Below are positions 1-64,000 of a DNA stretch of 64,000 bases, piece by piece (position 1 is the first letter of the stretch; the number at the start of each line of letters is the position of its first letter). The notes under the pieces are model-generated. The model searched no databases, was not told where the DNA came from, and worked only from the letters and a program-made list of their open reading frames with translations. Source of the stretch: Microvirga terrae. GTDB lineage: Bacteria > Pseudomonadota > Alphaproteobacteria > Rhizobiales > Beijerinckiaceae. A program made the position numbers and the translations under genes. The stretch is from assembly GCF_013307435.2 (NCBI RefSeq), contig NZ_CP102845.1, positions 1,550,001 through 1,614,000 of the forward strand, given 5' to 3'.

Positions 1-1122
1 GGCATCGTGTCGTCCCTTCTATCGTCCGAGATGAAGGACGGCTACGTGGAGACGCTGCGCTCCGAATACCGCAAGGTAGCCGAGGCCCATGCCCGCTCCG
101 AGGCCGACAAGCAGCGCCTCTCCATCGAGAAGGCCCGCGCCAACAGGCTCGCGCTCGACTGGGCCGCGTATCAGCCGCCGAAGCCCACCTTCACGGGCGC
201 CCGCGTGTTCCGCAGCTACGATGTGGGCGAGCTCGTGCCCTATATCGACTGGACGCCGTTCTTCCAGACCTGGGAGCTGAAGGGCCGCTTCCCGGCGATC
301 TTGGAGGACGAGAAGCAGGGCGAGGCCGCGCGACAGCTCTGGGAGGACGCTCAGGCGATGCTCAAGCAGCTCGTGGACGAGCGCTGGTTCAATCCCAAGG
401 CGGTCATCGGCTTCTGGCCGGCCAACGCGGTCGGCGACGACATCCGCCTCTACACGGGCGAGAGCCGCAGCGAGCCGCTGGCGACCTTCTACGGCCTGCG
501 CCAGCAGCTCTCGAAGCGCGACGGCAAGGCCAACATCTGCCTGTCCGATTTCGTCGCCCCGGTGGAGAGCGGCAAGCCCGACTGGGTCGGCGCCTTCGTG
601 GTGACGTCCGGCATCGAGGAGGTGCGCATCGCGGAGCGATTCGAGCGCGCCAACGACGATTACCGCTCGATCCTGGTCAAGGCCCTCGCCGACCGTCTGG
701 CGGAAGCCTTCGCCGAGCGCATGCACGAGCGCGTGCGCCGGGAGTTCTGGGGGTATGCGACGGACGAGAGCCTCAGCAACGAGGGCTTGATCGGCGAGGA
801 GTACCAGGGCATCCGCCCGGCGCCCGGCTATCCGGCGCAGCCCGACCATACGGAGAAAGCGACCCTGTTCAGCCTGCTTGGGGCCGAGCGCAGCATCGGC
901 GTCACGCTCACCGAATCCTACGCCATGTGGCCGGGCTCGTCCGTGTCGGGCCTCTACCTGTCGCATCCGGACGCCTATTACTTCGGCGTCGCCAAGGTCG
1001 AGCGCGATCAGGTGGAAGACTACGCGGCGCGCAAGGACATGAGCGTGGCGGAAGTCGAGCGCTGGCTCGCCCCGATCCTCAACTACGATCCGGCGCGCTA
1101 CCGGGTGATGGCGGCTGAGTAA
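1..1122 (+). CDS. metH: Cobalamin-dependent methionine synthase, C-terminal part (5' end outside window)
   Basis: The reading frame is open from base 1, so this is the 3' end of a longer gene. The roughly 370 visible residues match the AdoMet-binding activation domain of MetH, which lets the cob(II)alamin form be reductively methylated back to active enzyme. Seen: a charged linker rich in A/E/K/R, then the domain with an R-P-A-P-G-Y-P motif near residue 275 of the visible part, which in this family contacts AdoMet, and a typical end with SVSGLYLSHPDAYYFGV. MetH transfers a methyl group from 5-methyltetrahydrofolate to homocysteine in the cytoplasm. The internal GTG at base 7 is not a real start. 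No terminator is evident; mosaic repeats follow the stop. Confidence 0.95.
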   Translation, partial: GIVSSLLSSEMKDGYVETLRSEYRKVAEAHARSEADKQRLSIEKARANRLALDWAAYQPPKPTFTGARVFRSYDVGELVPYIDWTPFFQTWELKGRFPAILEDEKQGEAARQLWEDAQAMLKQLVDERWFNPKAVIGFWPANAVGDDIRLYTGESRSEPLATFYGLRQQLSKRDGKANICLSDFVAPVESGKPDWVGAFVVTSGIEEVRIAERFERANDDYRSILVKALADRLAEAFAERMHERVRREFWGYATDESLSNEGLIGEEYQGIRPAPGYPAQPDHTEKATLFSLLGAERSIGVTLTESYAMWPGSSVSGLYLSHPDAYYFGVAKVERDQVEDYAARKDMSVAEVERWLAPILNYDPARYRVMAAE

Positions 1123-1142
1123 GGATCCTACGACCCTGCCAC

Positions 1143-1368
1143 GTCATAGCCGGGTTATGGCCGGACTTGTCCCGGCCATCCCGACCAGGAGAGCGCGGCG
1201 TTTCACAGTAGCGGGATCACCGGCACGAGGCCGGTGATGACGTGCAGGTTGATCGTCCGGTCCGTGCCACTCCTCTCCACGTCATGGCCGGCCTCGTGCC
1301 GGCCATCTCGATCGGAAAAGCGCGGCGCTTCTCGGATCGAGATCACCGGCACAAAACAGGTGTGACGC
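1143..1368. repeat. Two tandem mosaic double-hairpin (REP-like) repeats
   Basis: Two copies (about 1143-1242 and 1281-1368) of one design: an outer inverted repeat ATGGCCGG...CCGGCCAT, a middle segment with a gcgcggcg core, then a second inverted repeat ATCACCGG...CCGGTGAT. The same design recurs at 34.7, 47.1, 55.9 and 56.4-56.8 kb. The right hairpin of the second copy is degraded. They fill the gap between metH and the convergent ABC permease gene and could act as bidirectional terminators or mRNA stabilisers; that role is inference. Confidence 0.85.
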
Positions 1369-1382
1369 AGGAACCGGAGTTC

Positions 1383-2615
1383 TCACTCCCGCCGCAGCGC
1401 CTCGATGGGGTCGAGCCTCGCGGCGCGCTGCGCCGGGTAGAACCCGAAGAAGATGCCCACCAGGGCCGAGAAGCCCACCGCCACGACGATGGCGTTGGTG
1501 GACACGAGCGACGGCCAGCCGGCGAGTTGCGCCACCAGATAGGCGGCGCCGGCGCCCAGGCCGATCCCGAGCGCCCCGCCGATGGTGGAGAGCGTCGTCG
1601 CCTCGATCAGGAACTGGCTCAGGATGTCGCGCGGCCGCGCGCCGACGGCGAGACGCAGGCCGATCTCGCGGGTGCGCTCGGTGACGGACACCAGCATGAT
1701 GTTCATGATGCCGATGCCGCCGACGAGCAGCGACACGGCCGCCACGGCGGCGAGCAGCATGGAGAGCGTGTTGGCGGAGGCGGACGCCGTGTTGGCGATC
1801 TCCGTCAGGTTGCGGATGGAGAAATCGTCCTCCTGCTCGCCCGTGATGCGGTGACGCTGGCGCAGCAGCTCCGTCATGCTCGCGATGCCGGGTTCGATGT
1901 CGTTCTCGTCGGCGAACTTCACGAAGATCGAGCCGACGGACCCGTCCTTGGCGTAGTTGCGCCCGATCACCCGGCGGCGGCCTGCGTCGAGCGGCACGAA
2001 GACCACGTCGTCCTGGTCCTGCCCGAAGGCCGATTGCCCCTTCGGCGCCATGACGCCGATGACCCGGAAGGGCACGTTGCGCACGCGCACGATCTGGTCG
2101 ATGGGATCGTCCTCGCCGAAGAGGTTGCGGGCGACCGTCTGGCCGAGAAGGATCACGATGTCGCCGCGACGGACCTCCTCCGGATCGAAGGTGCGGCCGG
2201 TGGCGACGTCCCATTCGCGCGCGGAGAACCAGTCGCGGTCGATGCCGTAGATGCGCGTGGCCCAGTTGCTGCCGCCGGCCACCACCTGGGCGCCGCCCTG
2301 CACGAAGGGCGCGGCCGCCACCACGCCGTCGACCTCGCGGCGGATCGCGTGCGCGTCCTCGTCCGTGAGCGACGAGGCGGCACCGGCGCCGAGGCGCGCG
2401 CCGCCCTGCGTGACGTTTCCGGGCGTCACGATGGCGAGGTTCGCGCCGAGAGACCGGATCTGCTGGTCGACGAGATTGCGCGCCCCGGAGCCGATCGCCA
2501 CCATGGCGATGACGGCCGCCACTCCGATGACGATGCCGAGCATGGTGAGAAGACTGCGCAGAGCGTTGGCCGCGATGGCGGAGAACGCGGACCGGATGGC
2601 TTCGATCAGCCTCAT
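1383..2615 (-). CDS. MacB-like ABC transporter permease
   Basis: 410 residues with the MacB/FtsX permease layout: an N-terminal membrane segment (about residues 20-45), a large periplasmic MacB_PCD domain (about 45-265), then three C-terminal membrane segments in the FtsX domain (about 285-400). Motifs seen include [15 protein letters not shown] near the start and [17 protein letters not shown] ahead of the last helices. Its start overlaps the stop of the ATPase gene in ATGA (2612-2615), so the two are translationally coupled. With the adaptor gene upstream this forms a MacA-MacB type tripartite exporter. In this family split ATPase and permease genes are common. Substrate unknown; no outer-membrane channel gene is nearby. 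Confidence 0.9.
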
Positions 2616-3334
2616 TCGGCGGCCTCCGTGGCGAGGGCGCGCGCATCGACCGGGATCTGGCGGTGGTCCTCGATCACGCGCCCGTCCCGGAAGCGGATCA
2701 GCCGGTGCGCGTGCCGCCCGACCTCGGCATCGTGCGTGACGAGCACGATGGTGACGCCCTCGCGGTTGAGTTCCTGGAACAGGGCCATGATTTCGTTCGC
2801 CGTGCGGCTGTCGAGAGCGCCGGTCGGCTCGTCGGCGAGGAGCAGGCTCGGGCCGTTGACGAGCGCGCGTGCGATGGCGACGCGCTGCTGCTGTCCTCCG
2901 GAGAGCTGCATCGGGCGGTGATGCGCCCGCTCGGCGAGACCGACGCGGCCGAGCGCATGCAGGGCGCGCTCGCGACGCGTCCTGCGGTCGAACCCCGCAT
3001 AGACCATCGGCAGCTCCACGTTGCCGAGCGCGTCGACGCGGGGCAGGAGGTTGAACTGCTGGAAGACGAAGCCGATCTCGCGGTTGCGCAGCCGCGCCAG
3101 ACCGTCCGCGTCGAGGCGCTCGACCGCCGTGTCGGCGAGCCGGTAGTGGCCGGCGGTCGGCTTGTCGAGGCAGCCGACGAGATTCATGAACGTGGACTTG
3201 CCCGAGCCGGACGGGCCCATCACGGCCACGAAGTCACCCTTGTCGATGTCGAGCGACACGGAATCGAGGGCCACGACCCGGCCGGCGTCGAGGTCGTAGA
3301 CCCGTCTCAGGTCGCGTGTTTCGATGAGAGCCAC
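2612..3334 (-). CDS. MacB-type ABC transporter ATP-binding protein
   Basis: 240 residues from a GTG start at 3334, chosen because it lies just after the adaptor stop and begins the conserved [10 protein letters not shown] strand. Walker [11 protein letters not shown]-loop VFQQFNLLP, signature [15 protein letters not shown] and Walker [13 protein letters not shown] are all present, as is the switch histidine (LVTHD). This is the LolD/MacB ATPase group (short N-terminus, EPTGALD). It would power a transperiplasmic exporter with the coupled permease. The gene starts 11 bp after the adaptor stop. Confidence 0.92.
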
Positions 3335-3345
3335 GGGGCACCCCG

Positions 3346-4770
3346 CTAGAACATGCGCGGGGGGCGCGGGCGGCGGTTCGAGGCCTGACCGTTCGCATCC
3401 TCCCCGGCATCTTGGCGCTGGGCCCCGATGATGATCGCCGCGCCCTCCTGCACGTCGCCGCGCATGATCTCGGTATAGGCTCCGTCCGTGGCGCCGAGCC
3501 GCACGTGCACGGCCTCGGGCCGGCCGTCCTGGGCGACCCGGTAGATGCGTCCGCCCGTGCCCTCGTCCGGCTGCGTCTGCGCATCGCGGTCGCGTGCACG
3601 CTGCCGACGCGGCTGGCCGTTCGGCTCGCTCGCCGCGACGGCCGCCGGCGGCCGGAAGCGCAGGGCCGCGTTGGGGATGCGCAGCACGTCCTCCCGCTCG
3701 TCGGTGACGATCTGGAGGTTCGCCGTCATGCCCGGCAGGAGCGCCTGATCCAGGTTCCTCACGCCGATGACGGCCGTGTAGGTGACCACGTTCTGCACCG
3801 TCTGGGCGGACAGGCGCACCATCCTGACGCTGCCCTCGAAGGTGCGGTTCGGATAGGCGTTCACCGTGAAGGTCACCTTCTGGCCGTCCTTGATGCGGCC
3901 CACATCGGCTTCGTCGATATTGGCGTAGATGTCGATCTCGCGCAGGTCCTGCGCGATCGTGAAGAGCGTCGGGGCGGACAGGGAGGCCGCGACGGTCTGG
4001 CCGAGCTCGATGTCCCGCTTGACCACGACGCCGTCGACCGGCGACTTGATGTCGGTGCGGGCGAGGTCGATCTCGATGTCCTTGAGCTTCGCCTGCCGCT
4101 GCAGGATGATCGCCTCGGCGGATTTCACCCCCGCCTCGGCCAGGGCGAGATCCGCCCTGAGCCCGTCCGTCTCGGCCCTGTTCGACGCGATCTGCGCGTC
4201 GGCCGAGACGAGGTTCGCCTTCTGGATGTCGACCTGCGTTCCGGCCTGCTCCAGGGCCGTCTGGGTTCCCACCGCCCGGGTGGTCAGCTCCTTCTGCCGG
4301 TCGAGGGTGCGCTGCGCGTCGGCGAGCTGTGCCTGCGTGCGGTCGCGCTGGGCCGCGAGATCGTTCGCCTGCGCCTGCGACCGCTGCAGCGCCGAGCGCG
4401 CCTTGTCGATCTGCGCGCGCTTGGTGTCGAGATCGGCTTTCGCTTGGGCGAGGTCGGCGAGCGCCGCGTCGCGGCGCGACTTGATCTGCTCGGCATAGAG
4501 GCGGGCCACCACCTGGCCTTCCTTCACGGGGGTGTTGTAGTCGGCCAGGATCTCGACCACCTGGCCGGAGAGCTGCGATCCGACCAGAACCGTCGTGACG
4601 GGATTGAGCGTGCCGGTCGCGCGCACGCTCGCCGTGATCGGGCCGCGATCCACCACGCCGAGCCGGTAGGCCTGATCGGACGCGTTGCCGCCCGTAGGCT
4701 TCCACAGCACGAAGCCGGCGGTGCCCGCCACCAGGACGATGCCGATCAACCACAACCAGACGCGACGCAC
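3346..4770 (-). CDS. MacA/HlyD-family periplasmic adaptor subunit
   Basis: 474 residues if translation starts at the GTG at 4770, which has AGAGGG seven bases upstream; an in-frame TTG at 4794 is the alternative. Seen: one N-terminal membrane anchor (WLWLIGIVLVAGTAGFVLW), a biotinyl-lipoyl-like half-motif (VLVGSQLSGQVVEIL), a long alpha-helical hairpin of heptads (about residues 95-235), a second lipoyl half (IKSPVDGVVVKRD), and a beta-barrel domain. This is the RND/MacA-like adaptor that links the inner-membrane MacB-like pump to an outer-membrane channel. Odd points: a low-complexity basic insert near residues 385-415 (Q, R, D rich) and a proline/arginine-rich tail. First gene of the adaptor-ATPase-permease operon. 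Confidence 0.88.
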   Translation of the reverse strand: MRRVWLWLIGIVLVAGTAGFVLWKPTGGNASDQAYRLGVVDRGPITASVRATGTLNPVTTVLVGSQLSGQVVEILADYNTPVKEGQVVARLYAEQIKSRRDAALADLAQAKADLDTKRAQIDKARSALQRSQAQANDLAAQRDRTQAQLADAQRTLDRQKELTTRAVGTQTALEQAGTQVDIQKANLVSADAQIASNRAETDGLRADLALAEAGVKSAEAIILQRQAKLKDIEIDLARTDIKSPVDGVVVKRDIELGQTVAASLSAPTLFTIAQDLREIDIYANIDEADVGRIKDGQKVTFTVNAYPNRTFEGSVRMVRLSAQTVQNVVTYTAVIGVRNLDQALLPGMTANLQIVTDEREDVLRIPNAALRFRPPAAVAASEPNGQPRRQRARDRDAQTQPDEGTGGRIYRVAQDGRPEAVHVRLGATDGAYTEIMRGDVQEGAAIIIGAQRQDAGEDANGQASNRRPRPPRMF

Positions 4771-4851
4771 CGAAAAGCCCTCTGCAAGACACAAGCTGTC
4801 ATGAGGGTCGATTGTGGCCGATTTTCCGGGACGTTACGAGTTAACTCTTTG

Positions 4852-5619
4852 TCATGCGGCGGCCTGCGGCCGCGTGGCGATCAGGTTGCGCAGGGTCATG
4901 ATCGTGGAGGCGTCTGCCACCCCGTCGACGCGCTCGGGGCGGAAATGGCGCTGGAAGGCCGCGACCACCTTTTCCGTGTCCTCGTCGAACAGGCCGTTGA
5001 TCCTCACCCCGTAGCCGTACATGGCGAGCATCGCCTGCAGGGCCTCGATGGGCATGCCCTGGTCGCCCCGGGAGAAGAAGCGGCCGTCGCTCGTGGCCGA
5101 CGGCGCAACCCAATGGCCGACGCCGGCCTCGTGCAGGCGCTGCCAGGGAAACCGCTCGCCCGGGTCGACCTTGCGGCCGGGGGCGACGTCGGAATGGCCG
5201 AGCACCCGCGTGGCCGGAATGCGCCAGCGGGTGACGATGTCCCGGGTCAGGGCCGCGACGCTGTCGATCTGCGCGTCCGGGTAGGGCGGAAGGCCGCCCG
5301 GATGGCCCGGATTGGCGATCTCGATGCCGATGGAGCAGGAATTGATGTCGTTGTCGCCGTCCCAGGAGGAGAGGCCCGCATGCCAGGCCCGGCGCATCTC
5401 GGGGACGAGCTGCAGCACGCGCCCGTCGCTGAACACGAAGTAATGGGCGGAGACCTGCGAGACCGGATTGCACAGCCACTGCAGGGCCTCACCCTCGTCG
5501 GGCATGCCCGTGTAGTGGAGGATGAGCATGGTGGGGCGCTGGCCGTCCTTGCGCTCCCCGTGATTGGGCGACGGAAACACCTTGCCGGCGACCGGGCTTT
5601 CCGGGGCGAGAGCGCTCAT
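4852..5619 (-). CDS. AmpD-like N-acetylmuramoyl-L-alanine amidase with peptidoglycan-binding domain
   Basis: 255 residues. The N-terminal Amidase_2 domain (about 25-165) has LILHYTGM, VSAHYFVFSDG and LGHSDVAPGRKVDPGERFPW, which carry the zinc histidines and the catalytic lysine region known from AmpD and AmiD. The C-terminal part (about 185-250) resembles PG_binding_1. It would cut the bond between N-acetylmuramic acid and L-alanine in (anhydro)muropeptides. No signal peptide is seen, so a cytoplasmic recycling role like AmpD is likely. It starts 4 bp after the stop of the TerB/J-domain gene. An 80-bp gap separates it from the exporter genes downstream, so one transcript is possible but not shown. 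Confidence 0.9.
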   Translation of the reverse strand: MSALAPESPVAGKVFPSPNHGERKDGQRPTMLILHYTGMPDEGEALQWLCNPVSQVSAHYFVFSDGRVLQLVPEMRRAWHAGLSSWDGDNDINSCSIGIEIANPGHPGGLPPYPDAQIDSVAALTRDIVTRWRIPATRVLGHSDVAPGRKVDPGERFPWQRLHEAGVGHWVAPSATSDGRFFSRGDQGMPIEALQAMLAMYGYGVRINGLFDEDTEKVVAAFQRHFRPERVDGVADASTIMTLRNLIATRPQAAA

Positions 5620-5623
5620 GCCG

Positions 5624-6349
5624 TCACCTGATGTTCCGCTCGGCGGCGATGCGTTCCCAGGCGGCGTTGATGGCGGCCACGCGCTCGGTCGCGATCTTGA
5701 CGGCTTCCGGCGGCAGGCCGCGGGCGATCTCCCGGTCGGGATGGTTCTCGGCCACGAGCCGGCGGTAGTGGCGCTTCAGCTCATCGTCGCTCATGCCCCG
5801 CTCGGCCTTGAGGACGAGATAGGGATCATCCGGGCGCAGGACGTGGCGGGCGGCGATGCGTTCGAAATCGTGGTCCGGGATGGCGAAGATCGTCGCCACA
5901 TCCTTGAGGTAGACGTATTCCGCCTCATGGATCGCCTCGTCCGCCTTGGCGATATGGAACAGGCCGTCGAGCACGTCCTCAAGCAGGGCGGGCTCGTCCT
6001 TGAACGCGTCCCCGATCTGACGGGCGTAGGACTCGAACCCGTCCGAGGTCTGCATCGCGAGGTTGAACAGGCGCTCCACGTTGTCGTGCTCGCTTTCGGG
6101 CACGTCCACGATCTGCTCGAAGGCCCTGACCTCGACGTCGACCACGACGCCGTCGGCCTTCGCCATCTTGGCGGCGAGCGCCACGAGCCCCATGGTGAAG
6201 AGCACGTCGCGCGGCGGCTTCCCGAAAGGAGCGCCCTCGCGGTCAATGAGAACGTGGCCGGCCACGCCACCCAGGAGGGCCCCGATCGGCCCGCCCAAGG
6301 CGAGCCCGATGCCGGCGCCACCCAGCTTACCCCAAATCGACTGAATCAT
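5624..6349 (-). CDS. TerB/DnaJ-domain protein (DjlA-like)
   Basis: 241 residues from the ATG at 6349 (MIQSIWGKLGGAGIG), preferred because upstream in-frame residues are not family-like. Layout: a short glycine-rich hydrophobic N-terminus (about 8-40) with GG repeats that could insert in the membrane, a TerB-like helical domain (about 45-155), and a C-terminal J domain (about 175-240) with the HPD tripeptide (NHPDREIARG) that stimulates Hsp70 ATPase. This order resembles DjlA, a membrane-anchored DnaK co-chaperone. It precedes the ampD-like gene with a 4-bp gap, so the two are probably co-transcribed. The client is unknown. Confidence 0.85.
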   Translation of the reverse strand: MIQSIWGKLGGAGIGLALGGPIGALLGGVAGHVLIDREGAPFGKPPRDVLFTMGLVALAAKMAKADGVVVDVEVRAFEQIVDVPESEHDNVERLFNLAMQTSDGFESYARQIGDAFKDEPALLEDVLDGLFHIAKADEAIHEAEYVYLKDVATIFAIPDHDFERIAARHVLRPDDPYLVLKAERGMSDDELKRHYRRLVAENHPDREIARGLPPEAVKIATERVAAINAAWERIAAERNIR

Positions 6350-6380
6350 CGTGCGACTAGTCGTACGCTCATGTGCTGGC

Positions 6381-6412
6381 AAAAGGGAAGGGGCCGGGAA
6401 TGTCCCGGCCCC
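6381..6412 (-). terminator. Rho-independent terminator of the glycine-zipper lipoprotein gene
   Basis: A perfect 10-bp stem GGGGCCGGGA/TCCCGGCCCC (6390-6399 and 6403-6412) with a 3-nt loop. Read on the minus strand it is followed by TTCCCTTTT. It sits 25 bp past the stop of the small lipoprotein gene and before the TerB/J-domain gene, which separates the two transcripts. Confidence 0.8.
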
Positions 6413-6436
6413 TCAAATTCATGCTTCGACGCGCGA

Positions 6437-6715
6437 TCAGCGGCAGTAGACGTTGCCGTAGACGTCCTGATAGGTGCCGTAGGGGCAGGCCGGGCGAGAC
6501 GGAGTCGTTGCCGCTCCAACGATCGCACCACCGGCAGCACCGATGGCCGCGCCCGCCAGAGCGCCGCTGCCACGACCCGTGGCTGCACCGCCAATGGCCG
6601 CACCAGCAAGGCCGCCGACCGCAGCGCCACCCACTGCGCGCTCGCCGGGGGTGTTGCAGGCTGCCATCGAGAGGGTGAGGGCACCGGCGGCAATGGCTGT
6701 CATGATCTTCTTCAT
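6437..6715 (-). CDS. Small glycine-zipper lipoprotein
   Basis: 92 residues. The N-terminus is a lipoprotein signal peptide (KKIMTAIAAGALTLSMAAC) with a lipobox at MAAC, so cysteine 19 or so would be the lipidated residue. Residues about 25-72 are alanine/glycine zipper repeats (GGAAVGGLAGAAIGGAA). The C-terminus CPYGTYQDVYGNVYCR has two cysteines that could form a disulfide. Similar short proteins are common in Hyphomicrobiales and usually annotated as hypothetical or glycine-zipper proteins. A GGAAC-N17-GTT promoter lies about 70 bp upstream and a terminator follows, so it is probably a monocistronic stress gene. Function unknown; an envelope role is inferred. Confidence 0.85.
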   Translation of the reverse strand: MKKIMTAIAAGALTLSMAACNTPGERAVGGAAVGGLAGAAIGGAATGRGSGALAGAAIGAAGGAIVGAATTPSRPACPYGTYQDVYGNVYCR

Positions 6716-6785
6716 GGAGGCTTCCCTGTTGTTGAGCGGGCGGTAGGCTGCCCTGTCCTGTTTAGCTTGACCTTACGCTGTCGCC

Positions 6786-6810
6786 AACTCCTGGGCGGAG
6801 AAAGAGTTCC
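6786..6810 (-). promoter_or_regulatory. EcfG-type (general stress sigma) promoter for the lipoprotein gene
   Basis: On the minus strand GGAAC (6810-6806), 17 bases, then GTT (6788-6786). This matches the alphaproteobacterial sigma-EcfG pattern GGAAC-N16/17-(C)GTT, though the C before GTT is A here. The predicted start is near 6779, giving a leader of about 64 nt to the ATG at 6715. Confidence 0.55.
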
Positions 6811-7009
6811 TCCCCATTCCGGATAAGCTGAGGAAAATTCTTCCGGTCCGTGTGAGGCTAGAATCGACCCGCAAAGCCAGGCGTCATCAAGGTTACATGG
6901 TCAAGCTTGAACGTATTCTGAACATGTATGCGGCTTGATGTGCCACATCTTCGCCCCAATTGGCATCCACCGACCGCACCTTCCGATTTGTGCCGGCTGG
7001 AGTTTCGGT

Positions 7010-7795
7010 TTGACTTGGCAACATCTGCTCAGAACCCTTGCAATTGCCTCTGTTGGAGCTGTCGCCTTGATGCTGGCCGCCGAAGCTCGGGCCGAAGGAG
7101 ATCATGATGGCGCTGTCATTTCTCCCGACAAGGCCGCGGAATTCCTGAGCGCGGCCGCCGCCGAGGCGGCAGCCACCGCGGACGAGGAGACAACCGACGC
7201 GGCTGAGGCGCAGAAAAGCACCAGGACCGCCAAGGGATCTGACAAGAGGAAGGCGAAGGAAGCCGGCGCTGCCGCAAAGGCCCAGGACGGCAATGGGCCG
7301 GACATCATCAAGGCGCTGTCCCGGATGGCCGCGGCCGCTCAGCCGGAGGACGAGACCGCATCCCTCCCCGCAGCGCCCGTGGACGCCACGCTGAAGCTGC
7401 GCTCGTCGGATACCGCCCGGAGCGCGGCTCTCCGGCCGCTAATCGTCCGCCACGCGTCCGAATACGGCCTTCCGTATGAACTGGCTGACGCCGTCGTCCG
7501 GCTCGAGAGCCGCTACAATGCCGGCGCGCGCAACGGTCCCAATATGGGGCTGACCCAGATCAACGTCCGCACGGCGCAGTCTCTCGGTTATCAGGGGGCG
7601 GCTGCGGGCCTGCTCGATGCGGAGACCAACCTCCGGTATGGTTTGAAATATCTCGCCCGAGCCTACAAGCTTGCCGGCGGGGATACCTGCGGCACCATCC
7701 TGCGCTATCAGTTCGGACACCGTGCGCAGACCATGACGGGCGCCTCGCGCGCCTATTGCGCCAAGGTGAAGGTGATCACGGCCGCGGCCGACTAG
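7010..7795 (+). CDS. Secreted lytic transglycosylase (SLT family)
   Basis: 261 residues from a TTG at 7010, chosen because GGAG lies 7 bases upstream and it starts directly with a signal peptide (LLRTLAIASVGAVALMLAAEARA, cleavage after ARA). An upstream in-frame ATG at 6935 would add 25 residues with no family support. After the signal come an alanine/lysine-rich linker (about 35-145) and an SLT domain with the catalytic glutamate in VVRLESRYN and the partner motif GLTQINVRTAQSLGY. It would cleave the MurNAc-GlcNAc bond in periplasmic peptidoglycan to give 1,6-anhydro ends, complementing the AmpD-like enzyme nearby. The basic linker is longer than in minimal family members. Confidence 0.88.
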   Translation: MTWQHLLRTLAIASVGAVALMLAAEARAEGDHDGAVISPDKAAEFLSAAAAEAAATADEETTDAAEAQKSTRTAKGSDKRKAKEAGAAAKAQDGNGPDIIKALSRMAAAAQPEDETASLPAAPVDATLKLRSSDTARSAALRPLIVRHASEYGLPYELADAVVRLESRYNAGARNGPNMGLTQINVRTAQSLGYQGAAAGLLDAETNLRYGLKYLARAYKLAGGDTCGTILRYQFGHRAQTMTGASRAYCAKVKVITAAAD

Positions 7796-7872
7796 CGCAC
7801 CGGATGGTTCCGCCGGCGCGCATCCTTCCACCGACGAACCGGCGCTTCTGCCGCGCACCATGCGCAATGCCC

Positions 7873-7901
7873 TTGACGGGCAGGGGCGTTTGGCACCACA
7901 T
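7873..7901 (+). promoter_or_regulatory. Probable rnpB promoter
   Basis: TTGACG at 7873-7878, a 17-base spacer, then CCACAT at 7896-7901, placed 8 bases before the predicted 5' end of RNase P RNA. The -35 is good, the -10 weak. Confidence 0.45.
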
Positions 7902-7908
7902 CCCCACC

Positions 7909-8302
<394 letters not shown>

Positions 8303-8331
8303 CATCTTTCCACAGGCGGAATTTTGCAGGG

Positions 8332-8357
8332 AAGCGGAGCAAACCTTTGCTCCGCTT
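8332..8357. repeat. Perfect 12-bp inverted repeat downstream of rnpB
   Basis: AAGCGGAGCAAA (8332-8343), CC, TTTGCTCCGCTT (8346-8357). As RNA it would form a hairpin 30 nt after the rnpB P1 helix, but the loop is only two bases and no T-run follows. It may be a terminator variant or a protein-binding dyad. Confidence 0.6.
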
Positions 8358-8428
8358 ACGATTCATTAACCGTAAATGCGTCTCATGGGGCATGCATGCG
8401 ACGACGCATGTCTCCCACCTCCGTTCCG

Positions 8429-8468
8429 TTGACGCCCATATTATCCCATGTTATCCCAAACCATCCCG
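8429..8468 (+). promoter_or_regulatory. MraZ-type operator: four 10-bp-spaced TCCCA boxes over a candidate promoter
   Basis: GCCCA (8434), TCCCA (8444), TCCCA (8454) and TCCCG (8464) repeat at exactly 10-bp steps with 5-bp spacers. On the other strand these read TGGGN, the box bound by MraZ in Escherichia coli as direct repeats with 5-bp spacing. A candidate sigma-70 promoter, TTGACG (8429-8434) -N17- TATCCC (8452-8457), overlaps the boxes, so binding would block it. It lies about 150 bp upstream of mraZ, which suggests autorepression of the division cluster. Confidence 0.75.
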
Positions 8469-8613
8469 TCGACGGTGTCTTCCGAAGGGGGCGTCAAGCA
8501 CTCAAGAAATGCTGGCGTTCTGCTTCGGAAAGTAGCGTCACCACTGGCTGCGGGAGGCGGATTATCAAGATCCGCCGGGGGGCTGACAATCAGGAGCGTG
8601 CGAGCTGCGGCCA

Positions 8614-9111
8614 ATGAACCGCTTCGTGTCCAATTTCACCAACAAGTTGGATTCGAAGGGTCGCGTCTCGATCCCAGCATCCTTCCGGGCCGTGTTGGCC
8701 AAGGATGGATTCGAGGGGCTCTACGTTCATCCGGCGCTGGACGCGCAGGCCTTGGACGCAGGCGGCAACGTGCTTCTGAACGAGATCGATGCGTTCTTGT
8801 CGACGCTGTCGCCCTATTCGGACGAGCGGGATCAGCTGTCGACGGCGTTGTTCGGGACCAGCGAGATTCTGAAGGTCGATCCGGAGGGGCGTGTCATCCT
8901 GACGGATACGGTAAAAGTTCATGCCGGGATCGGCGACACGGTGACGTTCGTCGGACTCGGTCACAAGTTCCAGATTTGGGAGCCCGAGCGCTTCCGTGCG
9001 CACTTGGAGGAGGCGCGCACGAAGGTCCGAGACCTGAAGAAAGCGTTGGGAAGCCGAATTACGGAGCCAAGGTCAGTGCAGAATACCTCACCAGGAGTAC
9101 GGGAACGATGA
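8614..9111 (+). CDS. mraZ: Transcriptional regulator MraZ
   Basis: 165 residues with the family N-terminus [19 protein letters not shown] and a second AbrB-like repeat around [14 protein letters not shown]. MraZ forms ring oligomers that bind tandem TGGGN boxes upstream of its own gene and represses the division and cell-wall cluster. The four boxes 150 bp upstream fit this. The ATG at 8614 is kept because MNRFVSN matches the family start even though the AGGAG is 17 bases away. It is first gene of the cluster and its stop overlaps the rsmH start (ATGA, 9108-9111). Confidence 0.95.
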
Positions 9112-10157
9112 TGGGACGCGGCGACGGCCCAGGAGCCGGAGCCGCTGGCGGACCGTCCCGTCACGTTCCTGTGCTCTTGGAGGAGGTTGGCGCAGCGCTC
9201 GACGCGAAGCGCGGCGGTGCTTTCATCGACGGCACGTTCGGCGCCGGCGGCTATACCCGGGCCATTCTCGATGCCCATCCCCAGAACAAGGTCATCGCCA
9301 TCGACCGCGATCCGGATGCGATCGCCGGCGGGGCCTCTCTCACGGCAAAATTCAAGAAGCGCCTGATTCTCGTCCCCGGACGGTTCGGCGACCTCGACGA
9401 GATCGCGCACGCGCAGGGTTTCGAGAGCGTCGACGGTGTCGTGCTCGACATCGGCGTGTCGTCCATGCAGCTCGATCAGGCCGAGCGCGGCTTCTCGTTC
9501 CGCAACGAGGGTCCGCTCGACATGCGCATGGAGCGGAACGGTCCGAGCGCAGCCGATCTCGTCAACGAATCCAGCGAGGCGGAACTCGCGGACATCTTCT
9601 ATCATTACGGCGAGGAGCGGCGCGCGCGCGCCGTTGCGCGCGCGGTCATCGAGATGCGGCGACGCCAGCCTTTCGAGACCACGCGTCAGCTGGCGGATCT
9701 CGTCGCCTCGCTGATCCGGCAGGAGCCCGGCGGCATTCATCCGGCCACGCGCGTGTTCCAGGGCCTGCGCATCGCGGTCAACGACGAGCTCGGCGAGCTG
9801 GTGCGCGCTCTGCACGCGGCCGAGCGTGTTCTCAAGCCCGGCGGACGCCTCGTCGTCGTCACGTTCCATTCGCTCGAAGACCGCATCGTGAAGCAGTTCT
9901 TCGCGGCCCGCACCGGGCGCGCAGCCACCGGCTCGCGCCATCTGCCGACGGCCGCCGCGCCCGAGCCGACCTTCGAGGCGATCACCAGAGGTCCCGTCGG
10001 GCCGGGTGACGAGGAGCTGGCGCGCAATCCGCGGGCACGCTCGGCCAAGCTGCGGGCCGGCGCGCGCACGGACACGCCGCCGCAGGAGCCATTGAGCGCC
10101 ATCACCATGTTGGCCGAGTTGCCGCAGACGGCTGAAAAACGGGGAGGGCGCCGATGA
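9108..10157 (+). CDS. rsmH: 16S rRNA (cytosine1402-N4)-methyltransferase
   Basis: 349 residues, starting at the ATG at 9108 that overlaps the mraZ stop; a second ATG follows at 9111. Seen: HVPVLLEEV at the start, the AdoMet-binding loop [19 protein letters not shown]-like core, [18 protein letters not shown], and [17 protein letters not shown] near the end. RsmH methylates N4 of C1402 in the ribosomal P site. A glycine/alanine-rich extension of about 12 residues precedes the family start. It is a standard member of alphaproteobacterial division clusters and its stop overlaps ftsL in ATGA. Confidence 0.96.
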
Positions 10158-10549
10158 TCCGGCTGCTCCACATCATTGCGATCTCTGCTCTCATCGCATC
10201 GGCGGGCTATGCCTATTCGATCAAGTACGACACGCTCTTCTATGCCGAGCAGGTGGCGAAGCTGAAATCGAAGGCGCAGCGCGAACGCGAGGCCATCGCG
10301 GTTCTGCAGGCCGAGTGGCAGTATCTCGATCGCCCCGACCGCCTTCAGGAGGCGGCCGACAAGCATCTCGATCTCCAGCCGCTGAAGATCCAGCAGCTCG
10401 CGCGTCTATCCGACCTGCCGAACCGGCCTTCCCGCGAGGACGAGATCGGCCGCAAGCTCGAAGCGCTCGGGCTTCTCGAGCCGACATCGACTCCGAAGGA
10501 CAAGAATTCGGACGCCCGCACTCCGACGACCCAAACCCCGAAACGGTGA
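10154..10549 (+). CDS. ftsL: Cell division protein FtsL-like
   Basis: 131 residues: short cytoplasmic start, one membrane span ([20 protein letters not shown], about 4-22), then a periplasmic coiled-coil stretch ([27 protein letters not shown]) ending in a charged low-complexity tail. Sequence conservation of FtsL is poor, so the call relies on topology and on position between rsmH and ftsI. FtsL joins FtsB and FtsQ in the divisome to activate FtsWI. Overlaps rsmH by ATGA and ftsI by GTGA. Confidence 0.85.
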
Positions 10550-12432
10550 GCCGCGTGTTGCAAGAGCCCCAAACCGAATGGCAGGGTAAGACCGTTCCTG
10601 ATCACGCCCAGGACCCGATGGCCGACTCCGCCGCCAGGACCGATCCGAGAAGCTATCCCTCGGACGGCGCGCCGGAGCGCGTCGGCCGCGCACCCTTCTC
10701 GGCACAAAGCATCGGGCGTGGCGTACTCGGCCACGCGCGCGAGTTGTTTCGCCTGCGCCACGACAAGAGCACGTCGCGGGTCGGCCTTGCGGCGGCCTGC
10801 TTCGTCGGCCTGTTCAGCCTCATCGGCGGCCGCCTGATCTATCTTGCGGTCACGAGCGAGAACACGAGCGAGGTGCGCCGCGCCGCGTCGTCCGAGATTT
10901 CCGCGGCCCGCCCCGACATCGTCGATCGCAACGGCGAGATCCTCGCCACCGACGTGAAGATGGTCTCCGTCTTCGCCGAGCCGCGCAACATCGTCGACAA
11001 GGACGAGGCGGTCGAACTGCTCACCGCCGTGCTGCCCGACCTCGACGCCACGGACCTGCGCAACAAGCTCAGCACCCGGAAGGGATTCGTCTGGGTCAAG
11101 CGCGAGATCACGCCGCGCCAGCAGGCGGAGGTGCATCGTCTCGGCATTCCGGGCATCGGCTTCCTGCCGGAGAACAAGCGCGTCTACCCGAACGCGGAGG
11201 CCGCCGCGCACGTGCTCGGCTTCGCCAACGTGGACAACGTGGGCATCGCCGGGATTGAGAAATACATCGACAGCATGGGCCTGCAGGACCTCAACGGCGC
11301 CGGATTCAATATTTCGGCCGCCGACCTCAAGCCCATCCAGCTCTCCCTGGACCTGCGCGTGCAGCATGCGCTTCGCGACGAGCTCGCCAAAGGCATGGCG
11401 AAGTTCAAGGCCAAGGCGACCGCCGGCGCGATCCTGGACGTCAACACGGGCGAGATCATCGCCCTCGTGTCCCTGCCGGACTATGATCCCAACAACCCGA
11501 TCGATGCGCTCGACAAGGACCGGATCAACCGCATCAATGTCGGCGTGTTCGAGATGGGCTCGACCTTCAAGGCCCTGACCGTCGCGATGGCGCTCGATTC
11601 CGGCAAGTACAACATCAACTCGAGCTTCGATGCGCGCTCGGGTCTGCGCTACGGCAAGTTCACCATCGGCGATTACCACGCGACGCACCGGGTGCTGACC
11701 ACACCGGAGGTGTTCGTCCACTCCTCCAACATCGGCACCGCCCGCATGGCGCTCGGCATCGGCGTGGAGGGTCACAAGGCGTTCCTGCGCAAGATGGGGC
11801 AGCTCACCCGTCTCGAGACGGAGCTGCCGGAAAGCGCCCTGCCGATCGTTCCGCCCCGCTGGGGCGAGCTCAACACCATGACCATCGCTTTCGGCCACGG
11901 CCTCGCGGTCGCGCCGCTCCAGGCGCTCGCGGCGGTGGGCGCGCTGGTCAATGGCGGCGTGATGATCAAGCCCACCTTCCTGAAGCGCGATCAGGAGGAG
12001 GCGCGCAAGACCGCCCTTCAGGTGCTCAAGCCCGAGACGAGCGAGGCCATGCGCTATGTGATGCGCCTGAACGCCTCCGTGCCGGAAGGCTCGGCGAGCG
12101 CGGCCGCCATCGCGGGCTTCTTCGTGGGCGGCAAGACCGGCACGGCCGAGAAGGTGATCAACGGCCGCTATTCCAAGAACAAGAACCTCACCACCTTCAC
12201 GGCGGTGGTTCCGGCCGACAAGCCGAAATACGTGTTCCTCACCATCATGGACGAGCCGCAGGCCGTGGAAGGCACCTACGGGTTCTCGACCGCTGGCTGG
12301 AACGCCGGCCCCGTGACCGGAAACGTAGTCGAGCGCGTGGCCCCGCTGCTCGGCGTGCCGCCGCGCTTCGAGCCGCCGCAGCAGCCGTTCCCGCTCATGT
12401 CGCGCCTTGGCGCCTGGGGCAGCAACCGATGA
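10546..12432 (+). CDS. ftsI: Peptidoglycan transpeptidase FtsI (PBP3)
   Basis: 628 residues from a GTG at 10546 that overlaps the ftsL stop. An ATG at 10618 with AGGA upstream is a plausible alternative and would remove 24 residues. Membrane span near residues 80-105 (AAACFVGLFSLIGGRLIYLAV), PBP dimer domain, then the transpeptidase domain with the active-site serine in STFK (about S339), SSN (about 393-395) and KTGTAEK (about 530). It crosslinks septal peptidoglycan with FtsW. The long proline- and charge-rich cytoplasmic N-terminus is typical for alphaproteobacteria. Stop overlaps murE (ATGA). Confidence 0.95.
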   Translation: MSRVLQEPQTEWQGKTVPDHAQDPMADSAARTDPRSYPSDGAPERVGRAPFSAQSIGRGVLGHARELFRLRHDKSTSRVGLAAACFVGLFSLIGGRLIYLAVTSENTSEVRRAASSEISAARPDIVDRNGEILATDVKMVSVFAEPRNIVDKDEAVELLTAVLPDLDATDLRNKLSTRKGFVWVKREITPRQQAEVHRLGIPGIGFLPENKRVYPNAEAAAHVLGFANVDNVGIAGIEKYIDSMGLQDLNGAGFNISAADLKPIQLSLDLRVQHALRDELAKGMAKFKAKATAGAILDVNTGEIIALVSLPDYDPNNPIDALDKDRINRINVGVFEMGSTFKALTVAMALDSGKYNINSSFDARSGLRYGKFTIGDYHATHRVLTTPEVFVHSSNIGTARMALGIGVEGHKAFLRKMGQLTRLETELPESALPIVPPRWGELNTMTIAFGHGLAVAPLQALAAVGALVNGGVMIKPTFLKRDQEEARKTALQVLKPETSEAMRYVMRLNASVPEGSASAAAIAGFFVGGKTGTAEKVINGRYSKNKNLTTFTAVVPADKPKYVFLTIMDEPQAVEGTYGFSTAGWNAGPVTGNVVERVAPLLGVPPRFEPPQQPFPLMSRLGAWGSNR

Positions 12433-13898
12433 GCGCACGCACCATGCATCTCGGCGACCTTCTCGATCTCGCACAGGGGCATGACCATGCCCCTCTCGCC
12501 GTCTCGAAGATCGCCTCGGATAGCCGCAAGGTCGAGCCCGGCACCCTGTTCTTCGCCGTGCCTGGCACGAAGGTCGACGGCATGAGCTTCGTGCCGCAGG
12601 CCCTAGCAGCCGGCGCCGTCGCCATTGTGGGCGAGGCCGCGCGTCCGTCCGATCTGCCGGCCCCGGTGGCCTATGTCCAGGTCGGCGACGTGCGGCGCGC
12701 CCTGGCGCTCGCGGCGGCGCGGTTCCATCCGCGGCAGCCCGAGAAGGTCGTAGCCGTCACGGGCACGAGCGGCAAGAGCTCGGTGGCCGACTTCACGCGC
12801 CAGCTCTTCGCGCATCTGGGATACAAGTCCGCGAGCGTCGGAACGCTCGGCATCATCACGTCCGATGGCGCGGCCTATGGGTCGCTCACGACGCCGGATC
12901 CGATCTCGCTGCACGAGAGCTTCGACCGCCTGGCGAAGGACGGCGTCACGCGGCTTGCCATGGAAGCCTCCTCGCACGGCATCGACCAGCGGCGCCTCGA
13001 CGGGGTGCGCCTGCAGGCGGCGGGCTTCACCAATCTCGGGCGCGATCATCTCGACTATCACGCCACCACCGAAGCTTATGCCGCGGCGAAGATGCGCCTG
13101 TTCGACACGCTTCTGCCCGACGATGCGCCGGCGATCGTCAATGCGGACGGTCCCTATGCGGACGTGTTCCTGAACGGGATCCGCGAGCGCGGCCTCGAGA
13201 TCCTCACCACGGGCCGTGCGGGCGAGACCCTTCGCCTCGTCGAAGCGCGCGCCGACGGCTTCACGCAGGCTCTCACCGTCGAGGCCTACGGGAAGACGAT
13301 CCGAACGGTCCTGCCGCTCCTCGGCGCCTTCCAGGTCGAGAACGCGCTCGTCGCGGCGGGCCTGGTGCTCGCGGTGGAAGGCGAGGGCCGGGTAGAGGAC
13401 GTGTTCGAGGGATTCGGATCCCTCAAGGGCGTGTCCGGCCGCCTCGAGCAGGTGGGCGAGGTCGACGGCGCCATCTGCATCGTCGATTACGCGCACAAGC
13501 CCGATGCGCTCGCCCATGTGCTCGATGCCCTGCGCCCCTTCGTGAAGGGACGCCTCGTGTGCATCGTCGGCTGCGGCGGCGACAGGGACAAGGGAAAACG
13601 TCCGCTCATGGGACGCATCGCCTCCGACAAGGCGGATGTGGTCATCGTGACGGACGATAATCCTCGCTCGGAGGATCCGGCGGCGATCCGCGCCGAGGTG
13701 CTGCAGGGCGCGCCCGGCGCCCGCGAGATCGGCGACCGCGCCGTGGCGATCCGCACGGCCGTGACCGAGCTCCGGGAAGGCGATATTCTGGTCGTGGCGG
13801 GCAAAGGTCATGAAACGGGCCAAATCATCGGCGACCGGACCCTGCCGTTCTCGGACCACGACGAGGTCCGGGCGGCCATTGCGGAGAGGCAGGGATGA
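12429..13898 (+). CDS. murE: UDP-MurNAc-L-Ala-D-Glu:meso-DAP ligase
   Basis: 489 residues. Mur ligase domains in order: N-terminal UDP-binding (SRKVEPGTLFFAVPG), central ATPase with P-loop VTGTSGKSS, and the C-terminal domain. The DNPRSEDP motif near residue 415 is the signature for meso-diaminopimelate rather than lysine. It adds the third residue of the stem peptide in the cytoplasm. It overlaps ftsI and murF by 4 bp each. Confidence 0.97.
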   Translation: MSARTMHLGDLLDLAQGHDHAPLAVSKIASDSRKVEPGTLFFAVPGTKVDGMSFVPQALAAGAVAIVGEAARPSDLPAPVAYVQVGDVRRALALAAARFHPRQPEKVVAVTGTSGKSSVADFTRQLFAHLGYKSASVGTLGIITSDGAAYGSLTTPDPISLHESFDRLAKDGVTRLAMEASSHGIDQRRLDGVRLQAAGFTNLGRDHLDYHATTEAYAAAKMRLFDTLLPDDAPAIVNADGPYADVFLNGIRERGLEILTTGRAGETLRLVEARADGFTQALTVEAYGKTIRTVLPLLGAFQVENALVAAGLVLAVEGEGRVEDVFEGFGSLKGVSGRLEQVGEVDGAICIVDYAHKPDALAHVLDALRPFVKGRLVCIVGCGGDRDKGKRPLMGRIASDKADVVIVTDDNPRSEDPAAIRAEVLQGAPGAREIGDRAVAIRTAVTELREGDILVVAGKGHETGQIIGDRTLPFSDHDEVRAAIAERQG

Positions 13899-15328
13899 AT
13901 TCGCCCCTATGGACATCGGACGAGATCGCGGCCGCCACCGGGGCCCGCATCGGCGCGGGCTTTGCGCAAGGTACGGGTGCGTCCATCGACACGCGCACCC
14001 TCGAGCCTGGCGATCTCTACTTCGCCATCAAGGGCGACGTGCATGATGGGCATGATTTCGTTGCGGCGGCGCTCGAGAAGGGCGCATCGGCGGCCGTCGT
14101 GTCCGAGGAAAAGGCTCCTGGCTTTGCAGGCTCGGACAGGCTCGTCGTCGTGCCGGACGTGCTCGAGGCCATGCGCCGGATGGGCCGCGCGGCCCGGGCG
14201 CGCACGGACGCGAAGATCGTCGCCATCACCGGATCCGTCGGCAAGACCGGCACCAAGGAGGCGATGCGCCTCGCGCTCTCCCGCCAGGGCGCGACCCATG
14301 CGTCGGTCGCCTCCTACAACAACCATTGGGGCGTGCCGCTGACCCTCGCGCGCATGCCGCGCGAGACCGATTTCGGCGTGTTCGAGATCGGCATGAATCA
14401 TGCCCACGAGATCCTGCCGCTCACCGGCATGGTCCGTCCGCACGTCGCGGTGATCACCACGGTCGAACCCGTGCATATCGAGTTCTTCCCGTCGCTCTGG
14501 GGCATCGCGGACGCGAAGGGCGAGATTTTCTCAGGGATAGAGCCCGGCGGAACCGCGGTGATCAACCGCGACAACGCCTATTTCGAGCGTATGCGCGCCC
14601 ATGCGAACGCGTCCGCGGCCGGCCGCGTCGTCACCTTCGGCGAGCACGAGGCGGCCGACATCCGCGCCCAGCGTATCATCGTCAAGCCCGACCACTCCAT
14701 CGTGGACGCCACGGTGTTCGGCCAGCCTCTGACCTACAGGATCGGCACGGCGGGCCGGCATATCGCGCTCAATTCCCTGAGCGTTCTCGCCGCCACCCAT
14801 GCGCTCGGCGCGGATCTGGCCCTGACGGCGCTCTCCTTCGCCGAGATGAAGCCGCCCGTGGGCCGCGGAGAGCGGACGATGCTCGCCATCGGCGACAGCG
14901 AGGCCCTGCTGATCGACGAGAGCTACAACGCCAACCCGGCCTCCATGCGCGCGGCGCTCGCCAATCTCGGCGCCGTCGAGCTCGGGCGCGGGGCGCGGCG
15001 CATCGCCGTTCTGGGCGACATGAAGGAGCTGGGCGAGACGGGTCCGCGCCTGCATGCGGAGCTGGCGGAGGCCGTCGAGGCGAACAGGATCGACCTGCTG
15101 TTCGCGGCCGGGCCCCTGATGCAGAACCTCGTGGACGCCCTGCCGAAGGCCAGGGTCGCGGCCCACGTGCAGACCTCCGTCGAGCTGGTCGACGCGGTCG
15201 TGGCGGCCGTGCGTCCCGGCGATGCCGTGACGGTCAAGGGTTCGCTCAGCATGAAGATGGCCCTCATCGTCAAGGCCCTGAAAGAACGCTACGGCGCGAG
15301 CCCGACGGGCCACGCGCTGAAAGGATGA
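13895..15328 (+). CDS. murF: UDP-MurNAc-tripeptide:D-Ala-D-Ala ligase
   Basis: 477 residues with the Mur ligase fold: N-terminal SIDTRTLEPGDLYFAIKG, P-loop ITGSVGKTGTKE, YNNHWGVPLTLARMP and the C-terminal DESYNANPASMRAAL. It adds D-Ala-D-Ala (made by ddl downstream) to complete the UDP-MurNAc-pentapeptide. The P-loop has GKTGT where many MurE/MurC proteins have GK(S/T)(S/T), which is usual for MurF. ATGA overlap with murE; mraY begins 3 bp later. Confidence 0.97.
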   Translation: MNSPLWTSDEIAAATGARIGAGFAQGTGASIDTRTLEPGDLYFAIKGDVHDGHDFVAAALEKGASAAVVSEEKAPGFAGSDRLVVVPDVLEAMRRMGRAARARTDAKIVAITGSVGKTGTKEAMRLALSRQGATHASVASYNNHWGVPLTLARMPRETDFGVFEIGMNHAHEILPLTGMVRPHVAVITTVEPVHIEFFPSLWGIADAKGEIFSGIEPGGTAVINRDNAYFERMRAHANASAAGRVVTFGEHEAADIRAQRIIVKPDHSIVDATVFGQPLTYRIGTAGRHIALNSLSVLAATHALGADLALTALSFAEMKPPVGRGERTMLAIGDSEALLIDESYNANPASMRAALANLGAVELGRGARRIAVLGDMKELGETGPRLHAELAEAVEANRIDLLFAAGPLMQNLVDALPKARVAAHVQTSVELVDAVVAAVRPGDAVTVKGSLSMKMALIVKALKERYGASPTGHALKG

Positions 15329-15331
15329 CCG

Positions 15332-16417
15332 ATGTTAACCTGGTTGGCTGAGCTCAGCCCCTATTTCAGCCCCCTCAATATCTTCCGCTACATCACGTTC
15401 CGCACCGGCGGCGCGACGGCGACCGCCTTGCTGATCGTCTTCCTGTTCGGACCGTGGATGATCTCGCTTCTGCGCCTGCGCCAGGGCAAGGGACAGCCGA
15501 TCCGCGAGGACGGACCGCAATCGCACCTTCTGACCAAGCGCGGCACGCCCACCATGGGCGGCCTGATGATCCTGGCCGGCGTGCTGATCTCGACCCTGCT
15601 CTGGGCCAACCTCGAGAACCACTATGTATGGGTCGTGCTGTTCGTCACGGTGGGCTTCGGCGCCATCGGGTTCTACGACGATTACCTGAAGGTCACGAAG
15701 CAGTCGCACAAGGGCTTTTCCGGTCGGTCGCGCCTCGCCATTGAGGCTCTGATCGCGGCCGTCGCGTGCATCGCGATCTCCTACATGGCGACGCCCGGCC
15801 TCGCCAACAAGCTGGCGCTGCCGTTCTCGAAGGATCTGATCTTCAATCTCGGCTGGTTTTACATCGTGTTCGCCGGCTTCGTGATCGTCGGCGCCGGCAA
15901 TGCGGTCAACATCACCGACGGGCTCGACGGCCTCGCCATCGTGCCGGTGATGATCGCGGCCGGCACCTTCGGCTTCATCGCCTATCTTGCCGGTAACGCC
16001 GTCTTCTCCAATTATCTGCAGATCCATTTCGTGCCCGGCACCGGTGAGCTCGCGGTGATTTGCGGAGCCTTGATCGGCGCCGGCATCGGCTTCCTCTGGT
16101 TCAACGCGCCTCCGGCCCAGATCTTCATGGGCGACACGGGTTCGCTGGCGCTCGGCGGCCTTCTCGGCACGGTTGCCGTGGCAGCCAAGCACGAAATCGT
16201 GCTTGCCATCGTGGGCGGCCTCTTCGTTCTGGAGATCATGTCCGTGATCATCCAGGTTGCCTCGTTCAAGCTCACCGGCAAGCGCGTGTTCAAGATGGCG
16301 CCGATCCACCACCATTTCGAGCAGATGGGCTGGACCGAGCCGCAGGTGGTGATCCGGTTCTGGATCATCGCCGTCGTGCTGGCCCTGGTCGGCCTCGCCA
16401 CCCTCAAGCTGCGGTAA
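15332..16417 (+). CDS. mraY: Phospho-MurNAc-pentapeptide transferase
   Basis: 361 residues with about ten membrane segments. Conserved blocks: [10 protein letters not shown], the DD pair in [37 protein letters not shown] with the catalytic aspartate, and [10 protein letters not shown]. It makes lipid I on the inner face of the cytoplasmic membrane by transferring phospho-MurNAc-pentapeptide to undecaprenyl phosphate. Length and start (MLTWLAEL) are normal for the alphaproteobacterial family. Confidence 0.97.
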
Positions 16418-16422
16418 GGCGC

Positions 16423-17814
16423 ATGATCCCCGTCACCACCTTCGCAGGCAAAACGGTCGCGCTCTTCGGCCTCGGCGGCTCGGGGCTGGCGACGGCGCTG
16501 GCCCTGAAGGAGGGCGGCGCGCACGTGATCGCCTGCGACGACAATCCGGCCAGGATGGCGGAAGCCGGCGCGAGGGGCATCGAGACGGATGACCTGCGCA
16601 AGGTCGACTGGTCGCGCATCTCGTCCTTCATCCTCTCGCCGGGCGTGCCGCTGACGCATCCCGAACCGCACTGGTCGGCGCGGCTCGCGCGCGATGCGGG
16701 CGTCGAGATCATCGGCGACATCGAGCTGTTCTGCCGCGAGCGGGCAGCCACCGCGCCGAACGCGCTGTTTGTCGCCATCACGGGCACTAACGGCAAATCG
16801 ACCACGACGGCGCTCATCGCCCACATCCTGCGCGAGGCGGGCCGCGACGTGCAGATGGGCGGCAATATCGGCACGGCCATCCTCTCCCTCGATCCGCCGT
16901 CCGACGAGCGGATCCACGTGATCGAGTGCTCGTCGTTCCAGATCGATCTCGCGCCCTCGCTCGCGCCTACCATCGGGGTTCATCTCAACCTCTCGCCCGA
17001 TCACATCGACCGACACGGGACGATTGAGCTCTATGCGGCGATCAAGGAGCGGCTGGTGACGAAAGCCGGCCTCGCCGTCGTCGGCGTCGACGATGCGATG
17101 AGCCGGGCGATCGCCGAGGCCTGCGAGGCGAAGGGCATCAACGTCGCTCGCGTCTCGATCGAGCCGCTGGACGGCAAGGGCGTCTTCGCCGATGGAGAGA
17201 CGCTCGTCGGAGTGACGGCGACGGACGCTGCGCCGATCGCGAGCCTCTCCGGAATTGGCTCCCTGCGCGGCGCCCACAATGCGCAGAACGCCGCGGCGGC
17301 CGTCGCCGTCGCCCTGGCGTTGAACGTTTCGCCGGAGACGATCCGCGCGGGCCTCCACACCTTCCCGGGCCTGTCGCACCGCATGGAAGAGGTGGGCCGC
17401 CTCGACGAGGTGCTGTTCATCAACGATTCGAAGGCCACCAACGCGGATTCCACCGAGAAGGCGCTCAAGTCCTTCGGGGATATTTTCTGGATCCTCGGCG
17501 GCAAGGCGAAGGAAGGCGGCATCGAGCCGCTCACGTCCTATTTCCCGAAGATCCGCAAGGCCTATCTCATCGGGGCCGCGGCGGATGAATTTGCCAGGAC
17601 ACTCGGTTCAGACGTGCCACATGTCCACAGCGGCACGCTCGAGACCGCCGTGATGCAGGCGGCGGCAGATGCGCAGGCCCTGGGGGCTCCCGCGGTGGTC
17701 CTGCTGTCGCCGGCCTGCGCGTCCTACGATCAGTTTCCGAATTACGAAGTGCGCGGAAACCATTTCCGCGATCTGGTCCGGGCCTTGCCCGGCCTTGAAG
17801 CCAAGGGGGCTTGA
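16423..17814 (+). CDS. murD: UDP-MurNAc-L-alanine:D-glutamate ligase
   Basis: 463 residues from the ATG at 16423, 5 bp after mraY. N-terminal Rossmann-like fold ([17 protein letters not shown]), P-loop [14 protein letters not shown], and the conserved [22 protein letters not shown] block. It adds D-glutamate, the second stem-peptide residue, in the cytoplasm. The stop is 2 bp ahead of the ftsW ATG, so translation is probably coupled. Confidence 0.97.
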
Positions 17815-17816
17815 AG

Positions 17817-18962
17817 ATGGTGTCACGCGCGGAACGCTCGGCCTTCGGCGATTGGTGGTGGACTGTCGACCGCCTGCTCCTCGCCGGCCTCGCCATCCTC
17901 ATGCTGGCGGGCCTCGTCTTCCTCATGGCGGGCGGTCCACCCGTGGCGGAGCGCCTCGGGCTTTCCACGTTCCACTTCGTGAACCGGCAGGTGATGTTCC
18001 TCGTCCCGGCGCTGTTCATCATGATCCCCGTATCGTTCCTGTCCCTGCGCCACATCCGGCGCTTGGCTCTGCTGGTCTATGCGGTCGGCATGGCGCTGAT
18101 CCTGCTGGCCTTCCAGTACGGGCCCGAGATCAAGGGCGCCCATCGCTGGATCATGATCGGCCCCCTCGGCCTGCAGCCGTCGGAATTCGTGAAGCCCGCC
18201 TTCGTGGTGCTGTCCGCCTGGGCGTTCTCGGAGGGCGCGCGCCGTAAGGACGTGCCTGGCACGCTCCTGGCCTTTCTCCTCCTGCCCGCCACCATCGTGC
18301 CGCTGATCCTCCAGCCGGATTTCGGCCAGACCATGCTGGTCACCATCGTTTGGTGCGGGTTGTTCTTCATCGCCGGCCTGCACTGGTTCTGGGTGATGGG
18401 GCTCGGCGGCGCCGGTCTCGTGGGCATCGTGGCGGCCTATGAATTCCTGCCGCACGTGCGGGCCCGCATCGAGCGCTTCCTCGACAAGGATTCGGGCGAC
18501 ACGTTTCAGGTCGACACCGCCATGGAATCCTTCTCCCGCGGCGGCTGGCTCGGACGCGGCCCGGGCGAGGGAACCGTCAAGCGCATCCTGCCCGACGCGC
18601 ATACGGACTTCATCTTCGCCGTCACGGCCGAGGAGTTCGGCATCATCGTGTGCATCGCCCTGCTGGTGGTCTTCGCCTTCATCGTGCTGCGCGGCCTGAC
18701 GCTCGCCCGCCGCAACGAGGACACGTTCTGCCGCTTGGCGGCCACGGGGCTCATCTTCATGTTCGGCCTGCAAGCCTGCATCAACATGATGGTGAACGTG
18801 CATCTCATGCCGGCCAAGGGCATGACGCTGCCCTTCATCTCCTATGGCGGCTCGTCGCTGCTGTCGCTCGCGCTCGGCATGGGCTTCCTCATCGCGCTCA
18901 CGCGCCGTCGGCCGCGCGCCGAGATGTTGGACAATTTCAATCAGGATTGGCCGCGCGGATGA
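17817..18962 (+). CDS. ftsW: Septal peptidoglycan glycosyltransferase FtsW
   Basis: 381 residues from the ATG at 17817, which has GGGGG 7-8 bases upstream; a TTG at 17811 overlapping the murD stop is the alternative. SEDS family with about ten membrane segments. Seen: GAHRWIMIGPLGLQPSEFVK, the large loop with the conserved glycine-rich GRGPGEGTVKRILPDAHTDFIFAV, and the ending GMTLPFISYGGSS. It polymerises lipid II at the septum with FtsI. The stop overlaps the murG ATG (18959-18962). Confidence 0.96.
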   Translation: MVSRAERSAFGDWWWTVDRLLLAGLAILMLAGLVFLMAGGPPVAERLGLSTFHFVNRQVMFLVPALFIMIPVSFLSLRHIRRLALLVYAVGMALILLAFQYGPEIKGAHRWIMIGPLGLQPSEFVKPAFVVLSAWAFSEGARRKDVPGTLLAFLLLPATIVPLILQPDFGQTMLVTIVWCGLFFIAGLHWFWVMGLGGAGLVGIVAAYEFLPHVRARIERFLDKDSGDTFQVDTAMESFSRGGWLGRGPGEGTVKRILPDAHTDFIFAVTAEEFGIIVCIALLVVFAFIVLRGLTLARRNEDTFCRLAATGLIFMFGLQACINMMVNVHLMPAKGMTLPFISYGGSSLLSLALGMGFLIALTRRRPRAEMLDNFNQDWPRG

Positions 18963-20077
18963 CCGCTCCCCTCATCCTCCTGACCGCCGGCGGAACCGGC
19001 GGTCATCTTTTCCCGGCCGAAGCGCTCGCCAATGCCCTGAAGGCCTCAGGGGCCAAAGTGGCGCTCGCCACCGACAAGCGCGCCAACGCCTATGCGGGCT
19101 CGTTCCCGGCCGACGAGATCGTTGAGATCCCGTCCGCCACGCCCTCCGGCCGTTCGGTGCCGCAGATGGCCAAGGCGGCGCTGCTCCTCGGACGGGGGAC
19201 GATCAAGGCCGCCTCCCTCATCCGTCACATGAAACCGGCCGTCGTGGTCGGCTTCGGCGGCTATCCCACGGTGCCGCCGGTTCTCGCCGCGTCGTTCCTC
19301 AGGGTCCCGACGGTGATCCACGAGGCGAACGGCGTCATGGGACGCGCCAACCGGCTGCTTGCCCGCCGCGCCGGCGTGATCGCCACGGGCTTCGCCGCCA
19401 TCAAGGGCATTCCGGCGAACGTGCCGGGCAAGGTCATCCATACGGGGAACCCGATCCGTCCCGCGGTGCTGGAGGCGGCGAAACACCCCTATGCGAGCCT
19501 GGAGCCCGACGGGAAGCTCCGTCTCCTCGTGGTGGGCGGCAGCCAGGGCGCACGGGTGATGAGCGACGTGGTGCCCCCGGCCATCGAGCGCCTGCCGCCG
19601 GATCTGCGGGCGCGCCTCGTGGTCACCCAGCAGGCGCGGGGCGAGGACCTGGAGCGGGTCCGGGCACATTACCGCAATCTGGGTGTGGAATTCGACGCGG
19701 AGCCCTTCTTCAAGGACCTGCCCCATCGTCTGGCGCAGGCCGGTCTGGTCGTCTCGCGCTCGGGCGCCTCGACCGTGGCGGAACTCGCCGTGATCGGCCG
19801 GCCCTCCATCCTCGTGCCCTTGCCGGGCTCCCTCGATCAGGACCAGGCGGCCAACGCCAAAACCCTCGGAGATCTGGGCGCTGCCATCGTTTGTCCGCAA
19901 TCCGACTTCACCCCTGAGCGGCTGGCGAACGAAATTCAGCTCATTTTTCAAGAGCCTGACCGCTTGACCAAAGCCGCCGCCGCTGCACATAGCGCCAGAA
20001 TCACCGATGCGGCGGAGCGTCTTGCTCAGGCCGTTCTCACTCTCATTGCATCGAACAATAACGGAAAAACCTCATGA
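18959..20077 (+). CDS. murG: UDP-GlcNAc:lipid I GlcNAc transferase
   Basis: 372 residues from the ATG at 18959 overlapping ftsW. GT-B fold glycosyltransferase: N-terminal glycine-rich loop [43 protein letters not shown], and the C-terminal donor-site blocks [15 protein letters not shown] and [25 protein letters not shown]. It converts lipid I to lipid II at the inner membrane face. ATGA overlap with murC. Confidence 0.97.
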
Positions 20078-21489
20078 AACTGCCGCCGAAGCTGGGTCCC
20101 ATTCATTTCATCGGTATCGGCGGCATCGGCATGTCGGGCATCGCCGAGGTCATGCACAATCTGGGCTACACGGTGCAGGGCTCGGACGCCGCCGACAACT
20201 ACAACGTGAAGCGCCTGAGCGATAAGGGCATCAAGACCTTCATCGGCCACAAGGCGGAGAACGTGGAGGAGGCGGAGATCGTCGTGGTGTCGACCGCGAT
20301 CAAGCGGGACAACCCGGAGCTGATCGTCGCCCGCGAGAAGCGCCTGCCGGTCGTCCGCCGCGCCGAAATGCTCGCCGAGCTCATGCGCTTCAAGTCCTGC
20401 GTGGCGGTGGCCGGCACCCATGGCAAGACCACCACCACGTCGCTTGTCGCCACGCTCCTCGATGCGGGCGGGCTCGATCCGACGGTGATCAACGGCGGCA
20501 TCATCAACGCCTACGGGACCAATGCCCGCATGGGCGACGGCCAGTGGATGGTGGTGGAGGCCGACGAGTCCGACGGCACGTTCCTGAAGCTGCCGGCCGA
20601 CGTGGCCATCGTGACCAACATCGACGCCGAGCATCTCGACCATTTCGGCACCTTCGACGCGATCAAGGAGTCCTTCCATTCCTTCATCAACTCGATCCCG
20701 TTCTACGGCTTCGCCGTGATGTGCATCGATCATCCCACCGTGCAGGACCTCGTGGGGCGCATCGAGGACCGCCGCATCATCACCTATGGCGAGAACCCGC
20801 AGGCCGACGTGCGCCTGATGGACGTGGATTCGCGTGGCGGGCAGAACCGCTTCCGCGTCATGATCCGCGACCGGCGTCCGGGCTTCCGTCTCGAGCTCGA
20901 GGACCTCGTCCTGCCGATGCCCGGCGCGCACAACGCGCTCAACGCCACGGCGGCGATCGCCGTCGCGCACGAGCTCGGCGTCACGCCGGATGCGATTCGC
21001 AAGGCGCTCGGCGGGTTCGGCGGCGTGAAGCGCCGCTTCACCCGCACGGGCGACTGGAACGGCGTCACCGTGTTCGACGATTACGGTCACCATCCCATCG
21101 AGATCGCCGCGGTGCTGAAGGCCGCGCGCGCCTCCACGGACGGCCAGGTGATCGCCGTGGTGCAGCCGCACCGCTACACGCGGCTGTCGGCCCTCTTCGA
21201 TCAGTTCTGCACGTGCTTCAACGATGCGGACGCGGTCATCGTCGCGCCGGTCTATGCGGCGGGCGAGCAGCCGATCCCGGGCGCCGACCGCGACAGCCTC
21301 GTGTCGGGCCTCAAGGCCCGCGGCCACCGCAACGTGATGGCGCTGGAGCGAACGGAAGATCTCGCGAGTCTCGTGAAGGGCATCGCGAAGCCGGGCGATT
21401 ACGTGATCTGCCTCGGGGCCGGCAACATCACCCAATGGGCCTATGCGCTGCCGGGCGAGCTCGAGCACCTGGGCGAGAAGGCGGCGTGA
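20074..21489 (+). CDS. murC: UDP-MurNAc:L-alanine ligase
   Basis: 471 residues with [21 protein letters not shown] at the N-terminus, P-loop [20 protein letters not shown], and [15 protein letters not shown] followed by QPHRYTR. It adds the first stem-peptide residue to UDP-MurNAc. It overlaps murG by 4 bp and shares one base with the murB ATG (TGATG). Confidence 0.97.
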
Positions 21490-22409
21490 TGTTTGCGGAC
21501 ATCGTTCCCGACCTGAAGGCCCGCATGCCGGAGCTGCGCGGCAAGCTGGAGACGAACGCGCCAGCCGCGCCGCTGTCCTGGTTCCGCACGGGCGGCCCGG
21601 CTCAGGTGCTGTTCACCCCGGTCGACACGGACGATCTCGCGTATTTCCTGCGCCGGCTCGACCGCAGCGTGCCGGTTCTCGTGGTCGGCCTCGGCTCGAA
21701 CCTCCTCGTCCGCGACGGCGGCTGGGAGGGCGTCATGATCCGCCTGGGCAAGGGCTTCGCCGAAGTGTCGGTGGAGGCCGGACATCGGGTCCGCGCCGGC
21801 GCCGGCGCCCCCGACGTGAAGGTCGCGCGCGCGGCGGCGGAAGCCGGCATCGCGGGCCTGTCCTTCCTGCGCGGCATCCCGGGCGCCGTCGGCGGTGCGC
21901 TGCGCATGAACGGCGGCGCCTACGGGGGCGAGACGAAGGACGTGCTCGTCGAGGCGAAGGGCGTCACGCGGACCGGCGAGGCGGTGAGCTTCACCAACGC
22001 GCAGATGGGCTTCACCTATCGCCATTCGAGCGTGCCGGACGACGTGATCTTCACCGAGGCGCTGTTCGAGGGCCGCCCGGGCAATCCGGACGAGATCCTG
22101 GCCGAGATGAACGCCATCACCGAGGCGCGCTCCTCGACCCAGCCGGTCAACACCCGCACGGGCGGCTCGACCTTCAAGAACCCTCCCGGCCGCAAGGCGT
22201 GGGAGCTGGTGGACGCGGCGGGCTGCCGCGGGCTCCGCATCGGCGACGCCCAGGTGTCGGAGATGCACTGCAACTTCCTGATCAATCACGGCTCCGCCAC
22301 GGCGGCCGAGATCGAGGGGCTGGGCGAAGAGGTGCGCCGTCGCGTCCGCGAAACGTCGGGCGTCGAGCTCGAATGGGAAATCAAGCGGGTCGGCATCGCG
22401 AAGGCCTGA
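21489..22409 (+). CDS. murB: UDP-N-acetylenolpyruvylglucosamine reductase
   Basis: 306 residues from the ATG at 21489, which shares its A with the murC stop. FAD-binding fold with [25 protein letters not shown], and [20 protein letters not shown]. The C-terminal part contains the active-site serine region STFKNP. It is the short type I/II class without a tyrosine-loop insert as far as I can tell. It reduces the enolpyruvyl group to lactyl, giving UDP-MurNAc. A 54-bp gap to ddl follows. Confidence 0.96.
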
Positions 22410-22463
22410 TTCGAATCACTTTTCAATTCCCGGTGTCGCCGGGGCGCATGACGGGAGAGATCC

Positions 22464-23387
22464 ATGGCGAAGCACGTTGCCGTCCTCTATGGCGGCTGGT
22501 CGGCGGAGCGCGAGGTGAGCCTGAACTCCGGCCGGGCCTGCTGCAGGGCCCTCGAGGGGCAGGGCTACAAGGTCACCCCCATCGACGTGCAGCCCGACAT
22601 CGCCACCGTTCTCCAGGCCGTTGCGCCTGACGTGGTGTTCAACGCTCTCCATGGGCGCGTGGGCGAGGACGGAACCATCCAAGGTCTGCTCGAAATCTTA
22701 AGGATTCCCTATACCCATTCCGGTGTTCTCGCCTCGGCGCTCGCCATGCAGAAGGACAAGGCCAAAATGGTCATGGCGGCCGCCGGCGTGTCGGTGCCCA
22801 AGGGGAAAGTCGTTAACCGCCTCGAGGCGGCGAAAAGCCACGTCCTGCCGGCGCCCTACGTGGTCAAACCGATCAGCGAGGGCTCGTCGGTGGGCGTCAT
22901 CATCGTCCGCGAGGACCGCTCCCATCCGCCCCAGGAGCTGACCCGGGACGATTGGGCCTTCGGCGAGCAAGTCCTTGTGGAATCATATGTTGCGGGCCGG
23001 GAACTGACCTGCGCGGTCATGGGCGACAGGGCGCTTGGGGTCATCGACATCCAGCCCGCCACCGGGGTCTTCTACGATTACGATGCGAAATATGTGAAGG
23101 GGGGCTCCATTCACGTCCTCCCGGCAGAAATTAAACCGAATATTTACCAAAAGGTCCAAGAGTTGGCGTTAACGGCGCATCAAGCGCTCGGCTGTCGGGG
23201 AATCAGCCGCGCCGACTTGCGGTACGACGACACTCCTGGGGGAACCGGGGAACTCGTCGTTCTTGAAGTCAACACGCAACCCGGCATGACCGAGACGAGC
23301 TTGGTGCCAGAACTGGCAGCCCACGCGGGCTATTCGTTTGGCGAGCTTGTGCAATGGATGGTGGAGGACGCTACCTGCAACCGATGA
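22464..23387 (+). CDS. ddl: D-alanine-D-alanine ligase
   Basis: 307 residues, ATP-grasp fold: N-terminal VAVLYGGWSAEREVSLNSG, the NALHGRVGEDGTIQGLLE block, PYVVKPISEGSSVGV with the ATP lysine, and the metal-binding end EVNTQPGMTETSLVPELA. It makes the D-Ala-D-Ala used by murF. GGGAGA before the ATG at 22464 is a good ribosome site. Base composition near 23100-23250 is more A/T-rich than its neighbours. The stop overlaps the ftsQ ATG. Confidence 0.96.
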   Translation: MAKHVAVLYGGWSAEREVSLNSGRACCRALEGQGYKVTPIDVQPDIATVLQAVAPDVVFNALHGRVGEDGTIQGLLEILRIPYTHSGVLASALAMQKDKAKMVMAAAGVSVPKGKVVNRLEAAKSHVLPAPYVVKPISEGSSVGVIIVREDRSHPPQELTRDDWAFGEQVLVESYVAGRELTCAVMGDRALGVIDIQPATGVFYDYDAKYVKGGSIHVLPAEIKPNIYQKVQELALTAHQALGCRGISRADLRYDDTPGGTGELVVLEVNTQPGMTETSLVPELAAHAGYSFGELVQWMVEDATCNR

Positions 23388-24343
23388 CGGCCTACCCGGC
23401 CGGATTCGCCGTTGCGCGCCCTGCCTCCGCGGGGCGGGGGGCAGGGGCCTCCCCGGTTGGGAAGCCCCTGCGGATCACAAAGCTTTTCGGTTCTTCGCGC
23501 AGCGTCCGCCGGCGCTCGGTGGGTCGTCCCCTCGAACAGCGCCTTCCGCGCTTTCTCGGAAGCGGCCTGGCGCTCGGATTCTTCGCCACCGTGGTCGGAT
23601 TCGGGCTCTGGCAGGGCGGTCACATCGACGGCTTCATCCGCGCCTACGGCGAGCCGCATCACGCCCTCGCGCGCGCTGTCGGTCTCGGCCTCGATCAGGT
23701 GACGATCTCCGGCATCTCGCAGATGAGTGAGACCGAGGTCCTGGCCGCGGCGGGCATCAATGCCAAGCAGTCGCTGGCCTTTCTCGACGTGAATGGTCTG
23801 CGCGAGCGCCTGGAGCGCGTTCCGATGGTCAAGTCGGCCACGGTGCGCAAGCTCTATCCGAACGAACTGGTCATCACGCTCACCGAGCGCGAGGCGCACG
23901 GGATCTGGCAGAACAACGGCGAGTTGTTCGTGATCGCGGCGGACGGCACCGTGATCGACCTGATGCAGGACGAGCGCTACCTCGACCTTCCGTTCGTGGT
24001 CGGCGAGGGCGCCAACTCCCGCAGCAAGGAATATCTCGCGCTCCTCGAGGCCGCGGGTCCGCTCAAGGGCCGCATCCGTGCGGGCACCCTCGTGGCCGGG
24101 CGGCGCTGGACGCTCAAGATGGACAACGGCATGGACGTGCGCCTGCCGGAGCTGAAGGCCGCCGACGCGCTGGCCCGGCTCGTGAAGCTCGAGAACGAGC
24201 AGAAGATTCTGGAGAAGGACGTTCTGGCGATCGATCTGCGCATGGCGGATCGCGTCGTCGTCCGGTTGACGGAAGAGGCAGCCCTGGCCCGCGCCGAGGC
24301 GCTCAAGAAAAAACCAATGCGCGGCAAGGGGGTCGATACATGA
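23384..24343 (+). CDS. ftsQ: Cell division protein FtsQ
   Basis: 319 residues from the ATG at 23384 overlapping ddl (ATGA); another in-frame ATG lies 30 bp upstream. Layout: a basic cytoplasmic region with an RSVRRRSVGR stretch, one membrane span near residues 58-78 (FLGSGLALGFFATVVGFGLW), a POTRA domain (VTISGISQMSETEVLAAAGI), and the FtsQ beta domain (VKSATVRKLYPNELVITLTEREAHGIW). FtsQ links FtsA/FtsZ with FtsL/FtsB in the divisome. Overlaps ftsA by ATGA. Confidence 0.94.
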   Translation: MTAYPAGFAVARPASAGRGAGASPVGKPLRITKLFGSSRSVRRRSVGRPLEQRLPRFLGSGLALGFFATVVGFGLWQGGHIDGFIRAYGEPHHALARAVGLGLDQVTISGISQMSETEVLAAAGINAKQSLAFLDVNGLRERLERVPMVKSATVRKLYPNELVITLTEREAHGIWQNNGELFVIAADGTVIDLMQDERYLDLPFVVGEGANSRSKEYLALLEAAGPLKGRIRAGTLVAGRRWTLKMDNGMDVRLPELKAADALARLVKLENEQKILEKDVLAIDLRMADRVVVRLTEEAALARAEALKKKPMRGKGVDT

Positions 24344-25662
24344 GTCTCTCGGGTCACGGTTTGACGCCACGCTTGAAGCCGCTGTCGGCGCGCAAGAGCG
24401 CCATCCTGTCGGTCCTGGACGTGGGCACGAGCAAGGTCGTCTGCGTGGTGGCGGAACTGAAGCCGGCCGACGAGGTCGAATCCCTGCGCAGCCGCACCCA
24501 CGTGGCGCGCATCCTCGGCATCGGCCATCAACGGTCCACGGGCCTCAAGGGCGGCGTGGTCGTCGATCTCGAAGCGGCCGAATCCGCGATCCGTCAGGCG
24601 GTCCATGCCGCCGAGCGGATGGCGAAGGTCGAGATTCAGTCGGTGATCGTCAACCTCACCGGCGGGCGTCTGGCGTCGGAGCATTTCGAGGCGCACATTC
24701 CCGTGCGCGGCGCCGTCGGCTCCGGGGACGTTCACCGCGTTCTCGATGCGGCTTCGAGCTACGATCTGCGCCGCGGCCGGACTGTTCTGCACGCTCTGCC
24801 CACCGGCTTCTCGCTCGACCAGCAGCACCACATCGTCGATCCCGCCGGCATGATCGGCGAGCGCCTCGGTGCGGACCTGCACGTGGTCACGTCGGAGGCT
24901 GCGGCGGCGCGCAACCTGATGCTTGCCGTCGAACGCTGCCATCTCGGCGTCGAAGCCGTGATCGCGACGCCCTACGCGGCCGGGCTCTCGGCGCTCGTCG
25001 ACGACGAAGCCGACATGGGCTGCGCCGTGGTCGACATGGGCGGCGGCACCACGAGCGTCGGCATCTTCTCCAACGGGCATCTGGTCCATACCGATGCCAT
25101 CGCGGTCGGCGGTCATCACGTGACCATGGACATCGCGCGCGGTCTCACGACCCGCGTGTCCGCCGCCGAACGGCTCAAGACTCTCTACGGCTCCGCCATC
25201 ACGTCGAGCGCGGATGACCGGGACATGATCGCGGTGCCGCAGGTCGATGAGGACGAACGGGACGTTCCGAATCATCTGCCGAAATCGCACCTCGTTCGCA
25301 TCATCAAGCCGCGGGTCGAGGAAGTTCTCGAACTCGTGCGCGACCGGTTGAAAGGTGCGGGCTTCGCGGCCCAGGCCGGACGGCGGGTCGTGCTGACGGG
25401 CGGCGCAAGCCAGCTCGTCGGGCTGCCGGAAACGGCGCGCCGCATCTTGCAGGGCCAGGTTCGTGTCGGGCGTCCGCTCGGCATCAAGGGTCTGCCTGAA
25501 GCGGCAAAGGGCCCCGCCTTTTCGGCGGTGGTCGGCCTCCTGGTTTATCCGCAGGTGGCACACATCGAGTATTTCGAGCCGCGGTCCAGCGGCTTGTTTC
25601 AGAGTACGGGAACCGACGGCTACTTCTCGCGAGTGGGCCGGTGGATTCGCGAGAGTTTTTAA
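24340..25662 (+). CDS. ftsA: Cell division protein FtsA
   Basis: 440 residues of the actin-like ATPase family. Seen: the phosphate-1 loop LDVGTSKVVCVVAEL, the 1C domain, phosphate-2 VVDMGGGTTSVGIFSNG, and VLTGGASQLVGL. The last residues (GYFSRVGRWIRESF) form the amphipathic membrane-targeting helix. FtsA tethers FtsZ polymers to the membrane and recruits later divisome proteins. It ends 105 bp before ftsZ, leaving room for a separate ftsZ promoter. Confidence 0.96.
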   Translation: MSLSGHGLTPRLKPLSARKSAILSVLDVGTSKVVCVVAELKPADEVESLRSRTHVARILGIGHQRSTGLKGGVVVDLEAAESAIRQAVHAAERMAKVEIQSVIVNLTGGRLASEHFEAHIPVRGAVGSGDVHRVLDAASSYDLRRGRTVLHALPTGFSLDQQHHIVDPAGMIGERLGADLHVVTSEAAAARNLMLAVERCHLGVEAVIATPYAAGLSALVDDEADMGCAVVDMGGGTTSVGIFSNGHLVHTDAIAVGGHHVTMDIARGLTTRVSAAERLKTLYGSAITSSADDRDMIAVPQVDEDERDVPNHLPKSHLVRIIKPRVEEVLELVRDRLKGAGFAAQAGRRVVLTGGASQLVGLPETARRILQGQVRVGRPLGIKGLPEAAKGPAFSAVVGLLVYPQVAHIEYFEPRSSGLFQSTGTDGYFSRVGRWIRESF

Positions 25663-25767
25663 GTCGAGTAACGCGTTGGCGCGGCGGGCCATCGTGATGA
25701 GTTCAAGTTAACAAGGGTCAGCGTCCGCCAAACGCTCATCAGTACAAGGCCAGAAGAGGCACAGGTC

Positions 25768-27465
25768 ATGGCTATCAATCAGCAAGCTCCGGACATCCGG
25801 GAACTCAGGCCGCACATCACGGTTTTCGGCGTCGGTGGCGCCGGTGGAAACGCCGTGAACAACATGATTGAATCGGGTCTCGAAGGCGTCGAGTTCGTGG
25901 TGTCGAACACCGACGCTCAGGCTCTGGCCTCCTCCAAGGCGCAGCGCGTGATCCAGATGGGCGTCCAGGTCACCGAGGGCCTCGGGGCCGGCTCTCAGCC
26001 GGAAGTCGGCCGCGCGGCGGCCGAAGAGGTGATCGACGAGATCCGCGATCAGCTCGCCGGTTCGCACATGGTGTTCATCACCGCCGGCATGGGCGGCGGC
26101 ACCGGCACGGGCGCGGCTCCCGTCGTGGCGCGGGCGGCCCGCGAGCTCGGTATACTGACGGTCGGCGTCGTCACGAAGCCGTTCCAGTTTGAAGGCGTGC
26201 GCCGCATGCGTCTGGCGGAAGCCGGAATCAACGAGCTGCAGCAGGCGGTGGACACGCTCATCGTGATCCCGAACCAGAACCTGTTCCGCGTCGCCACCGA
26301 GAAGACGACCTTCGCGGACGCCTTCGCCATGGCCGACCAGGTGCTCTATTCCGGCGTCGCCTGCATCACCGACCTGATGGTGAAGGAAGGCCTCATCAAC
26401 CTCGACTTCGCCGACGTGCGCTCCGTCATGCGCGGCATGGGCAAGGCCATGATGGGCACCGGCGAGGCTTCCGGGGAGAAGCGCGCCATCCGGGCGGCCG
26501 AGGCGGCCATCGCGAACCCGCTCCTCGACGACGTGTCGATGAAGGGCGCGCGCGGCCTGCTCATCTCGATCACGGGCGGCAACGATCTCACCCTCTACGA
26601 GCTCGACGAGGCCGCGACCCGCATCCGCGAGGAAGTGGACCAGGATGCCAACATCATCCTCGGCGCAACCTTCGACGAGAGCCTGGAGGGCATCATCCGC
26701 GTGTCCGTCGTGGCTACCGGCATCGACCATGCCATGCTGGAGAACGGCGGTGATCTGACGGCCACCGAGCAGCGGATCTCCGAGGTGGCCGAGCGCCTGC
26801 GCGCCGAGGCCCGGGCCCGCGCGACGTCCCCTCAAGTCACGCCGACCTTTCGCTCCGCCGCCCAAGCCGAACCGGTGAAGGCGGCTCCGTCCCTGTCCCA
26901 TAGCGTGGCCGCCATGGCCCCGGTCGCCGCGGTCGCTCCCGTGGCCGTCGCCCAGCCGGTCGAACCGGCCCCGCAGCCGGTGATTCGCGACGACGTGGTC
27001 CTCACGCCGGCTCAGCCCCGCCAGGCAGTGGCCTACGAGGCTCCGGCTCCGCAGCAGCCGGTCTATGAGGAGCCGGTAGAGCAGGGAGCGTTCATCCCGC
27101 CCCAGGCAGAGCGCGCCATGCGTCCGGCCCGGATGCCGAGGATCGACGAACTCCCGATGCCGGCCCAGAACCAGATCCGGGCCAGCCGTGGGGAGGAGCC
27201 CTCCCACGAGCACAAGCCGTCCCTGATCCAGCGCCTCGCGACCATCGGCTTCGGCCGCCGCGAGGAGCCCCAGCACGCTCCCGCCGAGCCGCGCCAGGAG
27301 GCCCCACGCCAGCCCATGTCGTCGGTCCATGCCGAGTATGCCCGCCGGCCCGTTCCGCCCCAGGCTCAGCGTCCCGCGCAGGCCCCGATGGCCCAGGCTC
27401 CCCGGGCTCACTCCGAGGACGATCAGCTGGAGATTCCCGCCTTCCTGCGCCGTCAGGCCAACTAA
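25768..27465 (+). CDS. ftsZ: Cell division GTPase FtsZ
   Basis: 565 residues. Tubulin-like GTPase core (about 1-320) with [13 protein letters not shown], the signature [13 protein letters not shown] and the T7 loop [12 protein letters not shown] long variable linker (about 320-550) rich in proline, alanine and glutamine follows, then the conserved C-terminal peptide [10 protein letters not shown] that binds FtsA and other partners. The linker of more than 200 residues is typical of Hyphomicrobiales and Caulobacter relatives. FtsZ forms the Z ring at the division site. The gene is followed by a palindrome and a strong terminator. Confidence 0.98.
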
Positions 27466-27470
27466 CTTGA

Positions 27471-27487
27471 CCTAACGTAACGTTAGG
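27471..27487. repeat. 17-bp palindrome just after ftsZ
   Basis: CCTAACGTAACGTTAGG has perfect 7-bp arms around TAA. It begins 5 bp after the ftsZ stop and 12 bp before the terminator stem. It could be a weak RNA hairpin at the ftsZ mRNA end or a DNA-binding site; nothing in the sequence decides this. Confidence 0.6.
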
Positions 27488-27498
27488 AATTGTTGCAA

Positions 27499-27535
27499 AA
27501 GGCCCCCAGCCCTGTCCGGCTGGGGGCCTTCTTTG
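27499..27535 (+). terminator. Rho-independent terminator of the division cluster
   Basis: Perfect 13-bp stem AAGGCCCCCAGCC/GGCTGGGGGCCTT with a 6-nt loop, followed by CTTTGTT. It closes the mraZ-ftsZ cluster and isolates it from lpxC. Confidence 0.92.
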
Positions 27536-27551
27536 TTAAAAAATCATTAAC
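27536..27551. promoter_or_regulatory. CtrA-type box upstream of lpxC
   Basis: TTAA-N7-TTAAC, an exact match to the full CtrA consensus known from Caulobacter and used in Hyphomicrobiales. It lies in the ftsZ-lpxC gap directly after the terminator, 207 bp before lpxC. Its A/T-rich setting is expected for such a site but also makes a chance match easier. A 6-bp dyad TTGGGA-GTTA-TCCCAA follows at 27561-27576. Confidence 0.5.
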
Positions 27552-27757
27552 ATCAATGACTTGGGAGTTATCCCAATTGTAACACAAAGTAAGAAAGCGT
27601 GATTTGGCCTAGCCTGGCAGGGGGACTAAGGTGCCCTCACATCAAAGGGGCAGCGCTAATGAGAAGCCTGCCGGTCGGAAGTCACAACGCAGCAAATGCA
27701 GCTTCCCCGGCGAAACAGGCTCAGTTTGGCGACAAGGGTAGTTGAGGTTCAGGAATA

Positions 27758-28702
27758 ATGAAGCAAAGCCAGCAAACCACGCTTCGCGCCGCCGTGACCC
27801 TCGTTGGAACCGGAGTCCATTCCGGGGATGAAGTGAAGATGATCCTTCATCCGGCTGAAGTGAACCATGGCATTGCTTTCCTGCGCACCGGCCTGTCCGG
27901 TGGCCTGGACCGACTGATCGACGCTCGGCATCTGGCGGTGACCGCCACCGAGCTTTGCACGGTGATCGGCGACCGCGACACGGGCGCGGTCGCCACCATC
28001 GAGCATCTGATGGCGGCTCTGTCCGGCCTCGGCATCGACAACGTGCTCGTCGAGATCGACGGGCCGGAGGTTCCGATCCTGGATGGCAGCTCGGCCCCGT
28101 TCATCGATGCGATCGACCAGGTCGGCATCGCGGTTCAGGGCGCGACGCGCCGCTACCTCAAGGTGCTCAAGCCCGTGCGCGTGACGCAGGGCAAAGCCTT
28201 TGCCGAGCTTCTTCCCAACGACCGCGCCTTCCGCCTGGACGTGGAGATCGATTTCCCCACCCCGGTGATCGGCCGCCAGCGCAAGGCCGTCGACCTTTCA
28301 CCCTCGGTCTTCCGCCGCGAGATCTCCCGCGCCCGCACCTTCGGCTTCATGCGGGACGTGGAGAAGCTCTGGAGCGCCGGCTTCGCGCTCGGTGCCTCCC
28401 TGGAGAACACGGTCGCCATCGGCGACGACGGCATCATGAACCCCGAGGGCCTGCGCTACGCGGACGAGTTCGTCCGTCACAAGCTGCTCGACGCGGTCGG
28501 CGACCTGTCCCTGGCCGGACTGCCCCTGCTCGGCACCTACCGGTCCTATTGCGGCGGTCACCGCATGAACTTCTCGGTGCTCGAGGCCCTGTTCTCGAGC
28601 CGCTCCAACTACGCCATCGTGGACGCCGTTCCGCGCCGCGAGACGGGCTATGCCGAGATCGGCAGCATGGCGGCCTCGGTTCTCGCTCCCGAGATGCACT
28701 GA
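27758..28702 (+). CDS. lpxC: UDP-3-O-acyl-N-acetylglucosamine deacetylase
   Basis: 314 residues. Zinc metalloenzyme of lipid A synthesis; zinc ligands are the histidine in IEHLMAAL (about H83), the histidine and aspartate in RHKLLDAVGDL, and the catalytic histidine in GGHRMN. The conserved GVHSG and PVLDGSS-like PILDGSSAPF blocks are present. It performs the committed step in making lipopolysaccharide and shares precursor UDP-GlcNAc with murein synthesis. It follows ftsZ as in most Proteobacteria but sits behind its own upstream region with a CtrA-type box. GGTTCAGGAATA before the ATG serves as ribosome site. Confidence 0.97.
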   Translation: MKQSQQTTLRAAVTLVGTGVHSGDEVKMILHPAEVNHGIAFLRTGLSGGLDRLIDARHLAVTATELCTVIGDRDTGAVATIEHLMAALSGLGIDNVLVEIDGPEVPILDGSSAPFIDAIDQVGIAVQGATRRYLKVLKPVRVTQGKAFAELLPNDRAFRLDVEIDFPTPVIGRQRKAVDLSPSVFRREISRARTFGFMRDVEKLWSAGFALGASLENTVAIGDDGIMNPEGLRYADEFVRHKLLDAVGDLSLAGLPLLGTYRSYCGGHRMNFSVLEALFSSRSNYAIVDAVPRRETGYAEIGSMAASVLAPEMH

Positions 28703-28895
28703 GTCGCCGTCCGGCGGCTCCGTCTCCCTGCTCCAGGCAGCAAGCGCCCATTGGCCGCATGATTTCGTGCAGGCTTTCTTAATTCCTGTTGGGTAAACCA
28801 TCACGTATGGGCTTGGCTCTGGCCCCATGCTTGGGCTAAAGAACGCTCGGTGCATCGTTAAAACATCGGGCACGGTTTTTGGAGGACCGCGAGGC

Positions 28896-29792
28896 ATGTC
28901 GTTCGCGAAGGCTTATGCAGGTATGAAAGGCGCGTCCGCCCGCGCTCTGATCCTTGGCGTCTGCGCCTTGGGGCTCGCGGGCTGCGAATCCCTTTCGTCG
29001 CTCAATCCGTTCGACAAGAGCGAGACCTACAAGCCCGAGATCGTCACGGGTGCCCCGGCGGAAGAGATCTACAACGATGGTCTGGCCCGGGTGCAGAAGG
29101 GCGATTTCAACGGCGCGGTGAAGAAGTTCAGCAGCCTCGACAAGCAGTTTCCCTATTCCGAATGGTCCCGCAAGGGCCTGATCATGGAGGCCTACGCCAA
29201 TTACGAGGGCGGCTTCTATGAGGAATCCATCACGGCGTCCAAGCGCTACCTCCAGAGCTATCCCAACACGTCGGATGCGGCCTACGCCCAGTATCTGATG
29301 GCGTCGTCCTATTACGATCAGATCCCGGACATCACCCGCGATCAGGAGAAGTCCGAGCGCGCCATTCTGGCCCTGCAGGAGCTGATCCAGCGCTATCCGA
29401 GTTCCGAATACACGGCCGATGCCCGGAAGAAGCTCCAGGTCGCCAGCGACCAGCTCGCCGGCAAGGAGCTGGAGGTCGGGCGCTTCTACCTGCAGAAGCG
29501 CAACTATGCGGGTGCCATCAACCGCTTCCGCACCGTCGTTTCGCGCTACCAGACGACCCGCCACGTGGAAGAGGCGCTCGAGCGCCTCACCGAGGCCTAC
29601 ATGGCCATGGGCATCGTCAACGAGGCGCAGACCGCAGCCGCCGTTCTCGGCCACAACTTCCCTGACAGTCCTTGGTACAAGGACGCCCATGCTCTGCTGA
29701 CCAAAGGCGGCGTCGAGCCGCGCGAGGATTCCCAGTCCTGGATCAGCAAGGCGTTCCGCGGCGTTCCCCAGGTCAGTCAGCGTACGGGCTAA
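28896..29792 (+). CDS. bamD: Outer membrane assembly lipoprotein BamD
   Basis: 298 residues from the ATG at 28896, preferred over an in-frame ATG at 28827 because it has GGAGG/GAGG upstream and starts close to the signal peptide. Signal ends in the lipobox LAGC, followed by about five TPR-like repeats (EIYNDGLARVQKGDFNGAVKKF and later FYLQKRNYAGAINRFRTVV, AYMAMGIVNEAQTAAAVL). BamD is an essential part of the BAM complex that inserts beta-barrel proteins. It sits between lpxC and recN as in other alphaproteobacteria. Confidence 0.95.
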   Translation: MSFAKAYAGMKGASARALILGVCALGLAGCESLSSLNPFDKSETYKPEIVTGAPAEEIYNDGLARVQKGDFNGAVKKFSSLDKQFPYSEWSRKGLIMEAYANYEGGFYEESITASKRYLQSYPNTSDAAYAQYLMASSYYDQIPDITRDQEKSERAILALQELIQRYPSSEYTADARKKLQVASDQLAGKELEVGRFYLQKRNYAGAINRFRTVVSRYQTTRHVEEALERLTEAYMAMGIVNEAQTAAAVLGHNFPDSPWYKDAHALLTKGGVEPREDSQSWISKAFRGVPQVSQRTG

Positions 29793-29804
29793 GCCTCACC
29801 CTCC

Positions 29805-31481
29805 ATGCTCATCCAGCTGGCGATCCGCGATATCGTCCTCATCGACAGGCTTGAGCTTCACTTTCATGAGGGCCTGAGCGTCCTCACGGGTGAGACGGGC
29901 GCTGGCAAGTCGATCCTGCTCGATGCCTTCGCCCTAGCCCTCGGCGGCCGCGGCGACGGCAGCCTCGTGCGCCATGGCGAGAGCCAGGGTCAGGTCACGG
30001 CGGTGTTCGACTGCCCGCTCGACCACCCGGCCCGCCGCATCGCGGCCGATGCCGACATCGATGTCGACGGCGATCTGATCCTGCGCCGCGTGCAGGTGGC
30101 CGATGGGCGCACCCGTGCCTTCGTCAACGACCAGCCCGTGAGCGTGCAGGTGCTCAAGGCCATCGGCGCGACCCTGGTCGAGATCCATGGCCAGCACGAC
30201 GACCGCGCCCTCGTCGATCCCGCCACGCACCGGGCGATCCTCGACGCCTTCGGCGGCCTTGCGGGCGAGGTCCAGACCGTGGCCGAGGCCTCGCGCCGCG
30301 CCCGCGAGGCGCGCCACGCCCTGCACGAGCACCGCGGCCGCATCGAGAAGGCCCGCAAGGAGGCCGATTTCCTGCGCCATGCGGTCGAGGAGCTGACCAC
30401 CCTCAATCCGCAGGCCGGCGAGGAGGAGGCCCTGGCCGAGCGGCGGGTCGTGATGATGCAGTCGGAGAAGGTCGCCCAGGATCTCAACGAGGCCTATGAG
30501 GTCGTCGCCGGTAACACGTCGCCGGTCAACGAGCTTTCGGCCGCCGTGCGCAAGCTCGAGCGCCGGGGCACCCAGGCGCCGGCCCTGGTGGAACCCAGCG
30601 TCAAGGCGCTCGACGCCGCGCTCGTCGCCATCGACGAGGCGAGGGCGGCCCTGGAGGACGCGATCCGAGCCACCGAATACGACCCGCGCGAGCTGGAGCA
30701 GGCGGAGGAGCGTCTCTTCGCCCTTCGGGCTGCCGCGCGCAAATACGACGTTCCGGCCGACGAGCTCGCCGCCCTGCGCACGCGCTTCGAGGACGACGTG
30801 GCCGCCATCGACGCGGGCGAGGAGCAGCTGGCGGGCCTGGAGAAGGCCCTGAAGGAGGCCGACGACGCTTACGTGAAGAGCGCCAAAGCGCTCTCTGCAG
30901 GCCGGAAGAAGGCCGCTCAGGCGCTCGATGCCGCCGTTCAGGCCGAGCTGCCGCCCCTCAAGCTGGAGCGTGCCCGGTTCATCACCGACATCCAGATCGA
31001 CGAGACCAGCCGGGATCCGAGCGGCTTCGAGCGCATCGAATTCTGGGCCCAGACCAATCCCGGCACCCGCCCCGGTCCCCTGATGAAGGTGGCGTCGGGG
31101 GGCGAATTGTCCCGCTTCATGCTGGCCCTGAAGGTGGTGCTGGCGGATAAGGGCTCGGCTCCGACCCTGGTCTTCGACGAGATCGACACCGGCGTCGGCG
31201 GCGCGGTGGCGGACGCCATCGGCCAGCGGCTCGCGCGGCTCGCGCGCAAGGTGCAGGTCATGGCCGTCACCCACGCGCCCCAGGTCGCCGCCAAGGCCGG
31301 CAGCCACTTCCTCATCGCCAAGGAGGGAGTGCGGGGAGCCGAGGATCGGGTCGCCACCCGGGTGATCCCGCTCGAGGCGACGCCGCGGCGGGAGGAGATC
31401 GCCCGCATGCTCGCCGGCGCGACGATCACCGAGGAGGCCCGCGCGGCCGCGGCGCGGCTGCTCGAGGCGGCCGCCCATTGA
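29805..31481 (+). CDS. recN: DNA repair protein RecN
   Basis: 558 residues of the SMC-like family: Walker A GETGAGKSILLDA near residue 30, a coiled-coil middle (about 155-370) split by a hinge-like region, then the signature SGGELSRFMLALK and Walker B TLVFDEIDTGVGG, ending with the MAVTHAPQVA switch region. RecN acts in recombinational repair of double-strand breaks. It starts 12 bp after bamD and is probably co-transcribed with it. Confidence 0.96.
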   Translation: MLIQLAIRDIVLIDRLELHFHEGLSVLTGETGAGKSILLDAFALALGGRGDGSLVRHGESQGQVTAVFDCPLDHPARRIAADADIDVDGDLILRRVQVADGRTRAFVNDQPVSVQVLKAIGATLVEIHGQHDDRALVDPATHRAILDAFGGLAGEVQTVAEASRRAREARHALHEHRGRIEKARKEADFLRHAVEELTTLNPQAGEEEALAERRVVMMQSEKVAQDLNEAYEVVAGNTSPVNELSAAVRKLERRGTQAPALVEPSVKALDAALVAIDEARAALEDAIRATEYDPRELEQAEERLFALRAAARKYDVPADELAALRTRFEDDVAAIDAGEEQLAGLEKALKEADDAYVKSAKALSAGRKKAAQALDAAVQAELPPLKLERARFITDIQIDETSRDPSGFERIEFWAQTNPGTRPGPLMKVASGGELSRFMLALKVVLADKGSAPTLVFDEIDTGVGGAVADAIGQRLARLARKVQVMAVTHAPQVAAKAGSHFLIAKEGVRGAEDRVATRVIPLEATPRREEIARMLAGATITEEARAAAARLLEAAAH

Positions 31482-31497
31482 GGGCGGACACAGGGTT

Positions 31498-32202
31498 TCA
31501 AGCCCCGTAGGTCAGCTTCGGATACCAGTCCGTGCCGCGTCCCTCGGGGGTCATGTCGAGCACGTTCCACAGGGGCGCGAGATCCGGGGCGCCGCGGGGA
31601 TCCTGGCCGGGATCGGCAGAATCGCCGGTCATCTCGCCGCTCCAGAAATGCCGGATCGTCCCGTCGCGGCGGGTAAAGACGTTGAAGCCCGGGATTTCCG
31701 AACCGTCCTCCAGAACGCCGAAATAATCGCGGGAATAGTGGCCGTTGAGGTCGGTATAAAGCTTCAGGTTCTTCCAGCCGCGCTCCTCCTTCCAGGCGAC
31801 GAGCCGCCCGATCGGCGAGCGCGCCACGACCGCGAACGCCATGCGCTGCTGAATGTCGGCGCCATTGCCTTCGACGGCTCCGAGCAGGTTGGTGCACATG
31901 GGGCAGGGGCGTTCACGCTGCGGCCCGAACATGTAGCTGTAGACGGCAAGCGTCGGCTTGTCACCGAAGAGGTCGGCGAAGCCCGCCGGGCCGTCCTCCC
32001 CCTCGAAGCGGTAATCGCCGGTCACCTCGCCGCCGGGCGGCAGGGCGCGGCGCTGGGCGGCGACACGCTCCAGGTGGCGGCGCAGTTCGATCTCCTCCGC
32101 CAGCAGGGCCGTGCGTGCGGCGCGGTACTCGGGGCTTTCGTTCGGAAAGCGGACCGGCGAGCGGCGCGCGAGCTCGGCCGCGGGTATGAGCGTATGGGGC
32201 AT
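31498..32202 (-). CDS. DUF899 family thioredoxin-like protein
   Basis: 234 residues from the ATG at 32202 (GGAG 6 bases upstream); an ATG at 32226 is possible. The family start PHTLIPAAELARRSP and the blocks LFGDKPTLAVYSYMFGP, CPMCTNLL, RSPIGRLVAWKEERGW and FNVFTRRDGTIRHFWSGEM are typical of DUF899, a thioredoxin-fold group with a CxxC pair (CPMC) that may be redox-active. No signal peptide. Last gene of the minus-strand module DUF1428-VOC-GST-DUF899 divergent from marR. Precise role unknown; many members sit in small-molecule or oxidative stress clusters. Confidence 0.88.
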   Translation of the reverse strand: MPHTLIPAAELARRSPVRFPNESPEYRAARTALLAEEIELRRHLERVAAQRRALPPGGEVTGDYRFEGEDGPAGFADLFGDKPTLAVYSYMFGPQRERPCPMCTNLLGAVEGNGADIQQRMAFAVVARSPIGRLVAWKEERGWKNLKLYTDLNGHYSRDYFGVLEDGSEIPGFNVFTRRDGTIRHFWSGEMTGDSADPGQDPRGAPDLAPLWNVLDMTPEGRGTDWYPKLTYGA

Positions 32203-32249
32203 GGAAGGCTCCGTCTCGAGGTCCATTCAGGGTTGTCGGGATGCTCCGG

Positions 32250-32906
32250 TCAGGCGGTCGCGGGCGCGTTCTCCCGGAACGGCTGCAGTTGCGCCTCGAG
32301 GGCCTTCCTGAAGGCCGGCCGTTCGGTGCACCGGCGGACATAGGCGCCGAGATTGGCATAGCGCTCCAAAAGCCCGGTCTCGACCAGCTCGCGCAGGACC
32401 ATGGCCATCATCAGGTCGCCCGCCGTGAAGCGGTCTTCGAGATAATCCCGCTCGCCGAGCCAGGTGCTGAGAGAGGCCAATCGCTTGGAGAGCATGGCCT
32501 CCGCCTGCGGCCGGCGCTCCTTGGTCCAGGCCTCGCCCGCATGGAAGACGTCGAGCTGAACCAGGTTCTGCACGAACGGCTCCACCGAGTTCAAGGCGGC
32601 GATCACCCAGGTCATGACCCGGGCGCGACCCGCTTCGTCCGCCGGTGCGAGCGCCTCGGACCGCATCGCGAGATGCAGCACGATCGCGCCGGATTCGAAG
32701 ATCTCGACCGCATCGTCCCGGTAGGCCGGAACCTGGCCGAAAGGCTGCCATTCCCGATAGGCCGTGGTGGCCTGGACGGCCGGGTCGATCAGGGTCGCCT
32801 CGTAGGGGAGCCCGGCCTCCTCGAGGGCCCAGCGCACACGAAGATCGCGGACATAGCCCTGCGCGAAGGGCGGCACCCATTTGAAAGCCGATACATGGAT
32901 GGTCAT
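32250..32906 (-). CDS. Glutathione S-transferase family protein
   Basis: 218 residues from the ATG at 32906, which has GGAGG 7 bases upstream. Thioredoxin-like N-terminal domain (about 1-80) with DLRVRWALEEAGLPYEATLID, the cis-proline region FGQVPAYRDDAVEIFESGAIVLHL, and a helical C-terminal domain (about 90-205) with FTAGDLMMAMVLREL. No obvious catalytic serine or cysteine at the usual N-terminal position (AFKWVPPFAQG), so its activity is uncertain. Its start region lies 17 bp after the VOC gene stop. It fits a detoxification module. Confidence 0.85.
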   Translation of the reverse strand: MTIHVSAFKWVPPFAQGYVRDLRVRWALEEAGLPYEATLIDPAVQATTAYREWQPFGQVPAYRDDAVEIFESGAIVLHLAMRSEALAPADEAGRARVMTWVIAALNSVEPFVQNLVQLDVFHAGEAWTKERRPQAEAMLSKRLASLSTWLGERDYLEDRFTAGDLMMAMVLRELVETGLLERYANLGAYVRRCTERPAFRKALEAQLQPFRENAPATA

Positions 32907-32923
32907 GGCGTTGCCTCCTGGAA

Positions 32924-33700
32924 TCACGCCCTGCGCGGGCCGACGAGGCCGAACAGCCCCCCCTGCGGGTCGGTGGCCACGACGATGAACATGCCGCCCG
33001 GAACCTCGGCGGGTCCGTAGTGGATCGTGCCGCCGTTACCCGAGACGGCTTTCGCCGCGCCGTCGATGTCCTCGACGCCGAAATAGAAGGTCCAGGCCGG
33101 CGGCGGCCCATCCGGCGTACGCCTCATGACGGCCCCGATCGTCCGGCCGCCATGGTCGATGAACTGGTAGTCGCCCATCTCGCCCATCGGCATGGCGCCG
33201 CCCTTCGTCCAGCCGAACCGGGCCGTGTAGAAGGCGAGAGCCGCCGCGGGATCGCTCGTGGAGAGCTCGTTCCAGTGGCAATGGCCGGGCCGGCTCTGGT
33301 CGAAAGCGGTGCTCGTTCCGTCCATGGCGCCGCGCATCACGTAGAGCATGACGCCCTGCGGGTCCGCGAGCATGGCGAACCGGCCCACGCCGGGAATGTC
33401 GGTCGGCGGCATGTGCTGGGTGCCTCCGGCCCGCACGATCTCGGACGCCGTCTCATCGACGTCGTCAACGGCCACGTAGCCGAGCCAGGTGGGGCGCATC
33501 CCCGCGCTCTCGGCGCCTGCCGGAAAGGGCATCAAACCGCCCACATCCACGCCCCGGATCCCGAAAACCCGGTAGCCGCGGTCGGAGCCCTCCGCGGGCC
33601 GCTCCTGCCACCCGACCACCGCGCCATAGAAGCGCGCGGCCGCGTCGGCATCGCGGGTGAGAAGTTCATACCAGATGAAGTCGCCGTGCTGATTGGCCAT
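32924..33700 (-). CDS. Two-domain VOC (glyoxalase-like) protein
   Basis: 258 residues with two VOC beta-alpha-beta-beta-beta modules (about 5-120 and 130-255). Each begins with an F-x-W-x-E-L type strand (GDFIWYELLTRDADAAARFYGAV and HWNELSTSDPAAALAFYTA) and ends with a metal-site-like glutamine or glycine-rich strand. Family members include glyoxalase, dioxygenase and drug-binding proteins; substrate cannot be read from sequence. It starts 8 bp after the DUF1428 stop, so the two are an operon. Confidence 0.85.
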   Translation of the reverse strand: MANQHGDFIWYELLTRDADAAARFYGAVVGWQERPAEGSDRGYRVFGIRGVDVGGLMPFPAGAESAGMRPTWLGYVAVDDVDETASEIVRAGGTQHMPPTDIPGVGRFAMLADPQGVMLYVMRGAMDGTSTAFDQSRPGHCHWNELSTSDPAAALAFYTARFGWTKGGAMPMGEMGDYQFIDHGGRTIGAVMRRTPDGPPPAWTFYFGVEDIDGAAKAVSGNGGTIHYGPAEVPGGMFIVVATDPQGGLFGLVGPRRA

Positions 33701-33708
33701 GTGACACC

Positions 33709-34062
33709 TTACACATCCAGAATCGGCATGAAGCCGCCGAAGATCATGCGCTTGCCGTCGAACGGCATCTGCTCGCCCATGGCCTGCATGCGCGGATCGG
33801 TCATGATCTTGTGGTTGGCGGCGTCCCGGACCTCCTTCGACGGATACTCGATCCAGCTGAACACCACGGTCTCGTCGTCCTTGGCCTGCACCGAGCGGCG
33901 GAAGTCGGTCAGCTTGCCGTCCGGGACGTCATCGCCCCAGCACTCCACCATCCGGGTGGCGCCGAACTCCTTGAACAGGGGGGCGGCCTCGGCGGCATGG
34001 CGGCGGTATTCTTCCTTCTTGTCCGCCGGCACGGCGAGCACGAAGCCATCGACATACTTCAT
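33709..34062 (-). CDS. DUF1428 family protein
   Basis: 117 residues from the ATG at 34062 with AAGGGAGA upstream. MKYVDGFVLAVPADKKEEYR at the start and the C-terminal MPFDGKRMIFGGFMPIL are hallmarks of DUF1428, a small dimeric alpha-beta-barrel (ABM-like) fold of unknown function. First gene of the four-gene minus-strand module. A TTGACA-N17-TATCAA promoter that overlaps a palindromic operator lies about 72 bp upstream, so the divergent MarR protein probably controls it. Confidence 0.9.
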   Translation of the reverse strand: MKYVDGFVLAVPADKKEEYRRHAAEAAPLFKEFGATRMVECWGDDVPDGKLTDFRRSVQAKDDETVVFSWIEYPSKEVRDAANHKIMTDPRMQAMGEQMPFDGKRMIFGGFMPILDV

Positions 34063-34129
34063 TGCGTATCTCCCTTGAGACTCCTGGAATCGGAGCCGGA
34101 TGTCGCGGCGCTTCCCGCGCCTGTTTTCC

Positions 34130-34163
34130 TTGACAAATGAGTTGATATCAACATAATTGGGCC

Positions 34164-34170
<7 letters not shown>
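34130..34170. promoter_or_regulatory. Divergent overlapping promoters with a MarR-type palindromic operator
   Basis: Perfect 12-bp palindrome GTTGATATCAAC at 34141-34152. Plus strand: TTGACA (34130-34135) -N16- CATAAT (34152-34157) for marR; the predicted start is at or next to the marR ATG at 34164. Minus strand: TTGACA (34170-34165) -N17- TATCAA (34147-34142) for the DUF1428 module. The palindrome covers the minus -10 and the plus spacer, so one bound dimer would block both. Confidence 0.7.
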
Positions 34171-37039
<2,869 letters not shown>

Positions 37040-37085
37040 GACTTCTGTCCAAGACTTCGACGCAATGATGTGGCATGGTGGCCCC

Positions 37086-37952
37086 ATGACGGTGATCACC
37101 CCCGAGGTCTCGCTCGATCCGGACCTGGTCGGAGCGGGCGACGTGACGCATTTCTGGCGAGTGCCGCGCTACCGCGACCTTGATTGCCTGCGCGCGACCT
37201 TCCGCCGTCACGCCTATGCTCGCCACAGCCACGACACCTATGCCATCGCGGCGGTTCTGGCCGGCTGCGAGACCTTCTTCCACCGGGGCGAGCAGCACTA
37301 CGCCCCGGCGGGCTCCGTGGCGGTCGTGTGCCCGGACGAGATCCATGACGGGGAGCCCTACGGTGGAGGGTTCGAGTACCGGACCTTCTACCCGTCGGCC
37401 GAGCTGATGCAGGAGATCGCCGAGGACGTGACCGGGCGGCCGCTCTCCCGCACGCCCTGGTTCCCGCATTCCGTGATCGCGGATCCTGAGCTGTTCCAGG
37501 CTCAGGTCCGGCTCCATGCCTGCCTGTGTCAGGACGAGCGCTGGTCATCCGAGATGGAGCAGGATACCCGGCTCATCGGGTTCCTGAGCCGCCTGATCGC
37601 CCGCTGGGCCGATCTCGATGCCCTGCCGGCTCTTCGCTATGGCTCGAAGGGCATCCTGCGGGCGCGGGACTATCTGGACGCCCATATGAGCGAGGAGGCG
37701 GACCTCGCCGATCTCGCCAGACTGGCCGGTCTTTCGCGCAGCCATTTCATCCGCGCCTTCGCCAAGGAGACCGGCCTGACGCCACACGCCTATCTGCTCG
37801 ACCGGCGCTTCCGCGCGGCCACGCGGCTGCTGAGCCAGGGCGCTATGCCGGGCGACGTGGCGGCCGCCTGCGGGTTCTTCGACCAGAGTCACCTCAACCG
37901 CGTCTTCAAAGCCCGCATGGGCGTGACGCCAGGCGCCTACCGGGCCGCCTGA
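37086..37952 (+). CDS. AraC family transcriptional regulator
   Basis: 288 residues from the ATG at 37086 with GGTGG upstream; the in-frame ATG at 37065 would add 7 residues. N-terminal cupin ligand domain (about 30-150, HSHDTYAIAAVLAG, RGEQHYAPAGSVAVVCPDEIHDG) and a C-terminal pair of helix-turn-helix motifs (DLARLAGLSRSHFIRAFAKETGL and VAAACGFFDQSHLNRVFKARMG). Such regulators often sit beside LysE or AzlC type exporters; here azlCD begins 62 bp downstream on the same strand, so it likely controls amino acid export. Confidence 0.92.
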   Translation: MTVITPEVSLDPDLVGAGDVTHFWRVPRYRDLDCLRATFRRHAYARHSHDTYAIAAVLAGCETFFHRGEQHYAPAGSVAVVCPDEIHDGEPYGGGFEYRTFYPSAELMQEIAEDVTGRPLSRTPWFPHSVIADPELFQAQVRLHACLCQDERWSSEMEQDTRLIGFLSRLIARWADLDALPALRYGSKGILRARDYLDAHMSEEADLADLARLAGLSRSHFIRAFAKETGLTPHAYLLDRRFRAATRLLSQGAMPGDVAAACGFFDQSHLNRVFKARMGVTPGAYRAA

Positions 37953-38014
37953 GACCGCACTTTCATCCAAGACGGGTCTCGATTCGGCGCGCATAAGGTG
38001 CGGGACAAACGAGT

Positions 38015-38731
38015 ATGCTCATGGATCAAGCCAGTCCCTTTGCCCCGACCTACCGCCGCGAAATCCGGGCGGGCCTGCGCGACATCGCGCCCGTCGCCGT
38101 GGCGGCCATCCCCATCAGCCTGCTCTTCGGCGCGGTGGCGACCGCCAAAGGGCTGTCGCCGCTGGAGGTCACGGTGATGTCGGCCCTCGTCTTCGCCGGG
38201 GGAGCGCAGTTCGCCGCCATCGAGACCTGGATCCATCCCGCGCCCATCCTGACGCTCGCCTTCGCGACGCTGCTGATCAATGCTCGCCACGTGCTGATGG
38301 GCGCGTCGCTGTCGCCCAAGGTGGAGATGTCGCGGGTCCAGAGATTCCTGTCGTTCTTCTTCCTGACCGACGAGGCCTGGGCGCTTTCGGAGCGCCGTGC
38401 TCTCGACCGGCCGGTCACGGCCGCCTATTGGGTCGCCATGGGCGGCGTGCTGTGGGCGAACTGGACCTTCTTCTCCGGCCTCGGAGCGGTCCTCGGCTCG
38501 TTCCTCGGCGACCCGGAGCGGATCGGGGCGGACTTCGCCTTCACGGCCCTGTTCATCGGTCTCGTGGCCGGTTTCGGACGCAGCCGCGTGACCCTGGTCA
38601 CGGTGGCGGCCAGCGCCGGCGTCGCGGCCCTGGTCCACCACTTCATCGGCGCGCCCTGGCATGTGGCCTCGGGGGCGCTCGCCGGCATCGTGGCCGCCTA
38701 TCTGGCCGCTCCCGCGGAGGCGCGCCCATGA
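38015..38731 (+). CDS. azlC: AzlC-type branched-chain amino acid exporter, large subunit
   Basis: 238 residues with six or seven membrane segments and the family blocks GLRDIAPVAVAAIPISLLFGAVATAKGLS, GGAQFAAIETW and INARHVLMGASLSP. AzlC and AzlD (BrnF/BrnE) export branched-chain amino acids or analogues across the inner membrane. The stop overlaps the azlD ATG (38728-38731). The AraC regulator immediately upstream probably controls it. Confidence 0.92.
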   Translation: MLMDQASPFAPTYRREIRAGLRDIAPVAVAAIPISLLFGAVATAKGLSPLEVTVMSALVFAGGAQFAAIETWIHPAPILTLAFATLLINARHVLMGASLSPKVEMSRVQRFLSFFFLTDEAWALSERRALDRPVTAAYWVAMGGVLWANWTFFSGLGAVLGSFLGDPERIGADFAFTALFIGLVAGFGRSRVTLVTVAASAGVAALVHHFIGAPWHVASGALAGIVAAYLAAPAEARP

Positions 38732-39027
38732 GCCTCGATACGACGACCCTGTTCGCCATCCTGGCCATGGCGGTCGTGACCTACGTCACCCGCATCGCCG
38801 GCCTGTTCGTGGCCGATCGCCTCGTGCTCACCGGCCGCGCCAAGGCGGCGTTCGACGCCATCCCGCCGGCCGTCCTGGTCGCGGTCATCGCGCCGACCGC
38901 CCTCACCACCGGATGGGCGGAAGCCGTTGCTGCCGCCATCACGGCTTTGGCGGCGTTCCGGCTTCCGCTCCTCGGCACGGTGGCGGTCGGCGTGGTGTCC
39001 GTCGTGGTGCTGCGGAACCTGATCTAG
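38728..39027 (+). CDS. azlD: AzlD-type exporter small subunit
   Basis: 99 residues with about four membrane segments (ILAMAVVTYVTRIAGLFV, IPPAVLVAVIAPTALT, LGTVAVGVVSVVVLRNL). Small partner of AzlC, coupled by ATGA. Its TAG stop lies in CTAG (39024-39027), which also holds the stop of the convergent aminopeptidase gene. Confidence 0.9.
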   Translation: MSLDTTTLFAILAMAVVTYVTRIAGLFVADRLVLTGRAKAAFDAIPPAVLVAVIAPTALTTGWAEAVAAAITALAAFRLPLLGTVAVGVVSVVVLRNLI

Positions 39028-40844
39028 CCGACCGGCCGCGTCGCGTTGTCCAGCCACGCCCGCGTCTCCGCATCGAGCCCGGGCCCGATCTTCTCGCGCA
39101 CCGCGGCGTGATAGGCGTTGAGCCAGGCGATCTCGTCGGCCGTCATGATGGCCGGCTCGACGAGGCGCAGGTCGATGGGCGTGAACGTGAGCGTCTCGAA
39201 GCCCATCATCTCGCGGTCGCCCCCGGGAATCGTGCGCGGCTCCACGAGGATGAGGTTTTCGATGCGGATGCCGTAAGCGCCCGTCTTGTAGAAGCCGGGC
39301 TCGTTGGACAGCATCATGCCGACTTCGAGCGGCGTGTGCCCGGTCTTGGCGATGCGCTGCGGGCCCTCGTGAACCGAGAGATAGCTGCCGATGCCGTGCC
39401 CGGTGCCGTGATCGAAGTCGAGGCCCGCGTCCCACAGGGGCTTGCGGGCGAAGGCGTCGATCTGGGCGCCCGTCGTTCCCTTCGGAAACACGGCCTGCGC
39501 GATGGCGATATGCCCTTTCAGCACCCGGGTGAACCGGTCCTTCATCTCGGCGCTCGGCTCGCCCACGATGACCGTGCGGGTGATGTCCGTGGTGCCGTCC
39601 TCGTACTGTGCGCCGGAATCGATCAGGAAGATCTGATCGCGCTCCAGGGGGCGGTTGCTCGAACGGGTGACACGATAATGGGGCAGGGCGGCATTGGGGC
39701 CCGCGCCCGAGATGCTCGGAAAGGAGACGTTCTGCAAGGCGCCGGTCTCGACTCGAAAGGCTTCCAGCGCCTCGACCGCATCGATCTCCGTGAGCGTGCC
39801 CGACGGCGCCTCGCGGTCGAGCCAGGCCAGGAAGCGCGCCACGGCCACGCCGTCGCGCAGATGCGCGGCATGGGATCCCGCGATCTCGGCCTCGTTCTTG
39901 ACCGCCTTCATGAGAGCGATCGGATCCGCCCCGACATCGACCGTGCCGCCGGCCGCCTCGATGCGCCGGATCAGGGCGACGGCCCCGGTGGCGGAATCGA
40001 TGCGGATCTTGCCGCCTGACTGGCCCAGGGAATCGAGCGCGGTCTGGAACGTGGCGATGGGAGCGAAATCGGCAAGATCGCCCACGGCGGCGCCGGCCTC
40101 GTTCGTCACCTTCGCCGGATCGAAGAAGAGGCTCGCGCGTCCTTCCTTGGGCAGGACGGCATAGCCGAGGGGCAGGGGCGTATGCCCCACGTCGCCGCCG
40201 CGCAGGTTGAACGCCCAGGCGAGGTTGTGCGGATCGGAGATGACGAGCGCGTCGATTTTCGCCTCTGCCATCTTCCTGCGGATCCGTTCCAGCTTGGCGG
40301 GCGCAGCCTCGCCTGCGTAGTCGAGCGGGTGCGGCCGGACGGGCGCCTGCGGCGGGGCCGGGCGGTCGATCCAGATCACGTCGACCAGATTGAGGTCGAC
40401 CGGACAGAGCTTGCCGCCGGCGCGGCTCACCGCCTGCTCGAGCTTCTTCAGACCGTCGCTCGTGTGCAGCCAGGGGTCGTAGGCGAGGGTGCCGCCCTGC
40501 GGAAGATGACCGGCGATCCAGTCCTCAGGCGTGGCATCGGCGAGCTGGACGGGCGTGATGACGGAGGTGTCGACCTGCTCGGCCGCCTGCACGGTGTAGC
40601 GCCCGTCCACCACGAGGGCTGCTTCATCCCGAAGGATCACGGCCGTCCCGGCGGAGCCCGTGAAGCCGGTCAGCCATGCCAGGCGCTCTGCGCTCTTCGG
40701 CACGTACTCGCCCTGGTGCTCGTCGGCGCGGGGAACGATGAATCCATCGAACCCGCGCCGGGCCAGCTCGGCCCGCAGCTTGGCGATGTGCTGAGGGCCT
40801 TGGGCCGGGGAGGTGGTGTCGTCGAAGAACTGGAACTGAGCCAT
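39024..40844 (-). CDS. pepP: Xaa-Pro aminopeptidase (aminopeptidase P family, M24B)
   Basis: 606 residues from the ATG at 40844; a GTG at 40856 is the alternative. Two creatinase-like N-terminal domains (about 15-320) and a C-terminal pita-bread M24 domain. Metal ligands are visible: D..D in DSGAQYEDGTTDITRTV, H in GTGHGIGSYLSVHEGP, E in LSNEPGFYKTGAYGIRIEN and E in GFETLTFTPID. The large, three-domain type resembles eukaryotic cytosolic APP1 and is common in alphaproteobacteria. It removes an N-terminal residue ahead of proline in the cytoplasm. Convergent with azlD. Confidence 0.93.
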   Translation of the reverse strand: MAQFQFFDDTTSPAQGPQHIAKLRAELARRGFDGFIVPRADEHQGEYVPKSAERLAWLTGFTGSAGTAVILRDEAALVVDGRYTVQAAEQVDTSVITPVQLADATPEDWIAGHLPQGGTLAYDPWLHTSDGLKKLEQAVSRAGGKLCPVDLNLVDVIWIDRPAPPQAPVRPHPLDYAGEAAPAKLERIRRKMAEAKIDALVISDPHNLAWAFNLRGGDVGHTPLPLGYAVLPKEGRASLFFDPAKVTNEAGAAVGDLADFAPIATFQTALDSLGQSGGKIRIDSATGAVALIRRIEAAGGTVDVGADPIALMKAVKNEAEIAGSHAAHLRDGVAVARFLAWLDREAPSGTLTEIDAVEALEAFRVETGALQNVSFPSISGAGPNAALPHYRVTRSSNRPLERDQIFLIDSGAQYEDGTTDITRTVIVGEPSAEMKDRFTRVLKGHIAIAQAVFPKGTTGAQIDAFARKPLWDAGLDFDHGTGHGIGSYLSVHEGPQRIAKTGHTPLEVGMMLSNEPGFYKTGAYGIRIENLILVEPRTIPGGDREMMGFETLTFTPIDLRLVEPAIMTADEIAWLNAYHAAVREKIGPGLDAETRAWLDNATRPVG

Positions 40845-41147
40845 GGAAAGCAGCACCGAAGGGTCGCGAATGAAGAGGGCGACACGCTAGTGCATCGACC
40901 CCGACGGGGAAACCGTTTTCGAGCGCCGGGCAGGAGCGGGATCGTTGCCGCAGCCTAGGGCAGCCTGCCCAAGGATTATGCGTGTGATGCCTGGAATGCG
41001 AGCGAAATTAGTGATGTCCTGCAGCGGATGCATGACGCTCATGTGATCCTGTGACTACAACTAAAGTCGGACCGGCCTTATCTTCCTAGCAACGACAACA
41101 GAGAAACGCTGAAGGGTCTCAGCACCAATCTGTTGGGAGATGAGCCC
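40845..41147. other. Non-coding gap upstream of two very small genes
   Basis: 303 bp. It contains a near-perfect 21-bp dyad (40954-40974, CCTaGGGCAG-c-CTGCCCaAGG) and an A/T-richer stretch (40970-41120) that must hold the promoter of the small gene at 41148. I could not assign -35 and -10 boxes with confidence and saw no EcfG-type match. Confidence 0.5.
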
Positions 41148-41360
41148 ATGATCGCAGCTGTCTTGTCCACCATTCTCCTCGGCACGTCCGAGAAGCCGAC
41201 CGTGCTCTCGCGGGTCGTGACACGCATCGCCGAAAGCCGCGCCCGAAGCGCCGCGCAGCAACTGCGCCGCCATGAGGCGTACATCCAGGACCTGAGCCGC
41301 CGGCAGGACCATTCAGCCCTGTTCCTCGACCAAGGCGAGCCGCTCCCCGCCAAGATCTGA
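41148..41360 (+). CDS. Small protein of unknown function (70 aa)
   Basis: 70 residues from the ATG at 41148, preceded by GGGAG 8 bases upstream. The start is hydrophobic (MIAAVLSTILLG), the middle is basic and alanine-rich (SRVVTRIAESRARSAAQQLRRHEAYIQ) and likely helical, and the end is acidic/polar. I do not recognise a family. Good ribosome site, coding-like codon use and a second tiny gene 29 bp downstream on the same strand support a real gene. Confidence 0.65.
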   Translation: MIAAVLSTILLGTSEKPTVLSRVVTRIAESRARSAAQQLRRHEAYIQDLSRRQDHSALFLDQGEPLPAKI

Positions 41361-41389
41361 TCGAAGCACTTTAGAAGAGAGACAATACA

Positions 41390-41494
41390 ATGATCATCAT
41401 CACCGCCATGAAAGCCATCCGCGACATCTGGGCCGAGACCTTCGAGCTCCGTCGCGAACTCGCCAAGCGCTATCCGGGCGTTCTGGCCGAGTAG
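41390..41494 (+). CDS. Micro-protein of 34 residues
   Basis: ATG at 41390 preceded by AGAAGAGAG about 9 bases upstream; TAG at 41492-41494. The product begins with isoleucines (MIIITAMKAIRDIW) and continues as an amphipathic helix with AETFELRRELAKRYPG. The pattern of alternating charged and hydrophobic residues and the strong ribosome site argue for translation. Very short proteins with W-x-E-T-x-x-L-R-R-E-L-A-K-R-Y-P ends seem familiar from Hyphomicrobiales, but I cannot name the family. It ends 6 bp before the convergent prmA stop. Confidence 0.6.
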   Translation: MIIITAMKAIRDIWAETFELRRELAKRYPGVLAE

Positions 41495-41500
41495 TAGCGC

Positions 41501-42421
41501 TTACGGGCGGGGCAGCGGACGAGCGTTGCCCCGCTTCAGCACCAGCGCCGCCCAGCCCTCGAGATCGTAGCGGCGGCGCAGATACCAGCCCTGATGGGCA
41601 TAGGTCGACAGCACTCCGGGAACGTCCCGGGCGAGCAGGCCCGACAGGATGATCGTTCCGTCCGGGCTTGCCACGCGCGCCAGCGACGGCGCCAGCATGC
41701 GCAGGGGCTTTGCCAGGATGTTGGCGAAGACCAGATCGAAATGGCCCGTGCGGTCGGCGTCCGGGTGGCGGATGCCCGGTCCGACGTAGAGCTTCATGAA
41801 CGCCCCGATCCCGTTCAGCCGCGCGTTCTCGCGTGCCACGCGCACGGCTTCTGGATCGATGTCGCCGGCCACCACGGGCCGCTTCAGAATTTTCGCCGCC
41901 GCAAAGGCCAGGATCCCCGTGCCGGTCCCGACATCGAGCACGTGGCGGGGCGTGCGCGTCTTCAACTCATCCACGAACGCGAGCAGGCAGCCCTTGGTGG
42001 TGCCGTGATGGCCCGTGCCGAAGGCGAGCCCGGCTTCGATTTCGATGGCGATGTCGCTCGGGCGCCGTTCGTGCCGATCATGCGAGCCATGGACGAAGAT
42101 GCGGCCCGCACGGACAGGCTTGAGACCTTCGAGCGAGGCCTTCACCCAATCCTTCTGCTCGATCGGAAGGAAGACGCCCTTGTCCGCTTCCGTGCCGACG
42201 ATGGGCCGCAGCAGGTCCCGGATCGCAGCCTCGTCGGGCTGATGGGCGAAATAGGCTTCCAGCATCCATGGACCGCCATCCTCCGTCTCGAAGGACGCGA
42301 CGGCCGTTTCGGCCGGATCGAAAATCTCCCCGATCATGTCGGTCATGGCGCGGGCGGAGCGCTCGTCCGTGGTGATGCGGAAGACGTGGGTGGGGCGGTT
42401 GGGATGAAGACCTTCGAGCAT
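41501..42421 (-). CDS. prmA: Ribosomal protein L11 methyltransferase
   Basis: 306 residues. N-terminal substrate-binding domain and a C-terminal class I methyltransferase domain with motif I VLDVGTGTGILAFAAAK, preceded by the PrmA-typical AFGTGHHGTTKGCL, then motif IV LVFANILAKPL. It trimethylates lysines and the N-terminus of ribosomal protein L11. Conserved length and motif order leave little doubt. Confidence 0.94.
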   Translation of the reverse strand: MLEGLHPNRPTHVFRITTDERSARAMTDMIGEIFDPAETAVASFETEDGGPWMLEAYFAHQPDEAAIRDLLRPIVGTEADKGVFLPIEQKDWVKASLEGLKPVRAGRIFVHGSHDRHERRPSDIAIEIEAGLAFGTGHHGTTKGCLLAFVDELKTRTPRHVLDVGTGTGILAFAAAKILKRPVVAGDIDPEAVRVARENARLNGIGAFMKLYVGPGIRHPDADRTGHFDLVFANILAKPLRMLAPSLARVASPDGTIILSGLLARDVPGVLSTYAHQGWYLRRRYDLEGWAALVLKRGNARPLPRP

Positions 42422-42481
42422 GGCCTCGCCTTAGCACCCCTTGCCCCGCAGGTCACCTGTCCGTGAGATCGAGCATTTCCG

Positions 42482-42506
42482 GGAACCGTCGAAGTGACGT
42501 CCCGTT
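42482..42506 (+). promoter_or_regulatory. EcfG-type promoter for the SDR-Gfo/Idh operon
   Basis: GGAAC (42482-42486), exactly 16 bases, CGTT (42503-42506): a full match to the sigma-EcfG consensus. The predicted start near 42513 gives a leader of about 64 nt to the SDR ATG at 42577. Confidence 0.7.
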
Positions 42507-42576
42507 GTGCCCTCACCCGATGCCGCGGCAGCCCTTGGCTGACGGCCGCGCTTGTTCCCTCTCCAGGAGATCCACC

Positions 42577-43452
42577 ATGCCGGGACGTCTTTTCGACAAG
42601 GTTGCCATCGTGACGGGTGCCGGCACCGGCATCGGCGAGGCCATCGCCCTCAAGTTCGCCCAGGAGGGCGCGCGCCTTCTCCTCGTCGGCCTGCCGGATG
42701 ATCCGGTGGACGATGTGGCCCGTACGATCAATGGGGCAGGCGGGTTTGCCGAGGTATATCTCGGCGACATCGCCGAGGAGCGTCACGCGCAAGCGGCCGT
42801 CGAAGCCTGCGTGAGTGCCTATGGGCGCATCGATGTCCTGGTCAACAACGCGGGCGTCTTCCTGGCGATCGCCGAGACCCAGGATTATCCCATCGACAAG
42901 TTCGACGAGACCTTCCGGTCGAACGTTCGCTCGGTCTTCCTCATGACCAGGTTCGCCTTGCCGCATCTGCAGGAAAGCCATGGCAACATCATCGCCACGG
43001 GCTCGGAGGCCGGCATGATCGGTCATCCGAAGAACACGCCCTATGGCGGCACGAAGGCCTTCATTCATTCCTTCATCCGCGGCGTGGCGGCCGAGCAGGT
43101 CCCTTACGGTGTGCGTGCCAACTGCGTCTGCCCCGGTCCCATCGACACCGCCTGGACGCACAAATCCACGGGCCCCATGGACGCGGAACTCGCCACGATG
43201 ATCACGCAGGCTACTCCCATGGGCCGGCGCGGCACCCCGGAGGAGGTTGCGAACGTGTTCTGCTTCCTCGCCTCCGACGAGGCGAGCTTCGTCACGGGCG
43301 CGCTCTACATGGTCGATGGCGGCATCACGATCTCGAAGGGACCGGTTGGTGCCAAGGCCTCGTCGCATTTCAAGAAGCAGCCGAAAGGCAAGCTGCCGAC
43401 GCGCCATTCCCATGACGGCCTTAAGAACAAGGACTACGAGACCCTGACCTGA
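42577..43452 (+). CDS. SDR family oxidoreductase
   Basis: 291 residues from the ATG at 42577 with AGGAG upstream. Rossmann fold with cofactor motif TGAGTGIG, NNAG (VLVNNAGVFL), catalytic serine in IIATGSEAG, and YGGTK with the Tyr-x-x-x-Lys pair; the ending FVTGALYMVDGGIT is typical of classical SDRs. A basic tail of about 40 residues rich in lysine is an extension. Substrate unknown. It is followed 22 bp later by a Gfo/Idh gene, and a full EcfG-type promoter precedes it, so a general-stress carbohydrate or polyol function is a fair guess. Confidence 0.9.
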   Translation: MPGRLFDKVAIVTGAGTGIGEAIALKFAQEGARLLLVGLPDDPVDDVARTINGAGGFAEVYLGDIAEERHAQAAVEACVSAYGRIDVLVNNAGVFLAIAETQDYPIDKFDETFRSNVRSVFLMTRFALPHLQESHGNIIATGSEAGMIGHPKNTPYGGTKAFIHSFIRGVAAEQVPYGVRANCVCPGPIDTAWTHKSTGPMDAELATMITQATPMGRRGTPEEVANVFCFLASDEASFVTGALYMVDGGITISKGPVGAKASSHFKKQPKGKLPTRHSHDGLKNKDYETLT

Positions 43453-43474
43453 GCCCTCGCTTCCGGAGCCGATC

Positions 43475-44725
43475 ATGACCATGCTTTTCGAAACGGGCCT
43501 GTCCCGCCGGCTCTTCCTGCGCGGCACGGGCGGAGGACTTCTCTTAGGCTCCGCACTGGCGGCCGCAGGGCCGAGCTTTGCGCAGAGCAGCGGTGCGAGC
43601 GGGGGCGGCGGGTCGACCCTGCCGCCGGACCGGCCGACGGGGCGGCCCATGCCGGAGATGGAAAAGGCCATGCCGGAAGCACCCGGCAAGCGCCTGGGCT
43701 ATGCCATCGTGGGGCTTGGGCAGTTCGCCCTGAACCAGATCATCCCGTCCTTCGCGGAAAGCAAGTCGTCGAAGCTCGTGGCCTTGGTCTCGGGAAACCG
43801 GGACAAGGCGCTTCAGGTGGCCGAGCGCTACGGAGTCCAGCAGAAGAACATCTACGACTATCAGAGCTTCGACCGCATCGCCGACAACGACGAGATCGAC
43901 ATCGTCTACATCATCCTGCCCAACGCCCTGCACGCGGAATATACGGTGCGGGCCTTCAAGGCGGGCAAGCATGTGCTGTGCGAAAAGCCCATGGCAGTGA
44001 CGGCCGAGGAATGCGAGACCATGATCCGCGCCGGCCGCGAGGCGGACCGCAAGCTCATGATCGCCTACCGGGCCCAATACGAGCCGTACAACATGGAAGC
44101 GATCCGCATGGCGCGGGAAGGCGAGCTGGGCAAGATCCGTCTCGTCACCAGCGATCACGGGCGCATTCTCGATCCCAAGGTGCCGGCCGATCAGTGGCGC
44201 ATGGTGAAAGCGCTCGCGGGTGGCGGATCGCTCTATGACATCGGCATCTACTCGCTGCAGGCGGCCCGCTACATCACGGGCGAGGAGCCGGTGGAGGTCT
44301 CTGCCCATATCTCCAGCGACACGAGCGATCCGCGCTTCAGAGAGATCGAGGAGCTCGTGGCGTTCCAACTCCGCTTCCCGTCGGGAGCGCTGGCCAGCCT
44401 GACATCGTCCTACTCCACTTCGCCGGTCAAGCGCATCCAGGTCTTCGGTTCGAAGGCTTCGCTGGTGCTCGATCCCGCCACCGAATACGAGCGCCACCAG
44501 ATGATGGTGAAGACCGAGAAGGAGGAGCGGCGGGTGCAGAGTCCGGAAGGCAACCAGTTTGCCGCCGAGATGGATCACATGGCAAAGGCGGTGCTGGAGA
44601 AGCGGGAGCCCAAGACCCCCGGCGAGGAGGGTCTGCGCGACATCCGCATCATGCAGGCCGTCTATCGGGCCGCCCAGGAGGGCCGGCCCGTGTCCCTGGA
44701 GACGACAGGATCGACCGCCCGATAA
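43475..44725 (+). CDS. Tat-exported Gfo/Idh/MocA oxidoreductase
   Basis: 416 residues. Twin-arginine signal (SRRLFLRGTGGGLLLGSALAAAGPSFAQ), a glycine/proline-rich linker, then an NAD(P)-binding Rossmann domain (YAIVGLGQFALNQII), CEKPMAVTAEE with the catalytic-loop lysine, and a C-terminal alpha/beta domain (GGGSLYDIGIYSLQAARYITGEEPVEV). Closest in plan to periplasmic glucose-fructose oxidoreductase, where the tightly bound cofactor is folded in the cytoplasm before Tat export. It is second in the SDR operon with an EcfG-type promoter. It may make sorbitol/gluconolactone-like compatible solutes, an inference from family. Confidence 0.9.
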   Translation: MTMLFETGLSRRLFLRGTGGGLLLGSALAAAGPSFAQSSGASGGGGSTLPPDRPTGRPMPEMEKAMPEAPGKRLGYAIVGLGQFALNQIIPSFAESKSSKLVALVSGNRDKALQVAERYGVQQKNIYDYQSFDRIADNDEIDIVYIILPNALHAEYTVRAFKAGKHVLCEKPMAVTAEECETMIRAGREADRKLMIAYRAQYEPYNMEAIRMAREGELGKIRLVTSDHGRILDPKVPADQWRMVKALAGGGSLYDIGIYSLQAARYITGEEPVEVSAHISSDTSDPRFREIEELVAFQLRFPSGALASLTSSYSTSPVKRIQVFGSKASLVLDPATEYERHQMMVKTEKEERRVQSPEGNQFAAEMDHMAKAVLEKREPKTPGEEGLRDIRIMQAVYRAAQEGRPVSLETTGSTAR

Positions 44726-44753
44726 GCCGCGATCCTGCCGTCGGCACGGGCGA

Positions 44754-46028
44754 TCAGCCGGCCTGCAAAACCTTCTCTACAGGCTGCAGCACTTGCAGTT
44801 TCCCGGCTTCCTCGGCCTTGTACGCGCGCTGGGTGTCCGTGATGTAATCGCGCACGATCGGCGCGGCATCGCGTTTGCGGGCCAGCTGCATGTGGAACAC
44901 GAGCTGGCTGCCGGTCGTGAACATGGTCTCGGCGCTGATGAGATAGAACTCGAACATCCGGCAGAAGCGCTCGTCGTACATGGCGGCGATCTTCTCCCGG
45001 TTGGCTTCGAAGCGCCGATGCCAATGATTGAGCGTCTTCGCGTAGTGAAGGCGCAGGAATTCCAGATCCGTCACCCAGAGCTGGTTCTGCTCGACAACGG
45101 GAAACACCTCCGACAGGGCGGGCGAGTAGGCGCCCGGAAAGATGTATTTCCTGAGCCACGGACTTGCCGTTCCGGGAGGGCTCATCTTGCCGATGGAGTG
45201 CAGCACCATCAGTCCGTCATCGTTGAGCAGAGCGTTGATCTTGGCGAAGAACTCGCCGTAATGGTGCACTCCCACGTGCTCGAACATGCCCACCGACACG
45301 ATGCGGTCGAACCTCCTGTCGACCTTGCGATAGTCGAGCAGCTCGAAGCGCACTCGATCCGACAGGCCGGCGCGCCGTGCCTTCTCGTTGGAGAGTTCAT
45401 ACTGCTCCTTCGACAGAGTGACGCCCGTGACGTCCACGTTCTCCATAGCGGCGAGATAAAGCGCGAGATCGCCCCAGCCGCTGCCGATGTCGAGGATCTT
45501 CAGGCCGGGCCTGAGCTGCAGCTTGGACGCGATGAGACGCAGCTTGTTCTGCTGCGCCTCTTCCAGCGTGTCGTCGTCGTTGACGAAATACGCGCAGGAA
45601 TACTGCATGCCCTTGTCGAGGAAGAGCTTGTAGAAGTCGTTTCCGAGGTCGTAGTGATGCGCCACGTTCTGCTGCGCCTTCCCGACCGGATTCGCCTGCT
45701 GAAATCGCTTCACGGTACGCGAGACGCGCTTGAGCACGTTCTGCAGCGGGTAACTGGCCAGTGTCGAGCGGTTCATCGAGAAGAGATTGAGGAAGTCCCG
45801 CAGGTTCGAACCGTCCTCGAAGCTAAGGCGCCCGTCCATGTAGGCTTCACCCGCATGCAGCTCGGGATTGAGGAAAAGCTTGTGATAGAGTGATCGGTCG
45901 GTCAGTCGCATGGTGACGCTTGGCCCCGGCTTTTCACCCCCGAAGGCATGCACGCCCCCCTGCGCGTCGATCACCTTCAACGTTCCTGCGCGTACGAAGG
46001 ATTTCAGCATGTGGGACAGCGGGAACAT
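44754..46028 (-). CDS. cfa: Cyclopropane-fatty-acyl-phospholipid synthase
   Basis: 424 residues from the ATG at 46028 (AGAGGTG upstream); an in-frame start at 46070 is possible. N-terminal lipid-binding domain, then the methyltransferase core with VAHHYDLGNDFYKLFLDKGMQYSCAYF, motif I LDIGSGWGDLALYLA, VTGVTLSKEQYELS and FDRIVSVGMFEHVG, all standard Cfa/CmaA blocks. It adds a methylene bridge from AdoMet to unsaturated acyl chains of membrane phospholipids, often in stress or stationary phase. Divergent from the manganese catalase gene. Confidence 0.95.
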   Translation of the reverse strand: MFPLSHMLKSFVRAGTLKVIDAQGGVHAFGGEKPGPSVTMRLTDRSLYHKLFLNPELHAGEAYMDGRLSFEDGSNLRDFLNLFSMNRSTLASYPLQNVLKRVSRTVKRFQQANPVGKAQQNVAHHYDLGNDFYKLFLDKGMQYSCAYFVNDDDTLEEAQQNKLRLIASKLQLRPGLKILDIGSGWGDLALYLAAMENVDVTGVTLSKEQYELSNEKARRAGLSDRVRFELLDYRKVDRRFDRIVSVGMFEHVGVHHYGEFFAKINALLNDDGLMVLHSIGKMSPPGTASPWLRKYIFPGAYSPALSEVFPVVEQNQLWVTDLEFLRLHYAKTLNHWHRRFEANREKIAAMYDERFCRMFEFYLISAETMFTTGSQLVFHMQLARKRDAAPIVRDYITDTQRAYKAEEAGKLQVLQPVEKVLQAG

Positions 46029-46146
46029 CGGCACCTCTGATGATTGTTCGAACGGGCCGGATGGTTCCACAGTTGCAGGCAGGTGGCTAGAGGGAAAACC
46101 TGCAGATCAGAACGGATCTAAAGTACAGGAAAGACAGCCTATTTGG

Positions 46147-46171
46147 GGAACAACCATGAGTCGCTCCGGTT
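46147..46171 (+). promoter_or_regulatory. EcfG-type promoter for manganese catalase
   Basis: GGAAC (46147-46151), 17 bases, GTT (46169-46171). Predicted start near 46178, leader about 54 nt to the ATG. The base before GTT is G rather than C, so it is slightly weaker than the one at 42482. Confidence 0.6.
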
Positions 46172-46231
46172 GGAAGCCTGACTCTCGTGGGGCCGAGAGC
46201 TGCCATGACATCCATCGAACAGGAGTAGCCG

Positions 46232-47113
46232 ATGTTCTTCCGCCAGAAGCAGATGGCGTATCACGCCAAGCCTGAGAAGCCCGATCCGCTTTTTGCCAAG
46301 ATGCTGCAGGAGCCCCTCGGCGGCCAATGGGGCGAGATCAGCGTGATGATGACCTACCTGTTCCAGGGCTGGAACTGCCGCGGTCCGCAGAAGTACAAGG
46401 ACATGATCATGGATATCGGCACCGAGGAGATCGGCCATGTCGAGATGCTCGCCACCATGATCGCGCGCCTGCTCGAGACCTCGCCGATCGAGCAGCAGGA
46501 GGATATGGCCAGGAATTCGGTGGTGGGCGCCGTGATGGGCGGTGCCCGTGTGGAGGACGCCATTGTGGCCGGCATGAACCCTCAGCAGTATATCGTGGCG
46601 GGTCTCGGCGCCAGGCCGTCCGACAGCGTCGGCAATCCCTGGAATGCGGCCTACACCATCGCAAGCGGCAATCTGCTTGCCGATTTTCGCTTCAACGTGA
46701 CGGCCGAGAGCCAGGGCCGCCTGCAGGTGGCGCGTCTCTACAACATGACGAACGATACCGGCGTGCGCGACATGCTCTCGTTCATGCTCGCCCGTGACAC
46801 CATGCATCAGAACCAGTGGCTCGCCGCCATCCGCGAACTGCAGGAGGATGGGCTTGAAGATACACCAGTTCCGTCGAATTTCCCGCAGGACCTGGAGAAG
46901 ACCGAGGTTTCCTACCAATTCCTGAACCATTCCGAGGGAATGGAAAGCCAAGCGGGGCGCTGGGCACAGGGACCCGCACCGGACGGGAAGGGCACCTTCA
47001 CCTATGTAGACCGTCCGCCGGCCTATACGGAGGATGAGGGTCAGCTCAACCCGATCGACCCGCGTGTCTATGGCACGCCGCCTGCACCGGTGCCGCCAGC
47101 TGCTGCGGAGTGA
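46232..47113 (+). CDS. Manganese catalase
   Basis: 293 residues of the ferritin-like Mn catalase family. Dimanganese ligands are visible in a four-helix bundle: E35 (GGQWGEISVMM), E65/E66 and H69 (GTEEIGHVEM), then a glutamate in FNVTAESQGR and a histidine in RDTMHQNQW. It breaks down hydrogen peroxide without haem in the cytoplasm. The C-terminus is a proline-rich tail (about 245-293) common in the family. AGGAG at 46221-46225 is the ribosome site; an EcfG-type promoter lies upstream. Similar genes belong to the alphaproteobacterial general stress response. Confidence 0.95.
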   Translation: MFFRQKQMAYHAKPEKPDPLFAKMLQEPLGGQWGEISVMMTYLFQGWNCRGPQKYKDMIMDIGTEEIGHVEMLATMIARLLETSPIEQQEDMARNSVVGAVMGGARVEDAIVAGMNPQQYIVAGLGARPSDSVGNPWNAAYTIASGNLLADFRFNVTAESQGRLQVARLYNMTNDTGVRDMLSFMLARDTMHQNQWLAAIRELQEDGLEDTPVPSNFPQDLEKTEVSYQFLNHSEGMESQAGRWAQGPAPDGKGTFTYVDRPPAYTEDEGQLNPIDPRVYGTPPAPVPPAAAE

Positions 47114-47140
47114 TCATCGCGCGTTCCGCACTCGATCCCA

Positions 47141-47230
47141 TGTCATGGCCGGGCTTGTCCCGGCCATCTCGCTTCTGAAAGATGTTGCGCTTCTGATCGG
47201 GATCACCGGCACAAAGCCGGTGACGACACG
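47141..47230. repeat. Mosaic double-hairpin repeat
   Basis: TCATGGCCGGGCTTGTCCCGG on the left and GATCACCGGCACAAAGCCGG on the right, with the middle part changed (tctgaaagatgttgcgc). It lies between the convergent manganese catalase and uvrD ends and may serve both as terminator. Confidence 0.8.
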
Positions 47231-47241
47231 ACGAGATCCCG

Positions 47242-49617
47242 TCAGCCCAGGGCTTCGACGAAGCTGTCCAGCACCATCTTGCGTCCGGCCTTGTCGAACG
47301 CGACGGTGAGCTTGTTGCCGTCCACCGCCTCGATGGTGCCAGGGCCGAACTTCGTGTGCAGGACCCGTCCACCCACGGCAAATCCCGAACCACCGGTGGA
47401 CTTGGCCACCAGCTCGCCTTCGATCAGCATCGGTCCTCTCCGGTCGCCGGAGCGGCGCGCGGAAGAGACGCCATCATCCGTCGTGGCGCGATGAGCCTGG
47501 GCGCGCTGCCAGCCCGGGGTCTGGTAGGAGGAGCCGCTGAAGGGCTGCATGCGGTCGAAGCGTGAGCCGCCGCCATAACCGCCATACGAGAAGTTTGCCG
47601 GCGCCTCGACAATCTCGACGTTGGTCTCCGGCAGGTCGTCGACGAAGCGGCTCGGAACGGTCGAGTTCCACAGGCCGTGGATGCGCCGGTTGGAGGCGAA
47701 GTAGATCTTGGCGCTGCGCCGGGCGCGGGTGAGGCCCACATGGGCGAGGCGGCGCTCCTCCTCGAGACCGGCGCGGCCGCTCTCGTCGAGCGCGCGCTGG
47801 TTCGGGAACAGGCCTTCCTCCCAGCCGGGCAGGAAGACCGTGTTGAACTCCAGGCCCTTGGCCGCGTGGAGGGTCATCAGGCTCACGCGCTCGGCGGTGT
47901 CGCTTTCGTTGGCTTCCATTACCAGCGAGACGTGCTCGAGGAAGCTCTGCAGGTCGGGGAATTCCTCCATGGAGCGCACGAGCTCCTTGAGGTTTTCGAG
48001 GCGTCCCGCCGCATCGGCCGATTTGTCCTTCTGCCACATGTCAGTATAGCCGGATTCCTCCAGCACCGTCTGGGCGACCTCGGACTGCGTCATGGTCTCG
48101 GAGAGCTTCGACCAGCGGCCGAAGGAGATCAGAAGGTCGCGCAGGGTGGCACGGGGCTTGGGCTTCAGCTCGTCCGTCTCGACGATGAAGCGCGCCGCCT
48201 CCACCAGCGGCACGCGGGCCGCGCGGGCGTGGTTGTGCAGCACCTGGATGGTAGCATCGCCCAGGCCGCGCTTGGGTACGTTCACGATCCGCTCGAAGGC
48301 GAGATCGTCCGCCGGCTGATTGACGACACGCAGATAGGCCAGCGCATCGCGGATTTCGGCGCGCTCGTAGAAGCGCGGGCCGCCGATGACGCGATAAGGC
48401 ACGCCGAGCGTCACCAGCCGGTCTTCGATCTCGCGCATCTGGGCCGAGATGCGCACCAGGATGGCGATCTCGGAGAGCGGGTGCTTCTTGGCGTGCAGCG
48501 CCTCGATCTCCTCGCCGATCAGGCGCGCCTCGTCCTCGGAGTCCCAGGCGCCGGTGATCGTCACCTTCTCGCCGGCCTCGTCCTCCGTGCGCAGGGTCTT
48601 GCCGAGGCGGCCCTGGTTCTTGGCAATGAGGCCGGAGGCCGCCGAGAGGATGTGGCCCGTCGAGCGGTAGTTGCGCTCCAGGCGGATCACCGTGGCGCCG
48701 GGAAAGTCGTGCTCGAAGCGCAGGATGTTGTCGACCTCGGCGCCGCGCCAGCCGTAGATCGACTGATCGTCGTCGCCGACGCAGCACAGGTTCTTGCGCG
48801 CCTGGGCGAGCAGCCTGAGCCAGAGGTACTGGGCGACGTTGGTGTCCTGGTACTCGTCCACCAGCATGTAGCGGAAGCGGTTCTGGTACTGCTCCAGGAT
48901 GTCCGGATGCTCGCGCCACAGGCGGAGGCATTCGAGCAGGAGGTCGCCGAAATCGACGGCGTTCAGAACCTTCAGTCGCTCCTGATAGGCCCGGTAGAGC
49001 CGGCCACCTTTGCCGTTGGCGAAGGCTCCGGCCTCGCCGGCCGGCACCTGATCGGGCCCGAGGCCCCGGTTCTTCCAGCCGTCGATATGAGCGGCGAGCT
49101 GGCGGGCCGGCCAGCGCTTCTCGTCGATCCCTTCCGCCTCGATCACCTGCTTCATCAGGCGGAGCTGATCGTCGGTGCCCAGGATCGTGAAGTCGGAACG
49201 CAGGCCCACCAGCTCCGCGTGGCGACGCAGGATCTTGGTGCCGATCGAGTGGAAGGTGCCGAGCCACTGCATGCCCTCGGCGACCGGACCGATCACCGAG
49301 GTGATGCGCTCGCGCATTTCCCGGGCGGCCTTGTTGGTGAAGGTCACGGCCAGGATCTGGGACGGGTAGGCCTTGCCGGTGGCGATCAGGTGCGCGATCC
49401 GGGTGGTGAGCACGCGGGTCTTGCCGGTGCCGGCGCCCGCCAGAACGAGAACCGGGCCTTCCGTGGCCTCGACGGCGGCGCGCTGCTCCGGGTTCAGCCC
49501 GTTCAGATAGGGCGATTGGGGCGCCACCGCCGCGCGGGCGCGGGCGCTCAGGGAACCGGACGCCGGCTCATGGGCAAGGCTGTCCTGCGGGTCGGGTCTG
49601 GGATCGGACTGATTCAT
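47242..49617 (-). CDS. uvrD: UvrD/PcrA-type superfamily 1 DNA helicase
   Basis: 791 residues from the ATG at 49617; an ATG 12 bp earlier is the alternative. Q motif LNGLNPEQRAAVEA, Walker A AGAGTGKTRVLTTRIAHL, Walker B VDEYQDTN, motif III DDQSIYGWRGAEV, motif IV RLERNYRST, motif V SLMTLHAAKGLEF, motif VI VGLTRARR. The C-terminus (about 735-790) has a tudor-like fold with VLHTKFGPGTIEAVDGNKLTVAF as in PcrA/UvrD, which binds RNA polymerase. It unwinds DNA in excision and mismatch repair. No close neighbour in an operon. Confidence 0.95.
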   Translation of the reverse strand: MNQSDPRPDPQDSLAHEPASGSLSARARAAVAPQSPYLNGLNPEQRAAVEATEGPVLVLAGAGTGKTRVLTTRIAHLIATGKAYPSQILAVTFTNKAAREMRERITSVIGPVAEGMQWLGTFHSIGTKILRRHAELVGLRSDFTILGTDDQLRLMKQVIEAEGIDEKRWPARQLAAHIDGWKNRGLGPDQVPAGEAGAFANGKGGRLYRAYQERLKVLNAVDFGDLLLECLRLWREHPDILEQYQNRFRYMLVDEYQDTNVAQYLWLRLLAQARKNLCCVGDDDQSIYGWRGAEVDNILRFEHDFPGATVIRLERNYRSTGHILSAASGLIAKNQGRLGKTLRTEDEAGEKVTITGAWDSEDEARLIGEEIEALHAKKHPLSEIAILVRISAQMREIEDRLVTLGVPYRVIGGPRFYERAEIRDALAYLRVVNQPADDLAFERIVNVPKRGLGDATIQVLHNHARAARVPLVEAARFIVETDELKPKPRATLRDLLISFGRWSKLSETMTQSEVAQTVLEESGYTDMWQKDKSADAAGRLENLKELVRSMEEFPDLQSFLEHVSLVMEANESDTAERVSLMTLHAAKGLEFNTVFLPGWEEGLFPNQRALDESGRAGLEEERRLAHVGLTRARRSAKIYFASNRRIHGLWNSTVPSRFVDDLPETNVEIVEAPANFSYGGYGGGSRFDRMQPFSGSSYQTPGWQRAQAHRATTDDGVSSARRSGDRRGPMLIEGELVAKSTGGSGFAVGGRVLHTKFGPGTIEAVDGNKLTVAFDKAGRKMVLDSFVEALG

Positions 49618-49765
49618 CGGCGGGACCATGGATCAAAAGGCGAACGGCGTCGAGCCTGAATCCCGGTCGATCCTGCCGCAGGCTCGAACTTCCAGGCTTC
49701 GATTCCATTGTCGGAAAGAGCTTCCATCGCCATATGGGTATGGCAGGCCCGGAGAGGAATGTCCC

Positions 49766-50041
49766 ATGCGTATCGTGGTGGCCCTTGCCATCGTCTCAAG
49801 CCTTGTCATGGCCGTGCCGGCCGAAGCCCAGACGCGCCTGCCGCGCACGAGCCCGGCGGAACGGAACACGGATGCGATCAACCGGCGGATCCAGCAGGAT
49901 CAGCAGATCCTGGGCGTCGAGCAGGACATCCAGAGCAAAAGCAACCAGATCCGTCAGAATGTCGACCGGGATCGCCTTTTCGCCCCTCGCTATCTGCCTC
50001 CGGTGCCGCGTGCCGGCTGCGGGCGCGGGAGGATATGCTAG
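49766..50041 (+). CDS. Small secreted protein of unknown function
   Basis: 91 residues from the ATG at 49766 with GGAGAGGA upstream. Signal peptide RIVVALAIVSSLVMAVPAEAQ (cleavage after AEA). The mature part is polar, arginine/glutamine-rich with a helical stretch (INRRIQQDQQILGVEQDIQ), and ends with two cysteines (CGRGRIC). Likely periplasmic. I do not recognise the family. Its TAG stop is embedded in CTAG with the convergent thioesterase stop. Confidence 0.7.
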   Translation: MRIVVALAIVSSLVMAVPAEAQTRLPRTSPAERNTDAINRRIQQDQQILGVEQDIQSKSNQIRQNVDRDRLFAPRYLPPVPRAGCGRGRIC

Positions 50042-50580
50042 TGGCGCGTGCCTGACGCCGACAGGGCATCCTGAATCTCGGCCTTGTGCGGAATGCCGAT
50101 GACCCGGCCCAGGGCCTGCGGCTTCGTCAGCCGGGCATGGGTCGCCTTCATCACGGCGAGGTTGGCCGCGATGTCGTCGGGGAAGGGGCAGACCTTCCGG
50201 GTTTCCATGTCCACGTGGAGGGAAAGCCCCTCCATGGACGCCGCCACCCAGCCCTCGGTGGCGTGGCGGATCTCCAGATAATAGTGGATGCGCTTCTCGT
50301 CGAAATCGACCAGCTGAAGCGTGACGCGCACGCGGTCGTGCATCTTCAGCTCGCGCTTGTAGAGCGTATGGATCTCGGCGGCGAAGAACGATGCCCGGCG
50401 CTTTTCCAGGTAATCGTGGCCGAGCCCCACGAGGCTGAAGCCTTCCTCGACGGCCCGGTCGAAGAGCACGTGGTAATAGGCCATGTTCATGTGGCCGTTA
50501 TAGTCGATCCAGGCGGGTTCGACCCGCATCGTCGAGGACACGAAGGGCGCAAAGAAAAACACGGGCGTGCGCTTGTCCAT
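50038..50580 (-). CDS. 4HBT-type acyl-CoA thioesterase
   Basis: 180 residues from the ATG at 50580. Hotdog fold of the YbgC/4-hydroxybenzoyl-CoA group, with the conserved WIDYNGHMNMAYYHVLFDRA block whose aspartate is catalytic in this family. Many alphaproteobacterial members are annotated as thioesterases with carnitine dehydrogenase or acyl-CoA context; no such neighbour here. Cytoplasmic. The stop shares CTAG (50038-50041) with the small secreted protein gene. Confidence 0.85.
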   Translation of the reverse strand: MDKRTPVFFFAPFVSSTMRVEPAWIDYNGHMNMAYYHVLFDRAVEEGFSLVGLGHDYLEKRRASFFAAEIHTLYKRELKMHDRVRVTLQLVDFDEKRIHYYLEIRHATEGWVAASMEGLSLHVDMETRKVCPFPDDIAANLAVMKATHARLTKPQALGRVIGIPHKAEIQDALSASGTRH

Positions 50581-50763
50581 GGTCAGTGCCGTCCCTCGAC
50601 GCCGCTCAGGCGGGCATTCCTTTCCTGACGGGACAGGAATGTTAGCACATTCAGGCGTGTTGCGAAGGAGGGGTGCGGCATCTTTCTCATCCGGAGTGTT
50701 GCCTTTGCAACGGTTCTGATAGCTATGGGAAGAACGAGCATCACAACCGGATCTGAAGCCTTC

Positions 50764-52179
50764 ATGAATACCTTCCAAGCGACCGCCCGTCAGAAAGCCA
50801 CGGACGCCTCCGTGGCCGCTCTGTCATCCGCCCTGTCCGGGCGTTTCGGCGACCGGGTCGTGACCTCGGCCGCCGTGCGCGAGCAGCACGGACATACCCT
50901 GACCTGGGTGAAGAACCAGCCGCCGGACATCGTGGTCTACCCGCGCACGACGGAGGAGGTTTCGGAGATCGTCAAACTCTGCGCCGAGCACGAGGTTCCG
51001 ATCATCCCCTATGGGACCGGCACGTCTCTGGAAGGCCATATCAACGCGCCCTACGGGGGCGTTTCCATCGATCTCAGCCTGATGAAGCGGATCATCGCCG
51101 TCCACGACGAGGACCTGGACTGCGTGGTCGAGGCGGGCGTGACCCGCAAGGAGCTGAACGAGTTCCTGCGCGACAAGGGCCTGTTCTTCCCCATCGATCC
51201 GGGGGCCGACGCCTCCATCGGCGGCATGGTGGCGACCCGGGCGTCCGGCACCAATGCGGTCCGCTACGGGACCATGAAGGACGTGGTGCTCTCGCTCACC
51301 GCCGTGCTTCCCGATGGCGAGATCGTCAAGACGGGAAGCCGCGCCAAGAAGAGCTCGGCGGGCTACGACCTGACCCGCCTCCTTGTCGGCTCGGAGGGGA
51401 CGCTCGGCATCGTCACCGAGATCACCCTGAAGCTCCACGGCATCCCGGAGGCGATCTCGGCCGGCATCTGCCCGTTCCCGTCCGTGAAGGCGGCCTGCGA
51501 TGCGGTGATCATGACGATCCAGACCGGCATCCCGGTGGCCAGGATCGAGCTGCTCGACGAGGTCCAGGTGCGGGCGGTCAACCTCCATGCCAAGCTCTCC
51601 CTGCCCGAGAGCCCGCTGCTGCTCCTGGAATTCCACGGTTCCGAGGCCGGGGTGCAGGAGCAGGCCGAGCGGTTCGGCGAGATCGCAGCCGAGTTCAGCG
51701 GCGGCCCGTTCGAATGGGCCACGAAGTCGGAAGAGCGGTCCCGGCTCTGGCAGGCCCGGCACGACGCCTATTGGGCCGCCAAGGGCCTGCGACCCGGGGC
51801 CCAATCGGTCGCGACCGATGTCTGCGTGCCGATCTCGCGCCTCGCCGAATGCGTGGATGCCACCAAGCAGGACATCCTGGCCAGCGGCCTGATCGCCCCC
51901 ATCGTGGGCCATGTGGGTGACGGCAACTTCCACGTCCAGCCCCTGGTGAACGCCGATGATCCGGCGGAAATCGAGGCCTGCGAGGCTTTCGTGGACCGGC
52001 TCGTGCGGCGGGCGGTGGCCATGGAGGGGACCTGCACGGGCGAGCACGGCGTGGGGCAGAAGAAGATGAAGTACCTGGAGCTGGAGCATGGGCCGGCCGC
52101 CCTGGCCCTCATGCGCGTCTTGAAACAGGCGATCGATCCTCACAACATCATGAACCCGGGCAAGATCATCGCGCTTTGA
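50764..52179 (+). CDS. FAD-linked D-lactate/glycolate-type dehydrogenase
   Basis: 471 residues from the ATG at 50764; an ATG at 50725 would add 13 residues and neither has a strong ribosome site. PCMH-type FAD domain (VVYPRTTEEVSEIVKLCAEHEVPIIPYGTGTSLEGH in two parts, DPGADASIGGMVATRASGTNAVRYGTMKDVVL) and a C-terminal FAD-oxidase domain with HVGDGNFH and GTCTGEHGVGQKKMKYLE. Resembles cytochrome-type D-lactate dehydrogenase and GlcD; the substrate (D-lactate, glycolate or another 2-hydroxy acid) cannot be fixed without GlcE/F partners, which are absent here. Confidence 0.88.
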   Translation: MNTFQATARQKATDASVAALSSALSGRFGDRVVTSAAVREQHGHTLTWVKNQPPDIVVYPRTTEEVSEIVKLCAEHEVPIIPYGTGTSLEGHINAPYGGVSIDLSLMKRIIAVHDEDLDCVVEAGVTRKELNEFLRDKGLFFPIDPGADASIGGMVATRASGTNAVRYGTMKDVVLSLTAVLPDGEIVKTGSRAKKSSAGYDLTRLLVGSEGTLGIVTEITLKLHGIPEAISAGICPFPSVKAACDAVIMTIQTGIPVARIELLDEVQVRAVNLHAKLSLPESPLLLLEFHGSEAGVQEQAERFGEIAAEFSGGPFEWATKSEERSRLWQARHDAYWAAKGLRPGAQSVATDVCVPISRLAECVDATKQDILASGLIAPIVGHVGDGNFHVQPLVNADDPAEIEACEAFVDRLVRRAVAMEGTCTGEHGVGQKKMKYLELEHGPAALALMRVLKQAIDPHNIMNPGKIIAL

Positions 52180-52261
52180 CGGTGGAACACGCGGAACGGC
52201 GCTCCCGGTCCTCGGCGTCATGGGGTAGGACGTGTCACGGTAACGGAGAAAAGGCAGCCTC

Positions 52262-55200
52262 TTGCGCGATATCCTGACGATCATCGCATCCATCGTGATC
52301 CTGATCCTGGCGATCGCCGTAGCGGCGCCTCCCTTCGTCGACTGGGAGGCTCATCGCGACACGATCGACCGGATGATCTCGCGCGCATCCGGCACCGAGG
52401 CTCGCACCGAAGGCGACATCGGCATCCGGCTCCTGCCCGAGCCCCGCTTGACCCTCGGGCGCCTGAGGCTCGGCGGCAAGACGCCGGATTCGCCGGTTCT
52501 CACCGCCGACGGGGTCCGGGCCGAGGTAGCCCTAACCCCTCTGCTCCGAGGCGAGGTGCGGTTCACGGAGACGCGGGTGGGCCGGGCCGATATCCGCATC
52601 CCGGTCTCGGGCGACGGTGACTGGCGCCTGCCGCCCGATCTCGTATCGGGCAGCGGCCGCGGCCGCGAGTGGGCCATCGAGAACCTCACCGTGGCCCAGC
52701 TTCTGGTCACGACGCAGAGTGCCAGCACCGGCCGCACCAACCAGGCCTTCGCCGAGAACGTCGCCATCGAGGGCCAGAGGCTGATCGGCCCCTGGCGGGT
52801 CGAGGGGACGACCTCCGGGGTGCCGTTCCGGCTCGTCACGGGAGAACTGGCCGAGGACAAGACCGTTCAGGTCAAGCTCTCGGGTGGAGGCGACAATTAT
52901 CCGCGCTTCGACATCGACGCCCGGCTGGGGCTGAACGAAGGAAGCGGCGAGGCCGCGACCCCGCAGGTCGCCGGCAAGGCGAAGGTCCTCTTCGGCCCTC
53001 CGGCTCAGATCGCAGCCGCGGGCATTCCGATCCCGATCGCGGTCGAAACCGAATTCAAGACGGTGCCTGGCGCCGTCGAGCTCAACCCGGCCAGCCTCGA
53101 GGCCGGCGAGGGCGGCGCCAGCCTGCGCATGACCGGACAAGGTCGGATCGGTCTCAACGATCCCCGCATCTCCCTGAAGCTCGAAGGCCGCCGGCTTGAT
53201 GCGGACAGCTTCATCCTGTCCGGGAACGGGCAGGATTTTAAGAGCCGGCTGCAAGGATGGTCCCTGCCGCTGATCCGGGTGCCGATCGATCTCGATCTCA
53301 AGATCGACAGCATCGGCCTGGGCCAGGAGGATCTGTCGAACGCGGTCCTGCGGCTGTCTCTCGACACGGGCCGGGCGACTCTCGACCGGATCGAGTTCAA
53401 TGCTCCTGGCGAGACCAGGGTGGCGATCGAAGGACAGCTCGGCCTGACCACCCGGGGCGGCATCAACGGCAAGGTGGCCCTGGCCTCCAACGGGTCCGAC
53501 CGTCTGGCGCGCTATCTTGCGCGCATCGGCCTCAACTCGCCGCTGCTCAGGGTGCTCGACGGACGTCCCGTCGAGGCCTCTTCGGAGATCGCCTTCTCGA
53601 ACCCCGTCCTGTCCTTCAACCGTCTGCGCCTCAAGACGGGCGAATCGGTCCTGACCGGGAACGCCCGCTATACGGCGCCGGAGGCCAGCGAGCGCGGCAA
53701 GCTGGAGGCCCAGGTGGCGATCCAGGGCCTGAACCTCGACGACCTGCCGCAGGTGTCGAGCGTCTTCCAGGCGACCGAGAACCTCGACGTCGGCTTCATC
53801 CTGGACGCCCGCGGCGTCAGTGCAGGCAAGAGCCCCGCCACCGGCCGGATCTCAGCCCGCATCCTGTCGGACGGGCCGGCGCTCATGGTCGAGACCCTCG
53901 ACATCGTCGATCTCGCCGGGGCCAATGCCCGGGTGCGAGGGCGGATCGCCCCGGACGGTTCGGGGCAGATCACCGGAAAGGTCACCGCCCAGCGCGCCAA
54001 TCCTCTGGTCGACCTCTTGGGAAGCGTATGGATCGGCGGAATCTCGAAGCTCGTCCCCACCTTCGTCCGTGAGGGCGCGCTCGATCTCGATGTCACGTCG
54101 GAGCGCGTCGCACCGGCGCCCGGGTCGACGGAGCTGCGCCTGCGCACGACCGCGAAGGGGCGGGTGGCCGGAGGGCCGTTCGAAGGGCAGGTCGACTCCC
54201 TCGACGGGCGGACCGAGAGCCTCACCATCGCGTTGTCGGCCGAGAATACGGGGCGCTGGGTCAACCGGGCGACCATGGCCGGGCTGAACCGGCCCTCCCG
54301 GGTCGACCTCCGGGGCACCCGGGTCGGGTCCGGATTGTTCAACGTCACCCTCGCGGGGGACATTGCCGGCGCCAAGGTCGCGACGACACGCCCCTTCGCC
54401 CTGAGCGAGGCGGATGACGTGGTGGACAGCGGCGAGGTCGAGATCTCGACGCCCGACATCACGCCCTTCCTGCTTCTCCTCGGGGACGGGGCGGGGGTCG
54501 CACCGCCGGTACCCGTGACCGGCCGCGTCACCCTGGGCCGGGAGCGGGGCGCGACCCTGCTCGACGTCAACGGCAAGGTCTCGAGCGACAACGTGCAGGC
54601 ACGCCTCGTCGCGGCCTCCCGGTCGGAGATCAGCGGCGACGTCTCCCTCGGGCGGCTGTCCCTGCCATGGCTCGTGGCCGCCCTGTCGCTCAACGTGCCG
54701 GGAGACCAGAGCGCCACGGCGATCTGGTCGACCGCCCGCTTCGGGCAAAGTGGGCGCCTCGTCTCCGGCGGGCAGGTGACGGTCCGGGTCGGGGCCCTCG
54801 AGCTGGGCCGCGGCCTTCAGGCCAGCCGCGCCTCCTTCGTGCTCGGAGCGCAATCGGACGGGATCTCCATTCGCAATCTCGACGCCACCATCGGGTCGGG
54901 CCGGATCACGGGTTCGGCCGCTATCACACGGCAGGAAGGCACGGCCACCATCGTAGGCGAAGGCGCCCTGGAGAAGGTCCCCCTGTGGGCCCTGACCGGA
55001 GCCTCGCCGTTCGAGGCCGTTCTGTCGGGTCCGCTCCGATTCGGGGCTGCTGGCACGAGCCTGTCCGAACTCGTGGCCAATCTCGGCGGTGCCGGCGACT
55101 GGCAGGTCACCAATCTGCGCCTTCCCGCGGCCGACCCGACCGTGTTCGATAAGGCGCTCAAGCGGGCGCTCGCCGAGAACGATCCCCTGGCCGAGGGCAA

Positions 55201-55825
55201 GGCGGAAGCGATTTTCGGGATCGAACTCGGCCGGGCTCCCTTCAATGCGGCGCCGATCAAGACCTCGGCCGCCCTCGTCGGCGGAATGCTGCGGCTCTCG
55301 CCCTTCGTGGCCGAGAGCGGGTCGGCCACCTGGCAGGGCGCCGTCACCTACGATCTGAAGACCCTGCAGCTCGATGCCCGCGGAGCTCTCACCGCCAAGT
55401 CCTCGCCTCCGGAATGGGTCGGTGCGCCGCCCTCGGTCGGATTGAGCTGGCAGGGCTCCCTCTCGGCGCCCGTTCGTCAGATCGACGCGGGCCCGTTCCG
55501 CAACGGACTGGCCGCCATCGTGCTCAAGCGCGAGCTGGAGAAGATCGAGGCGTTCGAGCGCGCCGCGGCCGAACGTCAGCGCCAGATCGACGCGCAGCGC
55601 GAGGCCGAGCGGCAGAGGGCCAAGGCGGCCGAGGAAGAGGCTCTCCGCCAGGCCCGGGCCCGGGCGGAAGCCGAGCGCGCCCGCCGGGATGCGGAGCGGC
55701 TGCAACAGGAGCAGCGGAACCAGCCGGAGCAGGAGACCGCCCCCTCGCCGGCCGCCGCGCCGCCCCTGACCCCGCCAGTGCAGATCGGCCCGCCGCCCTC
55801 GGTCTACGGGACGCCCACGCGATAG
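52262..55825 (+). CDS. Large AsmA-like protein
   Basis: 1187 residues, TTG start at 52262 with AAAGG upstream. One N-terminal membrane span (ILTIIASIVILILAIAVAAPPFV), the AsmA-family N-terminal block (WEAHRDTIDRMISRASGTEARTEGDI), then about 1000 residues of repeated beta-rich segments with alternating polar and glycine residues, ending in an AsmA_2-like region. The last 90 residues are a charged helix (KRELEKIEAFERAAAERQRQ, then A/E/R heptads) followed by a proline tail. AsmA relatives bridge the inner and outer membranes and move phospholipids or modulate outer membrane assembly. Monocistronic as far as can be seen. Confidence 0.87.
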   Translation: MRDILTIIASIVILILAIAVAAPPFVDWEAHRDTIDRMISRASGTEARTEGDIGIRLLPEPRLTLGRLRLGGKTPDSPVLTADGVRAEVALTPLLRGEVRFTETRVGRADIRIPVSGDGDWRLPPDLVSGSGRGREWAIENLTVAQLLVTTQSASTGRTNQAFAENVAIEGQRLIGPWRVEGTTSGVPFRLVTGELAEDKTVQVKLSGGGDNYPRFDIDARLGLNEGSGEAATPQVAGKAKVLFGPPAQIAAAGIPIPIAVETEFKTVPGAVELNPASLEAGEGGASLRMTGQGRIGLNDPRISLKLEGRRLDADSFILSGNGQDFKSRLQGWSLPLIRVPIDLDLKIDSIGLGQEDLSNAVLRLSLDTGRATLDRIEFNAPGETRVAIEGQLGLTTRGGINGKVALASNGSDRLARYLARIGLNSPLLRVLDGRPVEASSEIAFSNPVLSFNRLRLKTGESVLTGNARYTAPEASERGKLEAQVAIQGLNLDDLPQVSSVFQATENLDVGFILDARGVSAGKSPATGRISARILSDGPALMVETLDIVDLAGANARVRGRIAPDGSGQITGKVTAQRANPLVDLLGSVWIGGISKLVPTFVREGALDLDVTSERVAPAPGSTELRLRTTAKGRVAGGPFEGQVDSLDGRTESLTIALSAENTGRWVNRATMAGLNRPSRVDLRGTRVGSGLFNVTLAGDIAGAKVATTRPFALSEADDVVDSGEVEISTPDITPFLLLLGDGAGVAPPVPVTGRVTLGRERGATLLDVNGKVSSDNVQARLVAASRSEISGDVSLGRLSLPWLVAALSLNVPGDQSATAIWSTARFGQSGRLVSGGQVTVRVGALELGRGLQASRASFVLGAQSDGISIRNLDATIGSGRITGSAAITRQEGTATIVGEGALEKVPLWALTGASPFEAVLSGPLRFGAAGTSLSELVANLGGAGDWQVTNLRLPAADPTVFDKALKRALAENDPLAEGKAEAIFGIELGRAPFNAAPIKTSAALVGGMLRLSPFVAESGSATWQGAVTYDLKTLQLDARGALTAKSSPPEWVGAPPSVGLSWQGSLSAPVRQIDAGPFRNGLAAIVLKRELEKIEAFERAAAERQRQIDAQREAERQRAKAAEEEALRQARARAEAERARRDAERLQQEQRNQPEQETAPSPAAAPPLTPPVQIGPPPSVYGTPTR

Positions 55826-55918
55826 GGCCGGTTGGGCAAGCCTCATGGGCCGGGGCGCCATGCCCTGGAGCCACCCTCCGCCCGTCTTGGCGCGCTCCGC
55901 CTGTGCTGACACCCACCA

Positions 55919-56009
55919 CGTCATGGCCGGGCTGGTCCCGGCCATCCCGCTCATGTGAAGCGCCGTGCCTTACGGATCGAGATCACCGGCCCAAGGCCGG
56001 TGATGACGT
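55919..56009. repeat. Mosaic double-hairpin repeat
   Basis: Well-preserved copy: TCATGGCCGGGCTGGTCCCGG, then a variable middle, then ATCACCGGCCCAAGGCCGGT. It begins about 95 bp past the AsmA-like stop. Confidence 0.85.
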
Positions 56010-56064
56010 GCGGAGGGTCGGAGTGGTGGACAGGTGTGGGTGCGGTGATGTTCCACCTTTGTTC

Positions 56065-56093
56065 TTGACGGCGGGTGCAAGCTAAGCTATATC
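56065..56093 (+). promoter_or_regulatory. Strong housekeeping-type promoter
   Basis: TTGACG (56065-56070), a 17-base spacer, TATATC (56088-56093) with a C before it. This is close to the cTTGACN17cTATAT pattern of alphaproteobacterial stable-RNA genes. No protein gene follows, so an RNA product is expected. Confidence 0.7.
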
Positions 56094-56099
56094 GTTGTT

Positions 56100-56242
56100 C
56101 AGATCGGTTCCTTCGAGGGGCGCGCTCGCGAGGCGTCGCAAGTGTGGGAGCCGGCACGGTCCTGCGACAGGCTTCGCACCCCTGGGCGCGCAGGAGGCCG
56201 ACCTTGGGCTCCGTCCAGCTGGTCCGCCTGAAAAGAACCGTG
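56100..56242 (+). ncRNA. Rod-like RNA candidate, possibly 6S RNA
   Basis: Starting 7 bases after a strong promoter, about 140 nt fold as one rod: CGGTTC (56105-56110) pairs with GAACCG (56235-56240); GGCG (56119-56122) with CGCC (56225-56228); GGAGCC (56147-56152) with GGCTCC (56207-56212); TCCTGCG (56160-56166) with CGCAGGA (56189-56195). The unpaired middle (24 nt on one side, 12 nt on the other) resembles the central bubble of 6S RNA, which binds RNA polymerase as an open-promoter mimic. Size and promoter fit. I did not find a sequence signature that proves 6S, so the name stays open. Confidence 0.45.
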
Positions 56243-56324
56243 CGCGACGAGCAGCTTGGCTCTCGCTTATCACCTCAGACATCGAGCCGGGCTGCCACTC
56301 GCGCCACCCTCGATCATCCTGAAG

Positions 56325-56346
56325 GCTCGCAGCGCAAGCTGCGGGC
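56325..56346. other. GCAA-tetraloop hairpin, repeat-like
   Basis: GCTCGCAGC-GCAA-GCTGCGGGC: nine pairs (one G-T) closed by a GNRA loop. The preceding ATCATCCTGAAG resembles one half of dispersed palindromic repeats found in related genomes. It could also end the RNA that starts at 56100, but no T-run follows. Confidence 0.45.
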
Positions 56347-56428
56347 CCGCTGGTGCTGCTCTTTGACATCAGCACAGATCGCAAACCCGCACCGCAGCGC
56401 GACGCTCCCCCGTCACCCGACCCTGCCC

Positions 56429-56782
56429 CGTCATGGCCGGCCCTGTGCCGGCCATCCCGATCAGAAAAGCGCGGCGCCTCAAGCAATCGAGATCACCGAG
56501 ACACGCCCGGTGATGACCGGGAGAGGGGATCAGGGCGGGCCCATCCCGATACGAAAAGGCGCGGCGCCCTACAGAAGCGGGATCACCGGGACAAGCCCGG
56601 TGATGACGCGGAGAGGATCAAGGTGGGCCATTCCGATCCGGTGAGGCGCGGCGCTCCACACATTGAGATCACCGGCACGAGGCCGGTGATGACCGTGAGG
56701 GGGCCAGGTCCCGCGATCCCGATCCGGATCAGTACAGAGTCTCACAGCAGCGGCAGCGCCGAGACACGCCGGGTGACGACGG
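56429..56782. repeat. Cluster of four mosaic repeats
   Basis: Four consecutive units (about 56429-56518, 56540-56609, 56626-56695, 56706-56782). The first has both hairpins; the second and third have lost most of the left hairpin but keep the gcgcggcg core and the right ATCACCGG...CCGGTGAT hairpin; the fourth is decayed. Spacing of about 80-110 bp suggests growth by tandem copying or repeated insertion next to each other. Confidence 0.85.
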
Positions 56783-56803
56783 CGGAGGCCTCGCGGGCCA
56801 TCG

Positions 56804-57055
56804 CTAGGGCTGAGTGACGCCGTCCGACGAGTGCGTGCCCAGCCGCCGGCGCAGGTCCGTCAGGACGAAGACCCGGATTGCCGAGGAAAGGTTCTGGTCG
56901 CCCCGGTCGGCATCGATGCGCCCGATCAGGGACTGGATGGACATTCTGTCTCGTTCGGCGATCTCCCTCAGCCCTTCCCAGAAGGGCTGCTCGAGGGAGA
57001 TGCTCGTCCGGTGGCCGGCAATGGAGACGGATCGTTTGACGATGCCGAAGCCCAT
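56804..57055 (-). CDS. Ribbon-helix-helix domain protein
   Basis: 83 residues, ATG at 57055 directly abutting the DUF4169 stop. IVKRSVSIAGHRTSISLEQPFWEGLREIAERDRMSIQSLIGRI reads as a ribbon-helix-helix fold: a short beta strand (HRTSISL) followed by two helices, as in the RHH_4 family. Such proteins bind DNA as dimers through the strand. It is the last of fumC-DUF4169-RHH, an arrangement common in Hyphomicrobiales. Target unknown. Confidence 0.87.
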   Translation of the reverse strand: MGFGIVKRSVSIAGHRTSISLEQPFWEGLREIAERDRMSIQSLIGRIDADRGDQNLSSAIRVFVLTDLRRRLGTHSSDGVTQP

Positions 57056-57244
57056 TCACGCCTTCTCGGGGTCGTCGCGCTGATGCGCATCGAGGCGGCT
57101 CTTCGCCAGATCCCGCTCGGCCTTGGTCAGGTTCTTCTCGGCCTTGGTGCGGCCGAACGCGATGCGGTTCTGGTCGGCGCGGACCTCTTTCTCGGCCCGC
57201 GCCTTGTGCTTGCGCGCCCGGCGCAGATTGATGATCTCTGCCAT
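57056..57244 (-). CDS. DUF4169 family protein
   Basis: 62 residues starting MAEIINLRRARKHKARAE, the hallmark of DUF4169. Almost all charged, likely one long helix with K/R/E/A. It begins 14 bp after the fumC stop and ends directly at the RHH start (TGAATG), so the three are co-transcribed. Function unknown; the link to the RHH partner hints at a regulator accessory. Confidence 0.88.
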   Translation of the reverse strand: MAEIINLRRARKHKARAEKEVRADQNRIAFGRTKAEKNLTKAERDLAKSRLDAHQRDDPEKA

Positions 57245-57258
57245 GGCGCGAGTCTAGC

Positions 57259-58653
<1,395 letters not shown>

Positions 58654-58741
58654 CCTGACCTCTTTCGATGGAGTTGCGTGTTCTTATCTCAATTGATGGC
58701 GCTCGCAACCGCGAACGCGCATGGAGGCCTTGTAAAATCGC

Positions 58742-60160
58742 ATGAGCGACATCCTGGAAGCGCCCCTGTTCCGCCCGCCTCATCCGGCACCCCGCACCGA
58801 GCCGCTCGGGATGGTGGCCTTCCTGAGGGCAGTGCGCGAAAACCCTCTGAACACTTGGATGGAGGCCCATTTCGAGGAGCCGATCATCACCGGCGAGGGG
58901 GCGCTCGGCCGCATGACCGTGGTGAACGATCCCGCGGTCGTCCGGCACATCCTCCTGGACAACGCCGCCAACTACCGGAAGGACGATCTGCAGATCCGGA
59001 TCCTGGCGCCCGGCCTGGGCCGAGGGCTCGTGACCGCGGAGGGCGACGAATGGCGGCTCCAGCGCCGCACCATCGCGCCGCTCTTCACACCACGCCATGT
59101 GGGCAGCTTCTTTCCCGCGATGGTCGCGGCGGCCGACCGCCTCGTGCGTCGCTGGCAGCGGCGCCCGGAGGGGCGCGTGGTCGATGCCTCCCTGGACATG
59201 ACCCGCGTGACCCTGGACGTTCTGGAGCGGACGATCTTCACGCAAGGGGTACCGAAGGACCCCGATGCGCTGGGCCGCGCCATCACGCGCTACTTCAACA
59301 GCCTGGGCAAGGTCGATCCGCTCGACATCTTCGGGTTTCCCGATTGGGTGCCCCGGATCGGCCGCCTGCGGGCACGGCCGTCGATCCGGTTCTTCGAGGA
59401 GACGGTCAACGCGCTGATCGATGCGCGGAAAGCCCTGCTCGCCCGCGGCGAGCCGGCGCCCCGCGACCTGCTGACCCTGCTCCTGGAGGCGGCGGACCCC
59501 GAGACCGGCAAGGGGCTGAGCGACATCGAGGTGCGCACCAACATCGTCACCTTCATCGGTGCCGGACACGAGACCACGGCCAACGCCCTGACCTGGTCGC
59601 TCTATCTGCTGTCCCAGGACGAGCGGGCGCGGATCCGCCTCGAGCAGGAGGTCGACGCGGTTCTGCGGGAGGGACCTGTGGAGCCTCATCATCTGGACGG
59701 GCTCGTCTACACCCGGGCGGTGATCGACGAGGCCGTGCGCCTCTATCCGCCGGCGCCCTACATGAGCCGCACGGCGATCAACGACGATCGGATCGGAGAC
59801 CTGGAGATCCCGGCGGGCTCGATGGTGGTGGTCGCCCCGTACGTGCTGCATCGTCATAAGACGCTCTGGGACGAGCCGGACGCCTTCCGGCCGGAACGCT
59901 TCCTGCCCGAGAACCGCAGCCGGATCGACCGCTTCGCCTATCTGCCGTTCGGCGCCGGGCCGAGGGTCTGCATCGGGGCGAGCTTCTCCCTGCAGGAGGC
60001 CGTGATCGTCCTGGCGACCATCGCGCGCTCGGTGCGGCTCGATCTGGTGGAGGGGCATGAGGTCGCGCCCGTGCAGCGGATCACCCTGAGACCGCGGGGC
60101 GGGCTGCCGATGCGCCTCACGCGGCGCGCTCCAAGGGAGGCGCCGGCAACGGCCCGATGA
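58742..60160 (+). CDS. Cytochrome P450
   Basis: 472 residues. I-helix oxygen-binding motif GAGHETTANAL, ExxR in EAVRLYPPAP, the PERF-like FRPERFLPE, and the haem-binding loop FGAGPRVCIG with the ligand cysteine. The Tyr/Pro-rich region and lack of a membrane anchor point to a soluble bacterial enzyme that resembles the fatty-acid/CYP4-like sequence style in its last third (RIDRFAYLPFGAGPRVCIGASFS in two parts). No ferredoxin or reductase gene is near. Substrate unknown. Convergent with sspB, 18 bp apart. Confidence 0.93.
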   Translation: MSDILEAPLFRPPHPAPRTEPLGMVAFLRAVRENPLNTWMEAHFEEPIITGEGALGRMTVVNDPAVVRHILLDNAANYRKDDLQIRILAPGLGRGLVTAEGDEWRLQRRTIAPLFTPRHVGSFFPAMVAAADRLVRRWQRRPEGRVVDASLDMTRVTLDVLERTIFTQGVPKDPDALGRAITRYFNSLGKVDPLDIFGFPDWVPRIGRLRARPSIRFFEETVNALIDARKALLARGEPAPRDLLTLLLEAADPETGKGLSDIEVRTNIVTFIGAGHETTANALTWSLYLLSQDERARIRLEQEVDAVLREGPVEPHHLDGLVYTRAVIDEAVRLYPPAPYMSRTAINDDRIGDLEIPAGSMVVVAPYVLHRHKTLWDEPDAFRPERFLPENRSRIDRFAYLPFGAGPRVCIGASFSLQEAVIVLATIARSVRLDLVEGHEVAPVQRITLRPRGGLPMRLTRRAPREAPATAR

Positions 60161-60178
60161 CGCGGGGAGGTCGGACGT

Positions 60179-60781
60179 TCAGTTCTTCTTGCGAAACGCG
60201 TCGAGACTGACGACCTCGGCGCTGCCCGGCGCGCCGGCCTCGGGCATCTCGGCCTTGTCGTCGGTCTCGGCTTTCGCCGCAGGGGCCGCCTCGGGGGTTG
60301 GCTTCGTGTCCGCCGCAGACAGGGGCTTGCGGGGCTGCTTCAACTCGACCGGCTCGGATGAACTGCCGCGGATGGGCTGCGGCGCGGCGGGAGCCTCTTC
60401 GGTGTCGTCCTCTTCATCCTCGTCCTGGCTGTCGAACTTGAGGCCGAACTGGACCGACGGATCGAAGAAGCCCGTCAAGGCATCGAAGGGAATAAGCAGC
60501 CGCTCCGGGATGCCCGAGAAGGACAGCCCGACCTCGAAGGTATGCTCCGTGACGATGAGATCCCAGAACTGGTGCTGGAGGACGATGGTCATCTCCTGAG
60601 GGTATTTCTCACGCAGGCGGTTCGAAAGGCGAACGCCGGGGAAATCCGTCTGGAAGGAGATGTAGAAGTGATGCTCGCCCGGCAGCCCGTCCTTGGCATC
60701 GATCAAAACCTTGCGCACGACGCCCTTCAACGCGTCCTGCACCAGAAGATCGTAGCGGATCAGGTCTTTACCACCGGCCAT
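60179..60781 (-). CDS. sspB: SspB-type ClpXP adaptor (alphaproteobacterial)
   Basis: 200 residues. Core domain (about 1-115) with LIRYDLLVQDALKGVVRKVL, HHFYISFQTDFPGVRLS, MTIVLQHQFWDLIVTEHTFEVGLSFSG in two parts and IPFDALTGFFDPSV: the ssrA-tag binding fold of SspB-alpha. A long acidic/alanine-rich linker follows, and the last residues VVSLDAFRKKN are the ClpX-binding tail. It delivers tmRNA-tagged proteins to ClpXP. The tmRNA gene ends only 17 bp upstream on the same strand, so read-through from ssrA may drive its expression. Confidence 0.95.
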   Translation of the reverse strand: MAGGKDLIRYDLLVQDALKGVVRKVLIDAKDGLPGEHHFYISFQTDFPGVRLSNRLREKYPQEMTIVLQHQFWDLIVTEHTFEVGLSFSGIPERLLIPFDALTGFFDPSVQFGLKFDSQDEDEEDDTEEAPAAPQPIRGSSSEPVELKQPRKPLSAADTKPTPEAAPAAKAETDDKAEMPEAGAPGSAEVVSLDAFRKKN

Positions 60782-60797
60782 AAGCGAGCCCTTGCAG

Positions 60798-60833
60798 AAA
60801 CAAAAGTGGAGGCTTCTGTTGCCAGGTGCCTCC
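60798..60833 (-). terminator. ssrA rho-independent terminator
   Basis: Minus strand: GGAGGC (60833-60828), 14-nt loop, GCCTCC (60813-60808), then ACTTTTGTTT. It ends the tmRNA transcript just before the sspB ribosome site. The long loop and short T-run suggest incomplete termination. Confidence 0.7.
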
Positions 60834-61122
60834 GGACCCCGCCTTACGGTGCTACCCGCAAGGGCTTTGATTCGGCTTTAGGGACCGCTTACGCAGCCAC
60901 TGCAACCGGAGCATAGTTGTCGTTGGCAACTATAGATTCGGCCCGATAACGGCGGAACCATGCCGAGCGAAAGTCCACCCTTTACGCCCTCGTCGATCCT
61001 ATTTCGCCCCCGCCGAAACCCAAGCTGAGCCTAGGCTTTGGTGGAGGCGCCGGGTACCGCCCCCGGGTCCGATGGGTTTATTCCGATAGCCGTTTATCGC
61101 CATAGTCGGTCTCGCGACCGAC
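60798..61122 (-). ncRNA. ssrA: Circularly permuted two-piece tmRNA
   Basis: Read on the minus strand the acceptor piece comes first and ends CGCCTCC-ACCA at 61039. An intervening stretch of about 27 nt follows, then the coding piece begins GGGGGCG at 61011. GGGGGCG pairs with CGCCTCC to make the 7-bp tRNA-like acceptor stem, proving the permutation. The coding piece holds the tag reading frame at 60927-60889: 12 codons giving ANDNYAPVAVAA, then TAA. A hairpin GTCGGTC-GCGA-GACCGAC marks the 5' region of the acceptor piece. tmRNA rescues stalled ribosomes and tags the product for ClpXP. Confidence 0.95.
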
Positions 61123-61128
61123 AACCCC

Positions 61129-61157
61129 AATATAGGTGGCGCGATCCGATTTTGAAA
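61129..61157 (-). promoter_or_regulatory. Probable ssrA promoter
   Basis: Minus strand: TTTCAA (61157-61152), 17 bases, TATATT (61134-61129). The -10 is good and preceded by C; the -35 is weak. Predicted start near 61122. Confidence 0.5.
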
Positions 61158-61168
61158 GAGAGGGAACG

Positions 61169-61284
61169 GCCGAGTCGTCCATGAAAATGTGACAGAGACA
61201 CCGGCGCGGCCGCCTGTTCCCTCGTGGCGTTCACGGGGTTAACCGATTCACAGGAATGGCGAAGTCCCGACTCGGCGGCCGCGC
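61169..61284. repeat. Two competing inverted repeats in the ssrA-thyA gap
   Basis: GCCGAGTCG (61169-61177) is complementary to CGACTCGGC (61268-61276). GCGCGGCCGCC (61204-61214) is complementary to GGCGGCCGCGC (61274-61284). The two right arms overlap by three bases and the order A-B-A'-B' means they cannot form fully at the same time except as a pseudoknot. This looks like a switchable RNA structure or two nested protein sites. Confidence 0.6.
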
Positions 61285-61307
61285 GCTGCTGCCTTATTAT
61301 GGTTAAA

Positions 61308-61492
61308 GCAGAGATGAGACAGGGTGATTTGCTTGCCGGCGACACCCCGTCTCTCCGGCTCTGCTGCGAGAGGTTCATAGGGGTCCAATCCTATGAACTA
61401 ACCCAGATCGTCAGCTTCCAAACCTGACGCTCATATTAGAACGAGGGTGTGAGGCACCAAACCTCGCTGGGTCAGAGGTCCAAACTCTGACC
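61308..61492. ncRNA. Candidate structured RNA: five stem-loops, four with a shared loop motif
   Basis: One large stem (GCAGAG and GAGAC-A-GGGTG at 61308-61326 with CACCC-C-GTCTC and CTCTGC at 61343-61364) is followed by four small hairpins. Stems: GTTCATAGG/CCTATGAAC, CGTCAG/CTGACG, GAGG/CCTC, GGTCAGAG/CTCTGACC. Loops: GGTCCAAT, CTTCCAAAC, CACCAAA, GTCCAAA. The stem sequences differ while the loops keep (T/A)CCAA. On the plus strand TATTAT at 61295-61300 could be a -10, and TTCCTCATTTCT after the last stem a weak terminator. On the minus strand the loops read TTGG(A/T). Which strand is transcribed is not decided. Confidence 0.5.
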
Positions 61493-61644
61493 TTCCTCAT
61501 TTCTACATATCCTGCACCGCTAATTGCTGTCAGACAATGCAGTTGGAGAAAGCTAATTCGTAATCCACTGTGATATCTCTAACGGCGAAAAATCCGACTC
61601 GGACGAGTAATCTCCTTGCCCTATGATCGGGCGAGGAGCACCCC

Positions 61645-62439
61645 ATGCAAGCCTATCTCGATCTCATCCGCCGCATCATGGACGAGGGCGTCCGCAAGGA
61701 CGACCGGACCGGAACCGGGACGATCTCGGTCTTCGGCCACCAGATGCGCTTCGATCTCAGCCAGGGTTTTCCGCTCGTCACCACGAAGAAGCTGCATCTG
61801 CGCTCCATCGTCCACGAACTGCTGTGGTTCCTGAAGGGCGACACCAACATCCGCTATCTCAAGGAGAACGGCGTCTCGATCTGGGATGAATGGGCCGACG
61901 AGAACGGCGATCTCGGCCCCGTCTACGGCAAGCAGTGGCGCTCCTGGGCCAAGCCGGACGGCGGAACCGTCGACCAGATCCGCTGGGTGCTCGACGAGAT
62001 CCGCCGCAATCCCGACAGTCGCCGCCTGATCGTCTCCGCCTGGAACCCGGCGGATCTGGACAAGATGGCGCTCGCACCCTGCCACTGCCTGTTCCAGTTC
62101 TACGTGGCGGAGGGGCGGCTCTCCTGCCAGCTCTACCAGCGTTCGGCGGACGTGTTCCTGGGCGTTCCGTTCAACATCGCGTCCTACGCGCTGCTCACGC
62201 ACATGATGGCGCAGGCCACGGGCCTGCAGCCCGGCGACTTCGTCCATTCCTTCGGGGATACGCATCTCTATCTGAACCATCTGGAGCAGGCCCGCCTCCA
62301 ACTCTCCCGCGAGCCGAGGCCTCTGCCGAAGCTGCGCCTCAATCCCTCGGTGCGCTCGCTCTTCGATTTCGCCTATGATGACATTGCGATCGAGGATTAC
62401 GACCCGCATCCGGCCATCAAGGCGCCCGTCGCGGTCTGA
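61645..62439 (+). CDS. thyA: Thymidylate synthase
   Basis: 264 residues, the standard short ThyA length. Catalytic cysteine C146 in [24 protein letters not shown] for the phosphate arginine, and the ending [14 protein letters not shown]. It makes dTMP from dUMP with methylenetetrahydrofolate, giving dihydrofolate that the DHFR encoded downstream recycles. GAGGAG lies 6 bases before the ATG, with a small hairpin upstream. First gene of thyA-DUF2293-GNAT-folA. Confidence 0.97.
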
Positions 62440-62445
62440 CGCGGC

Positions 62446-62751
62446 ATGAGCCGCCGCGAGGCCATCGAAAGCGCGGTCCGCATCCTGGCCCCGCGCATTC
62501 CGCGGCACGAGTTCGAGGCCGTGACCGACCATGCCCTGGGCAGCCGCGGCCTGCACGGCGCCGCTCCCGAGACGGCCGCCTGGCTGTCCCTCACGGCGTA
62601 TATCCGGCACAGGCTCACCGACTACGACGACCTGCTGAACGACGGCTACGATCAGGAGAGCGCCCGCTTCTTCGTCCTCGACGACATGAACGCCATTCTG
62701 GAGGAATGGGGCTCTCCGCGCCGTGTTCAGGCGGACGACGAAGCCGAATAA
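62446..62751 (+). CDS. DUF2293 family protein
   Basis: 101 residues, starting 6 bp after thyA. MSRREAIESAVRILAPRIPRHEFEAV and HRLTDYDDLLNDGYDQESARFFV match DUF2293, a small alpha-helical family found mainly in Hyphomicrobiales next to thyA. Its function is unknown. The tail is acidic (DDEAE). Confidence 0.88.
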   Translation: MSRREAIESAVRILAPRIPRHEFEAVTDHALGSRGLHGAAPETAAWLSLTAYIRHRLTDYDDLLNDGYDQESARFFVLDDMNAILEEWGSPRRVQADDEAE

Positions 62752-62788
62752 GCTCGACAGCAGCGATCACTTGCGACACAACAGCCGC

Positions 62789-63271
62789 ATGAGTCTCGTC
62801 ATCCGCAAGGCCGAAGAGCGCGATGCTCCGGCGATCTTCAGCTTCATCCGCGACCTTGCCGAATACGAGCGGCTGGCCCACGAGGTCGACGCGACGCAGG
62901 CGGATATCGCGAAAGCTCTGTTCGGTCCCGACCCGCGGGTCTTCGCGGAGATCGCCGAATGGGACGGGGAGCCGGCCGGCTTCGCAATCTGGTTCTACAA
63001 CTTCTCGACCTTTCGTGGCCGGCACGGGATCTATCTAGAGGATCTCTTCGTCCGCCCTGCCTTCCGGTCCCGTGGTATCGGGAGCGCGCTGCTGAGGCGT
63101 CTCGCCCGCCGCTGCGTCGACGAGGGCCTGGCGCGCCTCGAATGGTGGGTCCTGGACTGGAACGAGCCGGCCCTGCGGGTCTATCGCTCCATCGGGGCCG
63201 TTCCCATGGACGAATGGACCGTGCAGCGGGTGACGGGCGATGCCTTGAGACGTCTGGCGGAGGAGCCATGA
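62789..63271 (+). CDS. GNAT family N-acetyltransferase
   Basis: 160 residues from the ATG at 62789. Starts LVIRKAEERDAPAIFSFIRDLAEYERLAHEV, a diamine acetyltransferase-like opening, and has YLEDLFVRPAFRSRGIGSALLRRLA, the acetyl-CoA loop (R-S-R-G-I-G), and NEPALRVYRSIGAVPMDEW. This pattern is close to SAT/SSAT-type polyamine acetyltransferases, but the substrate is not proven. Stop overlaps the folA ATG (63268-63271). Confidence 0.9.
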   Translation: MSLVIRKAEERDAPAIFSFIRDLAEYERLAHEVDATQADIAKALFGPDPRVFAEIAEWDGEPAGFAIWFYNFSTFRGRHGIYLEDLFVRPAFRSRGIGSALLRRLARRCVDEGLARLEWWVLDWNEPALRVYRSIGAVPMDEWTVQRVTGDALRRLAEEP

Positions 63272-63780
63272 CCCTTCCCCTCATCCTTGTCGTCGCGGTC
63301 GCCGAGAACGGTGTGATCGGGCGGGACAATCATCTCCTCTGGCGCATCAAGACCGATCTCGCGCGCTTCCGGAGGCTCACCATGGGCAAGCCGATGATCA
63401 TGGGTCGGAAAACTTTCCAGTCCATCGGCAAGCCCCTGCCAGGGCGCGAGACGATCGTGCTGACCCGCGATCCCGGCTTCTCCGCCGACGGCGTGCACGT
63501 GGTCCACACGTGGGAGGCGGCGGTCGACAAAGGCGCCGAGCTTGCCGTCAGGATGGAAGCCGGGTCCATCGCCGTGGTCGGGGGCGCTGAGATCTATGCG
63601 CTGGCCCTGCCGCACGTGCAGAGCATATTCCTGACGAGGGTGCATGCCGCCCCGGAAGGCGACGCCCTCTTCCCCGATTTCGACCGATCACGGTTCCGCG
63701 AGACGAGGCGGGAGGATCACCAGAAGGCACCTGACGACGAGCATCCGTTTACCTTTATTGATCTCGAAAGGCGTCCCTGA
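63268..63780 (+). CDS. folA: Dihydrofolate reductase
   Basis: 170 residues from the ATG at 63268 with GGAGGAG upstream, coupled by ATGA. VAVAENGVIGRDNHLLWRI carries the Met20-like loop with the W of the PW/LW pair; the acidic substrate residue is the aspartate in IKTDLARFRRLT; GRKTFQSIGKPLPGRETIVLTR and VVGGAEIYALAL bind NADPH. It reduces dihydrofolate from the ThyA reaction. Confidence 0.96.
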   Translation: MTLPLILVVAVAENGVIGRDNHLLWRIKTDLARFRRLTMGKPMIMGRKTFQSIGKPLPGRETIVLTRDPGFSADGVHVVHTWEAAVDKGAELAVRMEAGSIAVVGGAEIYALALPHVQSIFLTRVHAAPEGDALFPDFDRSRFRETRREDHQKAPDDEHPFTFIDLERRP

Positions 63781-63916
63781 CCTTGTCCAAGGTTGACGAA
63801 GTGCCCTGCAATCCCCAAGTCGCAGGCTTGACAGGCGGAAGAGGCAACACCCACAACCGTCTCGAGATCTCAACGGCTGTGTCGGCAGACCAATAATAAG
63901 TGAGGAAAGGCGTCCT

Positions 63917-64000
63917 ATGCCTTGGAGTAACCAAAGCGGCGGCGGCGGCCCCTGGGGGCAACGCGGCGGATCGGGAGGCGGCAAGAGCCCTTGGGGCTCG
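63917..64000 (+). CDS. hflK: HflK N-terminus (3' end outside window)
   Basis: 28 codons visible from the ATG at 63917 with GAGGAAAGG upstream. MPWSNQSGGGGPWGQRGGSG is the glycine/tryptophan-rich cytoplasmic start typical of HflK, a stomatin-like membrane protein that with HflC controls the FtsH protease. Position after folA fits the conserved thyA-folA-hflK order in Hyphomicrobiales. The 136-bp gap upstream contains a small dyad CCTGC...GCAGG near 63805-63826. Confidence 0.9.
   Translation, partial: MPWSNQSGGGGPWGQRGGSGGGKSPWGS

Follow-up and report, generated by a model that had tools for sequence, protein, structure and literature searches.

A probable plus-strand RNA gene with four CCAA-loop hairpins between ssrA and thyA in Microvirga, and its possible reading as a tRNA-Trp anticodon-arm decoy

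Titrating small RNAs (sRNAs) of the CsrB/RsmZ type are trains of hairpins that carry one loop motif. The alpha-r14 sRNAs of alpha-rhizobia present an identical loop motif on differing stems and have three redundant seeds (PMC10746234). Anticodon arms are also imitated by RNA: the E. coli thrS operator includes a mimic of an anticodon arm, bound by the synthetase ThrRS, together with another domain of this kind (PMC9976931). In Salmonella, a nuclease cleaves several tRNAs, tRNA-Trp(CCA) among them, within the anticodon loop, and a competing role for a tRNA-like RNA has been suggested (PMC7790460). None of the papers listed by our literature searches names Microvirga, which is weak evidence that no sRNA has been described from the genus.

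The hairpin block and its locus

The window is the whole stretch of Microvirga terrae DNA that was analyzed (64,000 nucleotides), and coordinates refer to it unless a contig is named. An insertion of roughly 280 bp in the 483-bp ssrA-thyA gap of the window contains the hairpin block. The divergent neighbor on one side is ssrA (alphaproteobacterial tmRNA; 60805..61161, minus strand), called by ARAGORN and matched by Rfam RF01849 with 318 bits. On the other side lies an ORF at 61645..62439 on the plus strand, which we take from general knowledge and from the initial annotation to be thyA, encoding thymidylate synthase; thyA homologues were present in 41 of 41 genomes searched. Elsewhere in the window, positions 7910-8303 hold an RNase P RNA of class A (Rfam RF00010).

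All four hairpins that had been described from the sequence of the window were recovered at 61373-61493 with the loops originally given, both in a hairpin listing and in the alignment. On the plus strand they are H1 (61373..61398; loop GGTCCAAT at 61382-61389), H2 (61406..61432; loop CTTCCAAAC at 61415-61423, with 6 bp adjoining the loop), H3 (61448..61468; loop CACCAAA at 61455-61461), and H4 (61469..61493; loop GTCCAAA at 61478-61484). The feature proved to be larger than the 120-bp block to which the hairpins had been assigned. The predicted RNA has a 5' domain, a long hairpin at 61307..61365 on the plus strand with a common fold and 79-93% pairwise identity in three genomes, and its apical part contains the sequence GCTTGCCGGC (61331-61340), which is invariant in three species. 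Folds also place an outer helix around H3 and H4 (61443..61498, plus strand), in which 61443-61447 pair with 61494-61498. The 3' part of the insertion (61499..61590, plus strand) is less conserved, with 67-73% pairwise identity.

The folding energy of the 136-nt block on the plus strand was -51.4 kcal/mol, compared to a shuffled mean of -35.4 (z -4.1), and 0 of 200 shuffles were as stable; on the minus strand, z was -2.9, and 1 of 200 shuffles was as stable. A z of -4.5 was obtained for 301 nt around the block on the plus strand, and the homologous stretches of Microvirga sp. 3-52 and Microvirga calopogonii gave -4.3 and -7.2, respectively. A greedy, non-overlapping count, which drops H3 (present in the separate hairpin listing), found 437 hairpins of at least 6 bp on the plus strand of the window; CCAA occurs in the loop of 11 of these, and 3 of the 11 lie inside the 120-bp block. 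Dinucleotide shuffling of the 483-bp gap (500 shuffles) produced CCAA-loop hairpins at a mean of 0.02 and a maximum of 1. Single-sequence folds did not form every hairpin: H3 was unformed in the fold of the 136-nt window block and formed in the 301-nt fold, and H1 was unformed in the fold from Microvirga sp. 3-52.

A promoter-like motif, GACTCGG ... TAT-AT, is located at -47 or -48 of thyA in 17 of the 24 genus genomes scanned, with none listed in the other 7. In the window, this copy (GACTCGG ... TATGAT; 61596..61627, plus strand), found in the upstream-region motif scan, lies immediately 5' of thyA. The three genomes that carry the RNA, which are among the 17, have an additional copy at -374 to -376 of thyA, just 5' of the 5' domain, while genomes without the RNA have the single copy before thyA. 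The additional copy in the window (GACTCGG ... TATTAT; 61269..61300) is a putative promoter in plus orientation, and the insertion starts just after it. As its -10-like TATTAT ends at 61300, transcription would begin near 61307, where the 5' helix starts. A sigma-70 consensus scan of the gap reported no promoter. Wobble pairs also weakly favor the plus strand, with G-U at five pair positions on the plus strand and A-C, which would wobble on the minus strand, at three.

A terminator scan 3' of H4 detected no clear terminator; H4 alone was flagged as resembling a terminator in this part, and the other two genomes lack its T-rich tail. Every frame of the element contains at least two stops in each species. 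An approximately 20-residue stretch of one plus frame over H3 and H4 reads alike in the three species, which we put down to conservation of the DNA there. Judged from the sequence, the locus is probably a lineage-restricted, non-coding RNA gene on the plus strand, with a presumed 5' end near 61307 and reaching at least 61498. The initial annotation knew of no named RNA family with this arrangement, and Rfam 15 agrees: no family exceeded its gathering threshold in 61160-61660, the best match being 19.5 bits to the microRNA family MIR169_6 (threshold, 54).

Homologues and distribution

Besides the window genome (G000), BLASTN of the block against 48 genus genomes identified copies in Microvirga sp. 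3-52 (G055; 84%, E 3e-38) and M. calopogonii CCBAU 65841 (G021; 77%, E 4e-21); the other matches listed were 16-39 bases long. A covariance model applied to the same 48 genomes, with up to 71 candidates scored per genome, returned three matches at E ~1e-35 and two more at E 0.06 and 0.55. The latter two were dropped after inspection of their sequences. Neither BLASTN nor the covariance model gave a convincing copy of the block in the remaining 45 of the 48 genomes. In all three carriers the block is flanked by the ssrA region and thyA, where ssrA of G055 and G021 was recognized by its likeness to the window, without a separate Rfam run. An interspersed palindromic repeat of the REP/BIME type was rejected, since BLASTN and the covariance model found one copy in G000.

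In the three-copy alignment, 94% of cells pair; when the partner is shifted by one to three columns, this drops to 31-46%. Both sides change at 5 of 39 base pairs, which was equaled in 1 of 500 shuffles; the covariation score was likewise reached in 1 of 500, while the tally of additional pair types was unremarkable (121 of 500). As only three related sequences with low power are compared, the covariation is indicative support and not proof. Invariant columns make up 27 of 31 in loops, 58 of 78 in stems, and 10 of 21 in linkers, and the RNA domains show pairwise identities of 70-95%, compared to 14-58% for the ssrA-side flank, where gaps account for part of the low value. One pair of H1 is UA, AU, or GC across the three species, and another is an A-C mismatch in two. 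In H4, both sides change at two pairs around a GTCCAAA loop that is invariant in the three genomes, and the H3 loop reads CTCCAAA in M. calopogonii. The homologues in two other Microvirga species support the original proposal of an RNA whose loops are conserved while its stems covary. Conservation of arms and loops in homologous ssrA-thyA gaps, which had been set as its test, was found in both, together with compensatory stem changes.

Conservation across Hyphomicrobiales, where homologues were to be sought, was not found: among the searchable genomes, the RNA is confined to three of one genus. BLASTN of 397 family genomes, with two candidates scored per genome, matched 9 genomes at an E of ≤0.01 and was strong only in the 3 carriers. 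The covariance model matched 8 of 347 family genomes at an E of ≤0.05; the carriers among these were G000 and G055, and G021, possibly not sampled, is not among the matches listed, for which nine candidates were scored per genome. Three of the six non-carrier matches were inspected (L071 to L073), and L074 to L076 were left out. No row of CCAA loops was seen on inspection of L071 (E 1.5e-4) and L073. The third, L072 (genome G336), contains at 1501-1550 a single H4-like hairpin, GGGTCAGGG-GTCCAAA-CTCTGGCCC, directly after another hairpin and upstream of a 227-aa ORF without a Pfam match; as read from the ORFs, its surroundings may be a prophage. Over the GTDB genome collection, the exact pattern occurred in six stretches, two from Microvirga and four unrelated, and the covariance model gave nothing at an E of ≤10 on the latter. 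The same pattern found only G000 among 385 class genomes. A divergent copy could be missed, because the family searches scored few candidates per genome and the pattern searches require exact loops.

A thyA DNA tree was built from 24 of the 48 genus genomes and one row of another family, and its bootstrap is not fully settled; the three carriers do not form one clade in it. G009 pairs with G000 (support, 94/93) and G003 with G021 (98/97), and neither G009 nor G003 has the block. A single insertion, with later losses or exchange between species, is the history we favor, because the site and the downstream promoter copy are common to the carriers; the thyA tree does not decide. In two further genomes, G007 and G017, the native thyA is apparently split, with residues 1-149/150 and 139/144-264 apart (82-97% identity). 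A divergent full-length second thyA (63-65%) is located approximately 0.5-0.8 kb from the first piece of the native gene in both, and this looks like an element that brought its own thyA and integrated within thyA near codon 145.

Possible roles of the repeated loop

A common core, U-C-C-A-A-A, lies in a 7-nt loop in H4, in H2 when the mismatched closing pair is counted, and in H3 in one species. In tRNA-Trp, this sequence occupies anticodon-loop positions 33-38. The tRNA-Trp arm of the window genome reads CCGGT CTCCAAA ACCGG, and its loop is identical to that of H3 in M. calopogonii. Among the 12 loops (four hairpins in three species), CCA is present in 12, U33 in 10, A37 in 11, and A37A38 in 9. 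A 7-nt loop with U33, the anticodon, and a purine at 37 is found for H4 in 3/3 species, for H2 in 3/3 only with the mismatched closing pair, for H3 in 1/3, and for H1, by its loop length, in 0/3. Several features speak against anticodon mimicry: H3 lacks U33 in two species, the H1 loop has 8 nt (6 nt in G021) and no A38, the 7-nt loop of H2 requires the mismatched closing pair, and the RNA has no acceptor-like part. The match to the anticodon loop was noticed post hoc, and we put the chance of such a coincidence at roughly 1 in 50 to 1 in 100.

Sequence comparison supports a plus-strand non-coding RNA gene in the three Microvirga species, and our best explanation of its action, put forward tentatively, is a multivalent tRNA-Trp anticodon-arm decoy. 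The loops would be the working part of the RNA and would bind several copies of one partner. Each would display the anticodon of tRNA-Trp as U33-C34-C35-A36-A37, in a loop of 7 nt or close to that, and with several such loops the RNA would draw off a protein that recognizes the tRNA-Trp anticodon arm. Candidate partners are tryptophanyl-tRNA synthetase, an enzyme that modifies the anticodon loop, or an incoming anticodon nuclease. The thrS operator offers a precedent for a synthetase that binds anticodon-arm mimics (PMC9976931). A resident toxin of the PIN or PrrC type is not supported as the target of such a decoy, because PIN-domain (VapC-type) matches numbered 0 in G000 (2 in G055 and 5 in G021) and AAA_13 (PrrC-type) exceeded the cut-off in 3 of 48 genomes, of which G021 is the sole carrier. 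The more specific proposition, that a free-standing bacterial sRNA is itself a row of tRNA-Trp anticodon-arm mimics and, as a multivalent decoy, titrates a protein which reads that anticodon, we regard as rather unlikely.

The same loops may instead be redundant seeds of a trans-acting sRNA with the alpha-r14/NfeR1 design, which would pair with UUUGG(A) sites in mRNAs and not with the Shine-Dalgarno sequence. This is a doubtful but substantial possibility. The architecture is that of the alpha-r14 sRNAs with their three redundant seeds (PMC10746234), and the stable fold, the promoter-like copy at the start, and loops better conserved than stems are consistent with it. However, the loops share only 4-6 nt, compared to 9 nt in alpha-r14, and each 7-9-nt loop differs outside CCAA. 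We rank the decoy narrowly above seed pairing because the stretch common to the loops is short for base pairing, and because loops of this size fit an anticodon-like arm. Loops that are nearly fixed on changing stems would also fit a multi-site sponge for some other CCAA-loop RNA-binding protein, unrelated to tRNA-Trp, but CsrA as the best-known case was not found, and we consider such a sponge improbable. We know of no other named protein with CCAA-loop recognition. The likeness to CsrA/Rsm titrating RNAs suggested in the initial annotation did not hold up: PF02599 was detected in 0 of 5 Microvirga genomes, including all three carriers, by a search whose control was positive in 3 of 14 known genomes. 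Nor did the GGA-in-loop layout proposed for the minus strand. Three of four minus-strand loops contain GGA in the window, H3 reads GGT in the window and G055 and so lacks GGA in two of three species, and the promoter-like copy is on the plus strand. CsrA titration was rejected, as no CsrA gene was found in these five genomes and the plus-strand loops have no GGA.

Two further explanations were considered. Readthrough from the upstream promoter could produce a structured thyA leader whose hairpins control thyA; the element is on the same strand and adjoins thyA in three genomes, and no clear terminator separates H4 from thyA. We judge this to be very unlikely, as a second promoter-like copy is positioned right at thyA and 45 of 48 genus genomes contain no convincing copy of the block. 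The hairpins could also be DNA palindromes only, for example a mobile or REP-like repeat without RNA function. Patchy presence agrees with this, the nearest rows of two carriers in the thyA tree (24 of 48 genus genomes) being without the block, but the element has a single genomic copy at the same site in three species, its stems covary, and a promoter-like copy stands at one end, which makes this the least credible alternative, with hardly any likelihood.

Hairpins similar to those of the putative decoy were also found in viral contigs. The H2-core pattern matched 41 contigs. In favor of the anticodon reading, the matched stretch of 4 contigs falls within a tRNA-Trp(cca) gene called by ARAGORN, with one identical arm in all; this arm equals the 17-nt H2 core of G055 and G021 and is one base from that of the window. 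The remaining 37 of the 41 matches, which count against it, lie outside called tRNA-Trp genes and are mostly chance- or coding-like. Contig L100 has an H2 core at 1220-1236 (4-bp stem) and, approximately 25 nt on, an 8-bp GTCCAAA hairpin at 1261-1283, and it is the only viral match to the two-hairpin pattern. Its covariance-model score was 17.7 bits, with an E of 0.04 in a set of 73 sources that had mostly been preselected by the same patterns. Its relation to the Microvirga RNA is a lead and not a proven kinship. Plasmid and phage collections contained no match to the element and none to L100. A tRNA-Pro partner was considered and dropped; ARAGORN calls a tRNA-Pro next to the L100 hairpins, but this call is doubtful, as Rfam gave nothing there at an E of ≤1.

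The GTCCAAA pattern with a half-specified stem occurred in nine viral contigs at four distinct sites, two of them with 1-bp stems. L079:10064-10100 and L085:1751-1783 are single long GTCCAAA hairpins with stems of 15 and 13 bp, respectively. As controls, two permuted loops with the same half-specified stem were found in 21 and 8 viral contigs, with stems of at most 8 bp; the contrast, drawn from few sites and two arbitrary controls, is suggestive. None of the 15 contigs from a three-loop viral scan scored with the covariance model at an E of ≤10, and in the one viral contig matching the 5'-domain pattern, such a structure was not visible. A tRNA-like sequence at L102:1860-1926, also viral, reaches 24 bits with RF00005 (threshold, 29), was not called by ARAGORN, and has an H2-type arm, GTCAGCTTCCAAACCTGAC, on a 9-bp stem. 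On viral contig L108, an isolated H2-like hairpin with a T run after it is located at 3499-3521, 15 nt from a phage tRNA-Pro gene in a tRNA cluster. Similar viral hairpins raise the possibility that phages use the same decoy trick.

Comparison with described systems

The locus would add an undescribed structured sRNA gene to the genus Microvirga, and its repeated loop leads to one prediction: changing CCA in all four loops should abolish binding, which would separate a decoy from a set of seeds. If the decoy reading is true, a row of anticodon arms acting in trans would control a synthetase, a tRNA modification enzyme, or an anticodon nuclease. To our knowledge, no trans-acting row of anticodon-arm mimics is known from any described system.

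Like CsrB/RsmZ, the Microvirga RNA is a hairpin train with one loop motif. However, its loops on the favored strand have no GGA, and CsrA was not found in the five genomes searched. With alpha-r14/NfeR1 of Sinorhizobium meliloti (PMC10746234), it shares one loop motif on stems of different sequence. The alpha-r14 loops contain the anti-Shine-Dalgarno motif CCUCCUCCC, whereas the Microvirga loops are UCCAA(A)-like, and CCUCCUCCC is not present in each of them (the window loops being GGTCCAAT, CTTCCAAAC, CACCAAA, and GTCCAAA). As the loop motif differs, the Microvirga RNA is not a member of alpha-r14. Furthermore, alpha-r14 RNAs are described with three hairpins, in contrast to four loops, a 5' domain, and an enclosed hairpin pair. 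The bacterial Y RNA YrlA resembles the proposed decoy in having a tRNA-like domain and in being proposed as a possible competitive inhibitor of the Salmonella nuclease (PMC7790460). It differs in that the imitation is a tRNA-like domain, compared to a row of anticodon arms in the Microvirga RNA, where Rfam gave no match. The thrS operator (PMC9976931) likewise presents a tRNA anticodon loop and has a second anticodon-stem-like domain in the same RNA. It is a cis-acting leader of its own synthetase gene, whereas the Microvirga RNA has ssrA and thyA as its neighbors and a loop that reads Trp.
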